NCBI RefSeq assembly: GCF_900108915.1
Contig: NZ_FNYH01000005.1
Coordinates: 62,001-126,000 of the forward strand
DNA: 64,000 nucleotides
Direction of reading: 5' to 3'
Origin: Allopseudospirillum japonicum
Lineage (GTDB): Bacteria; Pseudomonadota; Gammaproteobacteria; Pseudomonadales; Halomonadaceae
The translations under genes and the position numbers were made by a program. The notes under the pieces are model-generated. The model did not search any database. It worked only from the letters and a program-made list of their open reading frames with translations, and had not been told where the DNA came from. Positions 1-64,000 of this stretch are shown one piece after another. The number at the start of each line of letters is the position of its first letter. The stretch's first letter is position 1.

Positions 1-257
1 CTTGTAATTCATCATAGGCAAGCGCACGCATTTCAGGATCCGCATCCTGTTGCAGCAACTCGGCGGCTTCTATATCTTCTTGGACACTCAAGTAACGACG
101 AAAAGCGTTAACTAAAGGCTCAAGCTCGGCATATTCCCGTGAATAAGCACGAAACTTATTTTGATCGGCAAGAATATCCGCATCGGATAACAGAGCGGAA
201 ACTTCTTCAAAGCGCTCACTAAGTTGGCGTAAACGATTTAAAATCGAGGTTTTCATA
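1..257 (-). CDS. prfA: Peptide chain release factor 1, N-terminal part (cut by window edge)
   Basis: Reverse-strand reading from the ATG at 257 gives 85 codons beginning MKTSILNRLRQLSERFEEV and continuing open to the window edge. This matches the helical N-terminal domain of RF1, which releases the finished peptide at UAA and UAG codons; the GGQ catalytic loop lies outside the window. It is 39 bp downstream of hemA in the same direction, the usual hemA-prfA operon of gammaproteobacteria, and the neighbour supports the identification. Confidence 0.9.
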
Positions 258-296
258 AAAATTGATCTTCTAGGCAAAAAGGCATAAATGCTATGG

Positions 297-1565
297 CTAG
301 GATGCAGGAGGGTCTTGCAGCCCAAGTAAAAAAGGCGCAGCGGCAAGAACTTCTTGCTGATTGTCGGCAGAGGCCTGACGTAGACGGACTGTCGGTGTAT
401 GCAATAATTTATTGGTTAAAGAATGCGCGAGCTTGGGTAAGAGCGTATGAGGATCGGCTCCTTGTTGTAAGGCTGCCAGTGCTTGGGCGACTTCTTGTTG
501 GCAAAGGTCTTGCGCTTGTTGACGATAGGCGCGGATCAAGTGGCCGACATCACGAATCCTATTTTGAGCTTCTAATTTGGCTAGGGCTTGCTCAATCAAA
601 TTTTCTGCTTCTTGTGCCGCCTGCTGACGTGAACGCCGGTTTTCCTCAATGACACTTTGTAAATCATCGACACTGTATAAATAGACGTCATCAAGTTCGC
701 CTACTTGTGGCTCAATATCACGAGGAACCGCAATATCCACCATAAAAATAGGACGATGACGCCTGACTTTAAGCGCCCGCTCGACCATGCCTTTCCCTAA
801 GATAGGTAATTGGCTGGCAGTGGAAGTAATCACAATATCGGCTTTTTCTAACTGATGTGGCAAATCTGATAATAAAGTCGCTTGGGCACCGGTGAAATGC
901 TCTGCTAGGGCTTGGGCGCGTTCAAATGTGCGGTTGGCAACCACCAGTTGATCTACCCCAGCCTGATGTAAATGGCGTGCGACCAGTTCAATGGTTTCTC
1001 CTGCACCGACTAAAAGCGCACGACTTTCGGAAAGATCACTAAAAATATGCTGAGCTAAATTAACCGCAGCATAAGCCACCGAAACAGGGTTTTCACCGAT
1101 AGCGGTTTGGGTGCGTACTTGTTTAGCAATCGCAAAAGCTTGCTGGAATAAATGCTGTAAGCCTGAACCTAGGGTTTGATAGCTGTGTGCTTGCGTATAA
1201 GCATCTTTAAGCTGGCCTAAAATTTGCGGCTCACCTAGCACCATAGAATCTAAACCACAGGCAACACGCATCAAATGCCTTGCTGCCTGTACATCTTGGA
1301 AGCGGTAGCAGCAAGGGACAAGCTCCTCAAGACCAAGCTGATGATAATCACATAACCATTCTAAAGCTGGCGTGCTACTGGCCTCGTTGGAATACAAATA
1401 TAACTCAGTACGGTTACAAGTGGATAAGATAGCCACCTCACGCAGCCAAGTTTGCTGCTTAAGGTGTTGAAAGGCTTTTGCAAGCTCCTCAGGAGTAAAA
1501 GCCACACGCTCGCGGATGTCAACGGGCGCTGTTTTGTGATTAATGCCTAGCGCGAGAAATGTCAT
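297..1565 (-). CDS. hemA: Glutamyl-tRNA reductase
   Basis: HemA reduces glutamyl-tRNA(Glu) with NADPH to glutamate-1-semialdehyde, the first committed step of C5 tetrapyrrole synthesis in the cytoplasm. The 422-residue protein has the family start ([18 protein letters not shown]), the catalytic Cys50 in [10 protein letters not shown], the long GEPQILGQ motif near residue 110, an NADPH-binding segment [16 protein letters not shown] near residue 185, and the C-terminal dimerisation helix. The length is normal. It is transcribed away from the TPR-lipoprotein gene and leads into prfA. Confidence 0.97.
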
Positions 1566-1900
1566 ACAGGCTTACTTCGCTGGTACCTTGGGTGCGTGTC
1601 ACCTCGATAATCAAAGGAAAAACACGAGGATTTTAATCAGGGGTTCGATGGCAATGCCTGCACAGGTGTGGGCGCAGCCAGTGAGCTTTGCTTTTGGTAT
1701 ACGCTGGTTTGGTGCAATTTTCTACCCCCCACACTTTGCGTATTTAGGGTGCGCATCATAGCATAAAGCTTGAGTGAAAATGTATGCCTGCCAAGCAGCT
1801 TGGCGAGAAACGCCTGTACAAGCTTTGCATCAAGTTGGCTTGAAGGGCTATCATGCAAGCCTTACCTGATTAAACTGTTGGAATTTAACTGTTGAGAGCA
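1566..1900. other. Divergent intergenic region between hemA and the TPR lipoprotein gene
   Basis: This stretch must carry the promoters of both hemA and the lipoprotein-lolB-murB genes. I see no convincing gene: short open frames on both strands lack recognisable products. A perfect 15-bp palindrome (arms GCCAAGC and GCTTGGC around one A) sits at 1790-1804, about 100 bp before the lipoprotein start; it could be an operator or a small hairpin. I could not assign clear -35/-10 pairs. Confidence 0.4.
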
Positions 1901-3697
1901 ATGAGCGCTATGAAGCCTAACTCGATTCGACTTGCCCTAACCTTGGTAAGTGCCTTAGGGGTCAGCGCCTGCACTAGTGGGCCTTGGAATAAAACAACGC
2001 CTGCGCAAGTCGCTTATCAGTGGCCGCAAGAAGCGCAATTAGCACCTATCCAAGGGCTAAATCGCCATACTCTATATCCCCTATTATTAGCAGAAATTGC
2101 CGGGCAACGTAATCAGGTGGATCTTGCTTTGCAAGAGTATATCAAGTTAGCCCGCGCTTCCCAGCATCCGCGTATTGCCGAACGTGCTGCTTATATCGCC
2201 CAATACGAAGAAAAAGACCAGTTAGCGTTAGAAGCTGCTCGCATTTGGGCGCAAGCTGAGCCTGAAAGTGTCGATGCGCAGCGTATCCTCGTGATGTTAC
2301 TCATGAAAGCTCATGCCTATACGCAGGCACTGACGCATTTGCATCGGTTATATGAGTTGACAGGAAGCAGTTACTACACCTTATTAGCAAATCGTGCTGT
2401 TGAGCAAAACAGACAAGATACTTCTAACTTGCAAGCAATTTATCAACAATTGCGTGTCTATCACACAAGAACACAGGCTTCCTTAGATTATCTCAACGCA
2501 TTAGCGATTTTCGAGGTGGCTCTAGATCACCCAATTACAGCACAAGCGCACCTGAATCAAGTCTTGGCGCAAGCACCTAATAACGAACGCGCCCTCTTGC
2601 TGAAAGCACAAATCTTACGTGAGCAAGACAAGTTGCAGGAAGCTTTAAATTTGCTTAAAGCGGGATTAAAGCGTCAGCCGGAAAGCTTACGTTTATTATT
2701 AGAATATGCGCGTTTACAATTGGCAGCTAATGATCTACAAGGCGCAAGCCAGACCTTTGCACAAATTCGCCGTTATCATCCCGGCGATAGCCAAGTAGTG
2801 CTGGCTTTGGCACGTTTGTATGTTGAGCAAGGGGAATTGCAAGCAGCCCGCCAAGAATTAGAAAGTTTACTAGAACGTGATGAAGCAAGTATTGATTTAT
2901 CGAGCCCGGAAACCTTATACCAAGCCTTGTATTATTTAGGGCGTATTGCGCAAGAAGAAGCCGACCCGATACAAGCATTAGATTATTACTGGCAAGTCGG
3001 CCCAAGCAGTGTGTTTGTCGATGCTAAACTACGTGCCTTACAGATTTTGGAAGAAGAGAGCGCCCTACCTGAAGCGATTGAAGCTTTGCAACAACAGCGC
3101 CAAGATTTTAGTCAACAAGATGAAGTCCTGTTGATGTTGATGACAGATCTTCTATATAAGCATGAGCAGTATCAAACTTTGGTGGATGTGCTCAGTGAGG
3201 CTATGCAAAGCCGGCCAGAATATCATCAACATGCACGTTTTTTATATGCGCGTGCGATGGCGTATCTTGCTTTAGATCAGCTGGCGGCGGCAGAAAAAGA
3301 TTTCCGTCTTTTGCTGGAGAAAGAACCAGATAATGCCACGGTTTTAAATGCCTTAGGTTATAGCTTGACTGAACGTACAAATCGCCATCAAGAAGCTTCG
3401 GTCTTGATCGAAAAAGCCTATGCCCTCAATCCTAGAGAAGCTGCCATTATTGATAGTATGGGTTGGGTGAAGTTTAATTTAGGCGAGTACCAAAGTGCAG
3501 TCGAATACTTACAAAAAGCTTATCAGTTAGCAGAAGATGTTGAAATTGCTAGCCATTTGATTCAGGCACTTTGGTTTTCTGGCGAAAAAGCCAAAGCGCG
3601 TGTGCTCTGGCGTCAACTACAAAAAGAATATAGCCGCCCTTGGCCTCAGCTGATGCAAGATTTGTATCAACAATTACCTGAGTTGGGGGAAGAATAG
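1901..3697 (+). CDS. TPR-repeat outer-membrane lipoprotein
   Basis: The protein (about 598 residues) starts with a lipoprotein signal ending in the lipobox VSAC (Cys24), so it is probably lipidated and sorted to the outer membrane. The rest is almost entirely helical tetratricopeptide repeats, including the typical C-terminal NALGYSLTERTNRHQEA and ALNPREAAIIDSMGWVKFNLGEY repeats of the family found next to lolB in Pseudomonas and relatives. TPR arrays mediate protein interactions; the partner is unknown. I chose ATG 1901; ATG 1910 is equally possible, since a GAGAG sequence lies at 1894-1898, whereas the open frame also extends to a TTG at 1892. It ends immediately before lolB. Confidence 0.85.
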   Translation: MSAMKPNSIRLALTLVSALGVSACTSGPWNKTTPAQVAYQWPQEAQLAPIQGLNRHTLYPLLLAEIAGQRNQVDLALQEYIKLARASQHPRIAERAAYIAQYEEKDQLALEAARIWAQAEPESVDAQRILVMLLMKAHAYTQALTHLHRLYELTGSSYYTLLANRAVEQNRQDTSNLQAIYQQLRVYHTRTQASLDYLNALAIFEVALDHPITAQAHLNQVLAQAPNNERALLLKAQILREQDKLQEALNLLKAGLKRQPESLRLLLEYARLQLAANDLQGASQTFAQIRRYHPGDSQVVLALARLYVEQGELQAARQELESLLERDEASIDLSSPETLYQALYYLGRIAQEEADPIQALDYYWQVGPSSVFVDAKLRALQILEEESALPEAIEALQQQRQDFSQQDEVLLMLMTDLLYKHEQYQTLVDVLSEAMQSRPEYHQHARFLYARAMAYLALDQLAAAEKDFRLLLEKEPDNATVLNALGYSLTERTNRHQEASVLIEKAYALNPREAAIIDSMGWVKFNLGEYQSAVEYLQKAYQLAEDVEIASHLIQALWFSGEKAKARVLWRQLQKEYSRPWPQLMQDLYQQLPELGEE

Positions 3698-4324
3698 GTG
3701 CGCAAACAGGTTGTGATGTGTGTAGCGCTTGCTCTGCTGGGATTAACAGGGTGTGCGCATCAAAGTCAAAATTTACCAGAAGTAGCACATTTGCCAGCAA
3801 ATCAGGCTGTTGTCACTGAGCTTAATGCGTGGACGCTGCAAGCCAAATTAGGCCTGGTCGCGGATCAAGAACGCTTAAGTATGCAAGTGTTATGGCAGCA
3901 AGAGACGAAAGACACCTATCAATTGACGTTTATTGCCCCTTTAGGGCAAGGGCAAGCACAACTTACTGCGGGACCTGCTTGGGTACGGTGGCAAGATTCG
4001 CAAGGCTATCGTGCGCAGGCCACTTCCGCACAAGCCTTGTTAAAACAAGAGTTGGGTTGGGATTTACCTCTACCAGCTTTGCATTGGTGGATACGTGGTT
4101 TATTAACCCCAAATTTACCGCAAGCCCATCTAACCTATCACCCGCAAGGTGATCTTAAGCAAGCACAACAAGGGGATTGGTTGCTGGAATGGCCTACCTA
4201 TACACAAGTCAATGCTGAATACAGATTGCCACGCAAAGTACGACTTACACATCAACAGCGACCTTTAAGCGCGACTTGGGTGATTTATGGTTGGACCTTG
4301 CCCAAAGTCACATCATCGCCTTAA
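3698..4324 (+). CDS. lolB: Outer-membrane lipoprotein receptor LolB
   Basis: LolB takes lipoproteins from periplasmic LolA and inserts them into the inner leaflet of the outer membrane. The 208-residue product has a signal peptide and lipobox LTGC (Cys19), followed by the LolB beta-barrel pattern: NAWTLQAKLGLVADQERLSMQ, then LTFIAPLGQGQAQLT and WWIRGLL. It starts at GTG directly after the stop codon of the TPR lipoprotein gene, with a purine-rich GGGGGAAG ribosome site, so the two are probably translationally coupled. Unusually, the next gene is murB; in Pseudomonas and the enterics lolB is normally followed by ispE. Confidence 0.93.
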   Translation: MRKQVVMCVALALLGLTGCAHQSQNLPEVAHLPANQAVVTELNAWTLQAKLGLVADQERLSMQVLWQQETKDTYQLTFIAPLGQGQAQLTAGPAWVRWQDSQGYRAQATSAQALLKQELGWDLPLPALHWWIRGLLTPNLPQAHLTYHPQGDLKQAQQGDWLLEWPTYTQVNAEYRLPRKVRLTHQQRPLSATWVIYGWTLPKVTSSP

Positions 4325-4334
4325 GGATGCAGCT

Positions 4335-5369
4335 ATGTCACTTGTGTTAGAACAAAACGCCAACTTGCAACCTTTACACACTTTGGCTTTTGCAGCACAG
4401 GCACGTTATTTCGCGCGTGTGCAAAATGTGCAGCAACTCGCTCAAGCATATCAAAAAGCACAGACAGATAAGATTCCCTTGTATCCTTTAGGACACGGGA
4501 GCAACTTGATTCTACCTGAGTTTGTTAATGCTTTTGTAGTGCAATGGATGCCAAAGCATATTCGTTGTTGTGCGCAAACTTCTGACTATGTCGAGTTGGA
4601 GGTTGATGCAGGGTGTGTCTGGGATGACTTGGTGAATTTTAGTGTACAAAAAACTTGGTATGGCCTAGAGAATCTGGCCGCTATTCCTGGAACTGTCGGG
4701 GCAGCGCCGGTACAAAATATTGGTGCTTATGGTGTGGAATTTGCCTCTGTGGTGCAAGGGGTACAAATTTTTGATGCACAAAAAGGCGAATTATTTTGGC
4801 TAGAGGCAAGCGCTTGTGAGTTTGCTTACCGGCATTCGCGTTTCAAGGTGGCAGCTGTACAAGGCGGCTTGCGGGGGCACACTTTTATTGTGGCAGTGCG
4901 TATCCGTTTAGCAAAGCAAGGACAGTTGAATTTTAGTTATGCAGATTTAGCGCAAGGCCCAGATGCGCCAAAGACACCCGCACAGATGGCCGCACGCATC
5001 CGCGCTATTCGTGCAGCTAAGTTACCTGATCCTAAGATTTTGCCCAATGTGGGCAGTTTTTTCCAAAATCCTGTGATTTGTCGAGCGCAAGCACAAAGCT
5101 TGCAAGCTCAGTATCCGCAGATCCCTTTATACGCAACGCCTGAACCGGACAAGGTCAAAGTAGCGGCAGCTTGGCTGATTGAAACTTGCGGCCTGAAAGG
5201 TTGGCGGCAAGGGCATGTGGGTGTTAGCCCACAACAGGCTTTGGTTTTGGTCCACTATGGGCACGGCCGAGTGCAGGAGTTACTTACGCTTGCTGGTTTG
5301 ATTCAGCAACAAGTGAAGCAAAAATTTGCCATTGAATTGCAACCTGAACCCGAATACTGGGGCACCTAA
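4335..5369 (+). CDS. murB: UDP-N-acetylenolpyruvoylglucosamine reductase
   Basis: MurB reduces UDP-GlcNAc-enolpyruvate with NADPH to UDP-MurNAc, the second committed step of peptidoglycan precursor synthesis. The 344-residue protein shows the FAD-binding PLGHGSNL (about residue 47), AIPGTVGAAPVQNIGAYGVE (about 115-134), the PNVGSFFQNP segment with the catalytic Ser, and a C-terminal PEPEYW with the catalytic Glu. Length fits type I MurB. ATG 4335 is preceded by AAGGA at 4323-4327; an upstream in-frame start would overlap lolB and is less likely. Confidence 0.96.
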   Translation: MSLVLEQNANLQPLHTLAFAAQARYFARVQNVQQLAQAYQKAQTDKIPLYPLGHGSNLILPEFVNAFVVQWMPKHIRCCAQTSDYVELEVDAGCVWDDLVNFSVQKTWYGLENLAAIPGTVGAAPVQNIGAYGVEFASVVQGVQIFDAQKGELFWLEASACEFAYRHSRFKVAAVQGGLRGHTFIVAVRIRLAKQGQLNFSYADLAQGPDAPKTPAQMAARIRAIRAAKLPDPKILPNVGSFFQNPVICRAQAQSLQAQYPQIPLYATPEPDKVKVAAAWLIETCGLKGWRQGHVGVSPQQALVLVHYGHGRVQELLTLAGLIQQQVKQKFAIELQPEPEYWGT

Positions 5370-5389
5370 CGGATAAGGAGTCATATCGA

Positions 5390-6544
5390 GTGAACAATTT
5401 TAGTTTTTATAACCCAACACGTATTTTTTTTGGTGAAGGCCAAATTGCCAAACTCACGCAAGCAATTCCTGCCGATGCGCGAGTGCTTGTGTTATATGGC
5501 GGCGGTAGCATCAAAAAAAATGGTGTGTATCAGCAAGTAAGCCAAGCTTTAGCGGAACACACTTGGTTTGAGTTTGCCGGCATTGAGCCAAATCCAAGTT
5601 TCCACACTTTATGTCAAGCGGTGGACATGGTGAAGCAGGAACAGATTGATTTCTTGCTCGCTGTGGGGGGTGGCTCGGTTGCCGATGGTACTAAGTTTGT
5701 TGCTGCTGCAGCCTGCTTTGAAGGGGACCCTTGGGATATTTTGGCGCACAGGGCGAAAATTCAGCAGGCTTTACCTTTAGGGGTGGTGTTAACTTTACCT
5801 GCGACTGGATCTGAATCTAACCCGAATGGGGTAATCACCAATTATCAGACGCAAGATAAATTATCCTTCTTTAGTGCAGCCCTTTATCCACAGTTTGCGA
5901 TTTTAGATCCCACCACAACTTATTCTCTACCACAAAAGCAGGTGGCTAACGGTATTGTGGATGCTTTTGTCCATACGGTCGAACAGTATGTCACCTGTGC
6001 ACATGGTGCACAGATTCAAGATGCTATGGCGGAAGGCATTTTGCGGACCTTGATACAAGAAGGCCCCAAAGCGCTGCACAATCCACAAGATTATCAAGTT
6101 CGTGCCAATGTGATGTGGGCCGCTACTATGGCATTGAATGGCTTAATCGGTTGTGGGGTGCCACAAGATTGGGCCACGCATATGATAGGGCACGAGCTAA
6201 CTGCTTTACATGGTTTGGATCATGGGCAAACCTTGGCGGTGGTCTTACCAGCAGAATGGCAAGTGATGCGTGAACAAAAGGCACAAAAATTATTGCAATA
6301 TGGAGAGCGGGTTTGGGGAATCCAGACTGGGGATGAGCAAACTCGGATCGACCAAAGTATTGCAAAAACACGTGCGTTTTTTGAATCTTTAGGGGTTGCA
6401 ACGCGTTTAAGTGATTATGGGATTAGCGCAGATGCGATTGATGCTATGGTAGAGGCACTAGAAAAACATGGTATGACGGCTTTAGGTGAGCAAAGAAATA
6501 TTGATTTACCAAAGAGTCGAGCCATTTTGCAAGCGGCTTTATAA
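5390..6544 (+). CDS. yqhD: Iron-containing alcohol dehydrogenase / NADPH-dependent aldehyde reductase (YqhD type)
   Basis: The 384-residue product closely follows E. coli YqhD from memory: start MNNFSFYNPTRIFFGEGQI, nucleotide-binding LLAVGGGSVADGTKF near residue 92, LTLPATGSESN, and metal-ligand segments VDAFVHTVEQYV and HELTALHGLDHGQTLAVVLP with the conserved Asp and His residues. YqhD reduces short aldehydes, including lipid-peroxidation products, using NADPH. It starts at GTG 5390 with AAGGAG at 5375-5380. It follows murB by 20 bp and is closed by the terminator at 6557. Confidence 0.93.
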   Translation: MNNFSFYNPTRIFFGEGQIAKLTQAIPADARVLVLYGGGSIKKNGVYQQVSQALAEHTWFEFAGIEPNPSFHTLCQAVDMVKQEQIDFLLAVGGGSVADGTKFVAAAACFEGDPWDILAHRAKIQQALPLGVVLTLPATGSESNPNGVITNYQTQDKLSFFSAALYPQFAILDPTTTYSLPQKQVANGIVDAFVHTVEQYVTCAHGAQIQDAMAEGILRTLIQEGPKALHNPQDYQVRANVMWAATMALNGLIGCGVPQDWATHMIGHELTALHGLDHGQTLAVVLPAEWQVMREQKAQKLLQYGERVWGIQTGDEQTRIDQSIAKTRAFFESLGVATRLSDYGISADAIDAMVEALEKHGMTALGEQRNIDLPKSRAILQAAL

Positions 6545-6556
6545 AACCAATAAAAA

Positions 6557-6577
6557 ACCCTCCTTAAAAAGGAGGGT
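6557..6577 (+). terminator. Rho-independent terminator after yqhD
   Basis: Inverted repeat with arms ACCCTCCTT and AAGGAGGGT and a three-base A loop, 12 bp after the yqhD stop codon, followed by a short T-containing tract. It lies between the convergent yqhD and groEL genes; an A-rich run on its left side would serve as the U tract for the opposite strand, so it may act in both directions. Confidence 0.85.
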
Positions 6578-6653
6578 CTTATCGGAATGGCCTACCTATG
6601 GCCAGCTCAACCGTATCTTAGTGGTTAAGATGGCACCTAGGAAATGGGGCTGC

Positions 6654-8336
<1,683 letters not shown>

Positions 8337-8374
8337 TTAAAACGATATAAATCAGGTGGTGAGTAAGCTAGAGA

Positions 8375-8662
8375 TTAGCCTTCGATGACACCAAAGATTT
8401 CGCTTTCATTCATGATCAACAGTTCTTCACCGTCGATTTTCACAGTGTTACCTGCGTAGCTACCGAAAACGACTTTATCGCCTTCTTTCACTGCTAGTGC
8501 ACGCAGTTGACCATCTACATAGCGGCCTTCGCCTACAGCGATAACTTCACCTTGTTGAGGCTTTTCTTTAGCATTACCTGGCAGAACGATACCGCCCGGG
8601 GTAGTGGTTTCTTCTTCCATACGACGCACAACGACGCGATCGTGTAGAGGACGGATTTTCAT
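8375..8662 (-). CDS. groES: 10-kDa co-chaperonin GroES
   Basis: GroES is the heptameric lid of the GroEL chamber. The 95-residue protein starts [14 protein letters not shown], contains the mobile-loop segment [11 protein letters not shown], and the KEKPQQGEV and [10 protein letters not shown] motifs. I chose ATG 8662 because it matches the family start and has GGGAG about nine bases upstream; a longer in-frame extension to 8698 adds residues not found in GroES. It begins the groES-groEL operon under the heat-shock-like promoter at 8707-8735. Confidence 0.99.
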
Positions 8663-8706
8663 CGTTAAGTTTCTCCCATTGTGATCAAGTACAAACATCG
8701 ACCTAG

Positions 8707-8735
8707 ATATAGGGTCGCTGCTAGGTTAGTTCAAG
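8707..8735 (-). promoter_or_regulatory. Sigma32-like heat-shock promoter of groESL
   Basis: Reading leftward, a -35 CTTGAA (8735-8730) is followed after 15 bases by CCCTATAT (8714-8707). This resembles the known RpoH consensus CTTGAA-N13-15-CCCCATNT and lies about 45 bp upstream of the groES start. The assignment is by pattern only. Confidence 0.7.
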
Positions 8736-8887
8736 TGTCAGCTAAAAAAAGGGTATCACCCTAGGATCAGCGAGTGCGTGTCTTTGCATCTTGCTTTTTT
8801 CAATATTTCGCAAGAGGCCATGATCGCCTGCTGTGTGTGTTAATGGGGGAGGCTAAAAAAATTTCAAGGCATCCCCATACAAAAAAA

Positions 8888-9391
8888 TTAATTTTTTTTG
8901 TGTGTTTTTTGAGTCGGAGAGACGACTTCACCTTCCAACACCTTGGCATCATGGGAAGATGAATCAGATGTGGACGATGTATGCTGAAACTCACCTTCAT
9001 ACGTGCGCTGAGTATAATGAGTTTGGTGGGTGTGCAACGCACCAAATTTAACATGGCGCATTAAAGATTTCAGCAAAGCTTGACGTGTGCCTGGAAGCAA
9101 AAGTAAAAACCCCAAAGCATCCGTGGCAAAACCTGGAGTGAGTAATAGAGCACCAGCAAAGGCTAGGGCAAGGCCTTCAGCCATTTCCGTTGCAGGAAGT
9201 TGGCCTTGATCTAGACGCCAAGCCGCACGATTGAGTAATAAGCTGCCTTGACGTTTCAGTAAGGCAACCCCGATGACGGCTGTGGCGACCACAAGTAATA
9301 AGGTGTTAATCGCACCGATTTGCTGCCCTACCTTGATAAGAAGAAACATCTCGATAAAGGGTACAGCAATGAAAATCAGCAAAATGGGCAT
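8888..9391 (-). CDS. fxsA: FxsA-family membrane protein
   Basis: The 167-residue product starts with hydrophobic segments (PILLIFIAVPFIEMFLLIKVG and TLLLVVATAVIGVALL), then the conserved amphipathic part ending in GALLLTPGFATDALGFLLLLPGTRQ, which is the FxsA signature. E. coli FxsA is a small inner-membrane protein named for suppressing F-plasmid exclusion of phage T7; its normal role is unclear. The hydrophilic Ser/Thr/His-rich tail from about residue 120 is variable. Location just upstream of groESL is common in gammaproteobacteria. Confidence 0.92.
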   Translation of the reverse strand: MPILLIFIAVPFIEMFLLIKVGQQIGAINTLLLVVATAVIGVALLKRQGSLLLNRAAWRLDQGQLPATEMAEGLALAFAGALLLTPGFATDALGFLLLLPGTRQALLKSLMRHVKFGALHTHQTHYTQRTYEGEFQHTSSTSDSSSHDAKVLEGEVVSPTQKTHKKN

Positions 9392-9495
9392 GTAGAAAGT
9401 CTCCTTTACAGATACATTAAGACTACTTGACTAGAAAGGAGTTTGCGTTAAACGCGGTATGAAAACTAGATTTAGTAAAAAAATACAAAAAATAC

Positions 9496-9523
9496 TTGCC
9501 AAGTGAAAAATAACGAGTAAACT
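9496..9523 (+). promoter_or_regulatory. Sigma70 promoter of the tRNA cluster (first)
   Basis: TTGCCA at 9496-9501 and TAAACT at 9518-9523 are separated by 16 bases, followed by a GC-rich discriminator (ACGCCCC) of the type seen in stringently controlled stable-RNA promoters. The first tRNA begins about 75 bp downstream. Confidence 0.65.
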
Positions 9524-9598
9524 ACGCCCCGCTTTCAACAAGAAAATAAGTGAAATTTAAGCAATGCACTTATTTTTTGTGAAGGTCAACTTCTTGAT

Positions 9599-9674
<76 letters not shown>

Positions 9675-9694
9675 AAAAAAGTTGAAAATAATGC

Positions 9695-9722
9695 TTGACA
9701 AGGTTTAAAAGCTCGTTATAAT
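9695..9722 (+). promoter_or_regulatory. Consensus sigma70 promoter before tRNA-Pro
   Basis: Perfect -35 TTGACA (9695-9700) and -10 TATAAT (9717-9722) with a 16-base spacer and a GC-rich discriminator GAGCGCC. It lies between tRNA-Ala and tRNA-Pro, so the last three tRNAs probably have their own strong promoter in addition to readthrough. Confidence 0.85.
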
Positions 9723-9789
9723 GAGCGCCACAAGTTAAGCGAAGCAAGCAAAACTTGAGAGAAATCAAAAAGTTAGCTTGATGGTTTAT

Positions 9790-9866
9790 CGGGGTATAGC
9801 GCAGTCTGGTAGCGCGCCTGCTTTGGGAGCAGGATGTCGGGGGTTCGAATCCCTCTACCCCGACCA
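9790..9866 (+). tRNA. tRNA-Pro (anticodon TGG)
   Basis: 77-nt cloverleaf: acceptor CGGGGTA pairs with TACCCCG, anticodon loop TTTGGGA with TGG, T arm GGGTTCGAATCCC, encoded CCA. It reads Pro codons CCA and CCG, and possibly others by wobble. Confidence 0.97.
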
Positions 9867-9900
9867 ATAAACCAAATGCTTGATGACTCGGACAAGGTGA

Positions 9901-9977
9901 GCGCCCATAGCTCAACCGGACAGAGCAACGGCCTTCTAAGCCGTGGGTTGCAGGTTCGAGTCCTGCTGGGCGCGCCA
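9901..9977 (+). tRNA. tRNA-Arg (anticodon TCT)
   Basis: 77-nt cloverleaf: acceptor GCGCCCA pairs with TGGGCGC, anticodon stem ACGGC/GCCGT around CTTCTAA (TCT), T arm AGGTTCGAGTCCT, discriminator G and encoded CCA. It reads AGA and AGG. Confidence 0.97.
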
Positions 9978-10006
9978 GCGTCAAGCAAAATAGGTTCCTT
10001 ATATAT

Positions 10007-10083
10007 GGTGGGCGTAGCTCAGTTGGTAGAGCTCTGGATTGTGATTCCAGCGGTCGTGGGTTCGAGCCCCATCGTCCACCCCA
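10007..10083 (+). tRNA. tRNA-His (anticodon GTG)
   Basis: 77-nt cloverleaf with the extra 5' G(-1) at 10007 facing C73 at 10080, the identity feature of tRNA-His; acceptor GTGGGCG pairs with CGTCCAC (one G-U). Anticodon loop TTGTGAT gives GTG; the CCA end is encoded. Confidence 0.97.
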
Positions 10084-10104
10084 TTTAAGGAACGAGAAAA
10101 TATC

Positions 10105-10142
10105 AAGGCCTGTACTTAGTACAAGGTCTTTTTTTGTTTTTG
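10105..10142 (+). terminator. Terminator of the tRNA cluster
   Basis: Imperfect hairpin AAGGCCTGTAC / GTACAAGGTCTT with loop TTA and one bulged A, followed by a run of T residues, about 20 bp after tRNA-His. The following 210 bp up to tig hold no gene that I can see; they should contain the tig promoter. Confidence 0.8.
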
Positions 10143-10353
10143 TTCGATTACTTCTTATCTTGCCTCTACAAAAGTCAATTTTTGCGTATGATTACGCAAG
10201 TTTTACGCTTTTCTCGCCCTATCTCAGTTAGAGCACTTGCTTGCCTTGCTTATAACTCTTAAAATTTACGCCTTTATTCACACTCGCTAGTTCTTTGCAG
10301 CTACATTTTTGTAGGCTGTAGACGCGCAATTTTTGTTTGTATGAGGATTATCC

Positions 10354-11694
10354 ATGCAAGTCTCTGTTGAAACGACTTCAGGTTTAGAGCGCCGCTTAAC
10401 CATCCAAATTCCTGCTGAGCTGGTTGACACTGCTGTAGACAGTCGTCTGAAAGAGACGGCACGCCAAGTACGTATTGATGGCTTCCGTCCTGGTAAAGTG
10501 CCTATGAAGGTAGTGAAGTCACGTTATGGGGTCAGTGTTCGTCAGGAAGTGGCTTCTGAACTGATGCGTAATCACTTCGTGGAAGCAGTGACTCAAGAAA
10601 AACTCAATCCTGCTGGTACCCCTTCTATTGAGCCAAAATCTGTAGTAGAAGGACAACCATTAGAATTTGTAGCCGTATTTGAAGTATATCCAGAAGTAGC
10701 CCTAAATTCATTGGAAGGCGAAAGCATTGAGCGTCCTCAAGCAGAAGTCACAGATGCTGATGTACTTGAATTAATCGAAGAGCTGCGCAAGCAACGTATG
10801 AGCTGGAGTACGGTTGAACGTGCTGCGGCATTAGAAGATCAAGTTAACATTGATTTTGAAGGCTTTATCGATGGTGAAGCTTTTGAAGGCGGTAAGGGTG
10901 AGCGTTATGACCTAGTGTTAGGTTCTAACAGTTTTATCCCAGGTTTTGAAGACCAGTTAGTGGGTACACAAGCTGGTGATGAAAAAGACGTTGAAGTGAC
11001 TTTCCCTGAGCAGTATCAAGCAGAGCAATTAGCAGGTAAAGCAGCTGTATTTAAGGTAAAAGTGAATGCAGTGAAGGCACGTGAACTTCCTGAGTTAAAT
11101 GAAGAATTCTTTACGATTTTTGGTGTACAAGAAGGTGGTGAGACTGCTTTTCGCGAAGAAGTGCGTAAAAACATGGAACGTGAATTACAAAAAGCCGTCA
11201 AAAACCGTGTGAAAGAGTCTGTACTTGACCGCTTGTTAGCAAAAAATCCTATCGAAGTGCCTAAAGCTCTGGTAGATGGCGAAGTAGATGTTCTGCGTCG
11301 CCAAGCAGTACAGCAATTTAACTTCGGACAAGAATTTGATCCTGCGCAATTACCAGCAGAATTGTTTGCAGATCAAGCGAAAAAACGTGTACAACTGGGC
11401 TTGCTGATCGCTGAAGTTGTTGCTTCTAGTGAACTGAAAGCAGATAAAGAGACAGTACGTGCGTTAGTTGAAGAACAGGCACAAGCTTATCAAGAACCTG
11501 AAAAGGTCGTGGAGTATTATTATCAAGATGAAAACTTGCTGCGCCAAGTAGAGGCAGCTGCTTTGGAAGAGCAAGTAGTCGAAACTCTCTTGCAACAGCT
11601 TGAAGTCACTGATAAAAATATGAGCTACAAAGAGGTTATGCAGCCAAAAGAAGAAGCAGATGAGGCTGAAGACCAGCAAGAGGTTGATGCATAA
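10354..11694 (+). CDS. tig: Trigger factor
   Basis: Trigger factor is the ribosome-bound chaperone and peptidyl-prolyl isomerase that meets nascent chains at the exit tunnel. The 446-residue protein has the N-terminal ribosome-binding domain with the signature GFRPGKVPMKVVKSRYG (about residues 43-60), the FKBP-like isomerase domain (DQVNIDFEGFIDGEAFEGG and GFEDQLVGTQAGDEK, about 160-230), and the helical C-terminal arms. The acidic tail after about 430 is typical. It heads the conserved tig-clpP-clpX-lon block. Confidence 0.98.
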   Translation: MQVSVETTSGLERRLTIQIPAELVDTAVDSRLKETARQVRIDGFRPGKVPMKVVKSRYGVSVRQEVASELMRNHFVEAVTQEKLNPAGTPSIEPKSVVEGQPLEFVAVFEVYPEVALNSLEGESIERPQAEVTDADVLELIEELRKQRMSWSTVERAAALEDQVNIDFEGFIDGEAFEGGKGERYDLVLGSNSFIPGFEDQLVGTQAGDEKDVEVTFPEQYQAEQLAGKAAVFKVKVNAVKARELPELNEEFFTIFGVQEGGETAFREEVRKNMERELQKAVKNRVKESVLDRLLAKNPIEVPKALVDGEVDVLRRQAVQQFNFGQEFDPAQLPAELFADQAKKRVQLGLLIAEVVASSELKADKETVRALVEEQAQAYQEPEKVVEYYYQDENLLRQVEAAALEEQVVETLLQQLEVTDKNMSYKEVMQPKEEADEAEDQQEVDA

Positions 11695-11736
11695 TCATCT
11701 GTCGTCTTGATGAAACGCTGATTTAATTGAAAGTCT

Positions 11737-11765
11737 AGGGCAGTGCTGAAAGTGAGCACTGCCCT
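11737..11765 (+). terminator. Hairpin between tig and clpP
   Basis: Arms AGGGCAGTGCT and AGCACTGCCCT (11 bp, perfect) with loop GAAAGTG lie 42 bp after the tig stop codon. There is no proper T run after it, so it may be a weak or Rho-assisted terminator, or a processing and stability element between tig and clpP. Confidence 0.55.
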
Positions 11766-11920
11766 ATGTTATATTCACTTAAAATGACATCAACAAGAGG
11801 CTAAACCCTAACCTCTAAGCGTTAGCACGCCCTTGGTCTAAAGTGGCCTCTGGTCAAAAACCTAAGTGATTCAGCTCGTCTTATTACAAGTCCAGTTGAT
11901 AAAGAGAAAGTGAGCAGGCT

Positions 11921-12541
11921 ATGCAGATCAAAGATGAGATCCTAAATGCGGGTAGTCTAGTACCCATGGTGGTCGAGCAATCGGCTCGTGGAGAGCGTGC
12001 TTACGATATTTATTCTCGCTTATTAAAAGAGCGCGTTATTTTTTTAGTGGGCCCAGTAGAAGATTACATGGCGAATCTTGTAGTGGCACAACTTTTATTT
12101 TTAGAATCTGAAAATCCTGACAAAGATATCCATCTCTACATTAACTCTCCGGGTGGTTCAGTCACTGCAGGCATGTCCATTTATGACACCATGCAGTTCA
12201 TTAAACCGGATGTCAGTACCTTGTGTATTGGCCAAGCTGCAAGTATGGGAGCCTTGCTACTTGCAGGCGGTGCAGCGGGTAAACGTTATTGCCTGTCTAA
12301 TTCGCGTATGATGATTCACCAGCCTTTAGGTGGTTACCAAGGGCAAGCGAGCGATATTGAAATTCATACCCGCGAAATTTTAAAAATTCGTGAAAAGCTC
12401 AATCAAATTCTTGCGCAGCATACAGGTCAAGACATTGAGCGTATCGCCAAAGATACAGATAGAGACAATTTTATGGATGGCGCAACTGCAGTAGAGTATG
12501 GTCTGATTGATGCCGTACTTGAAAAACGTCCTACAGGCTAA
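11921..12541 (+). CDS. clpP: ATP-dependent Clp protease proteolytic subunit
   Basis: ClpP forms the tetradecameric serine-protease chamber fed by ClpX or ClpA. The 206-residue protein has the catalytic Ser in [14 protein letters not shown] (about residue 111), the His in [10 protein letters not shown] (about 136), and the Asp in KDTDRDNFM (about 185). The N-terminal propeptide region before [18 protein letters not shown] is typical. ATG 11921 follows a GAGAAAG purine tract. clpX follows 123 bp downstream. Confidence 0.99.
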
Positions 12542-12664
12542 ATTAGCTTGGTGAGTATGTTAGATAGCGTCCACAGATCAACGATCAAGTTAATCTGCAT
12601 ATTGCAAACGATCACAAGTAAAAGCCTGCCGTATGCGTATGGCTTGTAAGAATGGGGTATAAGA

Positions 12665-13936
12665 ATGGCCGACGGAAAAAAAGGGGACGATAACAGCAAA
12701 ATGCTGTATTGCTCGTTTTGTGGTGCCAGTCAAAATGAAGTTAAAAAGCTAATTGCAGGTCCCTCGGTCTATATCTGCAACAAGTGTATTGACTTGTGTA
12801 ATGACATCATACGGGAAGAAAATCTTGATGATGACATTGAAGAAAGTAGTGATGAACGTTTGCCAGTGCCCAAGGCAATTCGGGACACACTAGATGCTTA
12901 TGTTATCGGTCAAGATAAGGCCAAAATGGTCCTTTCGGTGGCTGTTTATAACCATTACAAGCGCTTGCAGCATGGTGGTCAGGGTAGTGAAGTCGAGTTG
13001 GGCAAAAGTAATATTTTGCTGATTGGGCCAACAGGTAGTGGTAAAACCTTATTGGCAGAAACTATGGCGCGCCTGCTTAATGTACCTTTCACCATTGCAG
13101 ATGCAACGACACTCACTGAAGCTGGTTATGTGGGTGAAGACGTAGAAAATATTATCCAAAAGCTGTTACAAAAGTGTGATTACGATGTAGAACGTGCTGA
13201 ACGTGGCATTGTATACATTGATGAAATCGATAAGATTTCGCGCAAGTCTGATAATCCCTCAATCACACGTGATGTATCTGGTGAAGGTGTACAACAAGCT
13301 TTATTGAAGCTGATCGAAGGGACAGTGGCTTCTGTACCACCACAAGGTGGGCGTAAGCACCCGCAGCAAGAATTCTTGCAAGTGGACACCTCGAATATTC
13401 TCTTTATTTGTGGTGGCGCTTTTGCAGGTTTGGAAAAAGTCATTCGTGATCGTTCTACGCAAAGTGGTATTGGTTTTGCGGCCGAAGTTAAAAGTAAAGA
13501 AGGACGCAGTGTGACTGAGGTATTAACCGATGTAGAACCAGAAGATCTGGTTAAATTTGGTTTAATTCCTGAGTTTGTCGGCCGTTTGCCTGTCGTTGCC
13601 ACTTTAGCTGAACTTGATGAAGAAGCCTTAGTGCGCATTTTGACTGAACCCAAAAATGCACTGACCAAGCAGTATGCACGTTTGTTTGAAATGGAAGGTG
13701 CAGATCTTGATTTCCACACAGATGCTTTGCTTGCGATTGCAGGTAAAGCTATGGAGCGTAAGACAGGTGCGCGTGGTTTGCGTTCTATTTTAGAATCCAT
13801 TTTGCTAGAAACCATGTACGAGCTGCCTTCGTTACAAGGTGTTGAGCGTGTACAAGTCAGTGCGGATGTTGTTGCCGGCCAAGCAAAACCCGAACTTATT
13901 TATAGCCCAGATACCAAACAATCAGCAGCGAGCTAA
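12665..13936 (+). CDS. clpX: ATP-dependent Clp protease ATP-binding subunit ClpX
   Basis: ClpX is the AAA+ hexameric unfoldase that selects substrates and feeds them to ClpP. The 423-residue protein has an N-terminal four-Cys zinc domain (CSFC near residue 17 and CNKC near 39), Walker A GPTGSGKT (about 121), pore loop GYVGEDVEN, Walker [10 protein letters not shown] (about 182), and the IGF loop in SGIGFAAE (about 270) that docks on ClpP. All key motifs are intact and the length is normal. Confidence 0.99.
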
Positions 13937-13951
13937 AGACCTATCTTTGTG

Positions 13952-13985
13952 ACTTAGGTAGCTAAAAGAGACAAGCTACCTAGGT
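13952..13985 (+). terminator. Hairpin between clpX and lon
   Basis: Inverted repeat of about 12 bp (ACTTAGGTAGCT with AGCTACCTAGGT, one G-T pair) around a 10-base A-rich loop, 15 bp after the clpX stop. No T run follows, so it may be a weak terminator or 3' stabiliser separating clpPX from lon. Confidence 0.5.
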
Positions 13986-14145
13986 GCTCATTCAGATAAA
14001 GATTTCTTTGTCCTTGATTCTTTGCCTGCAAGAAGATAAGTAAGCATAACAGCGTACGACTGGTCGAGTCGTTTTATTGAATCCGTAATCAGCGAGTGTC
14101 TGAAATACGATATAAGCTAGGTTACAGCGACGAGGATGCCCTGTG

Positions 14146-16560
14146 ATGGAGCAGATTAACGACTACCCTACAGAGACTCTCAGCCTTCCTTTGTTACCTT
14201 TGCGTGACGTAGTCGTGTATCCGCAAATGGTAGTTCCCTTATTTGTGGGGCGCGATAAATCAATCCATGCGCTTGATGTGGCCATGCAAGGGGACAAGCG
14301 AATTTTTGTGGTTGCGCAACAAGAGGCGAATAAAGACGATCCAGAAATGGACGCGCTTTATTCTTTAGGCACAGTAGCGCAAGTATTACAAATGCTGAAG
14401 TTGCCAGATGGCACAGTCAAGCTTTTGGTAGAAGGCAAAGAGCGCGCTCGTTTACTGCATTGTGAGACGATCACAGATCAGGATTATGTGCAGGCGCAAG
14501 TCCAACTTGCCCCGTCGACGCCTTTAGGTGAGCGTGAACAAGATACCCTGATGCGTATTTTGTTAGAGCAGTTTGAAGCCTATGTTAAACAAGCAAAAAA
14601 AATCCCTAATGAGGTTTTAAATTCATTGCAAAGTATCGCTGAACCTATTCGTTTGGTGGATACGATTTCATCGCACATGTCGTTAAGTGTGCCTGAAAAG
14701 CAAAAATTACTTGAGCTTGATAAAGCACGTGATCGGCTCGAGCACTTAATGACCTTAATAGAAACAGAACTTGATTTGTTGCAGGTGGAAAAGCGAGTTC
14801 GTGCGCGTGTTAAGCAACAAATGGAGAAAAATCAGCGCGAGTACTATTTGAATGAGCAAATGAAAGCCATTCAAAAGGAAATGGGTGAACTAGAAAACTC
14901 GCCAAATGAACATGAAGAGTTTGCCCGCCGTATTGAAGCTGCGGGGATGCCTAAAGATGCACATGAAAAAGCGACCGCAGAACTGAACAAGTTAAAAATG
15001 ATGTCGCCCATGTCTGCAGAAGCGACAGTTGTGCGTACCTATTTAGACTGGATGCTAGGTCTTCCTTGGAGAAAACGTTCTCGTGTACGCCATGATCTAA
15101 CACGTGCCGAAGAAGTTTTAAGTCAGGACCATTACGGTCTAGAAGAAGTAAAAGAGCGTATCCTAGAGTATCTTGCGGTACAAAAGCGAGTGAAGAAGGT
15201 TAAAGGGCCTGTACTTTGCTTAGTAGGCCCACCTGGGGTAGGTAAAACTTCTTTAGGGCAATCGATTGCGAAAGCGACTAACCGCGAATACGTACGCTTG
15301 GCATTGGGTGGCGTGCGTGATGAAGCTGAAATTCGTGGTCATCGACGTACTTACATTGGTTCCATGCCAGGCAAACTCATTCAACGTATGAGCAAAGTGG
15401 GTGTACGTAACCCCTTATTCTTGCTTGATGAAATTGACAAAATAGGCATGGATCACAGAGGTGATCCAGCATCCGCCTTGCTAGAAGTGCTAGATCCTGA
15501 GCAAAATCATAAGTTTAGCGACCACTACCTTGAAGTAGATTATGATTTATCCGATGTGATGTTTGTGTGCACGGCAAACTCGATGAATATCCCAGCGCCT
15601 TTACTTGATCGTATGGAAGTCATTCGTTTACCTGGCTACACAGAAGATGAAAAGCTAAACATTGCTCAACAGCATTTGGTGCCCAAACAGCTAAAACTCA
15701 ATGGCCTAAGTGAACGTGAGCTTATTTGGACTGAAGCGGCCTTGTTAGAGCTAATTCGCTATTTCACGCGTGAAGCTGGGGTGCGTGAGTTAGAGCGCCA
15801 AATTGCGAAAGTCTGTCGTAAAGTGGTTCGTCAACTGAGTTTAAAAGCAAAAGAACCTCTAGAGTTAGAAGCAACCAAGGTCGCTGAGTTTGCGGGCGTG
15901 CGTAAATACGCGTATGGCCTTGCAGATGAACAAGATCAAATTGGTTGTGTCACTGGACTGGCATGGACTAGCGTGGGTGGAGAGTTACTCAACATCGAAG
16001 CTGCTGTGATGCCAGGTAAGGCGCGTCTAACCCGTACAGGGTCGCTAGGTGATGTGATGCAAGAATCCATCCAAGCAGCGCTGACGGTTGTGCGTAGCCG
16101 TAGCAAAATGCTAGGGATCTCTGCACAAACTTTTGAGCGCACGGATATCCATATTCACGTGCCTGAAGGTGCAACACCAAAAGATGGACCAAGTGCAGGG
16201 ATTACCATGTGTACGGCATTAGTCTCAGCATTAACTGAGATTCCTGTGCGTGCAGATGTGGCTATGACAGGTGAAATTAATCTGCGCGGTGAGGTTTTGG
16301 CGATTGGTGGCTTGAAGGAAAAACTTCTGGCAGCACGTCGAGGTGGTATTAAAACCGTGGTTATCCCGCATGAGAATAGTAAAGATCTGCAAGAAATCCC
16401 CGATAAGATCAAAGAATCTTTGGACATTCGCCCAGTGAAGTGGATTGATCAGGTGTTAGAAATCGCCTTGACCTATGCGCCAACACCTTTAAGTTTGGAC
16501 GAAGTGCCCGCGACTGAAGATCCAGAAGAGGTAAGTGCACGCGGCGTAAGTACGCATTAG
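14146..16560 (+). CDS. lon: ATP-dependent protease Lon
   Basis: Lon is the cytoplasmic AAA+ serine protease that degrades misfolded and short-lived regulatory proteins. The 804-residue protein contains the LON substrate-binding domain (LPLLPLRDVVVYPQMVVPL near residue 15), a coiled-coil middle part, Walker A GPPGVGKTS (about 363), Walker B LFLLDEIDK (about 425), and the protease domain with the catalytic Ser in GPSAGITM (about 686) and its Lys partner near residue 729. ATG 14146 is preceded by AGGA at 14133; a GTG three bases earlier is also possible. Confidence 0.98.
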   Translation: MEQINDYPTETLSLPLLPLRDVVVYPQMVVPLFVGRDKSIHALDVAMQGDKRIFVVAQQEANKDDPEMDALYSLGTVAQVLQMLKLPDGTVKLLVEGKERARLLHCETITDQDYVQAQVQLAPSTPLGEREQDTLMRILLEQFEAYVKQAKKIPNEVLNSLQSIAEPIRLVDTISSHMSLSVPEKQKLLELDKARDRLEHLMTLIETELDLLQVEKRVRARVKQQMEKNQREYYLNEQMKAIQKEMGELENSPNEHEEFARRIEAAGMPKDAHEKATAELNKLKMMSPMSAEATVVRTYLDWMLGLPWRKRSRVRHDLTRAEEVLSQDHYGLEEVKERILEYLAVQKRVKKVKGPVLCLVGPPGVGKTSLGQSIAKATNREYVRLALGGVRDEAEIRGHRRTYIGSMPGKLIQRMSKVGVRNPLFLLDEIDKIGMDHRGDPASALLEVLDPEQNHKFSDHYLEVDYDLSDVMFVCTANSMNIPAPLLDRMEVIRLPGYTEDEKLNIAQQHLVPKQLKLNGLSERELIWTEAALLELIRYFTREAGVRELERQIAKVCRKVVRQLSLKAKEPLELEATKVAEFAGVRKYAYGLADEQDQIGCVTGLAWTSVGGELLNIEAAVMPGKARLTRTGSLGDVMQESIQAALTVVRSRSKMLGISAQTFERTDIHIHVPEGATPKDGPSAGITMCTALVSALTEIPVRADVAMTGEINLRGEVLAIGGLKEKLLAARRGGIKTVVIPHENSKDLQEIPDKIKESLDIRPVKWIDQVLEIALTYAPTPLSLDEVPATEDPEEVSARGVSTH

Positions 16561-16604
16561 AATGCACTAAAAAGAGGGAAACAGGGTGTCAGGCAGTACA
16601 AAGC

Positions 16605-16634
16605 TTGACACTGATTTCAAGCCCTTGGTATAAA
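16605..16634 (+). promoter_or_regulatory. Sigma70 promoter of hupB
   Basis: TTGACA at 16605-16610 and TATAAA at 16629-16634 with an 18-base spacer, about 140 bp before the hupB start. The long leader that follows contains no open frame of note. Confidence 0.75.
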
Positions 16635-16775
16635 CTGCCCTCGATCGTACTTGTGTGCCCTTTAGGTTCTGGGGTTGCAAGATGGGTATGACCTCTTACA
16701 AACTTTAGTTGTATTGCGTACGATTCAAGAGAACACCATTATTTTTATGATAGCGACCTATATAAGGGGTGAAGT

Positions 16776-17060
16776 GTGAACAAGTCTGAGCTGATTGATG
16801 CGATTGCAACCTCTGCAGATATTTCAAAAGCGACAGCAGGTCGTGCCTTAGATGCGGTGATCCAATCAGTGACTGATTCACTGAAAAAGGGTGACTCAGT
16901 GGCACTGGTAGGTTTTGGTACTTTTGCAGTGAAAGAACGCGCCGCACGTACAGGGCGCAATCCGCAGACAGGTGCTGAAATTAAAATTGAAGCTTCTAAA
17001 GTGCCTAGCTTCCGCCCGGGTAAAACTTTAAAAGATGCAGTAAACGCGACCAGCAAATAA
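16776..17060 (+). CDS. hupB: DNA-binding protein HU-beta
   Basis: HU is a small histone-like dimer that bends and compacts DNA without strong sequence preference. The 94-residue protein starts [28 protein letters not shown] and has the beta-arm signature [12 protein letters not shown] with the conserved RNP motif. It starts at GTG 16776 after AAGGGG at 16764-16769. Its position between lon and ppiD is the usual place of hupB, which separates it from hupA and from the IHF genes. Confidence 0.97.
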
Positions 17061-17089
17061 ACTTTGCCTCCAGTCGTATCGATTTAAAT

Positions 17090-17121
17090 AAAGGCGTACC
17101 CTCTTGGCGTACGCCTTTTTT
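17090..17121 (+). terminator. Rho-independent terminator after hupB
   Basis: Perfect 10-bp stem AAAGGCGTAC / GTACGCCTTT followed by a T-rich run, 30 bp after the hupB stop and 31 bp before the ppiD start. Confidence 0.9.
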
Positions 17122-17151
17122 ATTTATTCGTCATCAAGTTTAGGATTGCCT

Positions 17152-19029
17152 ATGTTAGATTTCATCCGCAACCACTCCCAAGGTTGGATTGCTAAAGTCA
17201 TTGTGGGACTGATTGTATTGACCTTCTCGCTTTGGGGGGTCGAGAGCATTATCGGAGCCTTTACCCAAAGTCGGGATACGCTTGCCCAAGTTGGGGATCA
17301 AGAAATTAGTCGTACTCAGGTGGATAATCTTGCACAGCAGGAATTACGCCGTTTGTTACAGACCAATCCAAATATAGACCCTGAAACCCTAGATCAAAAT
17401 TTATTACGGGGTATGGCACTGAACCGCCTCATTATGCAGGGCGTATTAAATTATCAAGCACAAGTGCAAGATATACGTATTAGCCGCCAAGCAGTTGAAC
17501 GTGAAATTGTACGCACACCACAATTTGCCGATGCAGAGGGACGTTTTCAGCAAGAAATTTATAAAGATGTCTTAGCGCGTGCCGGCCTAACACCGACTGG
17601 ATTTCGGGCTCAGCTAAGTGAAGAAATTTTGAATGAGCATTTGCTTGGGGGCGTTAGCTTAAGTGCCTTTGTATTACCTAAAGAACGCCAAGCTTTGGAG
17701 GCACTTCTAGATCAAAAGCGTACCTATCGTAGTGTGCGCTTATCCTTAGACGAGTATGCGCAGGATTTGACACCAACCGAAGAAGCATTGCGTACTTACT
17801 ACCAAGAACATCAAGAAGCTTATGCCATGCCTGAACGTGTGCAAGTGGCGTATTTACTGTTAGATCCGCAGCAGGTCGCACAAAGCATTCAAATTGACCA
17901 AGCGCAAATTGATGCGGCTTATCAAGCTTATGTGCAGCAACAGCCACAACAACGCCAAGCCGCACACATTTTATTGAACTTTACAAATGAAAAAGAAAAA
18001 CAGCAAGCGCAAGCAGACTTGCTCGCATGGCGTGATGCTGTACTGGCAGGGGAAGCAGATTTTGCACAGTTAGCACGTGAACATTCGCAAGATCCGGCAA
18101 GTGCACGTCAAGGTGGTGATTTAGGGTGGATTTTGCCTGATACGCTTGATCCAGCTTTTGAGCAGGCCCTATTTGCCTTACAAGAAAATAGCGATATTTC
18201 TATGCCAGTGGAAACGCCTTTTGGCTTGCACTTGATTCAGTTATTGGATCAGCGTGCGCCTGAAATCAAGCCCTTGGCAGAAATGCGTGCACAGTTAATA
18301 CAAGATCTGCAAGCACAACCTTTGCGTGAACGTATGGCCAGCTTGAGCGAAGACTTGCGTAATCTAAGCTTCTCTAAAGACAGTTTGCAAGCAGTTGCAG
18401 AGGCGTTACAGGAACAAATCACCTTGGAAGTGCAAACGTCTGCATGGATTAGTGCAGGGCAAGCCGAAGATTTTTGGCAGCAAACTCAAGTACAAAAAGT
18501 CTTATTCGATCCGCAAATGCGTGAAGATCAACTGCCTTCAGATGTGATTAAGTTAGATGATGAACGCTTGTTGGTGATTCAGCATCAAGCGTATCAAGCA
18601 CAAAGCATTCAGGATTTTGCACAAGTACAAGATCAAGTGCAACAGGCTTGGGCGCGGACGCAAGCACAAAGTCGCTTGCAAACGCAGGCACAAACTTATC
18701 TGCGCCAATTACAAGCGGGAGAATCCTTGCCTGCATCTTTAAGCTGGAGTGAAACCCAGACGATAAGCCGTTTTGGCGCACAAACTGAGCAAGATCTGGT
18801 CACTTACATCTTTAAAATGCCACAGCCAGCTCAAGTCAGCTATGGCATTTACACAGATGCTGAGGGGAATGTGCTATTGTTAGCTTTGGATACGGTGACT
18901 GATGGTGAAATCAGTACGGGTGATGAGGCTATCAATGCACAAAATGTTTTGCAGCAACAGGCACAAAGACGCTGGATGCAGTTGCAACAAAATCATTATC
19001 TGCAAGTGACACCTGTACAACGTTTTTAG
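17152..19029 (+). CDS. ppiD: Periplasmic folding chaperone / peptidyl-prolyl isomerase PpiD
   Basis: PpiD is an inner-membrane-anchored chaperone that meets proteins leaving the Sec translocon. The product (625 residues) starts MLDFIRNHSQGWIAKVIVGL with one membrane segment at about 14-34, followed by a SurA-like chaperone region and a parvulin domain (QAAHILLNFTNEKE, ARQGGDLGWI, TPFGLHLIQLLDQR, about residues 265-370). ATG 17152 follows AGGA at 17142 and matches the family start. Parvulin domains of PpiD are often catalytically weak; activity here is not certain. Confidence 0.94.
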   Translation: MLDFIRNHSQGWIAKVIVGLIVLTFSLWGVESIIGAFTQSRDTLAQVGDQEISRTQVDNLAQQELRRLLQTNPNIDPETLDQNLLRGMALNRLIMQGVLNYQAQVQDIRISRQAVEREIVRTPQFADAEGRFQQEIYKDVLARAGLTPTGFRAQLSEEILNEHLLGGVSLSAFVLPKERQALEALLDQKRTYRSVRLSLDEYAQDLTPTEEALRTYYQEHQEAYAMPERVQVAYLLLDPQQVAQSIQIDQAQIDAAYQAYVQQQPQQRQAAHILLNFTNEKEKQQAQADLLAWRDAVLAGEADFAQLAREHSQDPASARQGGDLGWILPDTLDPAFEQALFALQENSDISMPVETPFGLHLIQLLDQRAPEIKPLAEMRAQLIQDLQAQPLRERMASLSEDLRNLSFSKDSLQAVAEALQEQITLEVQTSAWISAGQAEDFWQQTQVQKVLFDPQMREDQLPSDVIKLDDERLLVIQHQAYQAQSIQDFAQVQDQVQQAWARTQAQSRLQTQAQTYLRQLQAGESLPASLSWSETQTISRFGAQTEQDLVTYIFKMPQPAQVSYGIYTDAEGNVLLLALDTVTDGEISTGDEAINAQNVLQQQAQRRWMQLQQNHYLQVTPVQRF

Positions 19030-19049
19030 AGAAGGGTATTCAGGGGATG

Positions 19050-19075
19050 AAGCCCAGCAGAAGCTGGGCTTTTTT
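19050..19075 (+). terminator. Rho-independent terminator after ppiD
   Basis: Perfect 9-bp stem AAGCCCAGC / GCTGGGCTT with loop AGAA followed by T residues, 20 bp after the ppiD stop; it sits between convergent genes. Confidence 0.9.
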
Positions 19076-19092
19076 GTTAATTATGAGGGAAT

Positions 19093-19638
19093 TTATTGTA
19101 AGGGAAAAATGACAAGGCTTGCAGAAGCTAAGCTATAGCCAATCACAGCACCTGCCAATACATCTGAAGGATAATGTAAGCCTAATACAACACGCGATAA
19201 GGCGACTAAACAAGTAAAAATGCTGGTTAATAGCCAAAGTTCGGGTGCATAAGTGGCAACTAGTGTACAAAAAGCGACAGCGTGCAAGGTGTGACCAGAA
19301 GGAAAACTATAATAATCTAAAGGGGGCATTTGGCAGTTAATCTGTTGACAGCTTAGATAAGGGCGCTGCCGGCCCAGAGTCTGTTTTAAACCTTTGTAAA
19401 TCAGTGTACAGCCTAAACCGATCAATGCCATTTTGAGTGTAATCGAAAATCCATGCCAACCGTAAAGCAAAGGCATAGCCAGCATAAGTCCATACCAGAA
19501 AAGCCCATCGCCTAAGCGACTGACAAGACGCATACTATAAAGAAAAGGCTGAATCCGCGCATATTGGTTAAAGACTTGGCAAATTCGCCATTCCCATAAA
19601 TCAATTTTATGAAAGAGAGTGGTCGAGCGTGTGTTCAT
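19093..19638 (-). CDS. PAP2-family membrane phosphatase
   Basis: The 181-residue protein has several membrane segments and the three motifs of the PAP2 lipid-phosphatase/acid-phosphatase superfamily: KQTLGRQRP (motif 1), PSGHTLHA (motif 2, with the catalytic His) and SRVVLGLHYPSD (motif 3). Relatives remove phosphate from undecaprenyl pyrophosphate, phosphatidic acid or similar lipids. Its start overlaps the end of the glycosyltransferase gene by 32 bp, so the two are probably co-translated and may act on the same lipid-linked glycan; the substrate is unknown. Confidence 0.88.
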   Translation of the reverse strand: MNTRSTTLFHKIDLWEWRICQVFNQYARIQPFLYSMRLVSRLGDGLFWYGLMLAMPLLYGWHGFSITLKMALIGLGCTLIYKGLKQTLGRQRPYLSCQQINCQMPPLDYYSFPSGHTLHAVAFCTLVATYAPELWLLTSIFTCLVALSRVVLGLHYPSDVLAGAVIGYSLASASLVIFPLQ

Positions 19639-20794
19639 GGCAGCTTACCCCTTGCGCTCTTGCTTGCATCAGGTACTGAATGAAATTTTGCACTATGGTA
19701 TCCCAGCTAAAGGCTTGAATGCGTTTGCAGGCACCTGTGGCTAATGCTGTTCTCAATACAGGTTGGGCAGCCAACTCAAGCGCTGCTTGATTGAAGGCTG
19801 TCTGGTCTTTTAAAGGGACTTTATAGCCACTGACACCCTGTTCAATTAACAGCTGGGCGCCTGCATAGTCGTAGCTTAAAACAGGCAAACCAGATGCCAT
19901 AGCTTCTAAAATCACATTACCAAAAGTTTCTGTTGTGCTGGGGAATAAAAAGAGATCACAACTTGCGTAATGACGTGCAAGATCTATTCCTGTACGTGTA
20001 CCAGGTAGAATAATGTCTTGCGTTTTACGCATGAGATGGGAATGTAAGGGACCATCTCCTGTTAGCACCAAGCGTGCATCTGGATGTTGTGCCTTAATGA
20101 GTTGAAAGGTTTCGATCACTTGGTCAAGATTCTTTTCCGCAGCCAAGCGACCAACACAGGTCACAACGAGCGTTTCTGAATTAGCTTGCCATTGTCGGCG
20201 CAAATCTTGACAGCGGCGTTGAGGATTGAACCTTTGAGTATCAACACCACGATATAAGCAGTGTACGTTATCAAGTCCTTGGGCACCCAATTCTAAAGCT
20301 TGTTGTTGATTGGGGACCAAGGTGGTGTGAGTTGCGTTATGAAACCAGCGTAAATACGCTAACGTGGGTTTATGTAAGTAACTTGCTAGGCGTCCGTAAT
20401 GCTCTGTGTATAGTTGAAAGTTCGTATGAAAACCACTAACCACAGGAATCCCTTGGCTCTGTGCGTATTTAAGGGCGGCGAATCCCAAAGGGCCTTCTGT
20501 AGCGATATATAAAACATGAGGTGGATGTAAAGACCAATGGCGGCGTAAATCAGTGGGCAAGCCTAACCCTAGTTGTAAATCTTGATACCCTGGTAAACCA
20601 ATACCTTTAGCATGCCAGTCGCATAAACGCCCGCTAGGATCTAAGGCACGTAAGTAAGACTGGCGCGGTTTAGGACGCACCAAATCGAGGTGCCATCCCT
20701 GATGTAGCAAGCCCTTGACCAAATGTTGTAGGGTGTGGCTTACTCCGTTGATGTCGGGTGCGAAAGTCTCTGTGACTAAACCAAGACGTAGCAT
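19607..20794 (-). CDS. Family 4 glycosyltransferase
   Basis: This 395-residue GT-B-fold enzyme starts MLRLGLVTETFAPDINGVS, typical of the GT4 group that includes alpha-mannosyl and glycolipid glucosyl transferases. The nucleotide-sugar site is seen in VGRLAAEKNLDQVIETF (about residue 210) and ETFGNVILEAMASGLPVLSYD (about 295), with the conserved EX7E pattern. ATG 20794 has GGAGGAG just upstream; a TTG further upstream is a less likely start. Acceptor and sugar are not known. The PAP2 gene begins within its 3' end. Confidence 0.88.
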   Translation of the reverse strand: MLRLGLVTETFAPDINGVSHTLQHLVKGLLHQGWHLDLVRPKPRQSYLRALDPSGRLCDWHAKGIGLPGYQDLQLGLGLPTDLRRHWSLHPPHVLYIATEGPLGFAALKYAQSQGIPVVSGFHTNFQLYTEHYGRLASYLHKPTLAYLRWFHNATHTTLVPNQQQALELGAQGLDNVHCLYRGVDTQRFNPQRRCQDLRRQWQANSETLVVTCVGRLAAEKNLDQVIETFQLIKAQHPDARLVLTGDGPLHSHLMRKTQDIILPGTRTGIDLARHYASCDLFLFPSTTETFGNVILEAMASGLPVLSYDYAGAQLLIEQGVSGYKVPLKDQTAFNQAALELAAQPVLRTALATGACKRIQAFSWDTIVQNFIQYLMQARAQGVSCHEHTLDHSLS

Positions 20795-20904
20795 ACTAGG
20801 CTCCTCCAAGGGTTTAGCACATCATTTCGCAAGCAAGTGACAACTGGGTGGCAAAAACATGATATTTTTAATTTGTATCAATTAATAAGCTTAGGAAACG
20901 CTTT

Positions 20905-21222
20905 ATGCCATTAACACCAGAAGCCAAAGAAAATCGTGTAAAAAGCCTGGTTGGCTTAACTTTATTAGCAGAAATTCGTTTAGGTAAACCCAAGTTATTA
21001 AGGATTTTGCTAGAAAAAAGTACTTTTATTGAGCAAGATAGACGCGAATTACAATTGCCACCTTTACCAAGGGATACTTGGAAAGGCTTAGACATGGCGA
21101 CCCAACTTAGGCGGGCACGTTTAGAAACTGCTATTATCCAATTAACACCTTTACATCCACCAAGGGTGCGCGGGTTAGTTTATAAGGGGGATACTTATCA
21201 ACCTGGAAGAAGCAGAACTTGA
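20905..21222 (+). CDS. Uncharacterised small protein
   Basis: A 105-residue product that I do not recognise. It has a hydrophobic-helical N-terminal half (KSLVGLTLLAEIRLGKPKLLRILL), is basic overall, and the C-terminal RGLVYKGDTYQPGRSRT is polar. No signal peptide or membrane segment is evident. AGGA at about 20892 lies eight bases before ATG 20905, a good ribosome site, and the gene is divergent from the glycosyltransferase. Codon use is like its neighbours, so it is probably real. Confidence 0.6.
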   Translation: MPLTPEAKENRVKSLVGLTLLAEIRLGKPKLLRILLEKSTFIEQDRRELQLPPLPRDTWKGLDMATQLRRARLETAIIQLTPLHPPRVRGLVYKGDTYQPGRSRT

Positions 21223-21398
21223 TATAAATCAATTTGCTAACGCCTAGTTTGCTAAATATCACAAGAAGTACGAGTATTTTTGCAGTATGCTAGTGACGAC
21301 TATCAAGTTTTTCAAAAGATATCTTATTGATATTTTTTTAAAGCTAAGTTAGTTTTGACGACATTATTTGTCTTCTCTAGCCACAGGAAGTCTGCATT

Positions 21399-22661
21399 AT
21401 GGGCATAGGGATTTTTGACTTGGATTATATGGAAACCTTACCTGTTACTCAAAATGGGGGCTATACTGTAGCCCGACAGCCGATTTGTGATCGTGATCTT
21501 AGACTATGCGCATACGAGATTTTGTACCGTAATGCGCCTTTAGATGAGTACGCACAGATTGACAACCCAGTTCAGGCAACAGCACGTGTGTGCTCTGCCG
21601 CATTTTTCCAGATAGGACTAGATCAGCTTGCAGGTGCTTTACCTGTGTTTATCAATATGACACCCGAATGGCTGCTATCGCCGGACCTATTGCCGCGCCC
21701 GCAGCATCAGGTTGTGATCGAAATTCTGGAAGATATTAAACCCACGCCTGTATTGCTAGATTCATTAAAAGTCATTCGCAAAATGGGCTATAAGCTGGCA
21801 CTCGATGATTTCGAACCAACAGCGGAAAATATGGCATTTGTAGCCTTGGTGGATTATATCAAGCTGGATGTGCGTGCGTGTTCAATGGAAGAATTAGGCG
21901 CGCGGGTACGAAAATTTCAAGGTTTGCCATTGAAGCTATTGGCAGAGAAAGTAGAAACTTGGCAAGAATTTGAAGCCTGCAAAGCGCTCGGTTTTCATTT
22001 ATTTCAGGGATACTTCTTCGCACGTCCTGAGACGATGGGCAGTGGACAGATTCAAGAAAACCGTACTGCATTAATGCGTATTCTTGCTGTTTTGCATCAA
22101 GCTGAACCTGATTTGGCTGAGCTGGAAAGTTACATACTACAAGATCCCAGTTTGTACTATCTCATTCTGAGGCGTATTAACTCAGCTTATTATTCCCTGC
22201 CACGTGAAGTGACTAGTATTCGTCAAGCTTTAATCTATTTAGGTACGGATGCACTCAAGTTATTAGTGTCTACCTTGGTATTATCTCAGCACTCGCGTTT
22301 ATCTGGTGTGCTGTTACCTCTCGCTTTATCACGTGCTAAAATGTGTGAGTTAATTGCAGAATCTTTAAAAGTGCCAGACAGTGAATCTTACTTCACTGTT
22401 GGTTTACTTTCTTTATTAGATGCTTTATTAGAGCGACCTTTAGTTGATTTGCTAGAATCCTTACCTTTAGCAAAACCTATTAAACAAGCTTTATTAGAAC
22501 ATTCTGGGCCACGTGGTGAAGTGTTATCTTGGGTAATTGCTTATGAAAAAGCAGACTGGGAAATGCTGATCAAATTACCCTTAACAACAGAAATTTTTGT
22601 AGAGCGCTACATTGAAGCTACTGAGTGGGCAGAAAATTTATTGGTTGGCATTAAAAGATAA
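21399..22661 (+). CDS. EAL and HDOD domain signalling protein
   Basis: The 420-residue protein combines an EAL-type fold (about 20-215) with an HDOD domain (about 225-410). The YTVARQPICDRDLRLCAYEIL start is typical of the YuxH/CdgJ group. EAL-like signatures are present: EILYR, INMTPEWL, VIEILED, LALDDFEP, YIKLDV, AEKVE and FQGYFFARP; whether it cleaves c-di-GMP is uncertain because members of this group are often inactive. HDOD domains act in signalling scaffolds. In Vibrio and Shewanella relatives affect motility, which fits the neighbouring chemotaxis cluster. Confidence 0.88.
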   Translation: MGIGIFDLDYMETLPVTQNGGYTVARQPICDRDLRLCAYEILYRNAPLDEYAQIDNPVQATARVCSAAFFQIGLDQLAGALPVFINMTPEWLLSPDLLPRPQHQVVIEILEDIKPTPVLLDSLKVIRKMGYKLALDDFEPTAENMAFVALVDYIKLDVRACSMEELGARVRKFQGLPLKLLAEKVETWQEFEACKALGFHLFQGYFFARPETMGSGQIQENRTALMRILAVLHQAEPDLAELESYILQDPSLYYLILRRINSAYYSLPREVTSIRQALIYLGTDALKLLVSTLVLSQHSRLSGVLLPLALSRAKMCELIAESLKVPDSESYFTVGLLSLLDALLERPLVDLLESLPLAKPIKQALLEHSGPRGEVLSWVIAYEKADWEMLIKLPLTTEIFVERYIEATEWAENLLVGIKR

Positions 22662-22674
22662 ATCTCTCGTACAC

Positions 22675-22708
22675 GCAAGACTCACCTGTCTTTGGGGATG
22701 GGTCTTGC
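22675..22708. terminator. Terminator between convergent EAL-HDOD and histidine kinase genes
   Basis: A 10-bp stem (GCAAGACTCA with TGGGTCTTGC, one G-T pair) with a 14-base loop fills the 57-bp gap between the two converging genes. No strong T run, so a bidirectional role is inferred. Confidence 0.55.
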
Positions 22709-22718
22709 AAATCAATCC

Positions 22719-25700
22719 CTAAGTATGGGCTTCCAGCCAGTGGTTGAGTTGGTCACGAACTTTAGGGTAATCCTGTATTAAATTCGTTAGTTCTAATATG
22801 AGATGATCAAGCTCTTGATCACGGATCCCATGTTCAATTTGTTTGGCAAGTGCTGAAAACGCATGGAGTTGTAAACTAGCGCTACTTGACTTCAAACGAT
22901 GTGCAATACCTCTAACTGCTTCCAGTCCTTCTGAGTTTGTTAATAAAGCCTCTTGCTGATTTGCATAAGTTTCTAGCTCTTGCATGAGTTGGTTGTTGGT
23001 TTCGATAAATAACCCAACTAATTCAGGTAACGCATCTGCAAAAGTGGCTTCCAATTTATGCCAGTCTGGTTTATCAAGGGCTTGTTCGGCTTGTTCGGCT
23101 TGTTCGGCTTGTTCGGCTTGTTCGGCTTGTTCGGCTTGTTCGGCTTGTTCGGCTTGTTCGGCTTGTTCCGGAGCAGAATGCGGTTGCCACCAAGTTTTTA
23201 AGGCAAAACCTAAGGTCTCTAATTCTATGGGTTTACTAATACAGGCATCCATCTGAACTTGAATTAAAGTCTGTTTGTCATTCGCCATTACATTGGCGCT
23301 TAAAGCAAGGATGGGGCAATATGAGGCATTTTCCTGCTGATATTGACGAATCAAAGCAGTTGCTGTGGGGCCATCCATCACTGGCATATGCCAGTCCATT
23401 AGTACGATATCAAAGTCAATATTTTTCTGTTGATATAAACGTACCGCTTCTTCACCATTAATGGCTTCTGTCACACTGACTCCGAGTGTTTTGAGCATTA
23501 ATCGTGCAACTTGGCGATTGATAGGGTCATCTTCTACTAAAAGCACTTGCATGCCGTTAAGTGCTAATTCAGCCAATTTGGCATCTTCAACTGAGTGAGT
23601 TTTAGGTGGAAAGATAGGTGCTTGCACAAGAGCAGGTGTTTTGCTTGGTGTTGGCAGCTCTGTGCTCAAATATTGTGCTAGTAAGCGGTCTAGCGCGAGT
23701 GCATCTAGCGGCTTTTTAAGTACAGTTTGCATACCAATAGCATGCGCACGCTCCAAAGTAGCCTCTTGGTGAGAGTTAGTTAAACCAATTAAAATGGGGG
23801 GGTGTTTTGGTAAAGCATGCAAAATATGAGTTGTTGCCTCGTAACCATCCATAATAGGCATATCCAGATCCATCAGTACAAGATGCGGATGCCACTCAGT
23901 ACAGATTTGCAAAGCGGCAGCACCTTGAGAAGCAAGGCGCACTTGAGCTGCATAAGGTGTTAGCATTTTTGCCAAGGCTTCACGATTAAGCAGATTATCC
24001 TCAGCGATTAAAATGCGCGCATTTTGGTTAATAGATGCATATTGGTATAAAGGTTGAGGCTCAAGTTCACAAGGCTGAGAAAGTAAATTATAGATTTGCT
24101 GCAATAAACGATTGGGGCTATAGGGTTTATATAAAATCGCATCAATCAAACTTTTATCTTTATTTTCAAGGGCTTGGGTATCCATTGCTGTGCAAAGTAC
24201 CAAAGGTGTTTTCGGTGCTAGTTGGCGTAGTTGGCGCGCGACTTCAAACCCATCGAGATGCGGCATACGCCAATCAATCAAGACTAAATGATAAGGTTGC
24301 CCAGCAGCTTGCGCACTTTGGAAAAGATGCAAACCTTGCTGACCATTGGCAGCACCCTCAGCAAGTAAGCCAAGGTACTCAAGCTGGTGGGTGGCAACCT
24401 CTAATGCAAGTGGATGATCTTCAATGACTAAAACGCGCACTAGGGTATTTGCAGGAATTAGGGGATCTTCAGCCTGATCCTGACTATAGCTGAGCGGAAT
24501 ACTGAAACTAAATTCACTACCTTCACCTAGAATACTTTTAACTTGGATCTCTCCTTGCATCAGCTCAATAAGTTCTTTGCTGATAGCCAACCCCAACCCT
24601 GTACCACCATAGCGCCTTGTCGTTGAGGTATCTGCTTGCGTAAAAGCTTGGAATAAGTCGCCTTGCTGTTCGGGGCTCATGCCAATGCCCGTATCTATCA
24701 CACTAAAGCGTATACGGGCGGTTTCTGCATTTTGTGCCAATACTTGAATGCGAATAATAACTTCACCTTGATCTGTAAATTTGACAGCATTGCTAGTGAG
24801 GTTGACAAGGATTTGGCCTAAACGCAGCGGATCGCCAATAAATTTGTTAGGTAAGCATTTAGGGAAATCAAAAATAAACTCGATACCTTTTTCAGCCGCT
24901 TTAAAACCGATGACATCACTAACATGTGTCAGCACTTCATCCAGATCAAAAGGAATACTTTCTAATTGTAAGCGCTTGGCTTCAATCTTAGATAAATCGA
25001 GAATATCATTAATAATAGAAAGTAAAGACTTGGATGCACCTTGGATTTTTTGTAAATAATGGTGCCAAGACGTGCCTCTTGCTTCCCGCTCAGCAAGTTG
25101 TGTTAAACCAATAATTGCATTGAGTGGTGTGCGAATTTCATGGCTCATATTCGCGAGGAATTCACCTTTAATTCGATTCGCAAGTTCTGCTTGGCGCCGT
25201 GCCTGCTGTAATTCATGCTCTACTTGCTTTTGTTTGGTGATATCTGTACGAATAGAAATATAATGAGTCGGTTTACCTTCTTGATTTAAAAAAGGTACAA
25301 TTGTAGAGCTTACCCAATATAGATCCCCATTTTTATTACGGTTGCATACATCACCATGCCAGACTTGGCCGCGTGCAATGCGTCGCCACATAGACTGGAA
25401 AAATTGGCTATCATGTATTCCGGAGCAAACGACACGGTGGGTTTGCCCTAGTAACTCTTTGCTTAGATAGCCGCTAATAACTTCAAATTTTGGGTTAGTG
25501 TATAATATTTTGCCTTTGGCATCTGTAATGCTGACAATGGCATGCTCGTCAAGTGCTTTGTGGATAAAGGAGCTTTGTTGTAATTCTTTATTGAGCGCTT
25601 GTTTGATGATGAGCATACGGTAAAAAATATAGCCCAAAATAACTAAAGTGATGAGCGTTAAACTCAGTGCTGCAAACATAAAAAAGTGATGTTTAACTTT

Positions 25701-26516
25701 TTGCTGCTCGAAGATAATATTTTGAATACTTGATATTTTGATAAGAGAATCTTTAGCTCTTTCTTGTTGATCTTTAAGCTGGTACAAGGACTTGTTGATA
25801 TATTGGATAAGGTCATATAAGGCAGATGCTTGTTGATGTAACTGAAAGAATAATTTTTTAACAGGCCCCTCAAGGGTTTGGTACAAACTAAAAATATCTT
25901 CTAAATGCTTTTCAATTTTCTTGGATTCATGGTTTTTTTGGTGTTGACTGTTGATTTTATTGAATTCAATCTGTAACGCTTGAATCGATAAACGTATTTG
26001 ATGCTTAGTGACTTGCTCAGGAGTAAATGTATCAATTTGGAGATAAATTTGTAGAATAAGGTTTTCTAGTGCAGTGAATTGTTTGTGAATTTGATATGAA
26101 CCCTCAAATAAAGTGGGGAGTGTATGACGCATTTGACGACTATAATAATAAAACTGCTGCCACGCTAAGCGCAAATCCTCACTTTCTGAGTAATTAATTA
26201 AAGGTGCCAGAGATTCAATAAAGTCGCTTTGTTGTCTAAGGAGAGATTGTAATCCATCTTCATCAGAATGTATGTTTTGATTTTGATAGTGTACTCGGTT
26301 AATTAAAGATAAAGTATGGGCTTCATTGACCAATAAGTGGCTAACAAGTGCTTGGATTTGTTGGTGATTTTCTTGGTAGGGGTCATGAAATAAGCGTACA
26401 CCAAAAGCAAGCGTTAATAAAAGTGCCAAGCCTAAAAGAATATAAGCAACTGACTGAATACCTTGACGTTCTTGGTCTGATGTTTCGATTAGGTATTTAG
26501 GTGAGCTTTTAGGCAT
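22719..26516 (-). CDS. Large hybrid sensor histidine kinase (PAS-HisKA-HATPase-3xREC-HPt)
   Basis: A 1265-residue multi-domain kinase. Order: membrane segment (about 22-42), a periplasmic helical sensor of about 240 residues, a second membrane segment (about 283-303), PAS (about 325-440), HisKA with LANMSHEIRTPLNAI (about 460), HATPase with NAVKFTDQG, GIGMSPEQQ and GTGLGLAIS, three receivers (DWRMP, DLDMP, DWHMP as phospho-Asp sites), a 30-residue Glu-Gln-Ala repeat linker at about 1110, and a C-terminal HPt domain with AHRLKSSSASLQ. It lies 23 bp downstream of the HsbR-like gene and is probably cotranscribed. It could deliver phosphate through its HPt to that regulator; this is inference. 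Confidence 0.93.
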   Translation of the reverse strand: MPKSSPKYLIETSDQERQGIQSVAYILLGLALLLTLAFGVRLFHDPYQENHQQIQALVSHLLVNEAHTLSLINRVHYQNQNIHSDEDGLQSLLRQQSDFIESLAPLINYSESEDLRLAWQQFYYYSRQMRHTLPTLFEGSYQIHKQFTALENLILQIYLQIDTFTPEQVTKHQIRLSIQALQIEFNKINSQHQKNHESKKIEKHLEDIFSLYQTLEGPVKKLFFQLHQQASALYDLIQYINKSLYQLKDQQERAKDSLIKISSIQNIIFEQQKVKHHFFMFAALSLTLITLVILGYIFYRMLIIKQALNKELQQSSFIHKALDEHAIVSITDAKGKILYTNPKFEVISGYLSKELLGQTHRVVCSGIHDSQFFQSMWRRIARGQVWHGDVCNRNKNGDLYWVSSTIVPFLNQEGKPTHYISIRTDITKQKQVEHELQQARRQAELANRIKGEFLANMSHEIRTPLNAIIGLTQLAEREARGTSWHHYLQKIQGASKSLLSIINDILDLSKIEAKRLQLESIPFDLDEVLTHVSDVIGFKAAEKGIEFIFDFPKCLPNKFIGDPLRLGQILVNLTSNAVKFTDQGEVIIRIQVLAQNAETARIRFSVIDTGIGMSPEQQGDLFQAFTQADTSTTRRYGGTGLGLAISKELIELMQGEIQVKSILGEGSEFSFSIPLSYSQDQAEDPLIPANTLVRVLVIEDHPLALEVATHQLEYLGLLAEGAANGQQGLHLFQSAQAAGQPYHLVLIDWRMPHLDGFEVARQLRQLAPKTPLVLCTAMDTQALENKDKSLIDAILYKPYSPNRLLQQIYNLLSQPCELEPQPLYQYASINQNARILIAEDNLLNREALAKMLTPYAAQVRLASQGAAALQICTEWHPHLVLMDLDMPIMDGYEATTHILHALPKHPPILIGLTNSHQEATLERAHAIGMQTVLKKPLDALALDRLLAQYLSTELPTPSKTPALVQAPIFPPKTHSVEDAKLAELALNGMQVLLVEDDPINRQVARLMLKTLGVSVTEAINGEEAVRLYQQKNIDFDIVLMDWHMPVMDGPTATALIRQYQQENASYCPILALSANVMANDKQTLIQVQMDACISKPIELETLGFALKTWWQPHSAPEQAEQAEQAEQAEQAEQAEQAEQAEQAEQALDKPDWHKLEATFADALPELVGLFIETNNQLMQELETYANQQEALLTNSEGLEAVRGIAHRLKSSSASLQLHAFSALAKQIEHGIRDQELDHLILELTNLIQDYPKVRDQLNHWLEAHT
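23080..23169 (-). repeat. 9-bp tandem repeat (10 units) encoding Glu-Gln-Ala in the hybrid kinase
   Basis: Ten head-to-tail copies of GCTTGTTCG on the plus strand; nine are perfect, the last (23161) ends in C. On the coding strand each is read GAA-CAA-GCC. The array forms an unbroken linker between the third receiver and the HPt domain. Unit length is a multiple of three, so copy-number change alters linker length without frameshift. Confidence 0.97.
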
Positions 26517-26539
26517 ACGGGGGAAACCTCATATAAGGG

Positions 26540-28285
26540 TTATGCTTTGTCTGTGGTATCCAGTGAAAAAACAACCTCAACCTCATTGCCACAGCCTAAA
26601 TAACGGACTTCTTCTGCCATTTCACAAATCAAGGGGATGCCACGACCATAAAGCTTTAAGTTATCTTGAACAGATGTATTAATTAATTGCTGATAATTAA
26701 AACCCTTGCCAGAATCTTGCACACGAATTTTTAGCCAAGTTGTTTGGTTCTGCATGAAGCAAGTACAATTGACATCAATTTTAGCATCTGTCAATTGTTC
26801 TAAGGCTTGCTCACGTGTATTTAAATAAGTATCAAAAGAGTCTAGCGAGGTCTTTAAGCGAGAGTCAATACCTAAAATACCATGGTCAACAGAGTTATTA
26901 ATGAGTTCAGATAAAACAACAAAAAGTGATTTGTTAATAGGTCGCCCTGCATATTCACTGACTAAATTAAGCACTAAAGGGGTAAGATCTAAACGCTTGA
27001 TTTCTTTTGCCGTGAAAAGTAGAGAGAAGCTCCAAAGCTCATGCTGATTATCACTAGAATCAGAGTAAATTAATTCTGGTTTGCCTGAAGGAAGGAGATG
27101 TTCTTCAACTGATTGAATTACTTGCTGGTCATCTTCAGGAATAGAAACAAGCACAAAAGTCACATCATCATGTGGTGCAGTGTAACCAACAAAGGTTTTG
27201 AGCTCACTTTGTAAAACCGACATGCGCTCATAAGGTGCATGTTGTGTTAAATAATTAAAAACGCGCTCTTCTCCGAAGGCTTCCCCATGTGCATTTTCAG
27301 CGTCAGGTAAGCCATCTGAGCATAAAAAGAGCTGGCAAGGTGCTTGATAGCGAACACTTTGCGTATTTGGGTTAAATAGCTTAGGTCCAGCCAAGCCGAG
27401 AGGAAGGTGATTGGAGGTGAAATGATGAGTTTCTCCTTGCGGCGTTAACATGACGACGCCAGGAATACCACCATTCCAAACACTAATACGTTTATAGTTA
27501 GGATCAATATTAATTAAGGCCGCCGCGACAAAGCGATCAATAGGCATTAAAGATCTTAACCTTAAGTTCATTTCCGTAATAATACTTTCTAAGGCAAATC
27601 CTTTTTGGCTCATTGCAGAAAAGATTTGTACCAAGGGTAAACCATTAATGGCAGCTGAAAGGCCATGCCCAACAGCATCTGCTAGCATTAAATTGAGTGC
27701 CCCTGTCGGTGTACGGGCAACTAATAATAAATCACCACTAAAATGGCGGTTTGGTTGTAAGTGGTAGCTTACCCAAGGATCTTCCAATAAGCCTTCCTTA
27801 AGGACGTGCTGCATAATATGACTACTAATACGTAGCTCTTCTTCTTGTTCTAAGAAAGTTTCTAATTGTGCATTTTTTTGTTCTAAGGTACGTTGGGTGA
27901 TCAGTTGACGTGCAACAGATTTAAGCTTACATTCCAATATCACTTTATTCAGGGGCTTGAACATATAATCATCCCCTCCTGCTTCAAATCCGCGTACAAT
28001 ACTTTCTGTATCTTCTAAAGCAGATAAAAAAATGACAGGTAGCCAAGCTGGATAAAGTGCTCGAATTTGCTGTGTTGCTTGGATGCCATCCATTTCAGGC
28101 ATGGCCACGTCCATTAAAATAACATCCGGTAATTCTTCACTTGCTTGCAAAATTTCTAGGCAGTGACATCCATTATTTGCTGTGATGACCTCATGTCCAA
28201 ATCCTTCCAACATACGGCGTGCAAAGAGTTGTAAAAAAGCATCATCATCAACAAGAAGGACTTTTAACTGGGTGATATTTTGCAT
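26540..28285 (-). CDS. Response regulator with PP2C-type phosphatase and anti-sigma-like kinase domains (HsbR-like)
   Basis: The 581-residue protein has an N-terminal receiver (VLLVDDDAF, phospho-Asp in VILMDVAMPEMDG, about residues 9-125), a short coiled coil, a SpoIIE/PP2C phosphatase domain (FSGDLLLVA and LADAVGHGLSAA, about 185-385), and a C-terminal GHKL kinase domain of the RsbW kind (LSELINNSVDHGILG and QDSGKGFNY, about 430-575). This order is that of Pseudomonas HsbR, which phosphorylates and dephosphorylates the STAS protein HsbA. The STAS gene lies directly upstream, supporting the same partner-switch here. Confidence 0.88.
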   Translation of the reverse strand: MQNITQLKVLLVDDDAFLQLFARRMLEGFGHEVITANNGCHCLEILQASEELPDVILMDVAMPEMDGIQATQQIRALYPAWLPVIFLSALEDTESIVRGFEAGGDDYMFKPLNKVILECKLKSVARQLITQRTLEQKNAQLETFLEQEEELRISSHIMQHVLKEGLLEDPWVSYHLQPNRHFSGDLLLVARTPTGALNLMLADAVGHGLSAAINGLPLVQIFSAMSQKGFALESIITEMNLRLRSLMPIDRFVAAALINIDPNYKRISVWNGGIPGVVMLTPQGETHHFTSNHLPLGLAGPKLFNPNTQSVRYQAPCQLFLCSDGLPDAENAHGEAFGEERVFNYLTQHAPYERMSVLQSELKTFVGYTAPHDDVTFVLVSIPEDDQQVIQSVEEHLLPSGKPELIYSDSSDNQHELWSFSLLFTAKEIKRLDLTPLVLNLVSEYAGRPINKSLFVVLSELINNSVDHGILGIDSRLKTSLDSFDTYLNTREQALEQLTDAKIDVNCTCFMQNQTTWLKIRVQDSGKGFNYQQLINTSVQDNLKLYGRGIPLICEMAEEVRYLGCGNEVEVVFSLDTTDKA

Positions 28286-28311
28286 GGACGCACCTTAAAT
28301 GGGGAATCAAG

Positions 28312-28626
28312 TTAGCTGATTTTAAAAAGATTTTTGAAGTTAGCCACTTTGAACACATCCAAAACTACAGGCGAACAACGTACGATTTGAATTTCTTTGC
28401 GTTCTGCATCAGCACGCTCTTTGAGTAATAACAACATACCTAAAGCAGAACTATCAATGTAGTCGACGTCTTGCATATCGATTTCAAAAGATTTCACTTG
28501 AGCATCAGTTAAGGCAGAAGTATAAGCATCACGAAATTCTCTATGTGCAGAAAAATTAAACCGACCTTTTAGCTTGATTTTAGCGATTTGACCTTGAGTT
28601 TGTGTATGAATACTTACGGACATCAA
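28312..28626 (-). CDS. STAS-domain anti-sigma-factor antagonist (HsbA-like)
   Basis: A 104-residue single STAS domain with the core DMQDVDYIDSSALGMLLLLKE, whose DSSALG loop carries the Ser normally phosphorylated in SpoIIAA/RsbV/HsbA proteins. In Pseudomonas HsbA switches partners between the anti-sigma factor FlgM and a diguanylate cyclase according to phosphorylation. Here it sits between cheB and the HsbR-like regulator. The partner is not encoded in the window, so the target is inferred only by analogy. Confidence 0.88.
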   Translation of the reverse strand: MMSVSIHTQTQGQIAKIKLKGRFNFSAHREFRDAYTSALTDAQVKSFEIDMQDVDYIDSSALGMLLLLKERADAERKEIQIVRCSPVVLDVFKVANFKNLFKIS

Positions 28627-28644
28627 TAGATTCCTCTAAGAGTG

Positions 28645-29715
28645 TTAGGAGGTTTTCCCCTCTTTATACCAAGAAGTCAGGCTAGGTGCGAGTTCAGGCA
28701 GGGGTTTGATCAAACAAGCACCACCTAATGCAATGGCTTCTTTAGGCATACCAAATACAACACAAGTGCTTTCATCCTCAGCTAAGGTAAAAGCACCTGC
28801 TTCACGCAAGGCTAGCATACCTTTAGCACCATCTTTGCCCATACCTGTCATTAAAATAGCCGCGGATTTTTTGCCTAGAAGTTCAGCACCAGAGTGAAAA
28901 AGAACATCCACTGAAGGGCGATGTCTGTTCACAGGTTCGCTTTGCTCTAGTTGGGTATAAAACTGTTGCCCATGACGACGCAAACGTAAATGAGAATGGC
29001 CTGGGGCAACATAAGCATGGCCTGCACGAATCAACTCATTATCTTGCGCTTCTTTGACAGTGAGCTGGCTGTGTTTGTCTAAGCGTTGTGCAAAAGGGCC
29101 AGTAAAAGCTGCTGGCATATGTTGCACAATTAAAATAGGTGGCATATCTGCAGGTAAAGCGCTTAATAAAGCTTTTAAAGCTTCTGTACCACCTGTAGAT
29201 GCACCAACTAATAAAATACGTTCTGGTGGGTACCAAGAAACCTTTTTTTCTACATAAGCAGAAGGGGTATTTTGTATTGGTGGCTGAGTGGTACAAAATC
29301 TATGTTTTAGCACTTTTAATTTAGCTTGTGCAGCAGCACGTACTTTATCTGCGAGTTCATCGGTATAGGCTTGTAAGCCACGTTTAATATTTAATTTTGG
29401 TTTGGTGATAATATCCACGGCACCTAGCTCAAGTGCTTGTAATGAAATAGCTGAGCCCGCCTCAGTTAAGCTCGAAATCATGATGACAGGCGTTGGCTTA
29501 AGGCGCATGATTTTTTCGAGAAAATCAAGGCCGTTCATTTTTGGCATTTCGACATCTAATGTAATAACATCTGGATGTTGTTCCCGAATTAAGGTGCGTG
29601 CATCGAGTGGATTGCTAGCGCTACCTACAACGCACATATCAGGTTGTGAGTTAATAATTTCCTGTAAAACCTGACGTACTAAAGCAGAATCATCAACGAT
29701 GACTACCTTAATCAT
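28645..29715 (-). CDS. cheB: Chemotaxis protein-glutamate methylesterase / deamidase
   Basis: CheB removes methyl groups from chemoreceptors and deamidates receptor glutamines after phosphorylation by CheA. The product (356 residues) has an N-terminal receiver (VVIVDDSALVRQ, phospho-Asp in VITLDVEMPKMNG, about 55) and a C-terminal esterase domain with the catalytic Ser in GASTGGTEAL (about 171), His in IVQHMPAAFTGPFAQRL and Asp in MTGMGKDGAKG. ATG 29715 has AAGGAG six bases upstream, preferred over the upstream in-frame start. It follows cheD closely. Confidence 0.96.
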   Translation of the reverse strand: MIKVVIVDDSALVRQVLQEIINSQPDMCVVGSASNPLDARTLIREQHPDVITLDVEMPKMNGLDFLEKIMRLKPTPVIMISSLTEAGSAISLQALELGAVDIITKPKLNIKRGLQAYTDELADKVRAAAQAKLKVLKHRFCTTQPPIQNTPSAYVEKKVSWYPPERILLVGASTGGTEALKALLSALPADMPPILIVQHMPAAFTGPFAQRLDKHSQLTVKEAQDNELIRAGHAYVAPGHSHLRLRRHGQQFYTQLEQSEPVNRHRPSVDVLFHSGAELLGKKSAAILMTGMGKDGAKGMLALREAGAFTLAEDESTCVVFGMPKEAIALGGACLIKPLPELAPSLTSWYKEGKTS

Positions 29716-29739
29716 GGGAGACTCCTTCAAAATAAAAAG

Positions 29740-29832
29740 CTAGCTAAATAGCTCAATATCATTACCTGTAGGCGTGGTTTTAAGTTGATCTGAATATGCC
29801 ACTTCACGCTCAATAAGTGCATGGTTATCCTC
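29740..29832 (-). pseudogene. Displaced C-terminal end of CheD (out of frame)
   Basis: Reading leftward from 29832 in a frame different from cheD gives 30 codons that begin EDNHALIEREVAYSDQLK and end GNDIELFS before a TAG at 29742-29740. This looks like the normal CheD C-terminus (a charged helix ending in a G-[ND]-[IV]-[ED]-L-F tail, by family knowledge). A one-base excess around TATCGAGG (about 29828-29836) would account for the split. The cheB ribosome site follows 18 bases later. Confidence 0.7.
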
Positions 29833-30355
29833 GATAATTCTTCAATTTACGCACAAAAGCTTGTCCTGTTTGAGGAATAAAAAAAACCTTGCGAGGGTAA
29901 ATATCAAGCAAATCTTTAGCAACTAACTTTAAACCTTCCATTTTAATATAATGCAAAACAAAATTTGCATTACGTGTTCCGATATCTGCTTGTTTTAGAG
30001 AGTCTAATACACGACCACCACCAAAGACTTTAACTTGTAAGTTTTCTTTGTGAGCGCCAAGCTTTAGTAGAGAGTTCACCAACATTTCCATCGCATGTGT
30101 GCCATAACGTGCAGCAGTGCTCAGTGGGCTATTTACTTGGCCGCATTCTGGCAGCATAAAATGGTTCATGCCGCCAACACCTAATTTAGGATCCCAAATA
30201 CAAGCGGAAACGCAAGAGCCTAAAATGGTACCTAGAGCAAGTTCAGTTTCGGCAGTAGCGCAATATTCGCCTGGATGAATTTTAATCATATCCATTTGTA
30301 AGTGAGGTTCACGAAAACGTTTATGGGTTGGCGCAGAATGAATAAAATCAGACAT
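29825..30355 (-). CDS. cheD: Chemoreceptor glutamine deamidase CheD (C-terminus apparently frameshifted)
   Basis: CheD deamidates Gln residues in chemoreceptors and in some bacteria also interacts with CheC. The open frame (176 residues) holds the catalytic Cys in LGSCVSACIWDP and His in GGMNHFMLP, plus the KVFGGGRVLD and GTRNANFVLHYIKMEGL motifs. It stops early at NYRG; the expected remaining tail is visible in another frame (29740-29832). The catalytic core is complete, so the truncated protein might still be active. Its start overlaps the cheR end by 8 bp. Confidence 0.88.
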   Translation of the reverse strand: MSDFIHSAPTHKRFREPHLQMDMIKIHPGEYCATAETELALGTILGSCVSACIWDPKLGVGGMNHFMLPECGQVNSPLSTAARYGTHAMEMLVNSLLKLGAHKENLQVKVFGGGRVLDSLKQADIGTRNANFVLHYIKMEGLKLVAKDLLDIYPRKVFFIPQTGQAFVRKLKNYRG

Positions 30356-31184
30356 GAATTCTCCCTAAAATAGGGCGGTAGACAGTGCGACTGACTAACT
30401 GAAACAAATCCGTTGCATGGTGAAAACTCTCCGAGTGTCCTGCAAATAGCACACCATCATGAGTTAATAGAGGATGAAAGCCAGCGAGTATTTTATACTG
30501 TGTTGGCTTATCAAAATAAATCATTACATTACGACAAAAAATAGCATGAAAAGGACCTTGGATTGGCCATTGTGGTGCCAGTAAATTAATTTTTTGAAAC
30601 TTGACTAAATCTTTAAGAGCGCGCCTAACTTTTACTTTACCTAGATTTTTGTCACAACCTTTTAGGAAGAAACGTTTACGACGTGCTTCATCTAAATCAC
30701 TAATTCGATCAAAAGCATAAATACCTGCAGCAGCCTTGCGCAATACATCTGTATCTATATCTGAAGCAAGAATTTCTACGGGAGGTTGATAAGTACCAAA
30801 ATATTCCATTGCGGTCATGGCTAAACTGTAAGCTTCTTCACCAGTAGAGCTTGCAGTACACCAGATGCGAATAGGCGATTTCCATTGAGTAAAATAATTT
30901 TTTAATAGCTCAAAATGATGAGCTTCACGAAAAAAAGAAGTAAGATTAGTTGTTAAAGCATTAATAAAAGTTTCCAATTCTTGGGGGTTTTTATTTAAGA
31001 ACTCAATGTATTGGCTAAACGTATGAATATTTAAGACGCGCAAACGACGTGATAAGCGTGTATACACTAAATCTGCTTTAGCATCTACTAGCACTATACC
31101 TGCTTCGCGATAAATCAGATCACGTACATAGTGAAAATCCTTAAGGGTGAAATGAAATTCACGCGATTTAGATGCTGTGCTCAT
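30348..31184 (-). CDS. cheR: Chemotaxis protein methyltransferase
   Basis: CheR uses S-adenosylmethionine to methylate chemoreceptor glutamates. The 278-residue protein has the N-terminal helical domain (FHYVRDLIYREAGIVL), NLTSFFREAHHF (about residue 87), the SAM-binding WCTASSTGEEAYSLAM (about 110), and IFCRNVMIYFD (about 215). It lies just downstream of a receptor that ends in the GWEEF pentapeptide, the kind of tail to which CheR can tether. It overlaps cheD by 8 bp. Confidence 0.96.
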   Translation of the reverse strand: MSTASKSREFHFTLKDFHYVRDLIYREAGIVLVDAKADLVYTRLSRRLRVLNIHTFSQYIEFLNKNPQELETFINALTTNLTSFFREAHHFELLKNYFTQWKSPIRIWCTASSTGEEAYSLAMTAMEYFGTYQPPVEILASDIDTDVLRKAAAGIYAFDRISDLDEARRKRFFLKGCDKNLGKVKVRRALKDLVKFQKINLLAPQWPIQGPFHAIFCRNVMIYFDKPTQYKILAGFHPLLTHDGVLFAGHSESFHHATDLFQLVSRTVYRPILGRIHV

Positions 31185-31288
31185 TTAATAATCCATTCAA
31201 CACAAGATAAGCTGACAAAATACCTAATTTTCTTATAAAAAGATAGAAAAAGAAGGATCTTTGAAAAAGAAGGAAAATTTTAAATAAC

Positions 31289-31309
31289 AAAAGCCCCACA
31301 CTGGGGGCT
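31289..31309 (-). terminator. Terminator after the PAS-containing chemoreceptor gene
   Basis: On the minus strand AGCCCCC and GGGGCTT form a stem of 6-7 bp with a short AGTGT loop, followed by a TTTTG run. It lies 15 bp after the receptor stop and 105 bp before cheR, so it may attenuate transcription into cheR-cheD-cheB. The remainder of the 139-bp gap is A/T-rich without a gene. Confidence 0.75.
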
Positions 31310-31323
31310 AGATGATAGAAAGC

Positions 31324-33744
31324 TTAAAATTCTTCCCATCCCTCATCGGCATCCATTTCTTTACGTGGCGCCGGCAAAGGTGGTGTTTTCACTGGTGTGC
31401 TTGGTACGGCTGCATGTGTTTTATGAGGCTGATGTCCTGGAGGTGCTTGTAATGCCAAAGGTGCACGGACTTGCGCATTCTCATCGACTCTAAAAAATGC
31501 GATTGCCTCAGAAAGATTGCGTGCTTGTTCCTCTGCCGCTTCAGAAGCGGCGGCCGCTTCTTCAACTAAAGCAGCATTTTGTTGGGTGACTTCATCTAAT
31601 TGGGTAATTGCAAGATTAATTTGCTCAATACCAGAACGTTGTTCATCAGAGGCAGCAGAAATTTCCGCCATAATGTCTGTCACTCGTTTGACAGCAGTCA
31701 CAATTTCACTCATGGTGTGGCCTGCATCTGTCACCAAATGAGAGCTAGATTCAACGGTCTCTACAGACTTGTTGATAAGCGCTTTAATTTCTTTCGCGGC
31801 ATCTGCGCTACGTCGTGCGAGGTTGCGTACTTCCGTTGCGACGACAGCAAACCCGCGTCCTTGTTCGCCTGCCCGTGCGGCTTCTACAGCAGCGTTCAGA
31901 GCTAAGATATTGGTTTGGAATGCAATACTGTCAATCACTGTGATAATTTCTTCAATCTGGCGCGAGCTTGAAGTAATCATCTGCATGGTTTTGACCACGT
32001 CATTAACAACTTGTCCCCCGCGCTCAGCAACATCACTTGCGCCAATGGCGAGTTGGTTAGCTTGGCGCGCATTATCCGCGTTTTGTTGCACTGTGGAAGT
32101 AATTTGCTCCATGCTTGCAGCAGTTTCTTGCAGACTAGAAGCTTGTTCTTCTGTGCGTTGGGATAAATCATTATTACCTGCAGCAATTTCACTTGCTGCT
32201 GTATTAATGGCATCAGTGGATTCTTTAATTTGCCCTACAATTCGGCATAACTGTTCTACAGTCTGGTTGGTATCTTCTTTGAGTCGTAAAAAAGTCCCTT
32301 GATATTCTTTATCAATACGATGCGTTAAATCCCCTTCTGCAATGGCACTAAGGACTTCAGCAACATCTTCTAAACCTTCAGAAGTAATTTCTAGTAAACG
32401 GTTTAAACTTTGGCCTAGTTGTAAGAAAAAGCCTTCTTTACCTTCTAGTTGAATACGTCCACTGAAATCACCAGCAGCTGCTTGGATGACAATATCGGCA
32501 ATTTCTTGTTCTGCCGCGACTTCATTTGTAACATCCGCCCACTCTACCACGGTGCCACATCTTTGTTGTTCGCTATTAATAATTGGGTTAGCAATTAAAC
32601 GGAAGCTGCGCCCAGCTAACTGAATTTGTGTTTTATAAGTATCTCTCAGGGCCGCAAGCATCTGTCTTTGATGCTGTGGATGCTTATGGAAACTATCAAT
32701 ATTGACACCAAGTAAATGATGGGCATCAAAATGCGGTATGACTTGACGTAATTGGTCAGCGCATTTAGCAAACATATTTTGCACTGCTTGATTGATATAA
32801 ATAATATCGTATTGCTCATCAGCAATCATAATATTAGTGCTGACTTTATCCAATGCAAAACGGATTCTTGTATTTTCTTGAGTGACTTTTTCTAATGCTT
32901 TTTGTTGGGCTTGTTCACGTTCTTGGCTGGCTAGCTGATCTGTTAAGTCATGCCATTCTACTACAAACCCCATGCGTTCATCTTGCTTATTATAAAGTGC
33001 ATTGACGCAAAATGAGAAAGTACAGCCGCCAACATTGATTTTTGCTTGATGTCTATCTTGTAATTGTGCCAATAATTGGCGCTGATGTTGTGGATTAGCA
33101 TGAAAGACATCAATATTAGTGCCCACGAGCTTACGTGCATTAAAATTAGGTAGTTGTTGGCGAATATTAGCTTCTCTATCTTGTAATAATTGGCGTACTG
33201 CTTGGTTGGTATAGAGAATATTTAAATCATGATCAGCAATCATAACCTTAGCATCAATTTTATCTAACGCACGTGTCATAAAATGCATAAGACCTAAATG
33301 CTTTTGATCCTGACGGCGCCTATCTTGTAGCTGTTGTACTAAAGCAGCCAACTGGTCAACACCTGCAGCGAAAACCTGAGGCTGTGCTAAGCGTTTGGCT
33401 TGCTCTGTTTCGCCTTTGACTAAGGCATCAACAATATTTTGGAAGCTATAGCCTAAATCTTTGGTAATTTGCTGAATAATCGCTTCTTTTTCTGCTTCTG
33501 GGTTGATGCTAGGTGGTGTATGAATAGGAATATCAAGATTGATATCCTCTTCGTTGTGTGCAAGCACTTCATTTTGTGCATATAACAAGATGGGCAAGGT
33601 GGCTAACGCAAGCAGGCCTGCCGCTGCAAGGAGCCAGAAATCTCCTTCACTTACACCTGTCTCGCCAGTAATGACTAGAGCTAACAAGGCAATTAATAGC
33701 AGCTGAAAGAGCATCGCTGCCTTGATGCGGGAAGTCGTACTCAT
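31324..33744 (-). CDS. Methyl-accepting chemotaxis protein with two PAS domains and C-terminal GWEEF
   Basis: The 806-residue receptor starts with two closely spaced hydrophobic segments (about 8-60) and almost no periplasmic part, so it probably senses inside the cell. Two similar PAS domains (about 165-280 and 295-400; both contain a DxFHxxPQHQRQ element) suggest a duplication; they are followed by HAMP (about 445-500) and a signalling domain with the hairpin tip [24 protein letters not shown] (split here as [18 protein letters not shown]). A flexible Pro-rich tail ends in GWEEF. ATG 33744 follows AAGGGC; a TTG further upstream is less likely. Confidence 0.92.
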
Positions 33745-33783
33745 GGTCTTGCCCTTTTCAATATTCAAAAATTATAGAGAAAC

Positions 33784-34305
33784 TCAATGTGTGCTTTGCG
33801 GATAATCGGTCACAGCTTGATCAACCAACTTGATTTCATCACTATTCATAAGTTTTTCGATATCAACTAGGATGAGCATTTGTTCTTCTAAGGTAGCTAA
33901 TCCGCGAATATAAGCTGAATCAAAATTGGCATGAAAATCAGGTGCAGCCTTAATTTGGTCTTCATGCAAAGTCACGACATCTGAAACACTATCAATCACA
34001 ATGCCGACAGTGCGATCGAGTAAATGTAAAATAATAACGACAGTGAATTCGTCATATTTAATGTCACCAACCCCAAATTTAATGCGCAAATCAACAATAG
34101 GGACAATCACGCCACGTAAGTTAATCACACCCTTAATAAATTTAGGGGCATTTACAATACGAGTGACTGCACCATAACCGCGGATTTCTTGAACTTTTAA
34201 AATATCAATGCCATATTCTTCACCACCTAGACAAAAAGTAAGAAACTCTTGTCCGCGGCGACCGGGTTCTTGACTGGGATGTTCTTCATGATCTTGTTCA
34301 AACAT
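33784..34305 (-). CDS. cheW: Chemotaxis coupling protein CheW
   Basis: CheW is the SH3-like adaptor that joins receptors and CheA into arrays. The 173-residue protein has the family patterns [35 protein letters not shown] and [23 protein letters not shown] in order. It sits between cheA (27 bp upstream) and the PAS receptor (39 bp downstream), as in the Pseudomonas Che2 cluster. Length is slightly long because of an N-terminal acidic extension of about 18 residues. Confidence 0.96.
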
Positions 34306-34331
34306 GTGTGACCTTGCCTCCCCTAATAGCT

Positions 34332-36608
34332 TCAGTGCATACGCGGCTTACGCATCTGAATAATTTCTGCTGCATCTAAAATTAAAGCAACGCGTCCATC
34401 TCCTAAAATAGTCGCCCCAGAAACCCCTTCTACTTTACGATAATTCGTTTCTAAGCTTTTAATCACGACCTGATGTTGTCCTAATAAGTCATCTACCAAT
34501 AAAGCAGCTTTTTGTTCGCCAGCTTCGACAATCACGACAATGCCTTCATAAATTTCACGGGCAAGAGGCTGTAAATTAAAGAGTTCGTAAACTCGAACCA
34601 ATGGAATATATTGATCATAGGCATAAATCATCACACCACGTCCACTGACTTGTTTTAACTCGGTGCCTGTTGGCTGAATAGAGGCAATAATACTTGTCAA
34701 GGGTAAGATGTAGACTTCTTCCCCAACGGCGACAGAAAGACCATCCAAAATTGCTAGCGTTAAAGGTAGACGGATACTAATTCTGGTGCCTGCATTGGCG
34801 ATAGAATCAATTTCTATGCCACCACCTAAGTTGGTGATGTTTCTGCGCACAACATCCATGCCAACCCCACGGCCTGAGACATCTGTGACTTCTGCCGCTG
34901 TAGAAAATCCGGGTGCAAAAATCAGCTGCCAAACCTCTTGGTCACTGGCATGATCACTTACGGGAATATTGCGCTCGCGTGCTTTGGCTAAAATACGTTC
35001 TCGGTTTAAACCTGCACCATCGTCTTGAATCTCAATTAAAATATTACCGCCTTTATGTGCTGCGCGTAATACGATGGTGCCTGTGGCTTGTTTACCTTTA
35101 GCTAAGCGTTCTTCTGGTAATTCGATGCCATGATCAAGGCTATTTCTGATTAAGTGCGTGAGAGGATCAGAGATTTTTTCAATTAAGCTTCGATCTAGCT
35201 CAGTATTTTCACCGACCATTTTTAGATCTATTTTTTTATTGAGCTTACGTGCTAAATCGCGGACCACACGTGGAAAGCGGCTGAAAACGACACTAATAGG
35301 TAACATGCGCACAGCCATCACAGATTCTTGCATATCACGCGTATTACGTTCTAGTTGCGCCAAAGCGTCTAATAATTTTTCTTTACCTGTAATGGCTTCT
35401 AGTTCAATCGCCGCCTGTAAAATCATAGATTGAGTGATGACAAGTTCACCCACTTGGTTAATGAGCTGATCGACTTTATCGACGCTGACACGAATCGAGG
35501 TCTCCGCAGTACCTGTAGTGACGGCTTTATTTGATGTTGGCGTTTTTGTGGTGGTTGCAGGTGTGGCTTTGTTAAGCGTTTGCTCAGTCGGTGGCGGTGC
35601 ATCGATAGGGGGCAGTTTTTGAAAAAAACCATAGCCGCGTTGACGTTCTAAGTGATCTTGCTGTTCGCTGGTTTGATCTGGGGTTACATCTTGTGTACTC
35701 AGGTCAGAGGTTGGTTGTTCGATGGCTGGCTCATCATCATCGAAATAAAATAAACCAAAACCTTCATCTTCTTCAGCGATTGGATTAGCTTGCGTTAATG
35801 GTGTGAGTGTAGAATCTTCCAGTTCCTGTGGTGGGTCAATGGCTTCGAATTCAAAAAAGCCAAAGCTATCATCTTCTGTTTTTTCTAGATCGTCAAAGAG
35901 ACCAAAATCGGCTTGTGCTGGGTCCTCATCTTGATAGGCACAAATAATAAGTGCATCTGGATCAACGACGAAGCCAAGCAAATTGCGCAGGTCCTGTTCC
36001 TTGTAGATTCCAGTAAATAACAGTTGGCAGGGTTCCCCTAACATGCTGCCTTTATAAAGGACTTTAACTTCACCTTCATTGCTCAGGCCTTCAATTAAAT
36101 CATCGACACCTGCAGGTGTCGGAAATTCAAGTAACCAAGTTGTAGGCAATAAAGGATTAAGTTTGTTTGCTGCAGAAAGTGCGGGCGTTGCAGGCGCTTC
36201 ACCTTGTGCTTGTTGACGGCTGCTGACAAGCATTGCTTGCAATTTTTGAATAATGCTTTCGGCTTGAGCTTCATCAAAAGTATGCCCATGTTGATGGCTG
36301 GCAAGTTGTTGCTGGATCACATCGCGTGCTTCCAGCATCAAATCCACCATATCGGCTGTCGGTTGTACGCTACCTTTACGTAAAAGATCAAGCAGGGTTT
36401 CTAGCTCATGCGTGACTTGGATCATGTCATGAAAACCAAAAGTACCACTACTGCCTTTGATCGAGTGAGCCGCGCGAAAAATCGCATTGAGCTGGTCAAT
36501 ATCAGGGGCATCTAAATCAAGGGAAAGCAGCAGATCTTCCATGCTAGCCAGGTGTTCTGCAGACTCTTCAAAAAACAGTTGATGAAACTGGCTAAGATCT
36601 ATACTCAT
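34332..36608 (-). CDS. cheA: Chemotaxis histidine kinase CheA
   Basis: CheA autophosphorylates and passes phosphate to CheY and CheB. The 758-residue protein has the P1 domain with the phospho-His in [15 protein letters not shown] (about 48), an unusual long linker (about 150-365), dimerisation P3 with [12 protein letters not shown] (about 390), the kinase domain with [18 protein letters not shown] and GRGVGMDVV, and a C-terminal CheW-like domain. The linker holds four similar aromatic motifs: [24 protein letters not shown] and GYGFFQKL. They may be docking sites. Confidence 0.97.
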
Positions 36609-36765
36609 GATGCTATCTTACGCAATAAAGGTATTTTGTCTAAGCAGGGCAGGCTTAAACTCGATAGATAGTGGTGGATGCAAGTGATCACAACAAGGAT
36701 AAGCTTGACCTCCCTGCACACTGTAAAACCTGAAATAGACTAACAGAGACAGGGAAAAACCGCCA

Positions 36766-37131
36766 TTAGCCAATAACCTTGCGCACGACTTCAATCAACT
36801 TGGGAGGGTCGAAAGGTTTGACTAACCAGCCGGTGGCTCTTACTGCTTTACCTTGTGCTTTCATCTCTGCACTAGATTCTGTTGTGAGCATAAGAATCGG
36901 AGTACTAGCGTACTGGGGCAGGGTACGTAAAGAACGTATTAAGGTTAGGCCATCCATACGCGGCATATTTTGATCAGTAAAAATTAAATCAAAACGTTCG
37001 CTTTTTGCTTTTTGTAGACCATCTTGTCCATCAACAGCTTCAGTGACTTGGTAGCCTGCACCCCTCAACGTAAAAGCAACTAGTTGCCGGATAGAAGCTG
37101 AATCATCAACGGCTAAAATTTTCTTGCTCAT
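36766..37131 (-). CDS. cheY: CheY-like response regulator
   Basis: A 121-residue single receiver domain: KILAVDDSASIRQ, phospho-Asp in LIFTDQNMPRMDGL (about 53), switch Thr in MLTTESS, and conserved Lys in LVKPFDP. It would accept phosphate from CheA. I chose ATG 37131 because it starts the domain exactly; the long in-frame N-terminal extension is hydrophobic and unlikely. AAGGAG lies 12 bases upstream. It lies between the first receptor and cheA, the CheY2 position in Che2 clusters. Confidence 0.93.
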   Translation of the reverse strand: MSKKILAVDDSASIRQLVAFTLRGAGYQVTEAVDGQDGLQKAKSERFDLIFTDQNMPRMDGLTLIRSLRTLPQYASTPILMLTTESSAEMKAQGKAVRATGWLVKPFDPPKLIEVVRKVIG

Positions 37132-37274
37132 AAGATGTAATGGCTCCTTAAAAAACTTATTACCAAAAAGACTGAATTTAACCGCATCCACAACACTCAA
37201 GGACCAGAAGTAGCTGAGCACTTAGAAGCTAGCCATGTATACCAGAGCTTTCGAAGATAAAAAACCTTCTTGCC

Positions 37275-38462
37275 TTAAAATAGCTCTATTTCGCCTTCGT
37301 CCATATTGGTTTGATTGACTGGCTTGTGACGCATACTTTGAATGTGCTGTTCTGCATCTTGTGTTGCTTGGTGACAATCTTGTAGTACCTGATATAAATC
37401 TTGATGATCCAGCGGTTGTTTGGCGTGCGCAAGGCGCTCAAATATTTGATTAAGTGCTTGTAAACGCTGATCAACATGGCTAATGAGCTGTGAGTTCATA
37501 TCTTGGAACTGTAACAAAGTCATCGCTTGGTTGACACGAGTTTGTACTTGGTTTGAAAGTTCACTTTGTCTACGAACAACTTCATCCGTATTTTCTTGGT
37601 GTTGCTGGAGTAACTGCATGAAATCAGTGACACGTTGCATTGCATCAGTTGCAAAGCTCATATCCACAGAAGAAATTTTTTGGATCGAGGCGTCTGCGCG
37701 ATCAAAAGAAGATCTTAAATCTGTCACCAAAGTGCGAATATCATCGCTAAAGCTAGAGGTTTTTTGTGAAAGTGTACGCACCTCATCAGCAACCACTGCA
37801 AAACCACGCCCAGCTTCACCAGCTCGAGCAGCTTCAATAGAAGCATTGAGAGCAAGCAAATTAGTTTGGCTAGAAATGCCATAAATCTGTTCAAGTAAGC
37901 CAAGAATATTTTCTATTTTCTTGGAAACATCATCCATAATATCGACCAGCCCCATGGCGAACTTGCTAGACTGGACGGCATTATCCATGAAAATATCGAA
38001 AGTGTTGTTGGTATCTTGAATAAAAGCGCCAAAATTCTGATAGTGATCACCTTTCATAAAAGAGTCTGTCACTTCATTGGCAAGCGTTTGTTGCTCACCG
38101 AGTGCGGTGACCATCTCAGTAAAATTGTTAATTAACTGATTGATCGCGTCTTCTGTCAAATGGCGCGTTTGTTGTAAATCCGCACGTGAATCTTGGAATT
38201 GCTGGTGTAAGGTCTGTGAAACTTGCGCAACTTCTTGCGGCCATTGATTAGATAGTTGAGGATGATGATCCGGATAAGTCGCTGGTTTTTCAGCAGGAGA
38301 CTGTAATTTTTGTGTGAGTATCCCATAGCCCAAAGGGAGTAAAAGCGCACATAATAAAAACGCCAATGGCCAAGAAAGAAGGTCTAACCAAGCTAAAGCA
38401 CCCAGCACACTCCAAATAAGTATCCAAGGGATATTTAATCGTAAAAAAAGCTGAGACGTCAT
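37275..38462 (-). CDS. Short methyl-accepting chemotaxis protein
   Basis: The product (about 395 residues) has two adjacent membrane segments near the N-terminus (about 10-50), no sizeable periplasmic domain, a helical middle, and a signalling tip [20 protein letters not shown] with [11 protein letters not shown], so it can engage a CheA-CheW array. ATG 38462 (MTSQLF) begins just before the membrane segments; earlier starts up to 38546 are possible and the ribosome site is weak. It is the first gene of the leftward cluster and corresponds in position to the McpA-type gene of Pseudomonas Che2. Confidence 0.88.
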
Positions 38463-38694
38463 GTGATTACCTGTATTGCGTGTGTGCATCCTATGCATAT
38501 AAAGGTGGCCAGATACAAAAATATAAGGCAAGAAAAATAGCGGCAATGCTTAGCTTGTTAGCGTACAAAAATTGATTAAGTTTAGCATTAATAAGTAAAT
38601 TTTCGGTATCTTTTTTGATATAAGCAAGGTTTTACTTTGCATCCTTTTGACTAAAAGCACTGACGAGGTCTGTGGAAAGTATATTTTATTAGCT

Positions 38695-38723
38695 TTGTAT
38701 CTAGAAATAAACTTCTGTATAAT
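38695..38723 (+). promoter_or_regulatory. Sigma70-like promoter of thrS
   Basis: A consensus -10 TATAAT (38718-38723) and a weak -35 TTGTAT (38695-38700) with 17-base spacing. Transcription would begin near 38730, leaving a leader of about 180 bases. Confidence 0.6.
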
Positions 38724-38859
38724 TATGCCCCTAATTTTGTTCACTCTAAATTCAAACCAATCCTCATAAGATTGTCATCTTAGTGTTCTAAAGTAAAAAA
38801 TTAGAACCTAAGCCTTTCATTTTCAGGGCAAAATTAAGGCAGTTGACCCAAACCCACAA

Positions 38860-38880
38860 GTGGCCTTTCGTAGTGGCCAC
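38860..38880 (+). promoter_or_regulatory. Hairpin just upstream of the thrS ribosome site
   Basis: Arms GTGGCC and GGCCAC with a nine-base loop, about 18 bases before the AAGGAA ribosome site of thrS. In E. coli ThrRS represses its own mRNA by binding tRNA-like leader structures; a similar role here is only inferred from location. Confidence 0.4.
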
Positions 38881-38911
38881 CACTGAAACGACTTTTTAAG
38901 GAAACCACCCA

Positions 38912-40804
38912 ATGCCGGTTATTACTTTACCCGATGCAAGCCAGCGTGAATTTGAGCATCCTGTGACTGTGATGCAAGTTGCTGAATCTATTGGTAGCGG
39001 ATTAGCCAAAGCCACGCTTGCCGGACGTGTAAATCAAACGTTAGTCGATGCCTCTCACCTTATTGAAGAAGATGTGAGCCTTGCAATTATTACTGCGCGC
39101 GATGCCGAAGGCGTTGATATTTTACGCCATTCTTGTGCGCATCTACTGGCTATGGCGGTAAAGGAGTTATTCCCAGAAGCTCAGGTGACCATAGGTCCTG
39201 TCATCGAAGATGGCTTTTACTATGACTTTGATTTCGAACGTGGTTTTACACCGGAAGATTTGCAGGCCATAGAAAAACGCATGCACGAGTTGGCAAAGGC
39301 AGATTTGCAAGTGCGTCGCTTTTTGATGTCACGTGAAGACGCCATCGAGTTTTTCGAGCGTCAAGGGGAAGTGTATAAAGCGGAAATTATCCGTGATATT
39401 CCTCAGCACGAGATGTTGTCGTTTTACCAACAAGGTGAGTTCACTGATCTATGTCGTGGGCCGCACGTACCATCGACGGGCAAAATTAAAGCCTTTAAGC
39501 TCATGAAAGTCTCAGGAGCTTACTGGCGTGGCGATTCTAAAAATAAAATGCTGCAACGGGTCTATGGCACCTGTTGGGCAGATAAAAAAGATCTAAAAGC
39601 CTACTTACACCGTTTGGAAGAAGCTGAAAAACGTGACCATCGTAAATTGGCTAAACGTTTGGATCTGTTTCACATTCAAGAAGAAGCCCCAGGCATGGTA
39701 TTTTGGCATGCAAACGGCTGGATGTTGTACCAAACACTAGAACAATATATGCGTGATGTTTTGCGTCAGCATGGTTATCAAGAGGTGAAAACCCCTCAGG
39801 TTGTTGATCGCGTCTTGTGGGAGCGCTCGGGTCACTGGGATCACTATGCGGCAAACATGTTTACCACAGTCTCAGAACATCGTGATTATGCAGTGAAACC
39901 GATGAACTGCCCATGCCACATTCAAATTTTTAATCAAGGCCTAAAAAGCTACCGTGATCTACCGTTACGTATGGCGGAATTTGGGGCCTGCCACCGTAAT
40001 GAGCCTTCTGGTTCTTTGCACGGCTTAATGCGTGTGCGTGGCTTTACACAAGATGATGCGCATATTTTTTGTACTGAAGGCCAAATGCGTCAAGAAGCGG
40101 AAGACTTTATCAAACTGACCTTGCAAGTTTATAAAGACTTTGGTTTCAATGATATTGAACTTAAGCTCTCCACGCGACCAGAAGACCGTATGGGAGAAGA
40201 TGCGCTGTGGGATAAAGCTGAGCACGCTCTAGAACAAGCGCTAAATGATATTGGCCTGCCTTGGGACTTACAGCCAGGTGAAGGTGCCTTTTATGGACCT
40301 AAAATTGAATTTTCATTAAAAGATTGCTTGGGACGTATCTGGCAATGCGGTACACTACAACTTGATTTTATGCTACCTGAGCGTTTAGGGGCGCATTATG
40401 TTGCTGAAGATGGTAGCCGTAAAGCGCCTGTAATGCTGCACAGAGCCATTTTAGGCTCATTTGAGCGCTTTATTGGTATTCTCATTGAGCATTATGCAGG
40501 GGATTTACCCACTTGGTTAGCACCTGTACAAGCTGTCATCATGAATATCACAGATCGCCAAAGTGATTATTGTCAGCAAGTAGCAAAAAAATTAACGGCA
40601 CAAGGATTTCGTGTGCATACGGACTTGAGAAACGAGAAAATCGGCTTTAAAATCCGTGAACATACTTTAGCTAAAGTCCCTTATCTTCTTGTGGTTGGAG
40701 ATAAGGAAGTTGAATCCGAAAGTGTCGCTGTCCGTACACGTGCAGGGGATGATTTAGGTAGCTTGACTTATGACGTTTTAGTCAGCAAGTTAAGCACTAA
40801 GTAA
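38912..40804 (+). CDS. thrS: Threonyl-tRNA synthetase
   Basis: ThrRS charges tRNA-Thr. The 630-residue class II enzyme starts with a TGS domain ([20 protein letters not shown]), then the editing domain with [16 protein letters not shown] (about residue 73) and the catalytic core with class II motifs: motif 2 [15 protein letters not shown] (about 355) and motif 3 near [18 protein letters not shown] (about 510), followed by the anticodon-binding domain. Zinc ligands are seen in MNCPCH and nearby His. Length is normal. The next gene is infC, 49 bp downstream. Confidence 0.98.
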
Positions 40805-40852
40805 AATGCCTACGGATGGCCAAAAAAACTCACTTACACTGGAGATTGAACG

Positions 40853-41398
40853 ATCAAGCGCACAACAACAAGAGGCACCCGCGACACAAAGCCGCGCGCG
40901 CCCATTAATGATAATATCCGAGCAAAAGAAGTCCGTCTGATTGACAGCGAAGGTCAGCAGGTAGGTGTAGTCACCTTGCAAGAAGCTCTTGCATCAGCTG
41001 TTGCAGCTGGGCTTGACTTAGTGCAAATTGCAGATGCTGATCCCATCGTATGTAAAGTGATGGACTATGGTAAGTACCTGTTTGAGCAGAAAAAAGCGAA
41101 AGCTTCGCAGAAAAAGAAGCAAAAGCAGGTGCAGGTTAAGGAAATCAAATTCCGTCCTGGAACGGAAGATGGGGATTATCAGGTCAAACTACGCAACCTG
41201 ATACGTTTCCTAGAAGATGGGGACAAGGCAAAAATTAGCATGCGCTTCCGTGGCCGTGAAATGGCTCACCAAGATGTCGGTATGCGTTTGTTTGAACGCC
41301 TTGAAAAAGATCTAGAAGAACATGCCCTTGTTGAAGCCCGTCCACGTTTGGAAGGTCGTCAAATGGTGATGGTTCTAGCCCCGAAAAAAAGAAAGTAA
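40853..41398 (+). CDS. infC: Translation initiation factor IF-3 (AUC start codon)
   Basis: IF-3 keeps ribosomal subunits apart and checks start-codon pairing. No ATG, GTG or TTG begins the N-terminal domain in frame: the first in-frame TTG (40976) would remove about 40 conserved residues, including [14 protein letters not shown]. An in-frame stop at 40847-40849 limits the start. ATC at 40853 (ATC AAG CGC) has GGAGA at 40841-40845, eight bases away, and gives 181 residues, the usual length. Rare start codons (AUU, sometimes AUC) in infC are known and allow IF-3 to repress itself. Confidence 0.93.
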
Positions 41399-41497
41399 CT
41401 GCCTAAAGTCACTTGCAAAAAGGCATCCTAGTTTTTAATTGGGGTGCCTTCTTGTCGGTATTCAGGCTCCTTCAATAAAGAATGCGGAGTATCTCAG

Positions 41498-41692
41498 ATG
41501 CCCAAAATCAAATCGAATAGCGGAGCGGCAAAACGTTTCCGTAAGACTGGTAATGGCTTTAAGCATAAACAGTCTTTCCGTAGCCACATCCTGACTAAAA
41601 AGAGCAGCAAGCGTAAGCGCCAATTGCGTTGCATGCATCAAGTTGCTGCCTGTGATGTGCCTTTGATCGAACGTATGTTACCGAATCTGTAG
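41498..41692 (+). CDS. rpmI: 50S ribosomal protein L35
   Basis: The 64-residue basic protein starts [20 protein letters not shown] and matches L35 throughout, including the [20 protein letters not shown] segment. ATG 41498 follows GCGGAG; an upstream in-frame start is not needed. It lies between infC and rplT, the standard order; in E. coli L20 represses translation of this part of the operon. Confidence 0.97.
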
Positions 41693-41753
41693 GCCTAGGG
41701 TTTATAGGTTCTGTTCTGATCAAATTTATTCTAGTTAGTTAGGAGTTAATCAT

Positions 41754-42110
41754 ATGCCTCGCGTAAAACGTGGTGTAGTGGCACGTCGTCGTCACAAGAA
41801 AATTTTAAAGTTGGCTAAAGGTTACTATGGTGCCCGTAGCCGTGTATTCCGCGTTGCTAAGCAAGCGGTTATTAAAGCAGGTCAATATGCATACCGTGAC
41901 CGCCGTCAGCGTAAGCGTCAATTCCGCGCTCTGTGGATTGCGCGTATCAATGCAGCTGCGCGTATTAATGGTATTTCTTATAGCCGTTTCATTGCTGGCT
42001 TGAAAAAAGCGAACATTGAAATCGATCGTAAGGTGCTAGCAGATTTGGCTGTACATGAACAAGCCGCCTTTGCTGCTGTCGCGGAGAAAGCAAAAGCAGC
42101 GCTGGTATAA
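41754..42110 (+). CDS. rplT: 50S ribosomal protein L20
   Basis: The 118-residue basic protein starts [20 protein letters not shown] and contains the globular C-terminal part [20 protein letters not shown] and [17 protein letters not shown]20 is needed for early 50S assembly and in E. coli is the autorepressor of the infC-rpmI-rplT message. TTAGGAG at about 41740 is a good ribosome site. Confidence 0.98.
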
Positions 42111-42167
42111 GCCATTTTGGGTCATAAAGTTTGCGAATACAGCAAGCTTTGCGGCTTAAGCTCTTGA

Positions 42168-43223
<1,056 letters not shown>

Positions 43224-43265
43224 TTTGCCTTTGGCATTTATGTAATTAACCTTGATGATAACATT

Positions 43266-45662
43266 ATGAAATTTAGTGAACATTGGCTGCGTGAATGGGT
43301 GCAGCCGCAGCTTGATAGTCAAGCTTTGGCAGATCAATTATCTTTATCCGGCCTTGAAGTAGATGACCTCACGCCTGCTGCTGGCGATTTTACGGATGTT
43401 GTTGTGGCGCGCATTGAAGCGGCTGAGCCACATCCTAATGCTGATAAATTGCAAGTGTGTCGTGTGAATGATGGTATTCAAGAATGGCAAGTGGTATGTG
43501 GTGCTGCCAATGCACGTGCAGGTCTAACCACTGCATTAGCGCGTATTGGTGCTGTTTTACCAAATAATTTTAAAATTAAAAAAGCTAAGCTGCGCCAAGT
43601 CGAGTCTCAGGGCATGCTATGTGCGGAAGATGAGCTGGGTATCTCTGATAGTCACGATGGCATTATGGAATTGCCCGCAGAAGCCCCTTTAGGCATGCCG
43701 CTACGTGATTATTTAGGATTAGAAGATACGATTTTAGATGTGGATCTAACCCCAAATCGTAGTGATTGCTTAAGTATTGCTGGTATGGCGCGTGAAGTGG
43801 GCGTACTCAATCGAGTCCCTGTAACGCCTGTAACTGTACAAATACAAGAGATCAAGCACCAACAGCAAGTACAGGTAAAACTTCAAGCACCGGAAGCCTG
43901 CCCCAAATACTTGGGCCGAGTGATTCGTAAAATTAATCCACAAGCACGTACACCTTTATGGATGAGTGAGCGTCTACGCCGTAGCGGTTTGCGCTGCCTG
44001 CACCCTGTGGTAGATATTACCAATTATGTGCTTTTAGAGTTAGGACAACCTATGCATGCCTTTGATTTGGCTAAAGTGCATGGGGAAATCCAAGTACGGA
44101 TGGCAAACGAAGGTGAAAAAATCACCTTATTAGATCAAAGTGAACATAGTCTACAAGCCAATACTTTAGTGATTGCAGATGCCCAGCAAGCTTTAGCCGT
44201 TGCAGGTATTATGGGTGGTTTAAGTTCCAGTGTTGATGCACAAACGCAGGATATCTTCCTTGAATGTGCATACTTTGATCCATTGGCGATTGCTGGACGC
44301 GCGCGTCAATATGGTTTGCATACAGATTCCTCTCATCGCTTTGAACGTGGTGTGGATTTTGCATTACAAGCACAAGCTTTAGAGCGTGCAACTGAGTTAG
44401 TGCTTGCTATTGCAGGTGGTGAAGCAGGTCCTGTTACAGAGGCTGTGTATCCTGAATACTTGCCGCAAGTTGCGCCTATTCGTTTGCGTCGTCAGCGTTT
44501 AGCGCAAGTTTTGGCAACTGAGCTAGCAGATACAGAAGTGGAAGATATTTTAACTCGTTTAGGGTTAGAGCTAACTTCAACTGCAGAAGGTTGGCTGGCA
44601 AAAGTACCTAGTTACCGTTTTGATCTTAGTATCGAAGCAGATCTTATCGAAGAGATCGCCCGTGTGTATGGGTATGATCGTTTACCGGTAAAAACACCGC
44701 AAGCACGTTTAGGTATTCAGGCACTGCCGGAAAGCCAAGTGAAGCTGGCGCGTTTACGTGATGTCTTGGTGACTTTAGGGTATCAAGAAGCCATTAGTTT
44801 TAGTTTTATTGACCCCAAATGGGCGCAGGCTTTCGCACCTGAGCAAGCTAAATTAACCTTAGCTAATCCTATCTCTGCGGATTTAAGCGTGATGCGTCCT
44901 ACCTTGATGGCGGGTTTGGTAAAAGCCTTGGCTTACAACCAAAAACGTCAACAAACTCGGGTGCGTCTGTTTGAAACTGGGCTGAGTTTTGTCACTGCTA
45001 CAGGTCAGGTACAAGATTTATTACAAACGCCTCAGTTAGCTGGTGCCGTGGCGGGAAGTAAAGCGCCCGAAAATTGGACACATCCAACACAGCCTATTGA
45101 TTTCTATGATGTAAAAGGTGATGTAGAGGCCTTGCTGCAACTTAGTGGGCCTTTGCAAGATTTTAGCTTTAAAGCTGAAGTACATCCTGCGTTGCACCCA
45201 GGACAAAGTGCGCGTATTTATAAACGCACAGCAGCAGGTCAACAAGCCCTAGGTTGGTTAGGGGCTTTACATCCGCAGTTAATGCAAACACTGGATGTAA
45301 AAGGGCCTATTTTTGTCTTTGAGCTGGATTTAAACTGCCTAAGACAAGGTCAAGTGGCACGTTTTCAAGGTGTTTCACGTTTTCCTGAAGTGCGCCGTGA
45401 TCTTGCTGTTTTGGTACCTACCGAGATAGCAACTGGTGAGGTATTGGATGAAGTGAGGCGTTTAGGCGGTACCTATCTACAAGAAGTCGTACTTTTTGAT
45501 GTATATCAAGGTCCTGGCATTGAAAAAGAGGTGAAGAGTCTCGCTTTAGGCTTGACCTTACAAGATAGCTCACGCACTCTTAACGAAGAGGAAGTGAATC
45601 AGCAACTTGCTGAAGTCTTAGCAGGGTTAAAAGCTAAATTTGGGGCGTATTTAAGGAGCTAA
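43266..45662 (+). CDS. pheT: Phenylalanyl-tRNA synthetase beta subunit
   Basis: The 798-residue subunit has, in order, the EMAPII-like tRNA-binding domain (VVVARIEAAEPHPNADKLQVC, shown in part: EAAEPHPNADKLQVC), the B3/B4 editing domain (LELGQPMHAFDLAKV), the B5 domain, a catalytic-like fold (YGYDRLPVKTP) and the C-terminal FDX-ACB anticodon domain (FQGVSRFPEVRRDLAVLV). It binds tRNA-Phe and clears mischarged Tyr. Length is normal. ihfA starts three bases after its stop. Confidence 0.97.
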   Translation: MKFSEHWLREWVQPQLDSQALADQLSLSGLEVDDLTPAAGDFTDVVVARIEAAEPHPNADKLQVCRVNDGIQEWQVVCGAANARAGLTTALARIGAVLPNNFKIKKAKLRQVESQGMLCAEDELGISDSHDGIMELPAEAPLGMPLRDYLGLEDTILDVDLTPNRSDCLSIAGMAREVGVLNRVPVTPVTVQIQEIKHQQQVQVKLQAPEACPKYLGRVIRKINPQARTPLWMSERLRRSGLRCLHPVVDITNYVLLELGQPMHAFDLAKVHGEIQVRMANEGEKITLLDQSEHSLQANTLVIADAQQALAVAGIMGGLSSSVDAQTQDIFLECAYFDPLAIAGRARQYGLHTDSSHRFERGVDFALQAQALERATELVLAIAGGEAGPVTEAVYPEYLPQVAPIRLRRQRLAQVLATELADTEVEDILTRLGLELTSTAEGWLAKVPSYRFDLSIEADLIEEIARVYGYDRLPVKTPQARLGIQALPESQVKLARLRDVLVTLGYQEAISFSFIDPKWAQAFAPEQAKLTLANPISADLSVMRPTLMAGLVKALAYNQKRQQTRVRLFETGLSFVTATGQVQDLLQTPQLAGAVAGSKAPENWTHPTQPIDFYDVKGDVEALLQLSGPLQDFSFKAEVHPALHPGQSARIYKRTAAGQQALGWLGALHPQLMQTLDVKGPIFVFELDLNCLRQGQVARFQGVSRFPEVRRDLAVLVPTEIATGEVLDEVRRLGGTYLQEVVLFDVYQGPGIEKEVKSLALGLTLQDSSRTLNEEEVNQQLAEVLAGLKAKFGAYLRS

Positions 45663-45665
45663 GGT

Positions 45666-45968
45666 ATGGGGTCACTCACAAAAGCTGAGCTCGCAGAGCG
45701 TTTGCATCAAGATCTGTATTTGCCTAAACGTGATGCCAAGCTATTGGTAGAGACTTTCTTTGCAGAAATTCGCGAGTGTTTACGCTGCAATGAACAAGTT
45801 AAATTATCTGGCTTTGGTAATTTTGATTTACGTGATAAAGGAGAGCGCCCTGGGCGTAATCCGAAAACCGGCGAAGAAATTCCGATTTCGGCGCGGCGTG
45901 TAGTGACTTTCAAACCAGGGCAAAAGTTAAAGCAGAAAGTTGAGAAGTTTAAAGGAGATACGCAATAA
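45666..45968 (+). CDS. ihfA: Integration host factor alpha subunit
   Basis: IHF is the alpha-beta heterodimer that bends DNA sharply at specific sites. The 100-residue protein has the core [22 protein letters not shown] and the arm [22 protein letters not shown] with the RNP motif. Its position directly after pheT (3-bp gap, pheT-ihfA) is the standard context and separates it from HU. TAAGGTATGG places the ribosome site in the end of pheT (AAGGAGC at 45653), indicating coupling. Confidence 0.97.
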
Positions 45969-45974
45969 ACTCAC

Positions 45975-46002
45975 TTGACTTTATGTCTTTTATCTGTATA
46001 AT
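45975..46002 (+). promoter_or_regulatory. Sigma70 promoter of tRNA-Pro
   Basis: TTGACT (45975-45980) and TATAAT (45997-46002) with a 16-base spacer just after ihfA. The mature tRNA starts 15 bases after the -10 hexamer, leaving a very short 5' leader. Confidence 0.85.
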
Positions 46003-46016
46003 TTGCCGCAAGTTTT

Positions 46017-46093
46017 CGGAGCGTGGCGCAGCCTGGTAGCGCACTACAATGGGGTTGTAGGGGTCGCTGGTTCGAATCCAGTCGCTCCGACCA
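46017..46093 (+). tRNA. tRNA-Pro (anticodon GGG)
   Basis: 77-nt cloverleaf: acceptor CGGAGCG pairs with CGCTCCG, anticodon stem CTACA/TGTAG with loop ATGGGGT, T arm CTGGTTCGAATCCAG, encoded CCA. It reads CCC and CCU and complements the TGG tRNA-Pro at 9790. Confidence 0.97.
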
Positions 46094-46104
46094 AAAGCTT
46101 AAAA

Positions 46105-46134
46105 AACCCGAGTCTTTATGACTCGGGTTTTTTT
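46105..46134 (+). terminator. Terminator of tRNA-Pro
   Basis: Perfect 10-bp stem AACCCGAGTC / GACTCGGGTT, loop TTTAT, followed by a T run; 11 bp after the tRNA. Confidence 0.92.
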
Positions 46135-46161
46135 ATGTGTGCTTCGACTACAAATACTAAA

Positions 46162-46187
46162 AAACCACCTGTAAGGTGGTTTTTTTA
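46162..46187. terminator. Second terminator, probably serving the leftward small gene
   Basis: Perfect 9-bp stem AAACCACCT / AGGTGGTTT with loop GTA and T runs on one side and A runs on the other, so it can act in both directions. It lies 72 bp beyond the stop of the small leftward gene at 46260. Confidence 0.85.
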
Positions 46188-46259
46188 TAAGGAGATTCAC
46201 TGGGGTATTAGGAGTATCAGTACGGAATTATTATTCTTATTGTGCGCGCATACACCCAG

Positions 46260-46439
46260 TTAAAGATTTTTTTGCTGTTGTTGACGACGTTCACTCACCT
46301 TTTCAAGGGCACTTAAGACCCCTTGCATTTTCTGTGTGACATTATTGAGCTGGTGTAATTGACGGCTCAAGTTATTTTCTAGGTCATCCAAATAGCTAAC
46401 CAAATGTTGTTTGTCTTTATCCGTGTTTGAATTGATCAT
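46260..46439 (-). CDS. Small coiled-coil protein of unknown function
   Basis: A 59-residue frame starting MINSNTDKDKQHLVSYLDDL and ending RRQQQQKNL. It has regular leucine/valine spacing typical of one long amphipathic helix or coiled coil, with a Gln/Arg-rich tail. The ATG at 46439 has CGGAGT nine bases upstream, a convincing ribosome site, and a good terminator (46162) lies downstream. It resembles short SlyX-like helical proteins in form, but I cannot assign a family. Confidence 0.6.
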   Translation of the reverse strand: MINSNTDKDKQHLVSYLDDLENNLSRQLHQLNNVTQKMQGVLSALEKVSERRQQQQKNL

Positions 46440-46779
46440 GATGTCATACTCCGTCGCTGCACAAAAATTAGAAAAACACCCAGTATTAAGAAGCGTATCT
46501 GTGACAGCCTAGGGTCATCGAGGTGACGCCTTTTTGACTGAGCACAGGTAAACTATCGCAAAGCTTATGCCATATTTTTAAAACATCTTTAAATAGAAGC
46601 ACCTAAGTCACTTTTATTTGTTAGCACTTTGGCAAGTGTTGCTTAAAGTAGCATCTATTGAGAATGTTTTTCTGAGTAGTGCTCAGTTGGCTAGAAGAAA
46701 GCTTGATATGTATCAAGGTAATTTGTATGCATTATAAGGTGTTGTCTCCTAGTCTCTAGTGCTTTCGCGATACCCTAGG
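46440..46779. other. Intergenic stretch without recognisable gene
   Basis: About 340 bp between the small coiled-coil gene and the end of the broken trmJ. It is A/T-rich in the middle. It should hold the promoter for the small gene. I see no RNA gene, long repeat or convincing open frame. Confidence 0.5.
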
Positions 46780-47524
46780 TTACGGAGTAGGTGTTTTATG
46801 TTGCTCAAGTGTAGACAAAATGGCATGTAACAAGTTTACTTCCTTTTTTTGTAACTCAGCGCGTTGCACGATTGACACTAATTTGGCTAAAGTTTGGGCC
46901 TCAGGTTTGTGCGCTAAAAAACCGCTTTGATCTAACGAAGCATGAATGCGTGCATATAAATGGTGCATTTGTTGGGTATTTCACCACTTTGGCAGGAAGC
47001 CCCTTTGTTGATTGACTTGTTTCTTGATACAAACTCGCTTCTTGATAGAGAAAGTAACAAAAAATCTGCACTGCCTGCGCCAAGTTAAGTAGATCAAATT
47101 CAGGATGAGCAAAAATGCGTGTCTGATGTGTACATAAAGCAATTTCTTCTTGAGTCAGCCCAGAACGTTCACGTCCAAACACCCAAGCAATGTGGTGGCC
47201 CTGTTGTGCCCGTGTGATTGCAAGCTTTGCCCCTTACTCTAGTGTCACCTCTGGTAAGGGGAAAGTGCGTAAACGTACACTAGCACCTAGCACAGATGGA
47301 GTCTCTGCAATTGCACTTGCAAGATGGGGATAAATACATGCATTTTCCAAAATATCTACGCCACTTGCAGCCATAGATATGGCTTGTAGGTCTGAATAAT
47401 TTTTGGGATTGACGAGGGCTAAATGTCGTAACTCCATGGTTTTCATTACTCTAGCAACAGAGCCGATATTGCCAGAGTGAAAAGTTTCTACTAGAACAAT
47501 ATGTACTTTATCTAAAGGATTCAT
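46780..47524 (-). pseudogene. trmJ: Broken tRNA (cytidine/uridine-2'-O-)-methyltransferase gene TrmJ
   Basis: TrmJ is a SPOUT methyltransferase that modifies position 32 of several tRNAs. From ATG 47524 the reading KVHIVLVETFHSGNIGSVAR and LRHLALVNPK is the TrmJ N-terminus, but it meets an in-frame TAA at 47234-47236. The same frame continues with WVFGRERSGLTQEEIALC and NLAQAVQIFCYFL (the SAM-binding knot), until about 46975, where the reading must move by one base to continue with MHHLYARIHASLDQSGFL, the normal C-terminal helix. Two lesions in an otherwise full-length gene indicate a pseudogene, unless both are sequencing errors. Confidence 0.88.
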
Positions 47525-47703
47525 AGTGTTTTAGCCTAAAAGTTATCTAGGTGTCATGTCAAAGTGCTAGGATTAATTCAGCAATAATGTGACGCATAAG
47601 TCACGGGGTGTAAATCTGTGTATACGACTTTCAGCCTATTGATGCAATGCAAAAATTAAGGTTATAAGAGTAAATCTTTGTTCGCATCTGCGCAAAAATG
47701 CGC

Positions 47704-47724
47704 TATATTGCACTGCACAATATA
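47704..47724. promoter_or_regulatory. Palindrome upstream of the SDR gene
   Basis: Perfect 7-base arms TATATTG and CAATATA around CACTGCA, 77 bp before the SDR start; the left arm resembles a -10 box. The centre TGCACTGCA fits the TGC-N3-GCA pattern that I recall for PhaR-type regulators of polyhydroxyalkanoate genes, which would be compatible with an SDR reductase; this is inference. Confidence 0.45.
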
Positions 47725-47800
47725 CCGAATTTTTACTAGGTTCGTGCACGCGAATAAGTGAATGTTCCCCCTCCAACACCTAACCATGAGGTATTTTATT

Positions 47801-48562
47801 ATGGATTTACAAGGTAAAGTCATTGCAATCACAGGCGGTGGTCAAGGTTTAGGACGTGCTATGGCCCTAGATTTGGCAGCTAAAGGCGCTAAACTCGCTT
47901 TGATTGATCTTAATGAAGAGCAACTGCAAGAGACGGTCAAGCTGATTGAAGAAGCTGGCAGCCAAGCTCGCTACTACATGGCGAATGTTGCCGTAGAAGA
48001 AGCTGTAGAAGGCGTTTTTAAGCAGATCGTAAGTGACTTTAATGCACTCGACGGTTTAGTGAATAACGCAGGGATTACTCGTGACGGCCTGTTCATTAAA
48101 GCGAAAGATGGTCAAGTCCTTGCGAAGATGACCTTGCAACAATGGCAACAAGTGATTGATGTTAACTTAACAGGTGTCTTTTTGTGTGCGCGTGAAGCGG
48201 CTGCACAAATGATTGAGTTAGGTAGCAAAGGCGTGATTATTAATATTTCTTCAATCTCACGCTCAGGCAACATGGGTCAAACCAACTACACAGCGGCAAA
48301 ATCCGGTGTAGCGGCAATGGCTGTCACTTGGGCAAAAGAATTGTCTCGTTATGGCATTCGCGTTGCTGCTGTTGCGCCTGGCTTTATTGAAACTGCAATG
48401 ACTGCTGGTATGAAGCCTGAAGCACTTGAAAAGGTATGTGCAGGCATTCCTATGCGCCGTCTAGGCGTCCCTGCTGAGATTGCACACTCTGTACGTTACA
48501 TCCTCGAAAACGACTACTTCACAGGTCGTGTTATCGAATGTGATGGCGGTCTACGTATCTAA
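47801..48562 (+). CDS. Short-chain dehydrogenase/reductase (FabG-like)
   Basis: The 253-residue protein has the classical SDR features: nucleotide-binding [10 protein letters not shown] (about residue 10), VNNAGIT (about 88), the catalytic Ser in [10 protein letters not shown] and YTAAKSG (Tyr and Lys, about 168-172), and a C-terminal [10 protein letters not shown]. It resembles FabG and other 3-oxoacyl or acetoacetyl-CoA/ACP reductases, but it stands alone outside any fatty-acid operon, so the substrate is uncertain. ATG 47801 has GAGG 10 bases upstream; the longer frame from 47762 is less likely. Confidence 0.88.
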
Positions 48563-48585
48563 GCGTTTGCACCAGCAGACAGAAG

Positions 48586-48616
48586 GCCCTGAAGCTTTGC
48601 CTCAGGGCTTTTTTTA
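48586..48616 (+). terminator. Terminator after the SDR gene
   Basis: Stem GCCCTGA / TCAGGGC with loop AGCTTTGCC, followed by TTTTTTTT; 23 bp after the SDR stop, between convergent genes. Confidence 0.9.
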
Positions 48617-48620
48617 TATT

Positions 48621-49010
48621 TTATTTTTGCTGACTGGTTGGAGTGGTTTGAGAAGTAGAGGGATTTGCTTTCATCGGTTTGACATAAAAGCTTGCTTTGT
48701 GTGTCTCCAACAAAGCTGGACCTATTCCTTTCACTTGAATGAGATCTTCCACGCGCTGAAAGCCGCCAATTTGTTGGCGGTATTCTAAGATAGCTTGTGC
48801 CTTCTTAGGGCCGATCCCTTTGAGTTGTTCTAACTCTGCAAGCGTAACTTGGTTAAGATCCAATTTTAAGCTAGATTCAGCCTGAGACTGTGTTGATAAA
48901 GCACTGGTGGTAGACACCTGAGATGCTGAGGGAGTGACGGGGTTTGCATGGGCTTGATAATTCACGCCAAGCAAAAGACAGCAAGCAAAAATAAGTACAC
49001 GAACTGGCAT
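48621..49010 (-). CDS. ComEA-like helix-hairpin-helix protein
   Basis: The 129-residue protein has a signal peptide (MPVRVLIFACCLLLGVNYQAHA), a Ser/Thr-rich spacer, and a ComEA HhH domain (LDLNQVTLAELEQLKGIGPK and FQRVEDLIQVKGIGPALLE, about 50-110), then a variable tail. ComEA proteins bind DNA at the membrane or in the periplasm during natural transformation; many Gram-negative single-domain versions are involved in DNA uptake, but no other competence gene is in the window. It is transcribed downstream of rne. Confidence 0.88.
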   Translation of the reverse strand: MPVRVLIFACCLLLGVNYQAHANPVTPSASQVSTTSALSTQSQAESSLKLDLNQVTLAELEQLKGIGPKKAQAILEYRQQIGGFQRVEDLIQVKGIGPALLETHKASFYVKPMKANPSTSQTTPTSQQK

Positions 49011-49080
49011 ACTTAAAGCCTCCTTAAATTCCTTTTAAGTTTGTTGCATCATTATTATGTTGTTTCTTGTGTATGACATT

Positions 49081-49100
49081 CCTCGCCCGAATGGGCGAGG
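49081..49100. terminator. GC-rich hairpin downstream of rne
   Basis: Perfect 8-bp stem CCTCGCCC / GGGCGAGG with loop GAAT in the 232-bp gap between rne and the ComEA-like gene. There is no T run in either direction; it could stabilise the rne 3' end or be a REP-like element. I see no other gene in the gap. Confidence 0.5.
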
Positions 49101-49242
49101 GTTTACAGCAGTTTTGCTAAAGTACGAGTCTTAAAAGACCTTGGTTAAAATAGCCGATATATTTAGGTATGCAAGTTTGCATATTGGGTTATTGATTTAC
49201 ATCAAAGAGCATCTTCCCTGATGCGTCTAGGGTGTAGCCTGC

Positions 49243-52044
49243 TTAGGGCTTAGTGACTTGTATTTGCACTGAATCTACTTGCTTTTCCGAACTCTGCAAA
49301 TAGGCTGACTGTTCAGCTTGTTCAGCTTGTTCAGCTTGTTCAGCTTGTTCAGCTTGTTCAGCTTGTTCAGCTTGTTCAGCTTGTTCAGCTTGTTCAGCTT
49401 GTTCAGCTTGTTCAGCTTGTTCAGCTTGTTCAGCTTGTTCAGCTTGAACTGGACTGACAGCAACAAGGGCAGCGGCAGCTTCTTCACGCTGGCGGCGACG
49501 TACCTCACGTGGATCATTATAAGCACGGCCATTCGCTAAGATCGAAGGGGCTTGAGAAGCTAGTGCTTCTTCTTGTTGCGGTTTTGCTGTTGGTGCTATT
49601 TCTTGTGCAGTGTCTGCCGTGTTTAGTGTGGGCATCTTTTGATTAGGAGGCTCACCACTGGTAGTAGCTGCTTGCTGTTCGGTAGGCACCGTCTCTAAAA
49701 CAACTTCTGTAGGCCCTTTTTGGGAAGGGGTTGCAGACGATGTAGAAACAGGGTTTTGTTCATCCGATACAAGCACTACAGAAGTTTCGACGACCTGTGG
49801 TTCTGGGATGACAAGAGGTTGTGAATCCGCTGCAATTTGCGTACTTGTGTCTGCATTTGCTTGCACACTTGTGGATGCCGCTTCTTCATTCTCATCCGCA
49901 AACGCAGGTGGAACATCTGCCTGTCCTGTTAAGCGCTCATTGCGCTTACGACGACGCGGATTATTACGTGTGCGCTTACGTGTATCCGGCTTGCTTTGGG
50001 TTGGTTCAGGTATCTCTGTCGTTGATTCCGCTGGTGTGTGTGATTCCTTTTTTTCTTCCTGTTCAGGGGGCGCTACCAGTTCCTCGCGACGGCGTGTACG
50101 TTGAGGCCTTTCTTGACGCTCGTTACGTTTGTCGTCCCGTGGTTTTTCTTGGCTTGGACGTTGTTCCTTGCGTGTACTTTCTGTTGCCTGTGTTGGCGTA
50201 GCGGCTTGATCATTAGGCGCTGTTGTGCTTGCTGCAGCTTTCATCATAGGATGTGGCTGCTGAGGACGTGAAGCGGGAGCACCTTCTGCAGGACGTTGAT
50301 TAAACTGATTAAATAGGCTGCCCAAGCTGCGCATTAAACGATGCAGAATATTGGGTGTTTGCTGATGTGATAAAGCTGCATGTGATTGGGTTAAAGCCTC
50401 CAAGCTGGGCGGCTCTACAGGGGCAGGATTTTGTGGCACTAAGGCTTTGACCGCTGCTTCTGTGCGTGTTTCCGTTGTGGTTGCAGTAGCATAATTGCTT
50501 AAATGAGGTGTGGGTGCTTCTTTGGTGGGCACCGCCAGCTCAATCTCATAACTTGGTAAGCGTTCGTCACCTTCTAAATGGTCATCACGCAACCGAGTGA
50601 CTTGGTAATGAGGGGTGTGCATTTCTGGGTTTGGCAGAATGAGTACATGCACTTCTTGGCGCTTCTCGACTTCACTAATCGCAGCGCGTTTTTCATTGAG
50701 GAGATAGGTGGCTACATCAACTGGCAAGATGGCACGAACTTGTGCAGATCTGTCTTTTAAGGCTTCTTCTTCAATTAAACGCAAGACGGATAAAGCTAAG
50801 GATTTGACATCGCGGATGGTGCCTTGACCATCGCAACGCGGGCATACCACACCACTTGTTTCACCTAAAGAAGGACGCAAACGCTGGCGTGACATCTCCA
50901 TCAAACCAAAGCGAGAAATACGGCCGATTTGTACGCGTGCACGATCTAATTTGAGTGCATCACGCATACGGCTTTCGACTTCACGCTGGTTTTTTACCGG
51001 TGACATATCAATAAAGTCGATAACGATTAAACCACCAATATCGCGCAAACGGAGTTGACGGGCGATCTCATCTGCTGCTTCTAGATTGGTTTGTAAGGCG
51101 GTTTCTTCGATATCACCACCGCGGGTAGCGCGTGCAGAGTTGATATCAACGGAAACTAAAGCTTCTGTATGGTCTATGACGATGGAACCGCCAGATGGCA
51201 ATTTAACTTCACGCTGAAACGCAGTTTCAATTTGTGACTCGATTTGAAAACGTGAGAATAAAGGAACATCATCTTGATAAAGTTTAATTTTATGATGGTA
51301 AGAGGGCATCACTTGACGGATAAAACCAAGGGCTTCTTCATAAACACCTTGATTATCAACGAGGACTTCACCAATATCTTGGCGCAAATAATCACGCATA
51401 GCGCGAATAATCACGTTAGATTCACGGTAAATTAGAAAAGGTGCAGGATGTTGCTGTGCTTCTTGGGTAATGGTTTCCCAAACCTTCACTAGATAGTCAA
51501 GATCCCACTGTAATTCTTCCGCTGTACGGCCCACGCCTGCAGTACGCACAATCACACCCATATTTTCAGGGAGTTGCAGTTGGTTCATGGCCTCGCGTAG
51601 TGCAGCACGTTCATCGCCTTCAATGCGGCGTGAAATACCACCAGCGCGTGGGTTGTTAGGCATCAAAACTAAATAGCGCCCAGCTAAGCTGACAAAAGTA
51701 GTTAAGGCAGCCCCTTTATTGCCTCGCTCTTCTTTATCAACTTGAACGATAACCTCGATACCTTCCTTAAGGACTTCCTTGATATTGACGCGGCCTTGAG
51801 GCTCACGAATAAAATATTCGCGTGCGATTTCTTTTAAGGGTAAAAAGCCGTGGCGATCAGCACCAAAATCAACAAAAGCCGCCTCTAGGCTAGGCTCAAT
51901 CCGGGTAATACGCCCTCGGTAAATATTGGCTTTGCGTTGTTCGCGTGTGCCAGATTCGATATCTAAATCGTACAAGCGTTGCCCATCGACCAGCGCAACT
52001 CTAAGCTCTTCAGGCTGAGTCGCATTAATTAGCATTCTTTTCAT
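49243..52044 (-). CDS. rne: Ribonuclease E
   Basis: RNase E cuts single-stranded RNA and is the scaffold of the degradosome. The 933-residue protein has the catalytic half (1 to about 520): [21 protein letters not shown], the S1 domain ([18 protein letters not shown]), DNase-like site with [10 protein letters not shown] and VIDFIDMSP, and the Zn-link CPRCDGQG (about 405). The C-terminal half is disordered, with Arg-rich RNA-binding segments near 650 and 715, and ends with a 45-residue Gln-Ala-Glu repeat. It is divergent from rluC, the E. coli arrangement. Confidence 0.97.
49312..49446 (-). repeat. 9-bp tandem repeat (15 units) encoding Gln-Ala-Glu in RNase E
   Basis: Fifteen perfect head-to-tail copies of TTCAGCTTG on the plus strand, read CAA-GCT-GAA on the coding strand. 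The array lies close to the C-terminus of RNase E in the disordered tail. Perfect conservation of all 15 units indicates recent expansion; unit size keeps the frame whatever the copy number. Confidence 0.98.
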
Positions 52045-52834
52045 GTGATTCCAATTGATATTGTATGGGCGTACATCGACAAAGACACAGTGCCCACCAA
52101 GATGTTTATGCGTGCATTATGTCGCCGTATGCTGTAATGCCAAGATGCATACTAAGAGACTTTGCCCTGAAGCACCTTCTCATTAGCGCAGGGCAACATA
52201 GTGGTGAAGAAAGCAGGGGTCGCAGGGTGCATCAGTATCACTATTTAGGTGCAGCGCCATATATCAAATTAACTGCGTCTGCAAGGTAGGTCGGATTGAG
52301 CACCATGGCGACGCGCTGCACATTTCACCTGACACAGGGCATAAGTTGGTCTGGGTGCTGTTAAAGTCAGGTACGCCAAGTTATTTTACATCCTAACACT
52401 CAAACAAGTGATAAGAGGCCATCTGAAGTACATATTGAGTACTTTACTTTCAGGTTTACTTCCTATAAGCAGAGGCCATCTGCTTACAAACTTGTCACCT
52501 GTGAGTTCACAGGTCACGAAAAATTCTGTTGGTAATACGTGCCCACCCTTTTCCTGTAATATCAAGATAAAATGTCCAAAAGATACCCATAAATGCATCA
52601 AACGTAATATTGACAAGATATTGGCTGATAAGTCTTTTTAGGATGGGCGCTTACCAAGATAACTTTTACTGGGATAGTCAGCGTGAATATAACAGTAAAG
52701 CTAGCGGGCATCAATCTAAGGCAGGGATGCAAATTTTGCCTGTGTTAACAAAATATCTCTACAGCACAAGCTTTGTTATGCTAGCGCTTTATTTTTGATT
52801 GGTGGCCTTGATCAGGTCTATATGAGGTTGAAGT
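52045..52834. other. Long divergent region with hairpins between rne and rluC
   Basis: No credible gene in about 790 bp. It must contain both promoters and probably a long rne leader; in E. coli a leader of several hundred bases lets RNase E control its own mRNA. Hairpins: AAGTAC/GTACTT at 52426-52444, AAGCAGA/TCTGCTT at 52467-52485 and ACCTGTGA/TCACAGGT at 52497-52514. A 12-base direct repeat AGAGGCCATCTG occurs at 52414 and 52471. Confidence 0.55.
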
Positions 52835-53791
52835 GTGTCTACACAAGTACAGTCACAAGTGCAGTGGCTCACAGTCAATGCGCATGCACAAGGTCAGCGT
52901 TTAGATAATTTTTTGCGCACCCAGTTAAAAGGTGTACCTAAAACCTTGATTTACCGGATTATTCGTAAAGGGGAAGTCAGGGTAAATAAAAAGCGTATCA
53001 AGGCGGATTATCGACTACAAGTGGGGGACGAAATTCGTATCCCACCAGTACGTTTAGCAGCAAGTGCTGCACAGGTTCCTGTCAGTAAAAATCTGAAACA
53101 ACGTTTGCAAGCCAGTGTCTTGTATGAATCTGCAGCTTGTTTAGTGTTAAATAAACCGGCAGGTCTGGCAGTGCATGGGGGCACTGGGGTGCATCAAGGT
53201 GTAATTGAGGCACTGAGACAAACACGGCCTGAACTGGAATTTTTAGAATTAGTTCACCGATTAGATAAAGGGACTTCAGGCTGTTTGCTGTTGGCCAAAT
53301 CACGCCCGGCACTTTTAGCTTTGCAGACTGAGTTAAAAGCGAAACAAATGCGTAAAGGCTATCATGCTATTGTGCAAGGGATATGGCCTGCAGCGTATCA
53401 ACAGGTGGAATATCCTCTCAGTAAATCCACCTTAGGCGCAAAGGAAGCACAAGTGCGTGTTGATGAGGCAGGAAAAAGTGCGTTGACGCTTTTTAAACCA
53501 CTGCAACAGGGAAATACTTGGAGTTTAGTTCACGCTGAACCTATCACAGGGCGCACACATCAAATTCGCGTGCATGCGCAGGCGATGGGGCATCCTCTTC
53601 TAGGTGATTTAAAATATGGTGATTCGCATTGGAATACCAAATATAAACATTTGGGTTGGGGGCGCTTATTTTTGCATGCATATCAGTTAAGTTTTACCGA
53701 CCCGAGTACGCAAAGTGTACAAAACATCCAAGCACCTTATGATCAAGCTTGGCGATCTTTACTTGAACACTTAAATGCTGAAGGAGCCTAA
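52835..53791 (+). CDS. rluC: 23S rRNA pseudouridine synthase RluC
   Basis: RluC converts uridines 955, 2504 and 2580 of 23S rRNA to pseudouridine in E. coli. The 318-residue protein has an N-terminal S4 domain (GQRLDNFLRTQLKGVPKTLI, shown in part as RLDNFLRTQLKGV) and the RluA-family core with the catalytic Asp in HRLDKGTSGCLLLAK (about residue 148), then GRTHQIRVHAQAMGHPLLGD. It starts at GTG 52835 after GAGG. Its divergent position from rne supports RluC rather than RluD. A HAD phosphatase gene overlaps or directly follows. Confidence 0.94.
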   Translation: MSTQVQSQVQWLTVNAHAQGQRLDNFLRTQLKGVPKTLIYRIIRKGEVRVNKKRIKADYRLQVGDEIRIPPVRLAASAAQVPVSKNLKQRLQASVLYESAACLVLNKPAGLAVHGGTGVHQGVIEALRQTRPELEFLELVHRLDKGTSGCLLLAKSRPALLALQTELKAKQMRKGYHAIVQGIWPAAYQQVEYPLSKSTLGAKEAQVRVDEAGKSALTLFKPLQQGNTWSLVHAEPITGRTHQIRVHAQAMGHPLLGDLKYGDSHWNTKYKHLGWGRLFLHAYQLSFTDPSTQSVQNIQAPYDQAWRSLLEHLNAEGA

Positions 53792-53795
53792 TGCT

Positions 53796-54452
53796 TTGTA
53801 TTCGCTATTAATTTTTGACTGGGATGGCACTTTGATTGATTCAGAGGCCAAAATTATCAGTAGTATGCAGGCGGCTGCGCAAGATGTCGCTTGGCCACAA
53901 GCACTCAGTGCTGAGGCCGTACGTTCTATTATCGGCCTAGGGCTACCTGAAGCGATTCGTACGCTATGTCCTGGGATTGAGGATACGCAAGCGCAGGCCT
54001 TGCGTGAGCGTTACGGGGTACATTTTCTAGAGTTAAACACGCAACCTATGCCTATGTTTGCACAGGTTGCTGAAGGCTTACCGGCGTTGAAGGCGGCAGG
54101 TTACCAATTAGCAGTCGCTACGGGAAAAAGCCGTCGTGGTTTAAACCGTGGTTTGCAGGAAACCCAAACCCAAGATTTGTTCACTTGTACACGTTGTGCG
54201 GATGAAACTCGTTCTAAACCTCATCCGCAAATGTTGCATGAAATACTCGATGAGTTACAAGTCCCTGTGCAGCAAGCGCTTATGATTGGAGATACAGAGT
54301 TCGATCTGGCTATGGCACAAAGTATTCAGATGCCGCGTTTAGGGGTAACTTATGGTGCACATCCGCAAGAGCGTTTACAAGCTTGTGAGCCAGTGGCTTT
54401 ATTAGATACATTTGCAGAGGTTTTGCAGTGGCTGTTACAGCACAAAAACTAA
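53796..54452 (+). CDS. HAD-superfamily hydrolase (phosphoglycolate phosphatase-like)
   Basis: The protein (218 residues) has the four HAD motifs: nucleophile Asp in IFDWDGTLIDSE, Thr/Ser in VATGKSRRG, Lys near RSKPHPQMLHEIL, and GDTEFDLAMAQ. It resembles Gph and the small phosphatases found after rluC in many gammaproteobacteria, but the substrate is not clear. The frame also extends to ATG 53775 inside rluC; I prefer the TTG at 53796 because AAGGAG (53781-53786) lies nine bases before it and it matches the usual start MYSLLIFDWDGT. Confidence 0.85.
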   Translation: MYSLLIFDWDGTLIDSEAKIISSMQAAAQDVAWPQALSAEAVRSIIGLGLPEAIRTLCPGIEDTQAQALRERYGVHFLELNTQPMPMFAQVAEGLPALKAAGYQLAVATGKSRRGLNRGLQETQTQDLFTCTRCADETRSKPHPQMLHEILDELQVPVQQALMIGDTEFDLAMAQSIQMPRLGVTYGAHPQERLQACEPVALLDTFAEVLQWLLQHKN

Positions 54453-54549
54453 AGTAACCTTGGGCTGCAAAATCTTGATGGGAAAGGTGAGTGCAACTCA
54501 CAAGACTCAAGGTAAACTAAAGGCTTTGATAAGCCTAAGGAGATAATCT

Positions 54550-55560
54550 ATGTCTGAACCTTCGGCGTGGAATGAAACCTCGAGTCGATCTCAGACCCCG
54601 CCTTTAAACAATCCATTAAACAACTCATCACCTGTGACTTTAGAAGGTGTGTTACTGGAAGCGATAGCAGAACAAAAGCGTGCACGTCGCTGGCGTTATG
54701 TGGGCTTGATCTTAAAGCCTATTTTTTGGCTTTTGTTACTGGGAGGACTGATCGCGGCTTTGCAAGGGCAAGATGCCCAAGTGCAAGGTCCGCATACGGC
54801 AGTGGTGCGTGTTGAGGGGGTAATTCTTGATCAACAAGCAGCGTCTGCTGAGCGTATCGTCAGTGGCTTGAAAAAGGCGTTTGCAGCAGCAGAATCGCAG
54901 GCTGTGGTACTACGGATTAATAGTCCTGGTGGTAGCCCCGTACAAGCAGGGATTATTTATGATGCAGCACGCCGTTTACGTCAAGCCTATCCAGAAAAAC
55001 CCTTGTATGCCGTGATTGAAGACTTGGGAACTTCAGGTGCGTATTATATCGCGGCGGCGGCTGACCAAATTATTGCACATCGCTCAAGCTTAGTCGGTTC
55101 CATTGGTGTGATTGCTGCAGGTTTTGGTTTTGATCGCTTGTTGGAAAATTGGCAAATTGAACGCCGTGTATTTACTGCAGGGGAAGATAAAGCCTTTTTG
55201 GATCCTTTTTCAGCGATGACAGAAGCGCAAAAAGCGCATTGGCAAGCGACGTTAGATTACACTCACCAGCAATTTATTGAGAGTGTGCGCCAAGGGCGTG
55301 GTGATCGTTTACCTACACAAGCTTTGGATACAGTTTTCTCAGGGCGTGTTTGGAATGCACAAGAGGCAGTAGAATTGGGGTTGATTGACCAATTAGGGGA
55401 TATTTATTATCTCAGTCGTGAATTAATTCAAGCAGAAAATCTCGTGGACTATACGCCAGAAGATACGCCTTTCGAGGCTTTTACACGGCAAATGAGTCAA
55501 GTTATGCTCAATGTGTTACAACAAACTCAATATAGCCAAAAGCCATGGTTATTACCTTAA
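54550..55560 (+). CDS. sppA: Signal peptide peptidase SppA-like (S49 family) membrane protease
   Basis: The 336-residue protein has a basic/Gln-Ser-rich N-terminus, one membrane segment (LILKPIFWLLLLGGLIAAL, about 55-73), and an S49 domain with the Ser nucleophile in GTSGAYYIAAA (about 160) and the likely Lys base in EDKAFLDPFSAMTEA (about 214). This single-domain length is that of the short SppA seen in most proteobacteria, not the double E. coli enzyme. It would degrade cleaved signal peptides in the inner membrane. AAGGAG lies close to ATG 54550. Confidence 0.9.
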   Translation: MSEPSAWNETSSRSQTPPLNNPLNNSSPVTLEGVLLEAIAEQKRARRWRYVGLILKPIFWLLLLGGLIAALQGQDAQVQGPHTAVVRVEGVILDQQAASAERIVSGLKKAFAAAESQAVVLRINSPGGSPVQAGIIYDAARRLRQAYPEKPLYAVIEDLGTSGAYYIAAAADQIIAHRSSLVGSIGVIAAGFGFDRLLENWQIERRVFTAGEDKAFLDPFSAMTEAQKAHWQATLDYTHQQFIESVRQGRGDRLPTQALDTVFSGRVWNAQEAVELGLIDQLGDIYYLSRELIQAENLVDYTPEDTPFEAFTRQMSQVMLNVLQQTQYSQKPWLLP

Positions 55561-55578
55561 CCCCATGTTGGAAAAACA

Positions 55579-55605
55579 AAACCCAGCCATTAGGGCTGGG
55601 TTTTT
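55579..55605. terminator. Bidirectional terminator between sppA and the acetyltransferase gene
   Basis: 9-bp stem AACCCAGCC / GGCTGGGTT with loop ATTAG, followed by T residues and preceded by A residues; it separates the convergent genes. Confidence 0.9.
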
Positions 55606-55612
55606 GGTGGTT

Positions 55613-58390
55613 TTATAGGGCACTTTCCAAACGGTGACGTTGCCACTCGTTGGCTGGTTCGTTCAGTGGCATCACAGCATCTACGACTTGTTCTTCCATA
55701 TTGTACTTACAGCGGAAGCCTAAATATTCCATTAACCCGCGCATCGGATGATTGTCTATCATCACCTTACCGATCATTTCTAAGGTACCTACGCTTGTGC
55801 AATAGGCGATCATTTTGCGCATCAATTTTGCACCTAGCCCCAAGCCTTGCAGATCATCACGGATAATCACCGAGAACTCAGTACGAATGTTATCTGGATC
55901 TGTCCACACACGGACGACACCTAAAATTTCTTTGCTGCCATCAGCCAAAACTTGCTCGGCAATAAAGGCCATTTGGCGATCATAGTTGATTTGTGTTAGC
56001 AAAGATAAATCGCGCTTGGTTAAATCTGCTTTATTGTGGAAATATCGAAAACGAATACTTTCTTCTGATAGGCGACTGTGAAAACGTAACAAGGCAGGCG
56101 CATCTTCACCACGAATCGGGCGAATTTCAATTTGGCGACCATCTTTGAGTAGGGCGGTTTCGCGCAACTCTTCCGGATAAGGCATGATGGCTTGGTAAGC
56201 TGAGTCACCCAAATCAATTTGTACATCCACCGCAAAGAAATCATCACGATTAACCAATAATGGGTTGATTTCTAGACCTTTTAGTTCAGGAAGATCGGAG
56301 CAAATTTGCGATAGCTTGACCAAGAGTTGGCAGAGTCTGCGCATATCTTCTTCAGGCTGATTAGAATGTTCGCGTACTAAACGCGCAGCATGGCTACGAT
56401 CAATCATTTCCTGTGCAAGATTTAAATTTAAAGGGGGGAGAGCCACTTGGCGATCAATCAAAATATTGACTTTAAATCCGCCAATCCCAAAAACAATTAA
56501 AGGCCCAAATACAGGATCACGGGTAATACCGACATTAAGTAAGAGTGAATGTTTGCCCCTTTGCATTGGTTGTAAACAAAAACCAAAAATCTGACTTTGT
56601 GGGAATTTCTCTTCGACCTTGGCAGCTAAACGTTGTGCCGCATGCTCGACTTCTTCAGGCGTGTTTAAGTCCTGTTGTAACCCCGCAGAAAGCTTGTGTG
56701 GGTGTTTACGGTAGACGAAGGGGTGACAGTTGGTGCTATGTACGATTTTTAAGGCTTTCGGGCCTGCAATTTCGGTAGCCATATGCGCAGCTTGTGGTGG
56801 CGTTTGCGGATAGGCAGAAGGTGCCACCTGAATCCCATAAGCTTCAAGAAGTTGGGTGGCTTCTTGATGGGTTAAGAAAACACGACCTTGGGTAAGCGCT
56901 GCCTGTACCAAAGCGCGGGCCTGTTGGCGCGCTTGCTGAGATGTTTCAAAAGGCAAAGAAGGCGGTGTCTCTTGTAGCAAAGCTTGGTTGCGTTGATAAT
57001 TGACCATGTGCATAAAAGCTTTGACGGCTTTTTCTGGGGAGATATATGTCGGAATACCGGCAAGGTTGCATTCATGGCGTGCAGGGAAAGCTTGTTCTAA
57101 CCCCATCCAACTTGTGAGCAAATTACGTTTGAACTTGCTTTTGTTGGCAATCAGTGCTGTGGCCGTGGCCATGCTGGAGGCCATACGTGTTGGCGCATGA
57201 ACGACTAAGATAGCATCAACATTCGGATCTTGGCTCAGGAGCTCGACCGCAGTGGCAAAACGTTCTGGGGGGGCATCGCCACCCAAATCTACAGGATTGC
57301 CTCGACGCCAATGCAAAGGCAAGGCTTGGGTGAGACGTTCTAAAGTGGCATCTTCCAATTGGGCTAAACACCCACCGTGATGAATCAGTTTATCAACTGC
57401 CAGCAGGCTAGGGCCAATGCCATTACTGACAATCGCTAGCCTATCACCACGTAGCGGTTTCATGCGTGTGAGGGTCTCTAAGGCATCAAAAAGTTCTTCA
57501 CTATTATCAACCCGCACTACACCAGCACGCGCGAAAGCAGCATCATACACAGGATCACGTGTGCTTAATCCTGGGGTAAACATTTCTATACTTTGTGCGC
57601 TGGCGGTGCGTCCACTTTTAATTGCTAGTACGAGTTTATTACGTGATGCTTCACGCACCGCAGTCATGAAATGGCGCGAATCGGGAATATGTTCTAGATG
57701 TAATAAAATGGCTTGGGCATTGGAGGCACGATTGATGTAATCAATGACATCTGCAAGCATAACATCCACACTTTCCCCCAAGGTGATCAAGTGGGAAAAA
57801 CCAATACCACGTCCTTTGGCCCAATCAATAATCGCATTGCCTAACATACCGGATTGACCAATATAAGCGACCTTACCGGCTTTGACGCTTTGAGCGGCAT
57901 AGGTCGCATTGAGGCAACGCCCTGGTACCATCACACCCAAACACTCAGGCCCCATGATACGAATCCCATACGGCCTAGCCGCTTCTAAGACTTGTTCCCG
58001 AAAGCGCTGGCTGGGTGAACGTGTATCTTGACTATCTTGGGTTTCAGTAATGTCATTTTCGGTGTCTGTGCCAACATAACCCCCGCTGAGAATCAGGGCA
58101 GCTTTGACACCAAAACGTCCCAACTCATCAATGAGGGCAGGAACACTTAAGGCAGGCAAACAAATGATGGCTAAATCTGGTAAAGCGGGCAAAGCGCTAA
58201 CATCTGTAAAGCTAGGAATGCCATAGACTTGCTCATAATCTTTGGGATTCACTGCCCAAATTTTTCCTTTAAACTCAGCTTCCAACAAGTTGCGAACGAC
58301 CTGCCCGCCCATGCTGAGTTGTTTTTCTGAAGCACCAAATACAGCAATACTGTTTGGCTCAAAAAAATAGCGTAAAAAACGTGTACTCAC
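55613..58390 (-). CDS. pat: Protein lysine acetyltransferase, Pat/YfiQ type
   Basis: The 925-residue protein is made of an NDP-forming acyl-CoA synthetase-like part (CoA-binding SIAVFGASEKQLSMGGQVVR, ligase region YIGQSGMLGNAI, ATP-grasp half EAYGIQVAPSAYP) joined to a C-terminal GNAT acetyltransferase (LLRFHSRLSEESIRFRYF, RDDLQGLGLGAKLMRKMI, about 765-900). This architecture is that of Salmonella Pat and E. coli PatZ, which acetylate acetyl-CoA synthetase and other proteins using acetyl-CoA. It is transcribed divergently from an HDAC-like gene 96 bp away, suggesting opposing enzymes. Start ATG 58390 is the family start. Confidence 0.93.
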   Translation of the reverse strand: MSTRFLRYFFEPNSIAVFGASEKQLSMGGQVVRNLLEAEFKGKIWAVNPKDYEQVYGIPSFTDVSALPALPDLAIICLPALSVPALIDELGRFGVKAALILSGGYVGTDTENDITETQDSQDTRSPSQRFREQVLEAARPYGIRIMGPECLGVMVPGRCLNATYAAQSVKAGKVAYIGQSGMLGNAIIDWAKGRGIGFSHLITLGESVDVMLADVIDYINRASNAQAILLHLEHIPDSRHFMTAVREASRNKLVLAIKSGRTASAQSIEMFTPGLSTRDPVYDAAFARAGVVRVDNSEELFDALETLTRMKPLRGDRLAIVSNGIGPSLLAVDKLIHHGGCLAQLEDATLERLTQALPLHWRRGNPVDLGGDAPPERFATAVELLSQDPNVDAILVVHAPTRMASSMATATALIANKSKFKRNLLTSWMGLEQAFPARHECNLAGIPTYISPEKAVKAFMHMVNYQRNQALLQETPPSLPFETSQQARQQARALVQAALTQGRVFLTHQEATQLLEAYGIQVAPSAYPQTPPQAAHMATEIAGPKALKIVHSTNCHPFVYRKHPHKLSAGLQQDLNTPEEVEHAAQRLAAKVEEKFPQSQIFGFCLQPMQRGKHSLLLNVGITRDPVFGPLIVFGIGGFKVNILIDRQVALPPLNLNLAQEMIDRSHAARLVREHSNQPEEDMRRLCQLLVKLSQICSDLPELKGLEINPLLVNRDDFFAVDVQIDLGDSAYQAIMPYPEELRETALLKDGRQIEIRPIRGEDAPALLRFHSRLSEESIRFRYFHNKADLTKRDLSLLTQINYDRQMAFIAEQVLADGSKEILGVVRVWTDPDNIRTEFSVIIRDDLQGLGLGAKLMRKMIAYCTSVGTLEMIGKVMIDNHPMRGLMEYLGFRCKYNMEEQVVDAVMPLNEPANEWQRHRLESAL

Positions 58391-58486
58391 GGAAAACCCC
58401 CGATTTTTGCGATCACTCGACTTTTCTACAGTATCGCCTCCCTTAAGATGTCGTTAAACTAAAGTTCTTATAGAGGGAGAGCGGCC

Positions 58487-59410
58487 ATGATTACTTCATT
58501 TATCTCGCACCAAGATTGCACCCTACATAATATGGGGCCTTGGCACCCTGAGAGTCCGCATCGTTTAACTGCGATTGATGAACGCTTACGGCGTTCGGGC
58601 TTGATGCAGGAATTATTACAATATAAAGCGCGACCTGTGACGCCTGAACAATTGTTTCGTGTCCACCCTAAAGCACATGTGCGTTCTTTGGAACTGAGTG
58701 TGCCAGAAGATGGGGTTGTGGCTATTGAAGATGAAACCTTGCTGTGCCCACATTCACTTGAAGCAGCAACTATGGCTGCAGGTGCTGTGATTCGGGGTAC
58801 CGAACAAGTGCTCAAAAACCAAGCCGATAATGTATTTTGTGCAGTTCGTCCCCCAGGTCACCATGCTGAACGTGTTGAAAGCATGGGCTTTTGTTTTTAT
58901 AACAATGTGGCTGTAGGGGTAGAACACGCCATTCAAAATTTCGGTGTACAGCGTGTTGCTGTGCTGGATTTTGATGTCCATCATGCCAATGGTACGGTTG
59001 ATATTTTTAAAGGACGTGAAGATGTCCTGGTGTGTTCAAGCTTTCAGCATCCTTTCTATCCGTGGCGTTATGCTGATTCTGAGTGGGACAATATCCTGAA
59101 TACACCGTTAGATGCAGGTGCCGGCGGGCTAGATTTTCGCCGCGCGATAGAGGCCCAATGGTTGCCCGCCTTACAAATGCACCGACCGGATATTATTTTT
59201 ATTTCCGCGGGTTTTGATGCTCACCAAGAAGATCCTATGGGTGAGCTCAATCTACTAGAAGATGATTATTATTGGATTACGCAACTGATTTGTGATGTGG
59301 CTAAAACCTATAGTCAAGGGCGTGTGGTTTCTGTGCTTGAAGGTGGCTATGAGCTAGATGCGCTTGCACGTTCAGTGGAAAAGCATGTGCAAGCTTTGGC
59401 TGGCTTATAA
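58487..59410 (+). CDS. Histone deacetylase-family (class II-like) deacylase
   Basis: The 307-residue enzyme has all catalytic motifs of the HDAC/acetoin-utilisation (AcuC) superfamily: AVRPPGHHAER (proton-shuttle His pair, about 120), DFDVHHANGT (zinc ligands Asp and His, about 163), ISAGFDAHQEDP (zinc Asp and substrate loop, about 242) and EGGYELDALA with the Tyr (about 285). Bacterial relatives remove acetyl groups from proteins or polyamines. Sharing a short divergent promoter with a Pat-type acetyltransferase suggests action on the same acetyl-lysine targets; direct evidence is lacking. Confidence 0.92.
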   Translation: MITSFISHQDCTLHNMGPWHPESPHRLTAIDERLRRSGLMQELLQYKARPVTPEQLFRVHPKAHVRSLELSVPEDGVVAIEDETLLCPHSLEAATMAAGAVIRGTEQVLKNQADNVFCAVRPPGHHAERVESMGFCFYNNVAVGVEHAIQNFGVQRVAVLDFDVHHANGTVDIFKGREDVLVCSSFQHPFYPWRYADSEWDNILNTPLDAGAGGLDFRRAIEAQWLPALQMHRPDIIFISAGFDAHQEDPMGELNLLEDDYYWITQLICDVAKTYSQGRVVSVLEGGYELDALARSVEKHVQALAGL

Positions 59411-59910
59411 TTTTTCCTATATTGCACCTGAGCTTTTTATTCAGAGCCTACTGCTAGAAGATGCTTTTTATTTTTAGTCTAGGCTCTTAGAGCTTCACCT
59501 GCTTGCAAAGCATTGAACATGGGTCTACGCCGATCCTCTGAGGATGGTTTTGTTGGTCCATGTTCCACTCAACCGCTAGAAAACCTTACTTTCATCCTGC
59601 ACATTTCGCGTATTTTGAACACTTCTGTCATCACCGGCAATGGAATTGGTAGCAAAACTTATACCATTTTGCGCTGCATCATTATTCTACGCCTATAGAT
59701 AGTACACAAGTGTTATAGGATCAAGCCTTTGTTAGCACTTTTTACCAAGGTGATTGCACCTTGTGCTGAGGTGCGGCATATCGATAGATGATAATACGTC
59801 CTTGCTTGAGTAAGCCTTGGCAAAAAGTTTTCAGCATGGAGCCGCATTTTTCGCTACACTAGGCCGCAATTTTTAGCGGTCAACTTCTAAAGCGTAGGAT
59901 AAGCAAGTTT
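59411..59910. other. 500-bp intergenic region before gpsA
   Basis: No recognised gene on either strand. Structures present: AGAGCCTA at 59443 and TAGGCTCT at 59480 (distant inverted repeat), a perfect ATCCTC-T-GAGGAT palindrome near 59534, and a CAAGGTG/CACCTTG hairpin at 59746-59763. It should hold the gpsA promoter. The small open frame at 59513-59698 has no good ribosome site and resembles nothing. Confidence 0.5.
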
Positions 59911-60975
59911 ATGGGTTCACTCACACAAGCAAAAGTATGTGTTTTGGGCGGTGGTAGCTTTGGAACCGCCCTAGCGAACATCGCCGCTCATAATGGCCAC
60001 CCTGTGCATCAATGGTTGCGTGACCCTGAGTTAGTGCAGGCGATTAACCAAACCCATATTAACCCTAGGTATTTGCCAGAGTATGCTTTGCATCCACAGT
60101 TGCAAGCGACTACGAATCTAGCAAGCGCATTAACTAACGCGACCTTGGTACTTATGGCAATTCCTAGTAAAGCTTTTGCTCAGGTCTTAGCGCAAGCGCG
60201 TCCTTATTTAAACTCAGAACAAATTTTAGTGAGTACAGCAAAAGGCATTCAGGAAGATGGTTTTAAACTGATGAGCCAGTTGTTAGTAGAAGAAACTGGG
60301 TTTGCGCATATTGGCGTGCTGAGCGGGCCTAACCTTGCCAGCGAGGTCGCTCAGCATCAACTGACAGCAACTGTGATTGCAAGCACGGATGAACATACCC
60401 GTACTTGTGTACAGCAAGTGTTAGGCTGCCAATATTTTCGTGTTTATGCCAGCAATGATATTTATGGGGTAGAACTGGGCGGCGCATTGAAAAATATTTA
60501 CGCGATAGCCGCCGGAATGGCCGCAGCTTTAGGTATGGGTGAAAATACTAAAAGTATGCTTATTACCCGTAGTTTGGCGGAAATGAGCCGATTTGCTGTA
60601 AGTTTAGGCGCTAACCCACTGACTTTTCTCGGCCTATCTGGGGTGGGCGATTTGATTGTCACTTGTACCTCACCTCTCTCACGGAATTACCGTGTGGGCT
60701 TTGCTTTAGGCCAAGGTAAAAGTTTGCAAGAAGCAGTCGATGCATTAGGGCAAGTAGCTGAAGGCGTGAATACCGTCCGTTTTGTGAAACATAAAGCCGA
60801 AAGTATGGGGATTTACATGCCCTTAGTGGCGGGTTTATATCAAGTGCTCTTTGCTGGCTATCATGCCAAGGATGTTGCTAAGTTATTGATGCAAGGGGAG
60901 CAAAGTACAGATGTAGAATTTGTGCTGCCACGTGATGAAGTGGTGAAGACAGCACAAAGAGTGACTCGGATTTAA
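59911..60975 (+). CDS. gpsA: Glycerol-3-phosphate dehydrogenase [NAD(P)+]
   Basis: GpsA makes sn-glycerol-3-phosphate from dihydroxyacetone phosphate for phospholipid synthesis. The 354-residue protein has the Rossmann motif [14 protein letters not shown] (about 12), [24 protein letters not shown] (about 138), the catalytic Lys in [17 protein letters not shown] (about 192) and [23 protein letters not shown] (shown in part as [14 protein letters not shown]). Length slightly exceeds the E. coli enzyme at the C-terminus. It is the last gene of typical composition before the Ton operon. Confidence 0.96.
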
Positions 60976-61178
60976 ACGGCCACAGTGATCATATTGCAGC
61001 AACTTTTAGCGAAACCCCGCGTAAACCCTCGCTCAATCGGGCGGGGCGCAGTCACATTCTCTTCAACAGCCACTAATTGCTTTAAACTGCTACGAATCTG
61101 ATCGAGAAACGGCTTACCTTCACCGGTGAGCTGAAGTTTATGAAGAGTTTGCTTGATCAGCGTCACCTCAAGTTCAGC
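60972..61178 (-). pseudogene. Remnant of a LysR-type regulator N-terminal domain
   Basis: Reading leftward from about 61178 gives AELEVTLIKQTLHKLQLTGE followed by GKPFLDQIRSSLKQLVAVEE. This has the pattern of the second half of a LysR helix-turn-helix domain (dimer helix after a LTxxGxxFL element). A stop lies immediately upstream (61179-61181), the helix-turn-helix start is missing, and the frame continues into unrelated residues and stops at 60972, overlapping the gpsA end. It appears to be a decayed gene fragment at the edge of the Ton operon. Confidence 0.45.
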
Positions 61179-61259
61179 CTAGACGCGATCCTCCTTGATC
61201 AGATTGAGCACGGATGCATATCTCGGCAACGCCATCTTCCACTAGCCCCAGATCCAATC

Positions 61260-61280
61260 GATCCTAAGTTAAATAGGATC
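61260..61280. repeat. Inverted repeat at the edge of the Ton region
   Basis: Perfect 7-base arms GATCCTA and TAGGATC around AGTTAAA. Its location between the LysR remnant and the Ton operon makes it a candidate insertion scar or operator. Confidence 0.5.
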
Positions 61281-61293
61281 ATTATAACGAAAT

Positions 61294-61318
61294 CCTATGC
61301 AATAAAACCCTATGCAAT
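61294..61318. repeat. Tandem CCTATGCAAT repeat
   Basis: CCTATGCAAT at 61294-61303 recurs at 61309-61318, 15 bp start-to-start, just upstream of the palindrome and the exbB gene. Confidence 0.6.
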
Positions 61319-61363
61319 ATAGTGCCTAATCTGGATTGTGCTCACTACAGATTATGAGTGCGT

Positions 61364-61382
61364 ATGTGACACTATGTCACAT
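61364..61382. promoter_or_regulatory. 19-bp palindrome upstream of exbB (possible operator)
   Basis: Perfect 8-base arms ATGTGACA and TGTCACAT around CTA, 54 bp before the exbB start. It has the form of a dimeric regulator site. It is not a canonical CRP site (TGTGA and TCACA are separated by 7, not 6 bases) and not a Fur box. It may be the site of the regulator of the Ton operon. Confidence 0.55.
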
Positions 61383-61407
61383 TGGATAAGATTTTTTTAT
61401 GCTTAAA

Positions 61408-61437
61408 ATGGCGCCATTAAAAATAAGGGGGCGCCAT
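61408..61437 (+). promoter_or_regulatory. Hairpin covering the exbB start codon
   Basis: ATGGCGCC (61408-61415) can pair with GGCGCCAT (61430-61437), whose last two bases are the first two of the exbB ATG; the 14-base loop and 3' arm hold the purine-rich ribosome site. If formed in RNA it would block translation initiation. Confidence 0.5.
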
Positions 61438-62002
61438 GGATATATTAGTAAAAGGCGGTATAATCACTTGGATACTTGTTGCCTATTCGGTCGTTGGATT
61501 TTCAATTGTTATATCAGCCTATTTACGCCTCTTAAAAAATTGGGGGGCTTACTCAAGTCCTCGGGTGCCTAATTATTCGGCCGGTGAATATAAAGAAATC
61601 TTTCAGCGTCTCACGGCTGCACAGCAATCCGGCCTAGATCAGGAAGCTCTGCGCATTCTCGCGCTGCGTTTGATAACCACGCATATACGGTATTTTGAAA
61701 CTGGGCTAAAAACTCTGAGCGTCCTCGCTAATACGGCTCCGCTAATGGGACTTTTAGGTACTATTATCGGCATGATATCAGCATTTCGTGTCATTGAGTC
61801 AGAAGGTACGGGCGTCAATGCGCAGATGCTTGCGGGCGGTATCTGGGAGGCCATGCTGACAACAGGTGTAGGTTTGGCGGTTGCCTTGCCTTTATTGTTT
61901 TTTCTGCATGCATTGGAGTCATTGATTGAAAAGCGTCATTGGCAGCTATATGTGGCTGTTTCTGAGATGCTTCATGAGCCGGTTGAAAGTCAAGGGATCT
62001 GA
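61436..62002 (+). CDS. exbB: ExbB/TolQ-family proton-channel subunit
   Basis: The 188-residue protein belongs to the MotA/TolQ/ExbB family: an N-terminal membrane helix (ITWILVAYSVVGFSIVIS), a cytoplasmic loop, and the paired helices with the signature LANTAPLMGLLGTIIGMISAF (about 97-117) and TTGVGLAVALPLLFFLHAL (about 143-161). With ExbD it uses the proton gradient to drive TonB. Adjacency to exbD, tonB and a receptor shows a Ton rather than Tol or Mot role. GGGGGCGCC precedes the ATG. Confidence 0.93.
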   Translation: MDILVKGGIITWILVAYSVVGFSIVISAYLRLLKNWGAYSSPRVPNYSAGEYKEIFQRLTAAQQSGLDQEALRILALRLITTHIRYFETGLKTLSVLANTAPLMGLLGTIIGMISAFRVIESEGTGVNAQMLAGGIWEAMLTTGVGLAVALPLLFFLHALESLIEKRHWQLYVAVSEMLHEPVESQGI

Positions 62003-62017
62003 TGATAGGAAAATGCC

Positions 62018-62422
62018 ATGCAGTATTATCCTCGCAAGCGGTTATCCAACCAGAGTATTAATATAACGCCATTGATCGATATTGTTTTCATTCTTCTGGT
62101 GTTTTTTATGCTGACATCACACTTTATTAATGAAAAACAATTCGAAGTCAGTTTACCCGATGCTAAAAGTGGTCATGAGAAAAGCCTCGATAATGCTGTA
62201 TTTATTAATATAAATTTAATGGGCCATTTATATAAAGCTGACCAGTTGCTGTCTGATGAACAGTTAGATGCCCTGTTGTTGCAAATGGTCGAACAACAAC
62301 AATCACTGCTACTGAGAGTTGATAAGCGATCTCCGTTTGAGCCAGTCATGGCGTTGATGGACAGGGCGAGACAAGAGGGCGTATCAAGTATCGGTTTTGC
62401 CGTTGAAGAGCCGGTGAGGTAG
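62018..62422 (+). CDS. exbD: ExbD/TolR-family subunit
   Basis: The 134-residue protein has a cytoplasmic N-terminus, one membrane helix with the functional Asp (INITPLIDIVFILLVFFMLT, about 15-34), and a periplasmic domain with PDAKSGHEK and LLRVDKRSPFEPVMALMDRA, the ExbD/TolR pattern. It works with ExbB. It starts 15 bp after exbB; GGA lies before ATG. Confidence 0.93.
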   Translation: MQYYPRKRLSNQSINITPLIDIVFILLVFFMLTSHFINEKQFEVSLPDAKSGHEKSLDNAVFININLMGHLYKADQLLSDEQLDALLLQMVEQQQSLLLRVDKRSPFEPVMALMDRARQEGVSSIGFAVEEPVR

Positions 62423-62427
62423 CTGAC

Positions 62428-63165
62428 ATGATCTTCAAGGGCGTGCTGCTCTCCTGCCTGATGCATGTGATGTTGATCTGGTTTTTTTGGGACCTGGACT
62501 GGTTTAGAGGAGTAACGCACTCACCGGACTATACAGCTGCGCCTGTATTGGTGGCCATTTATCAATTGAAGGCAGCTCCCGTCCAAGCTCCGCCCCCTCC
62601 TGTTCAGGCTCCGCCAAGTACCCGATCAGCAGCTGTAGCAGTAGCCGCTGATCAGCCGGAACCAAACGTCAGGCAAGACAGGGTTGTTCAGGAAAAGTCT
62701 CGCGTGCCTGCCGAGTCTACACCTTCTCGAAGGCCAGCCAGGGTTTCTCAAGTGGAGAAAGATGTCACGGCGTCTGTTGACCAGACAGCAAGTCTTGCTG
62801 CTGTTGCATCACCACCGTCCGCTGCGTCGGCGATGCCCGCGCTATCTCCTGCACCACCTGTGAATAATACAGCGTCCAAACCGCTTCAACCCAGTTATGC
62901 CCAGCGTCTTACTCAGCGTATCGAGCAACATAAAACCTACCCGCGCCGTGCCCGAGCGAGGGGACTGTCCGATGAAGTGCTGTTCAGCGTCAGTATTAAC
63001 GACACGGGAGAGATGCAGGCATTTCATTGGTTGGAAGGGCATACCGCGTTTCGCGCTTCGACGTTGCAGGCGGTACGTCGCGCCTTGCCCTATCCCCCCG
63101 ACCCAGGGCAGGCGCCAGTCAGTGTGCAGATTCGCATGATTTATTCGCTTCAAGACAGGATCTAA
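62428..63165 (+). CDS. tonB: TonB energy-transducing protein
   Basis: The 245-residue protein has an N-terminal membrane anchor (MIFKGVLLSCLMHVMLIWFF), a Pro/Ala/Val-rich periplasmic spacer (QAPPPPVQAPPS and similar, about 50-165), and a C-terminal TonB domain (HKTYPRRARARGLSDEVLFS and RASTLQAVRRALPYPPDPG, about 170-245) that contacts receptor TonB boxes. It starts 5 bp after exbD with GAGG eight bases before the ATG, and the next gene follows by 2 bp. G+C is higher than in the main body of the window. Confidence 0.9.
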   Translation: MIFKGVLLSCLMHVMLIWFFWDLDWFRGVTHSPDYTAAPVLVAIYQLKAAPVQAPPPPVQAPPSTRSAAVAVAADQPEPNVRQDRVVQEKSRVPAESTPSRRPARVSQVEKDVTASVDQTASLAAVASPPSAASAMPALSPAPPVNNTASKPLQPSYAQRLTQRIEQHKTYPRRARARGLSDEVLFSVSINDTGEMQAFHWLEGHTAFRASTLQAVRRALPYPPDPGQAPVSVQIRMIYSLQDRI

Positions 63166-63167
63166 CC

Positions 63168-64000
63168 ATGAAAAGATATGAAAAATTCTGGGCCGCCATG
63201 GTCTTGGCGGGTTTGCCGATTGCCGCCGCACAGGCACAGGAGCAGGTGATTCGGGTGTACTCCTCGACTATCGAGGACCGTTTCGGTGAGGACAGAACTC
63301 AACCCAACTCCACTGTGTCGCTGTCGCGGGAAGAGATCGAGCAGCAGCATGCCCAGAACCTGCAGCAGGTATTGCAGGCGATCCCCGGCATCACCACGGA
63401 TCAGTCCGGCGGTGAGGATATCAAGATCAAGATCCGGGGGGTCGAGAATCAGCGTTACATGGGTGAGCCGCCGGGTGTGGTGATCGTGATTGACGGCGTG
63501 CCCGTGTTTGAGCGCACCGGCAAGGTCAATATCGATTTGGATAACATCGAGTCCATCGATGTGGTCAAGGGTGGGGCGTCCTATCTGTTCGGTGAAGACG
63601 CGCTGGCCGGTGCTGTCATCATCAAGACCAAGCGTGGTTATGCGCAACAAGGCGTTTCGCTGGAGCATGAGCGTGGCAGCTTCGGCTATGAGCGCTCCGT
63701 ACTGAGAGCTGGTGGCGGGACCGACAACTTGCAGGCGCATGTTCAGTACGCCGACCGCAGCAGCGATAGTTTCTATGCGTTGGGTGACAGTTGGTCGGAA
63801 ACCCTGTCAAGCAACGTCACCTGGTATCCGGATGAGGTCAGCGATCTGAGTTTTGGCTTCGAAAAGTCGGACCGTTATCGGGACCGCAACGGCTCAGTCA
63901 AGGGTGCGACCCAAGCCGCGACCGACCCCGAAGGCAATACCGCGTCACGTGACTATACCCGCAACTTCGATGTGGATCTTGAACGCCTCAATCTGGCGTA
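63168..64000 (+). CDS. TonB-dependent outer-membrane receptor, N-terminal part (cut by window edge)
   Basis: The frame is open from ATG 63168 to the window edge (277 codons). It has a signal peptide (cleavage near PIAAAQAQ, about residue 23), a likely TonB-box region VIRVYSST just after it, a plug domain (LQQVLQAIPGITTDQSGGED, IKIRGVENQRY, GVVIVIDGVPVFER, VVKGGASYLFGEDALAGAVI, about 50-145) and the first barrel strands. The ligand (iron-siderophore, haem, cobalamin or sugar) cannot be told from this part. AGGA precedes the ATG. Base composition is clearly more G+C-rich than upstream genes. Confidence 0.92.
   Translation, partial: MKRYEKFWAAMVLAGLPIAAAQAQEQVIRVYSSTIEDRFGEDRTQPNSTVSLSREEIEQQHAQNLQQVLQAIPGITTDQSGGEDIKIKIRGVENQRYMGEPPGVVIVIDGVPVFERTGKVNIDLDNIESIDVVKGGASYLFGEDALAGAVIIKTKRGYAQQGVSLEHERGSFGYERSVLRAGGGTDNLQAHVQYADRSSDSFYALGDSWSETLSSNVTWYPDEVSDLSFGFEKSDRYRDRNGSVKGATQAATDPEGNTASRDYTRNFDVDLERLNLA

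Follow-up and report, generated by a model that had tools for sequence, protein, structure and literature searches.

A perfect Gln-Ala-Glu array in the acidic end of Allopseudospirillum japonicum RNase E and its probable origin by recent 9-bp expansion

A 2014 study of gammaproteobacterial RNase E reported tandem repeats to be conserved in its noncatalytic region, and proposed slippage as their origin and repeats as seeds of new binding motifs (PMC4435900). The RNase E of Pseudomonas aeruginosa binds PNPase directly through the motif TGRALNDPREKRRLQREAERLAREAAAAA and RhlB through an arginine-rich motif, AR1, as stated in the available part of a second report (PMC11964227), and a third describes helicases of Pseudomonas syringae whose C-terminal extensions carry positively charged residues, consistent with the E. 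coli case (PMC10783127). Further afield, the available descriptions of Borg aaTRs (PMC9879509) and of the acidic C-terminal tail of Hfq (PMC5606850) offer points of comparison for repeats and charged tails.

Here, we describe a perfect Gln-Ala-Glu (QAE) codon array in the gene of Allopseudospirillum japonicum for RNase E, the enzyme that initiates RNA decay, found in a 64,000-nucleotide stretch of contig NZ_FNYH01000005.1 (positions 62,001 to 126,000; hereafter the window), and compare it with arrays elsewhere in the genome and in relatives. The array belongs cleanly with the tandem repeats of the RNase E noncatalytic region and with Borg-type repeats. With the former, as far as the available texts describe them (PMC4435900; Pseudomonas REER, PMC11964227), it shares a disordered scaffold, a proposed expansion by slippage and a repeat number that varies between species; those repeats are of REE/REER or AEPV type and lie in the arginine-rich or AEPV-rich part, whereas that of A. 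japonicum is a perfect 9-bp acidic array past the NDPR motif. With Borg aaTRs, as covered in the accessible text, the likeness extends to perfection at the DNA level, a unit divisible by three, independent formation, mostly disordered context, and similar composition in related proteins encoded by unique DNA units, although Borgs are archaeal extrachromosomal elements with pervasive repeats and A. japonicum carries arrays in a handful of genes of a bacterial chromosome (PMC9879509). Hfq is a possible functional analogy, being an RNA-binding protein with an acidic disordered tail; in the portion of that work available, its acidic tip is short and its autoinhibition measured, whereas the RNase E and RhlB tails described below are known by sequence and charge count (−15 for the RNase E array and −50 for the helicase tail) (PMC5606850). 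In the open-licence literature, judged by titles and the starts of abstracts, we found no paper on these RNase E and RhlB arrays.

The array and its place in RNase E

Positions are those of the window, and the RNase E features are as follows.

49243..52044, minus strand: rne, RNase E, 933 aa, assigned from the open reading frame and matches to NF008074 and to Pfam RNase_E_G, RNase_E_G_Thio and S1
49933..49980, minus strand: arginine-rich stretch of the RNase E scaffold, 16 residues, from sequence and position; a candidate RNA- or RhlB-binding element
49468..49530, minus strand: NDPR short linear motif, a 21-residue segment from residue 839, assigned by position and ortholog conservation
49312..49446, minus strand: (CAAGCTGAA)15 encoding (Gln-Ala-Glu)15, residues 867–911, net charge −15, from Tandem Repeats Finder (TRF) and translation
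49246..49311, minus strand: C-terminal end past the array, 22 residues, from translation

The 933-residue protein scores 964.3 bits against NF008074 (NCBIfam cut-off 908), placing it in the RNase E family, and 346 bits against Pfam RNase_E_G, with S1 and RNase_E_G_Thio also matched. Matches at RNase E level (E < 1e-200) were present in 57 of 58 genomes searched, A. japonicum included, and the sole match in the remaining genome (G047) is weaker (6.2e-83). TRF reports a period of 9 from 49310 to 49446 with 15.2 copies, 100% matches and zero indels, and translation from 49446 down to 49312 gives exactly 15 in-frame Gln-Ala-Glu codon triplets, in agreement with the 15 perfect units of the initial annotation. 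That annotation had set the array at the C-terminus of RNase E; it does lie near the end, but 22 residues come after it. Being a perfect nucleotide repeat with a unit divisible by three inside an open reading frame, the array has the attributes of a Borg-type aaTR.

The array starts 24 residues past the N of NDPR. We recognized this motif from a 16-residue segment, beginning at residue 839, that matches the NDPR-type scaffold sequence TGRALNDPREKRRLQRE quoted in the available part of the P. aeruginosa report (PMC11964227), and by analogy with that species it would be the motif expected to hold PNPase. The arginine-rich stretch, compared by analogy and unaligned to AR1, may likewise be an RNA- or RhlB-binding element. 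NDPR is present in all 11 close RNase E orthologs and in 11 of 12 further genomes (the exception is G042). None of the 11 close orthologs has an array after NDPR, where their tail is short, and no QAE array occurs in the last 170 residues of 29 other orthologs examined, of which four show no NDPR (L021, where a masked stretch loses the frame, and L027, L035 and L040, which are cut at the locus end). Since RNase E of G056 (L333) has about 100 mostly acidic residues past NDPR and no perfect array, a long acidic end can arise without one and is not unique to A. japonicum.

AlphaFold2 run without an alignment predicts a single helix over residues 845–931, with block pLDDT values of 88–95 across most of the array. 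Because QAE-like repeats are readily predicted as helical, we treat this model as weak evidence, and the end of RNase E is probably either disordered or a helical and highly negative tail. The predicted continuous helix sits awkwardly with calling this end disordered. No significant RNA structure was detected in the array transcript (z = −1.06), and promoter and terminator scans around rne gave values at shuffle level.

Recent expansion and the question of dispersal

A. japonicum uses CAA, GCT and GAA at frequencies of 0.73, 0.26 and 0.70, as estimated from 232,253 codons in long open frames of the sampled stretches, which puts the chance that 14 further QAE units would all keep the codons of the first at ~10^-12. 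An old repeat under selection at the protein level would show mixed synonymous codons, and we therefore interpret the RNase E array as a recent expansion at the DNA level. Our preferred reading, with a probability of roughly 0.8, is that a 9-bp unit expanded recently and in this lineage, through replication slippage or unequal recombination, within the acidic, disordered C-terminal end just past NDPR, and that this array was born independently of a similar one in a sensor kinase gene (below). The array would persist because a 9-bp unit preserves the frame and because acidic Ala/Gln/Glu/Thr sequence is tolerated, and may be favoured, at this end of the protein; an RhlB-type helicase of A. japonicum would have had its tail built likewise from other units. 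With slippage as the presumed DNA mechanism, the best reading is that it expands acidic codon units within disordered tails, and events of this type have precedents in RNase E and in Borg proteins.

The kinase features are these.

22719..26516, minus strand: hybrid sensor histidine kinase, 1265 aa, with PAS, HisKA, HATPase, three receivers and Hpt
23085..23165, minus strand: (CAAGCCGAA)9 encoding (QAE)9, residues 1118–1144, in the linker that joins Hpt to the last receiver

TRF places the kinase array, 26 kb from that of RNase E, at 23079–23168 with 10.0 copies, comprising nine complete QAE units and flanking partial units in frame, and the same uniform-codon probability is near 10^-8 (calculated with 10 units, though 9 are complete). 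The kinase itself was matched at E < 1e-150 in A. japonicum alone among 11 genomes searched. As first annotated, the units of the two arrays are one base apart, CAAGCTGAA in RNase E and CAAGCCGAA in the kinase, and their host genes are indeed unrelated.

From this pair the initial annotation had proposed a genome-wide propensity for the 9-bp unit, arising either by dispersal or by selection for an acidic-polar Ala/Gln/Glu helix. Dispersal would mean that the unit or a whole array was copied between the two genes, or was spreading through the genome, and the location of both QAE arrays within 26 kb, with none elsewhere, speaks for it: a search for (CARGCNGAR)3 across 2.74 Mb in 30 contigs, four short contigs of which read as N, returned the RNase E and kinase arrays only. 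The same pattern was found in 2 of 196 genomes searched, A. japonicum and G161, where it lies in the coding sequence of a 221-aa protein. Yet the one-base difference between the units is fixed in every copy, from which we infer that the two arrays formed independently, as Borg-type aaTRs do. Single units are also not over-represented outside the arrays (33 occurrences of CAAGCTGAA against 45 expected, and 27 of CAAGCCGAA against 28.5, in 1.5 Mb sampled), and no doublet of either 9-mer occurs there in the 1,505,094 bases sampled (55% of the genome, 6,957 bases read as N). Other arrays of the genome are built from 6-, 9- and 15-bp units, and an identical CAAGCTGAA array recurs in RhlB of two Marinobacterium species, which is consistent with convergence. 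On the genome-wide pattern search and the unit counts in the 55% sampled we reject dispersal of the 9-mer, and hold copying in any form to be highly improbable.

A scan for perfect coding arrays of at least 40 nt, covering 55% of the genome, gave as hosts the kinase, RNase E, the RhlB-type helicase (three arrays), an MltC-type lytic transglycosylase (Pro-Thr), a 434-aa acidic protein and a gene with a His-Asp run, the last of which we take to be ZnuA. The 434-aa protein (L204:2391-3695, minus strand), without an NCBIfam match, contains a (V/A/I)QAEE run that is imperfect overall, with 27 QAEE motifs and a 15-bp unit that includes CAAGCCGAA. PNPase is array-free (714-aa open frame; stretch L181). 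The related genome G002 had zero arrays in 400 kb, where about two would be expected at A. japonicum density, so this count carries little weight. Selection for acidic-polar sequence thus gains from the AET, AE, ET and (V/A/I)QAEE arrays, which are built from unrelated DNA units yet share residues, and loses from the Pro-Thr and His-Asp arrays. The initial annotation had also looked to further arrays or length variation to tell a propensity from coincidence: the outcome is mixed, since no further QAE arrays turned up, but other acidic arrays did, and other RNase E arrays vary in copy number among close relatives.

Two repeats of other kinds were observed in passing. A perfect 8-bp array (GATTTAGG, 10.2 copies), whose unit breaks the reading frame, lies on a 3.6-kb contig (L213:302-383). 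Within the window, a short repeat (CATGCCACC) at 6654–6699 closes a 547-aa minus-strand open reading frame and is presumably the usual Gly-Gly-Met tail of GroEL.

Acidic tails and arrays in RhlB and in relatives

The RhlB-type helicase of A. japonicum (genome G000; L051:424-2268, or G000:C21:115423-117264) came to our attention through its tail, which matched the RNase E array, and the array scan made later was independent of that match. It scores 556.1 bits against NF002340 (RhlB), the best of the 25 families listed and just below the cut-off of 564, and is probably a partner of RNase E. Past the core it carries 173 residues with a net charge of −50, mostly made of three perfect arrays, AET (14.7 copies), AE (13.3) and ET (20.8), while its first 40 residues have a charge of +10. 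In 28 of 30 loci (L231–L260) RhlB ends 45–93 residues from HRIGR, the long ones being A. japonicum and G022. A wider search matched RhlB in 194 of 201 family genomes, and among the matches listed only G000, G022, G030 and G066 (the last known from match extent alone) extend beyond query residue 470. A sign-reversed, slippage-built RhlB tail beside an RNase E array is what may be new here.

Of 53 RNase E genes, 11 carry a perfect array of at least 24 nt (7 of 41 in one set and 4 of 12 in another); arrays could be missed in five genes that are truncated where the locus ends or masked in part, and the partial gene L269 was left out of the count. At two RNase E array sites, close relatives differ in copy number between near-identical flanks: a KAE array has 13.9 copies in G030 and 3.9 in G066 (L268 and L332, same genus), beginning QAE-KAE in both, and a 6-bp Glu-Ser array has 13.7 copies in G280 and 5.7 in G281 (L339 and L334). 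These differences were observed in relatives, at arrays other than (QAE)15 of A. japonicum.

Scanning one genome per species across all bacteria for (CARGCNGAR)5 returned at least 118 stretches from many phyla, and among the matches listed the hosts include RhlB-like tails of Marinobacterium halophilum, M. marinum and M. stanieri. The unit CAAGCTGAA is shared exactly by RhlB of M. halophilum and M. marinum, while M. stanieri uses CAAGCTGAG. All eight Marinobacterium genomes searched have an acidic RhlB tail, of 88–209 residues and net charge −21 to −50; five carry a perfect 9-bp array near the C-terminus (9.3–17.9 copies), three of them encoding QAE and two QSE, a sixth has a 6-bp Glu-Ala array and the remaining two lack an array. 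The DNA unit thus varies while charge and place are kept, and the QAE arrays of this genus are consistent, at the level of sequence, with convergence with A. japonicum. An AQSDDAP or AQSDE motif lies upstream of the array region in six of the eight tails (L324–L331), absent from the two shortest (L329 and L330), and could be a candidate binding motif. QAE arrays also occur in acidic linkers or ends at L132 and L144 (Glaciecola) and L143 (Edwardsiella anguillarum), whose hosts we take to be DnaX and FtsY, respectively. Given these presumed DnaX and FtsY hosts, the QAE repeat is not peculiar to degradosome proteins.

Function of the acidic arrays

Whether the arrays do anything beyond being tolerated is a separate matter from how they formed, and two readings, both compatible with slippage, bear on it. 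On the first, the acidic arrays of RNase E and RhlB would have a selected function as tunable nucleic-acid mimics, competing with RNA at arginine-rich motifs or with the basic N-terminus of RhlB, so that copy number dials RNA affinity or degradosome condensation. The opposite charges of the helicase tail and its first 40 residues suit such a role, as do the long acidic RhlB tails of separate lineages (G000, G022, G030/G066 and all eight Marinobacterium genomes) and, within Marinobacterium, the constancy of charge and position across QAE and QSE units; the acidic tail of Hfq is an established precedent in the accessible part of that work (PMC5606850). RNase E arrays are also commoner where the RhlB tail is long: with a minimum length of 80 nt, 5 of 12 long-tail genomes have one against 1 of 37 short-tail genomes (Fisher P 0.002, or 0.007 without G000), and with a minimum of 24 nt the figures are 7 of 12 and 3 of 37 (P 0.0008), with thresholds set after the data were seen, kinship uncorrected, eight of the 12 long-tail genomes from one genus and genomes partly picked for their arrays. 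Tail status was tallied by hand, and G026, G029, G036 (which has a short RNase E array) and G056 were excluded from the 53, their RhlB end being unseen. For these reasons the association is a lead rather than a result. Weighing further against mimicry, arrays are unpaired in Marinobacterium, where G280 and G281 have an array in RNase E and none in RhlB, RhlB ends short in the 37 compared genomes, most of them without an RNase E array, and QAE arrays recur in the presumed DnaX and FtsY. We consider a mimic function plausible but less likely than not; were it right, the arrays would affect RNA and protein binding in the degradosome by electrostatic competition with arginine-rich motifs.

The other reading is pure neutrality, in which the arrays are chance products of slippage that disordered ends tolerate, having neither an effect nor a preference of composition, and we put its chances slightly short of even. 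Perfect 9-bp arrays in the all-bacteria scan fall in all six frames, with 48 of 86 outside the QAE frame among the matches listed, and A. japonicum has Pro-Thr and His-Asp arrays too. However, the QAE frame is used by the other 38 of these 86 listed matches, above one in six (the frame was picked as the longest open one, a noisy choice in high-GC genomes), and Marinobacterium RhlB keeps its acidic composition despite the change of unit. A broader proposal, for which we hold out still less hope than for mimicry as such, is that in several Pseudomonadales lineages (A. japonicum, G030/G066 and Marinobacterium) slippage has repeatedly endowed RNase E and RhlB with acidic tails or segments. Together these would form a nucleic-acid mimic of tunable length in the degradosome, and the usual RNA-binding, basic C-terminal extension of RhlB would become a repelling or self-inhibiting one.

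Should the acidic tails prove to matter, the main RNA-decay machine would have in array length a dial that mutates fast, and the Marinobacterium species, whose RhlB carries QAE and QSE arrays of differing length, would offer a natural series for testing it. Should they have no effect, the arrays would still be a clear example of new protein tails built by slippage, with relatives already differing in length.
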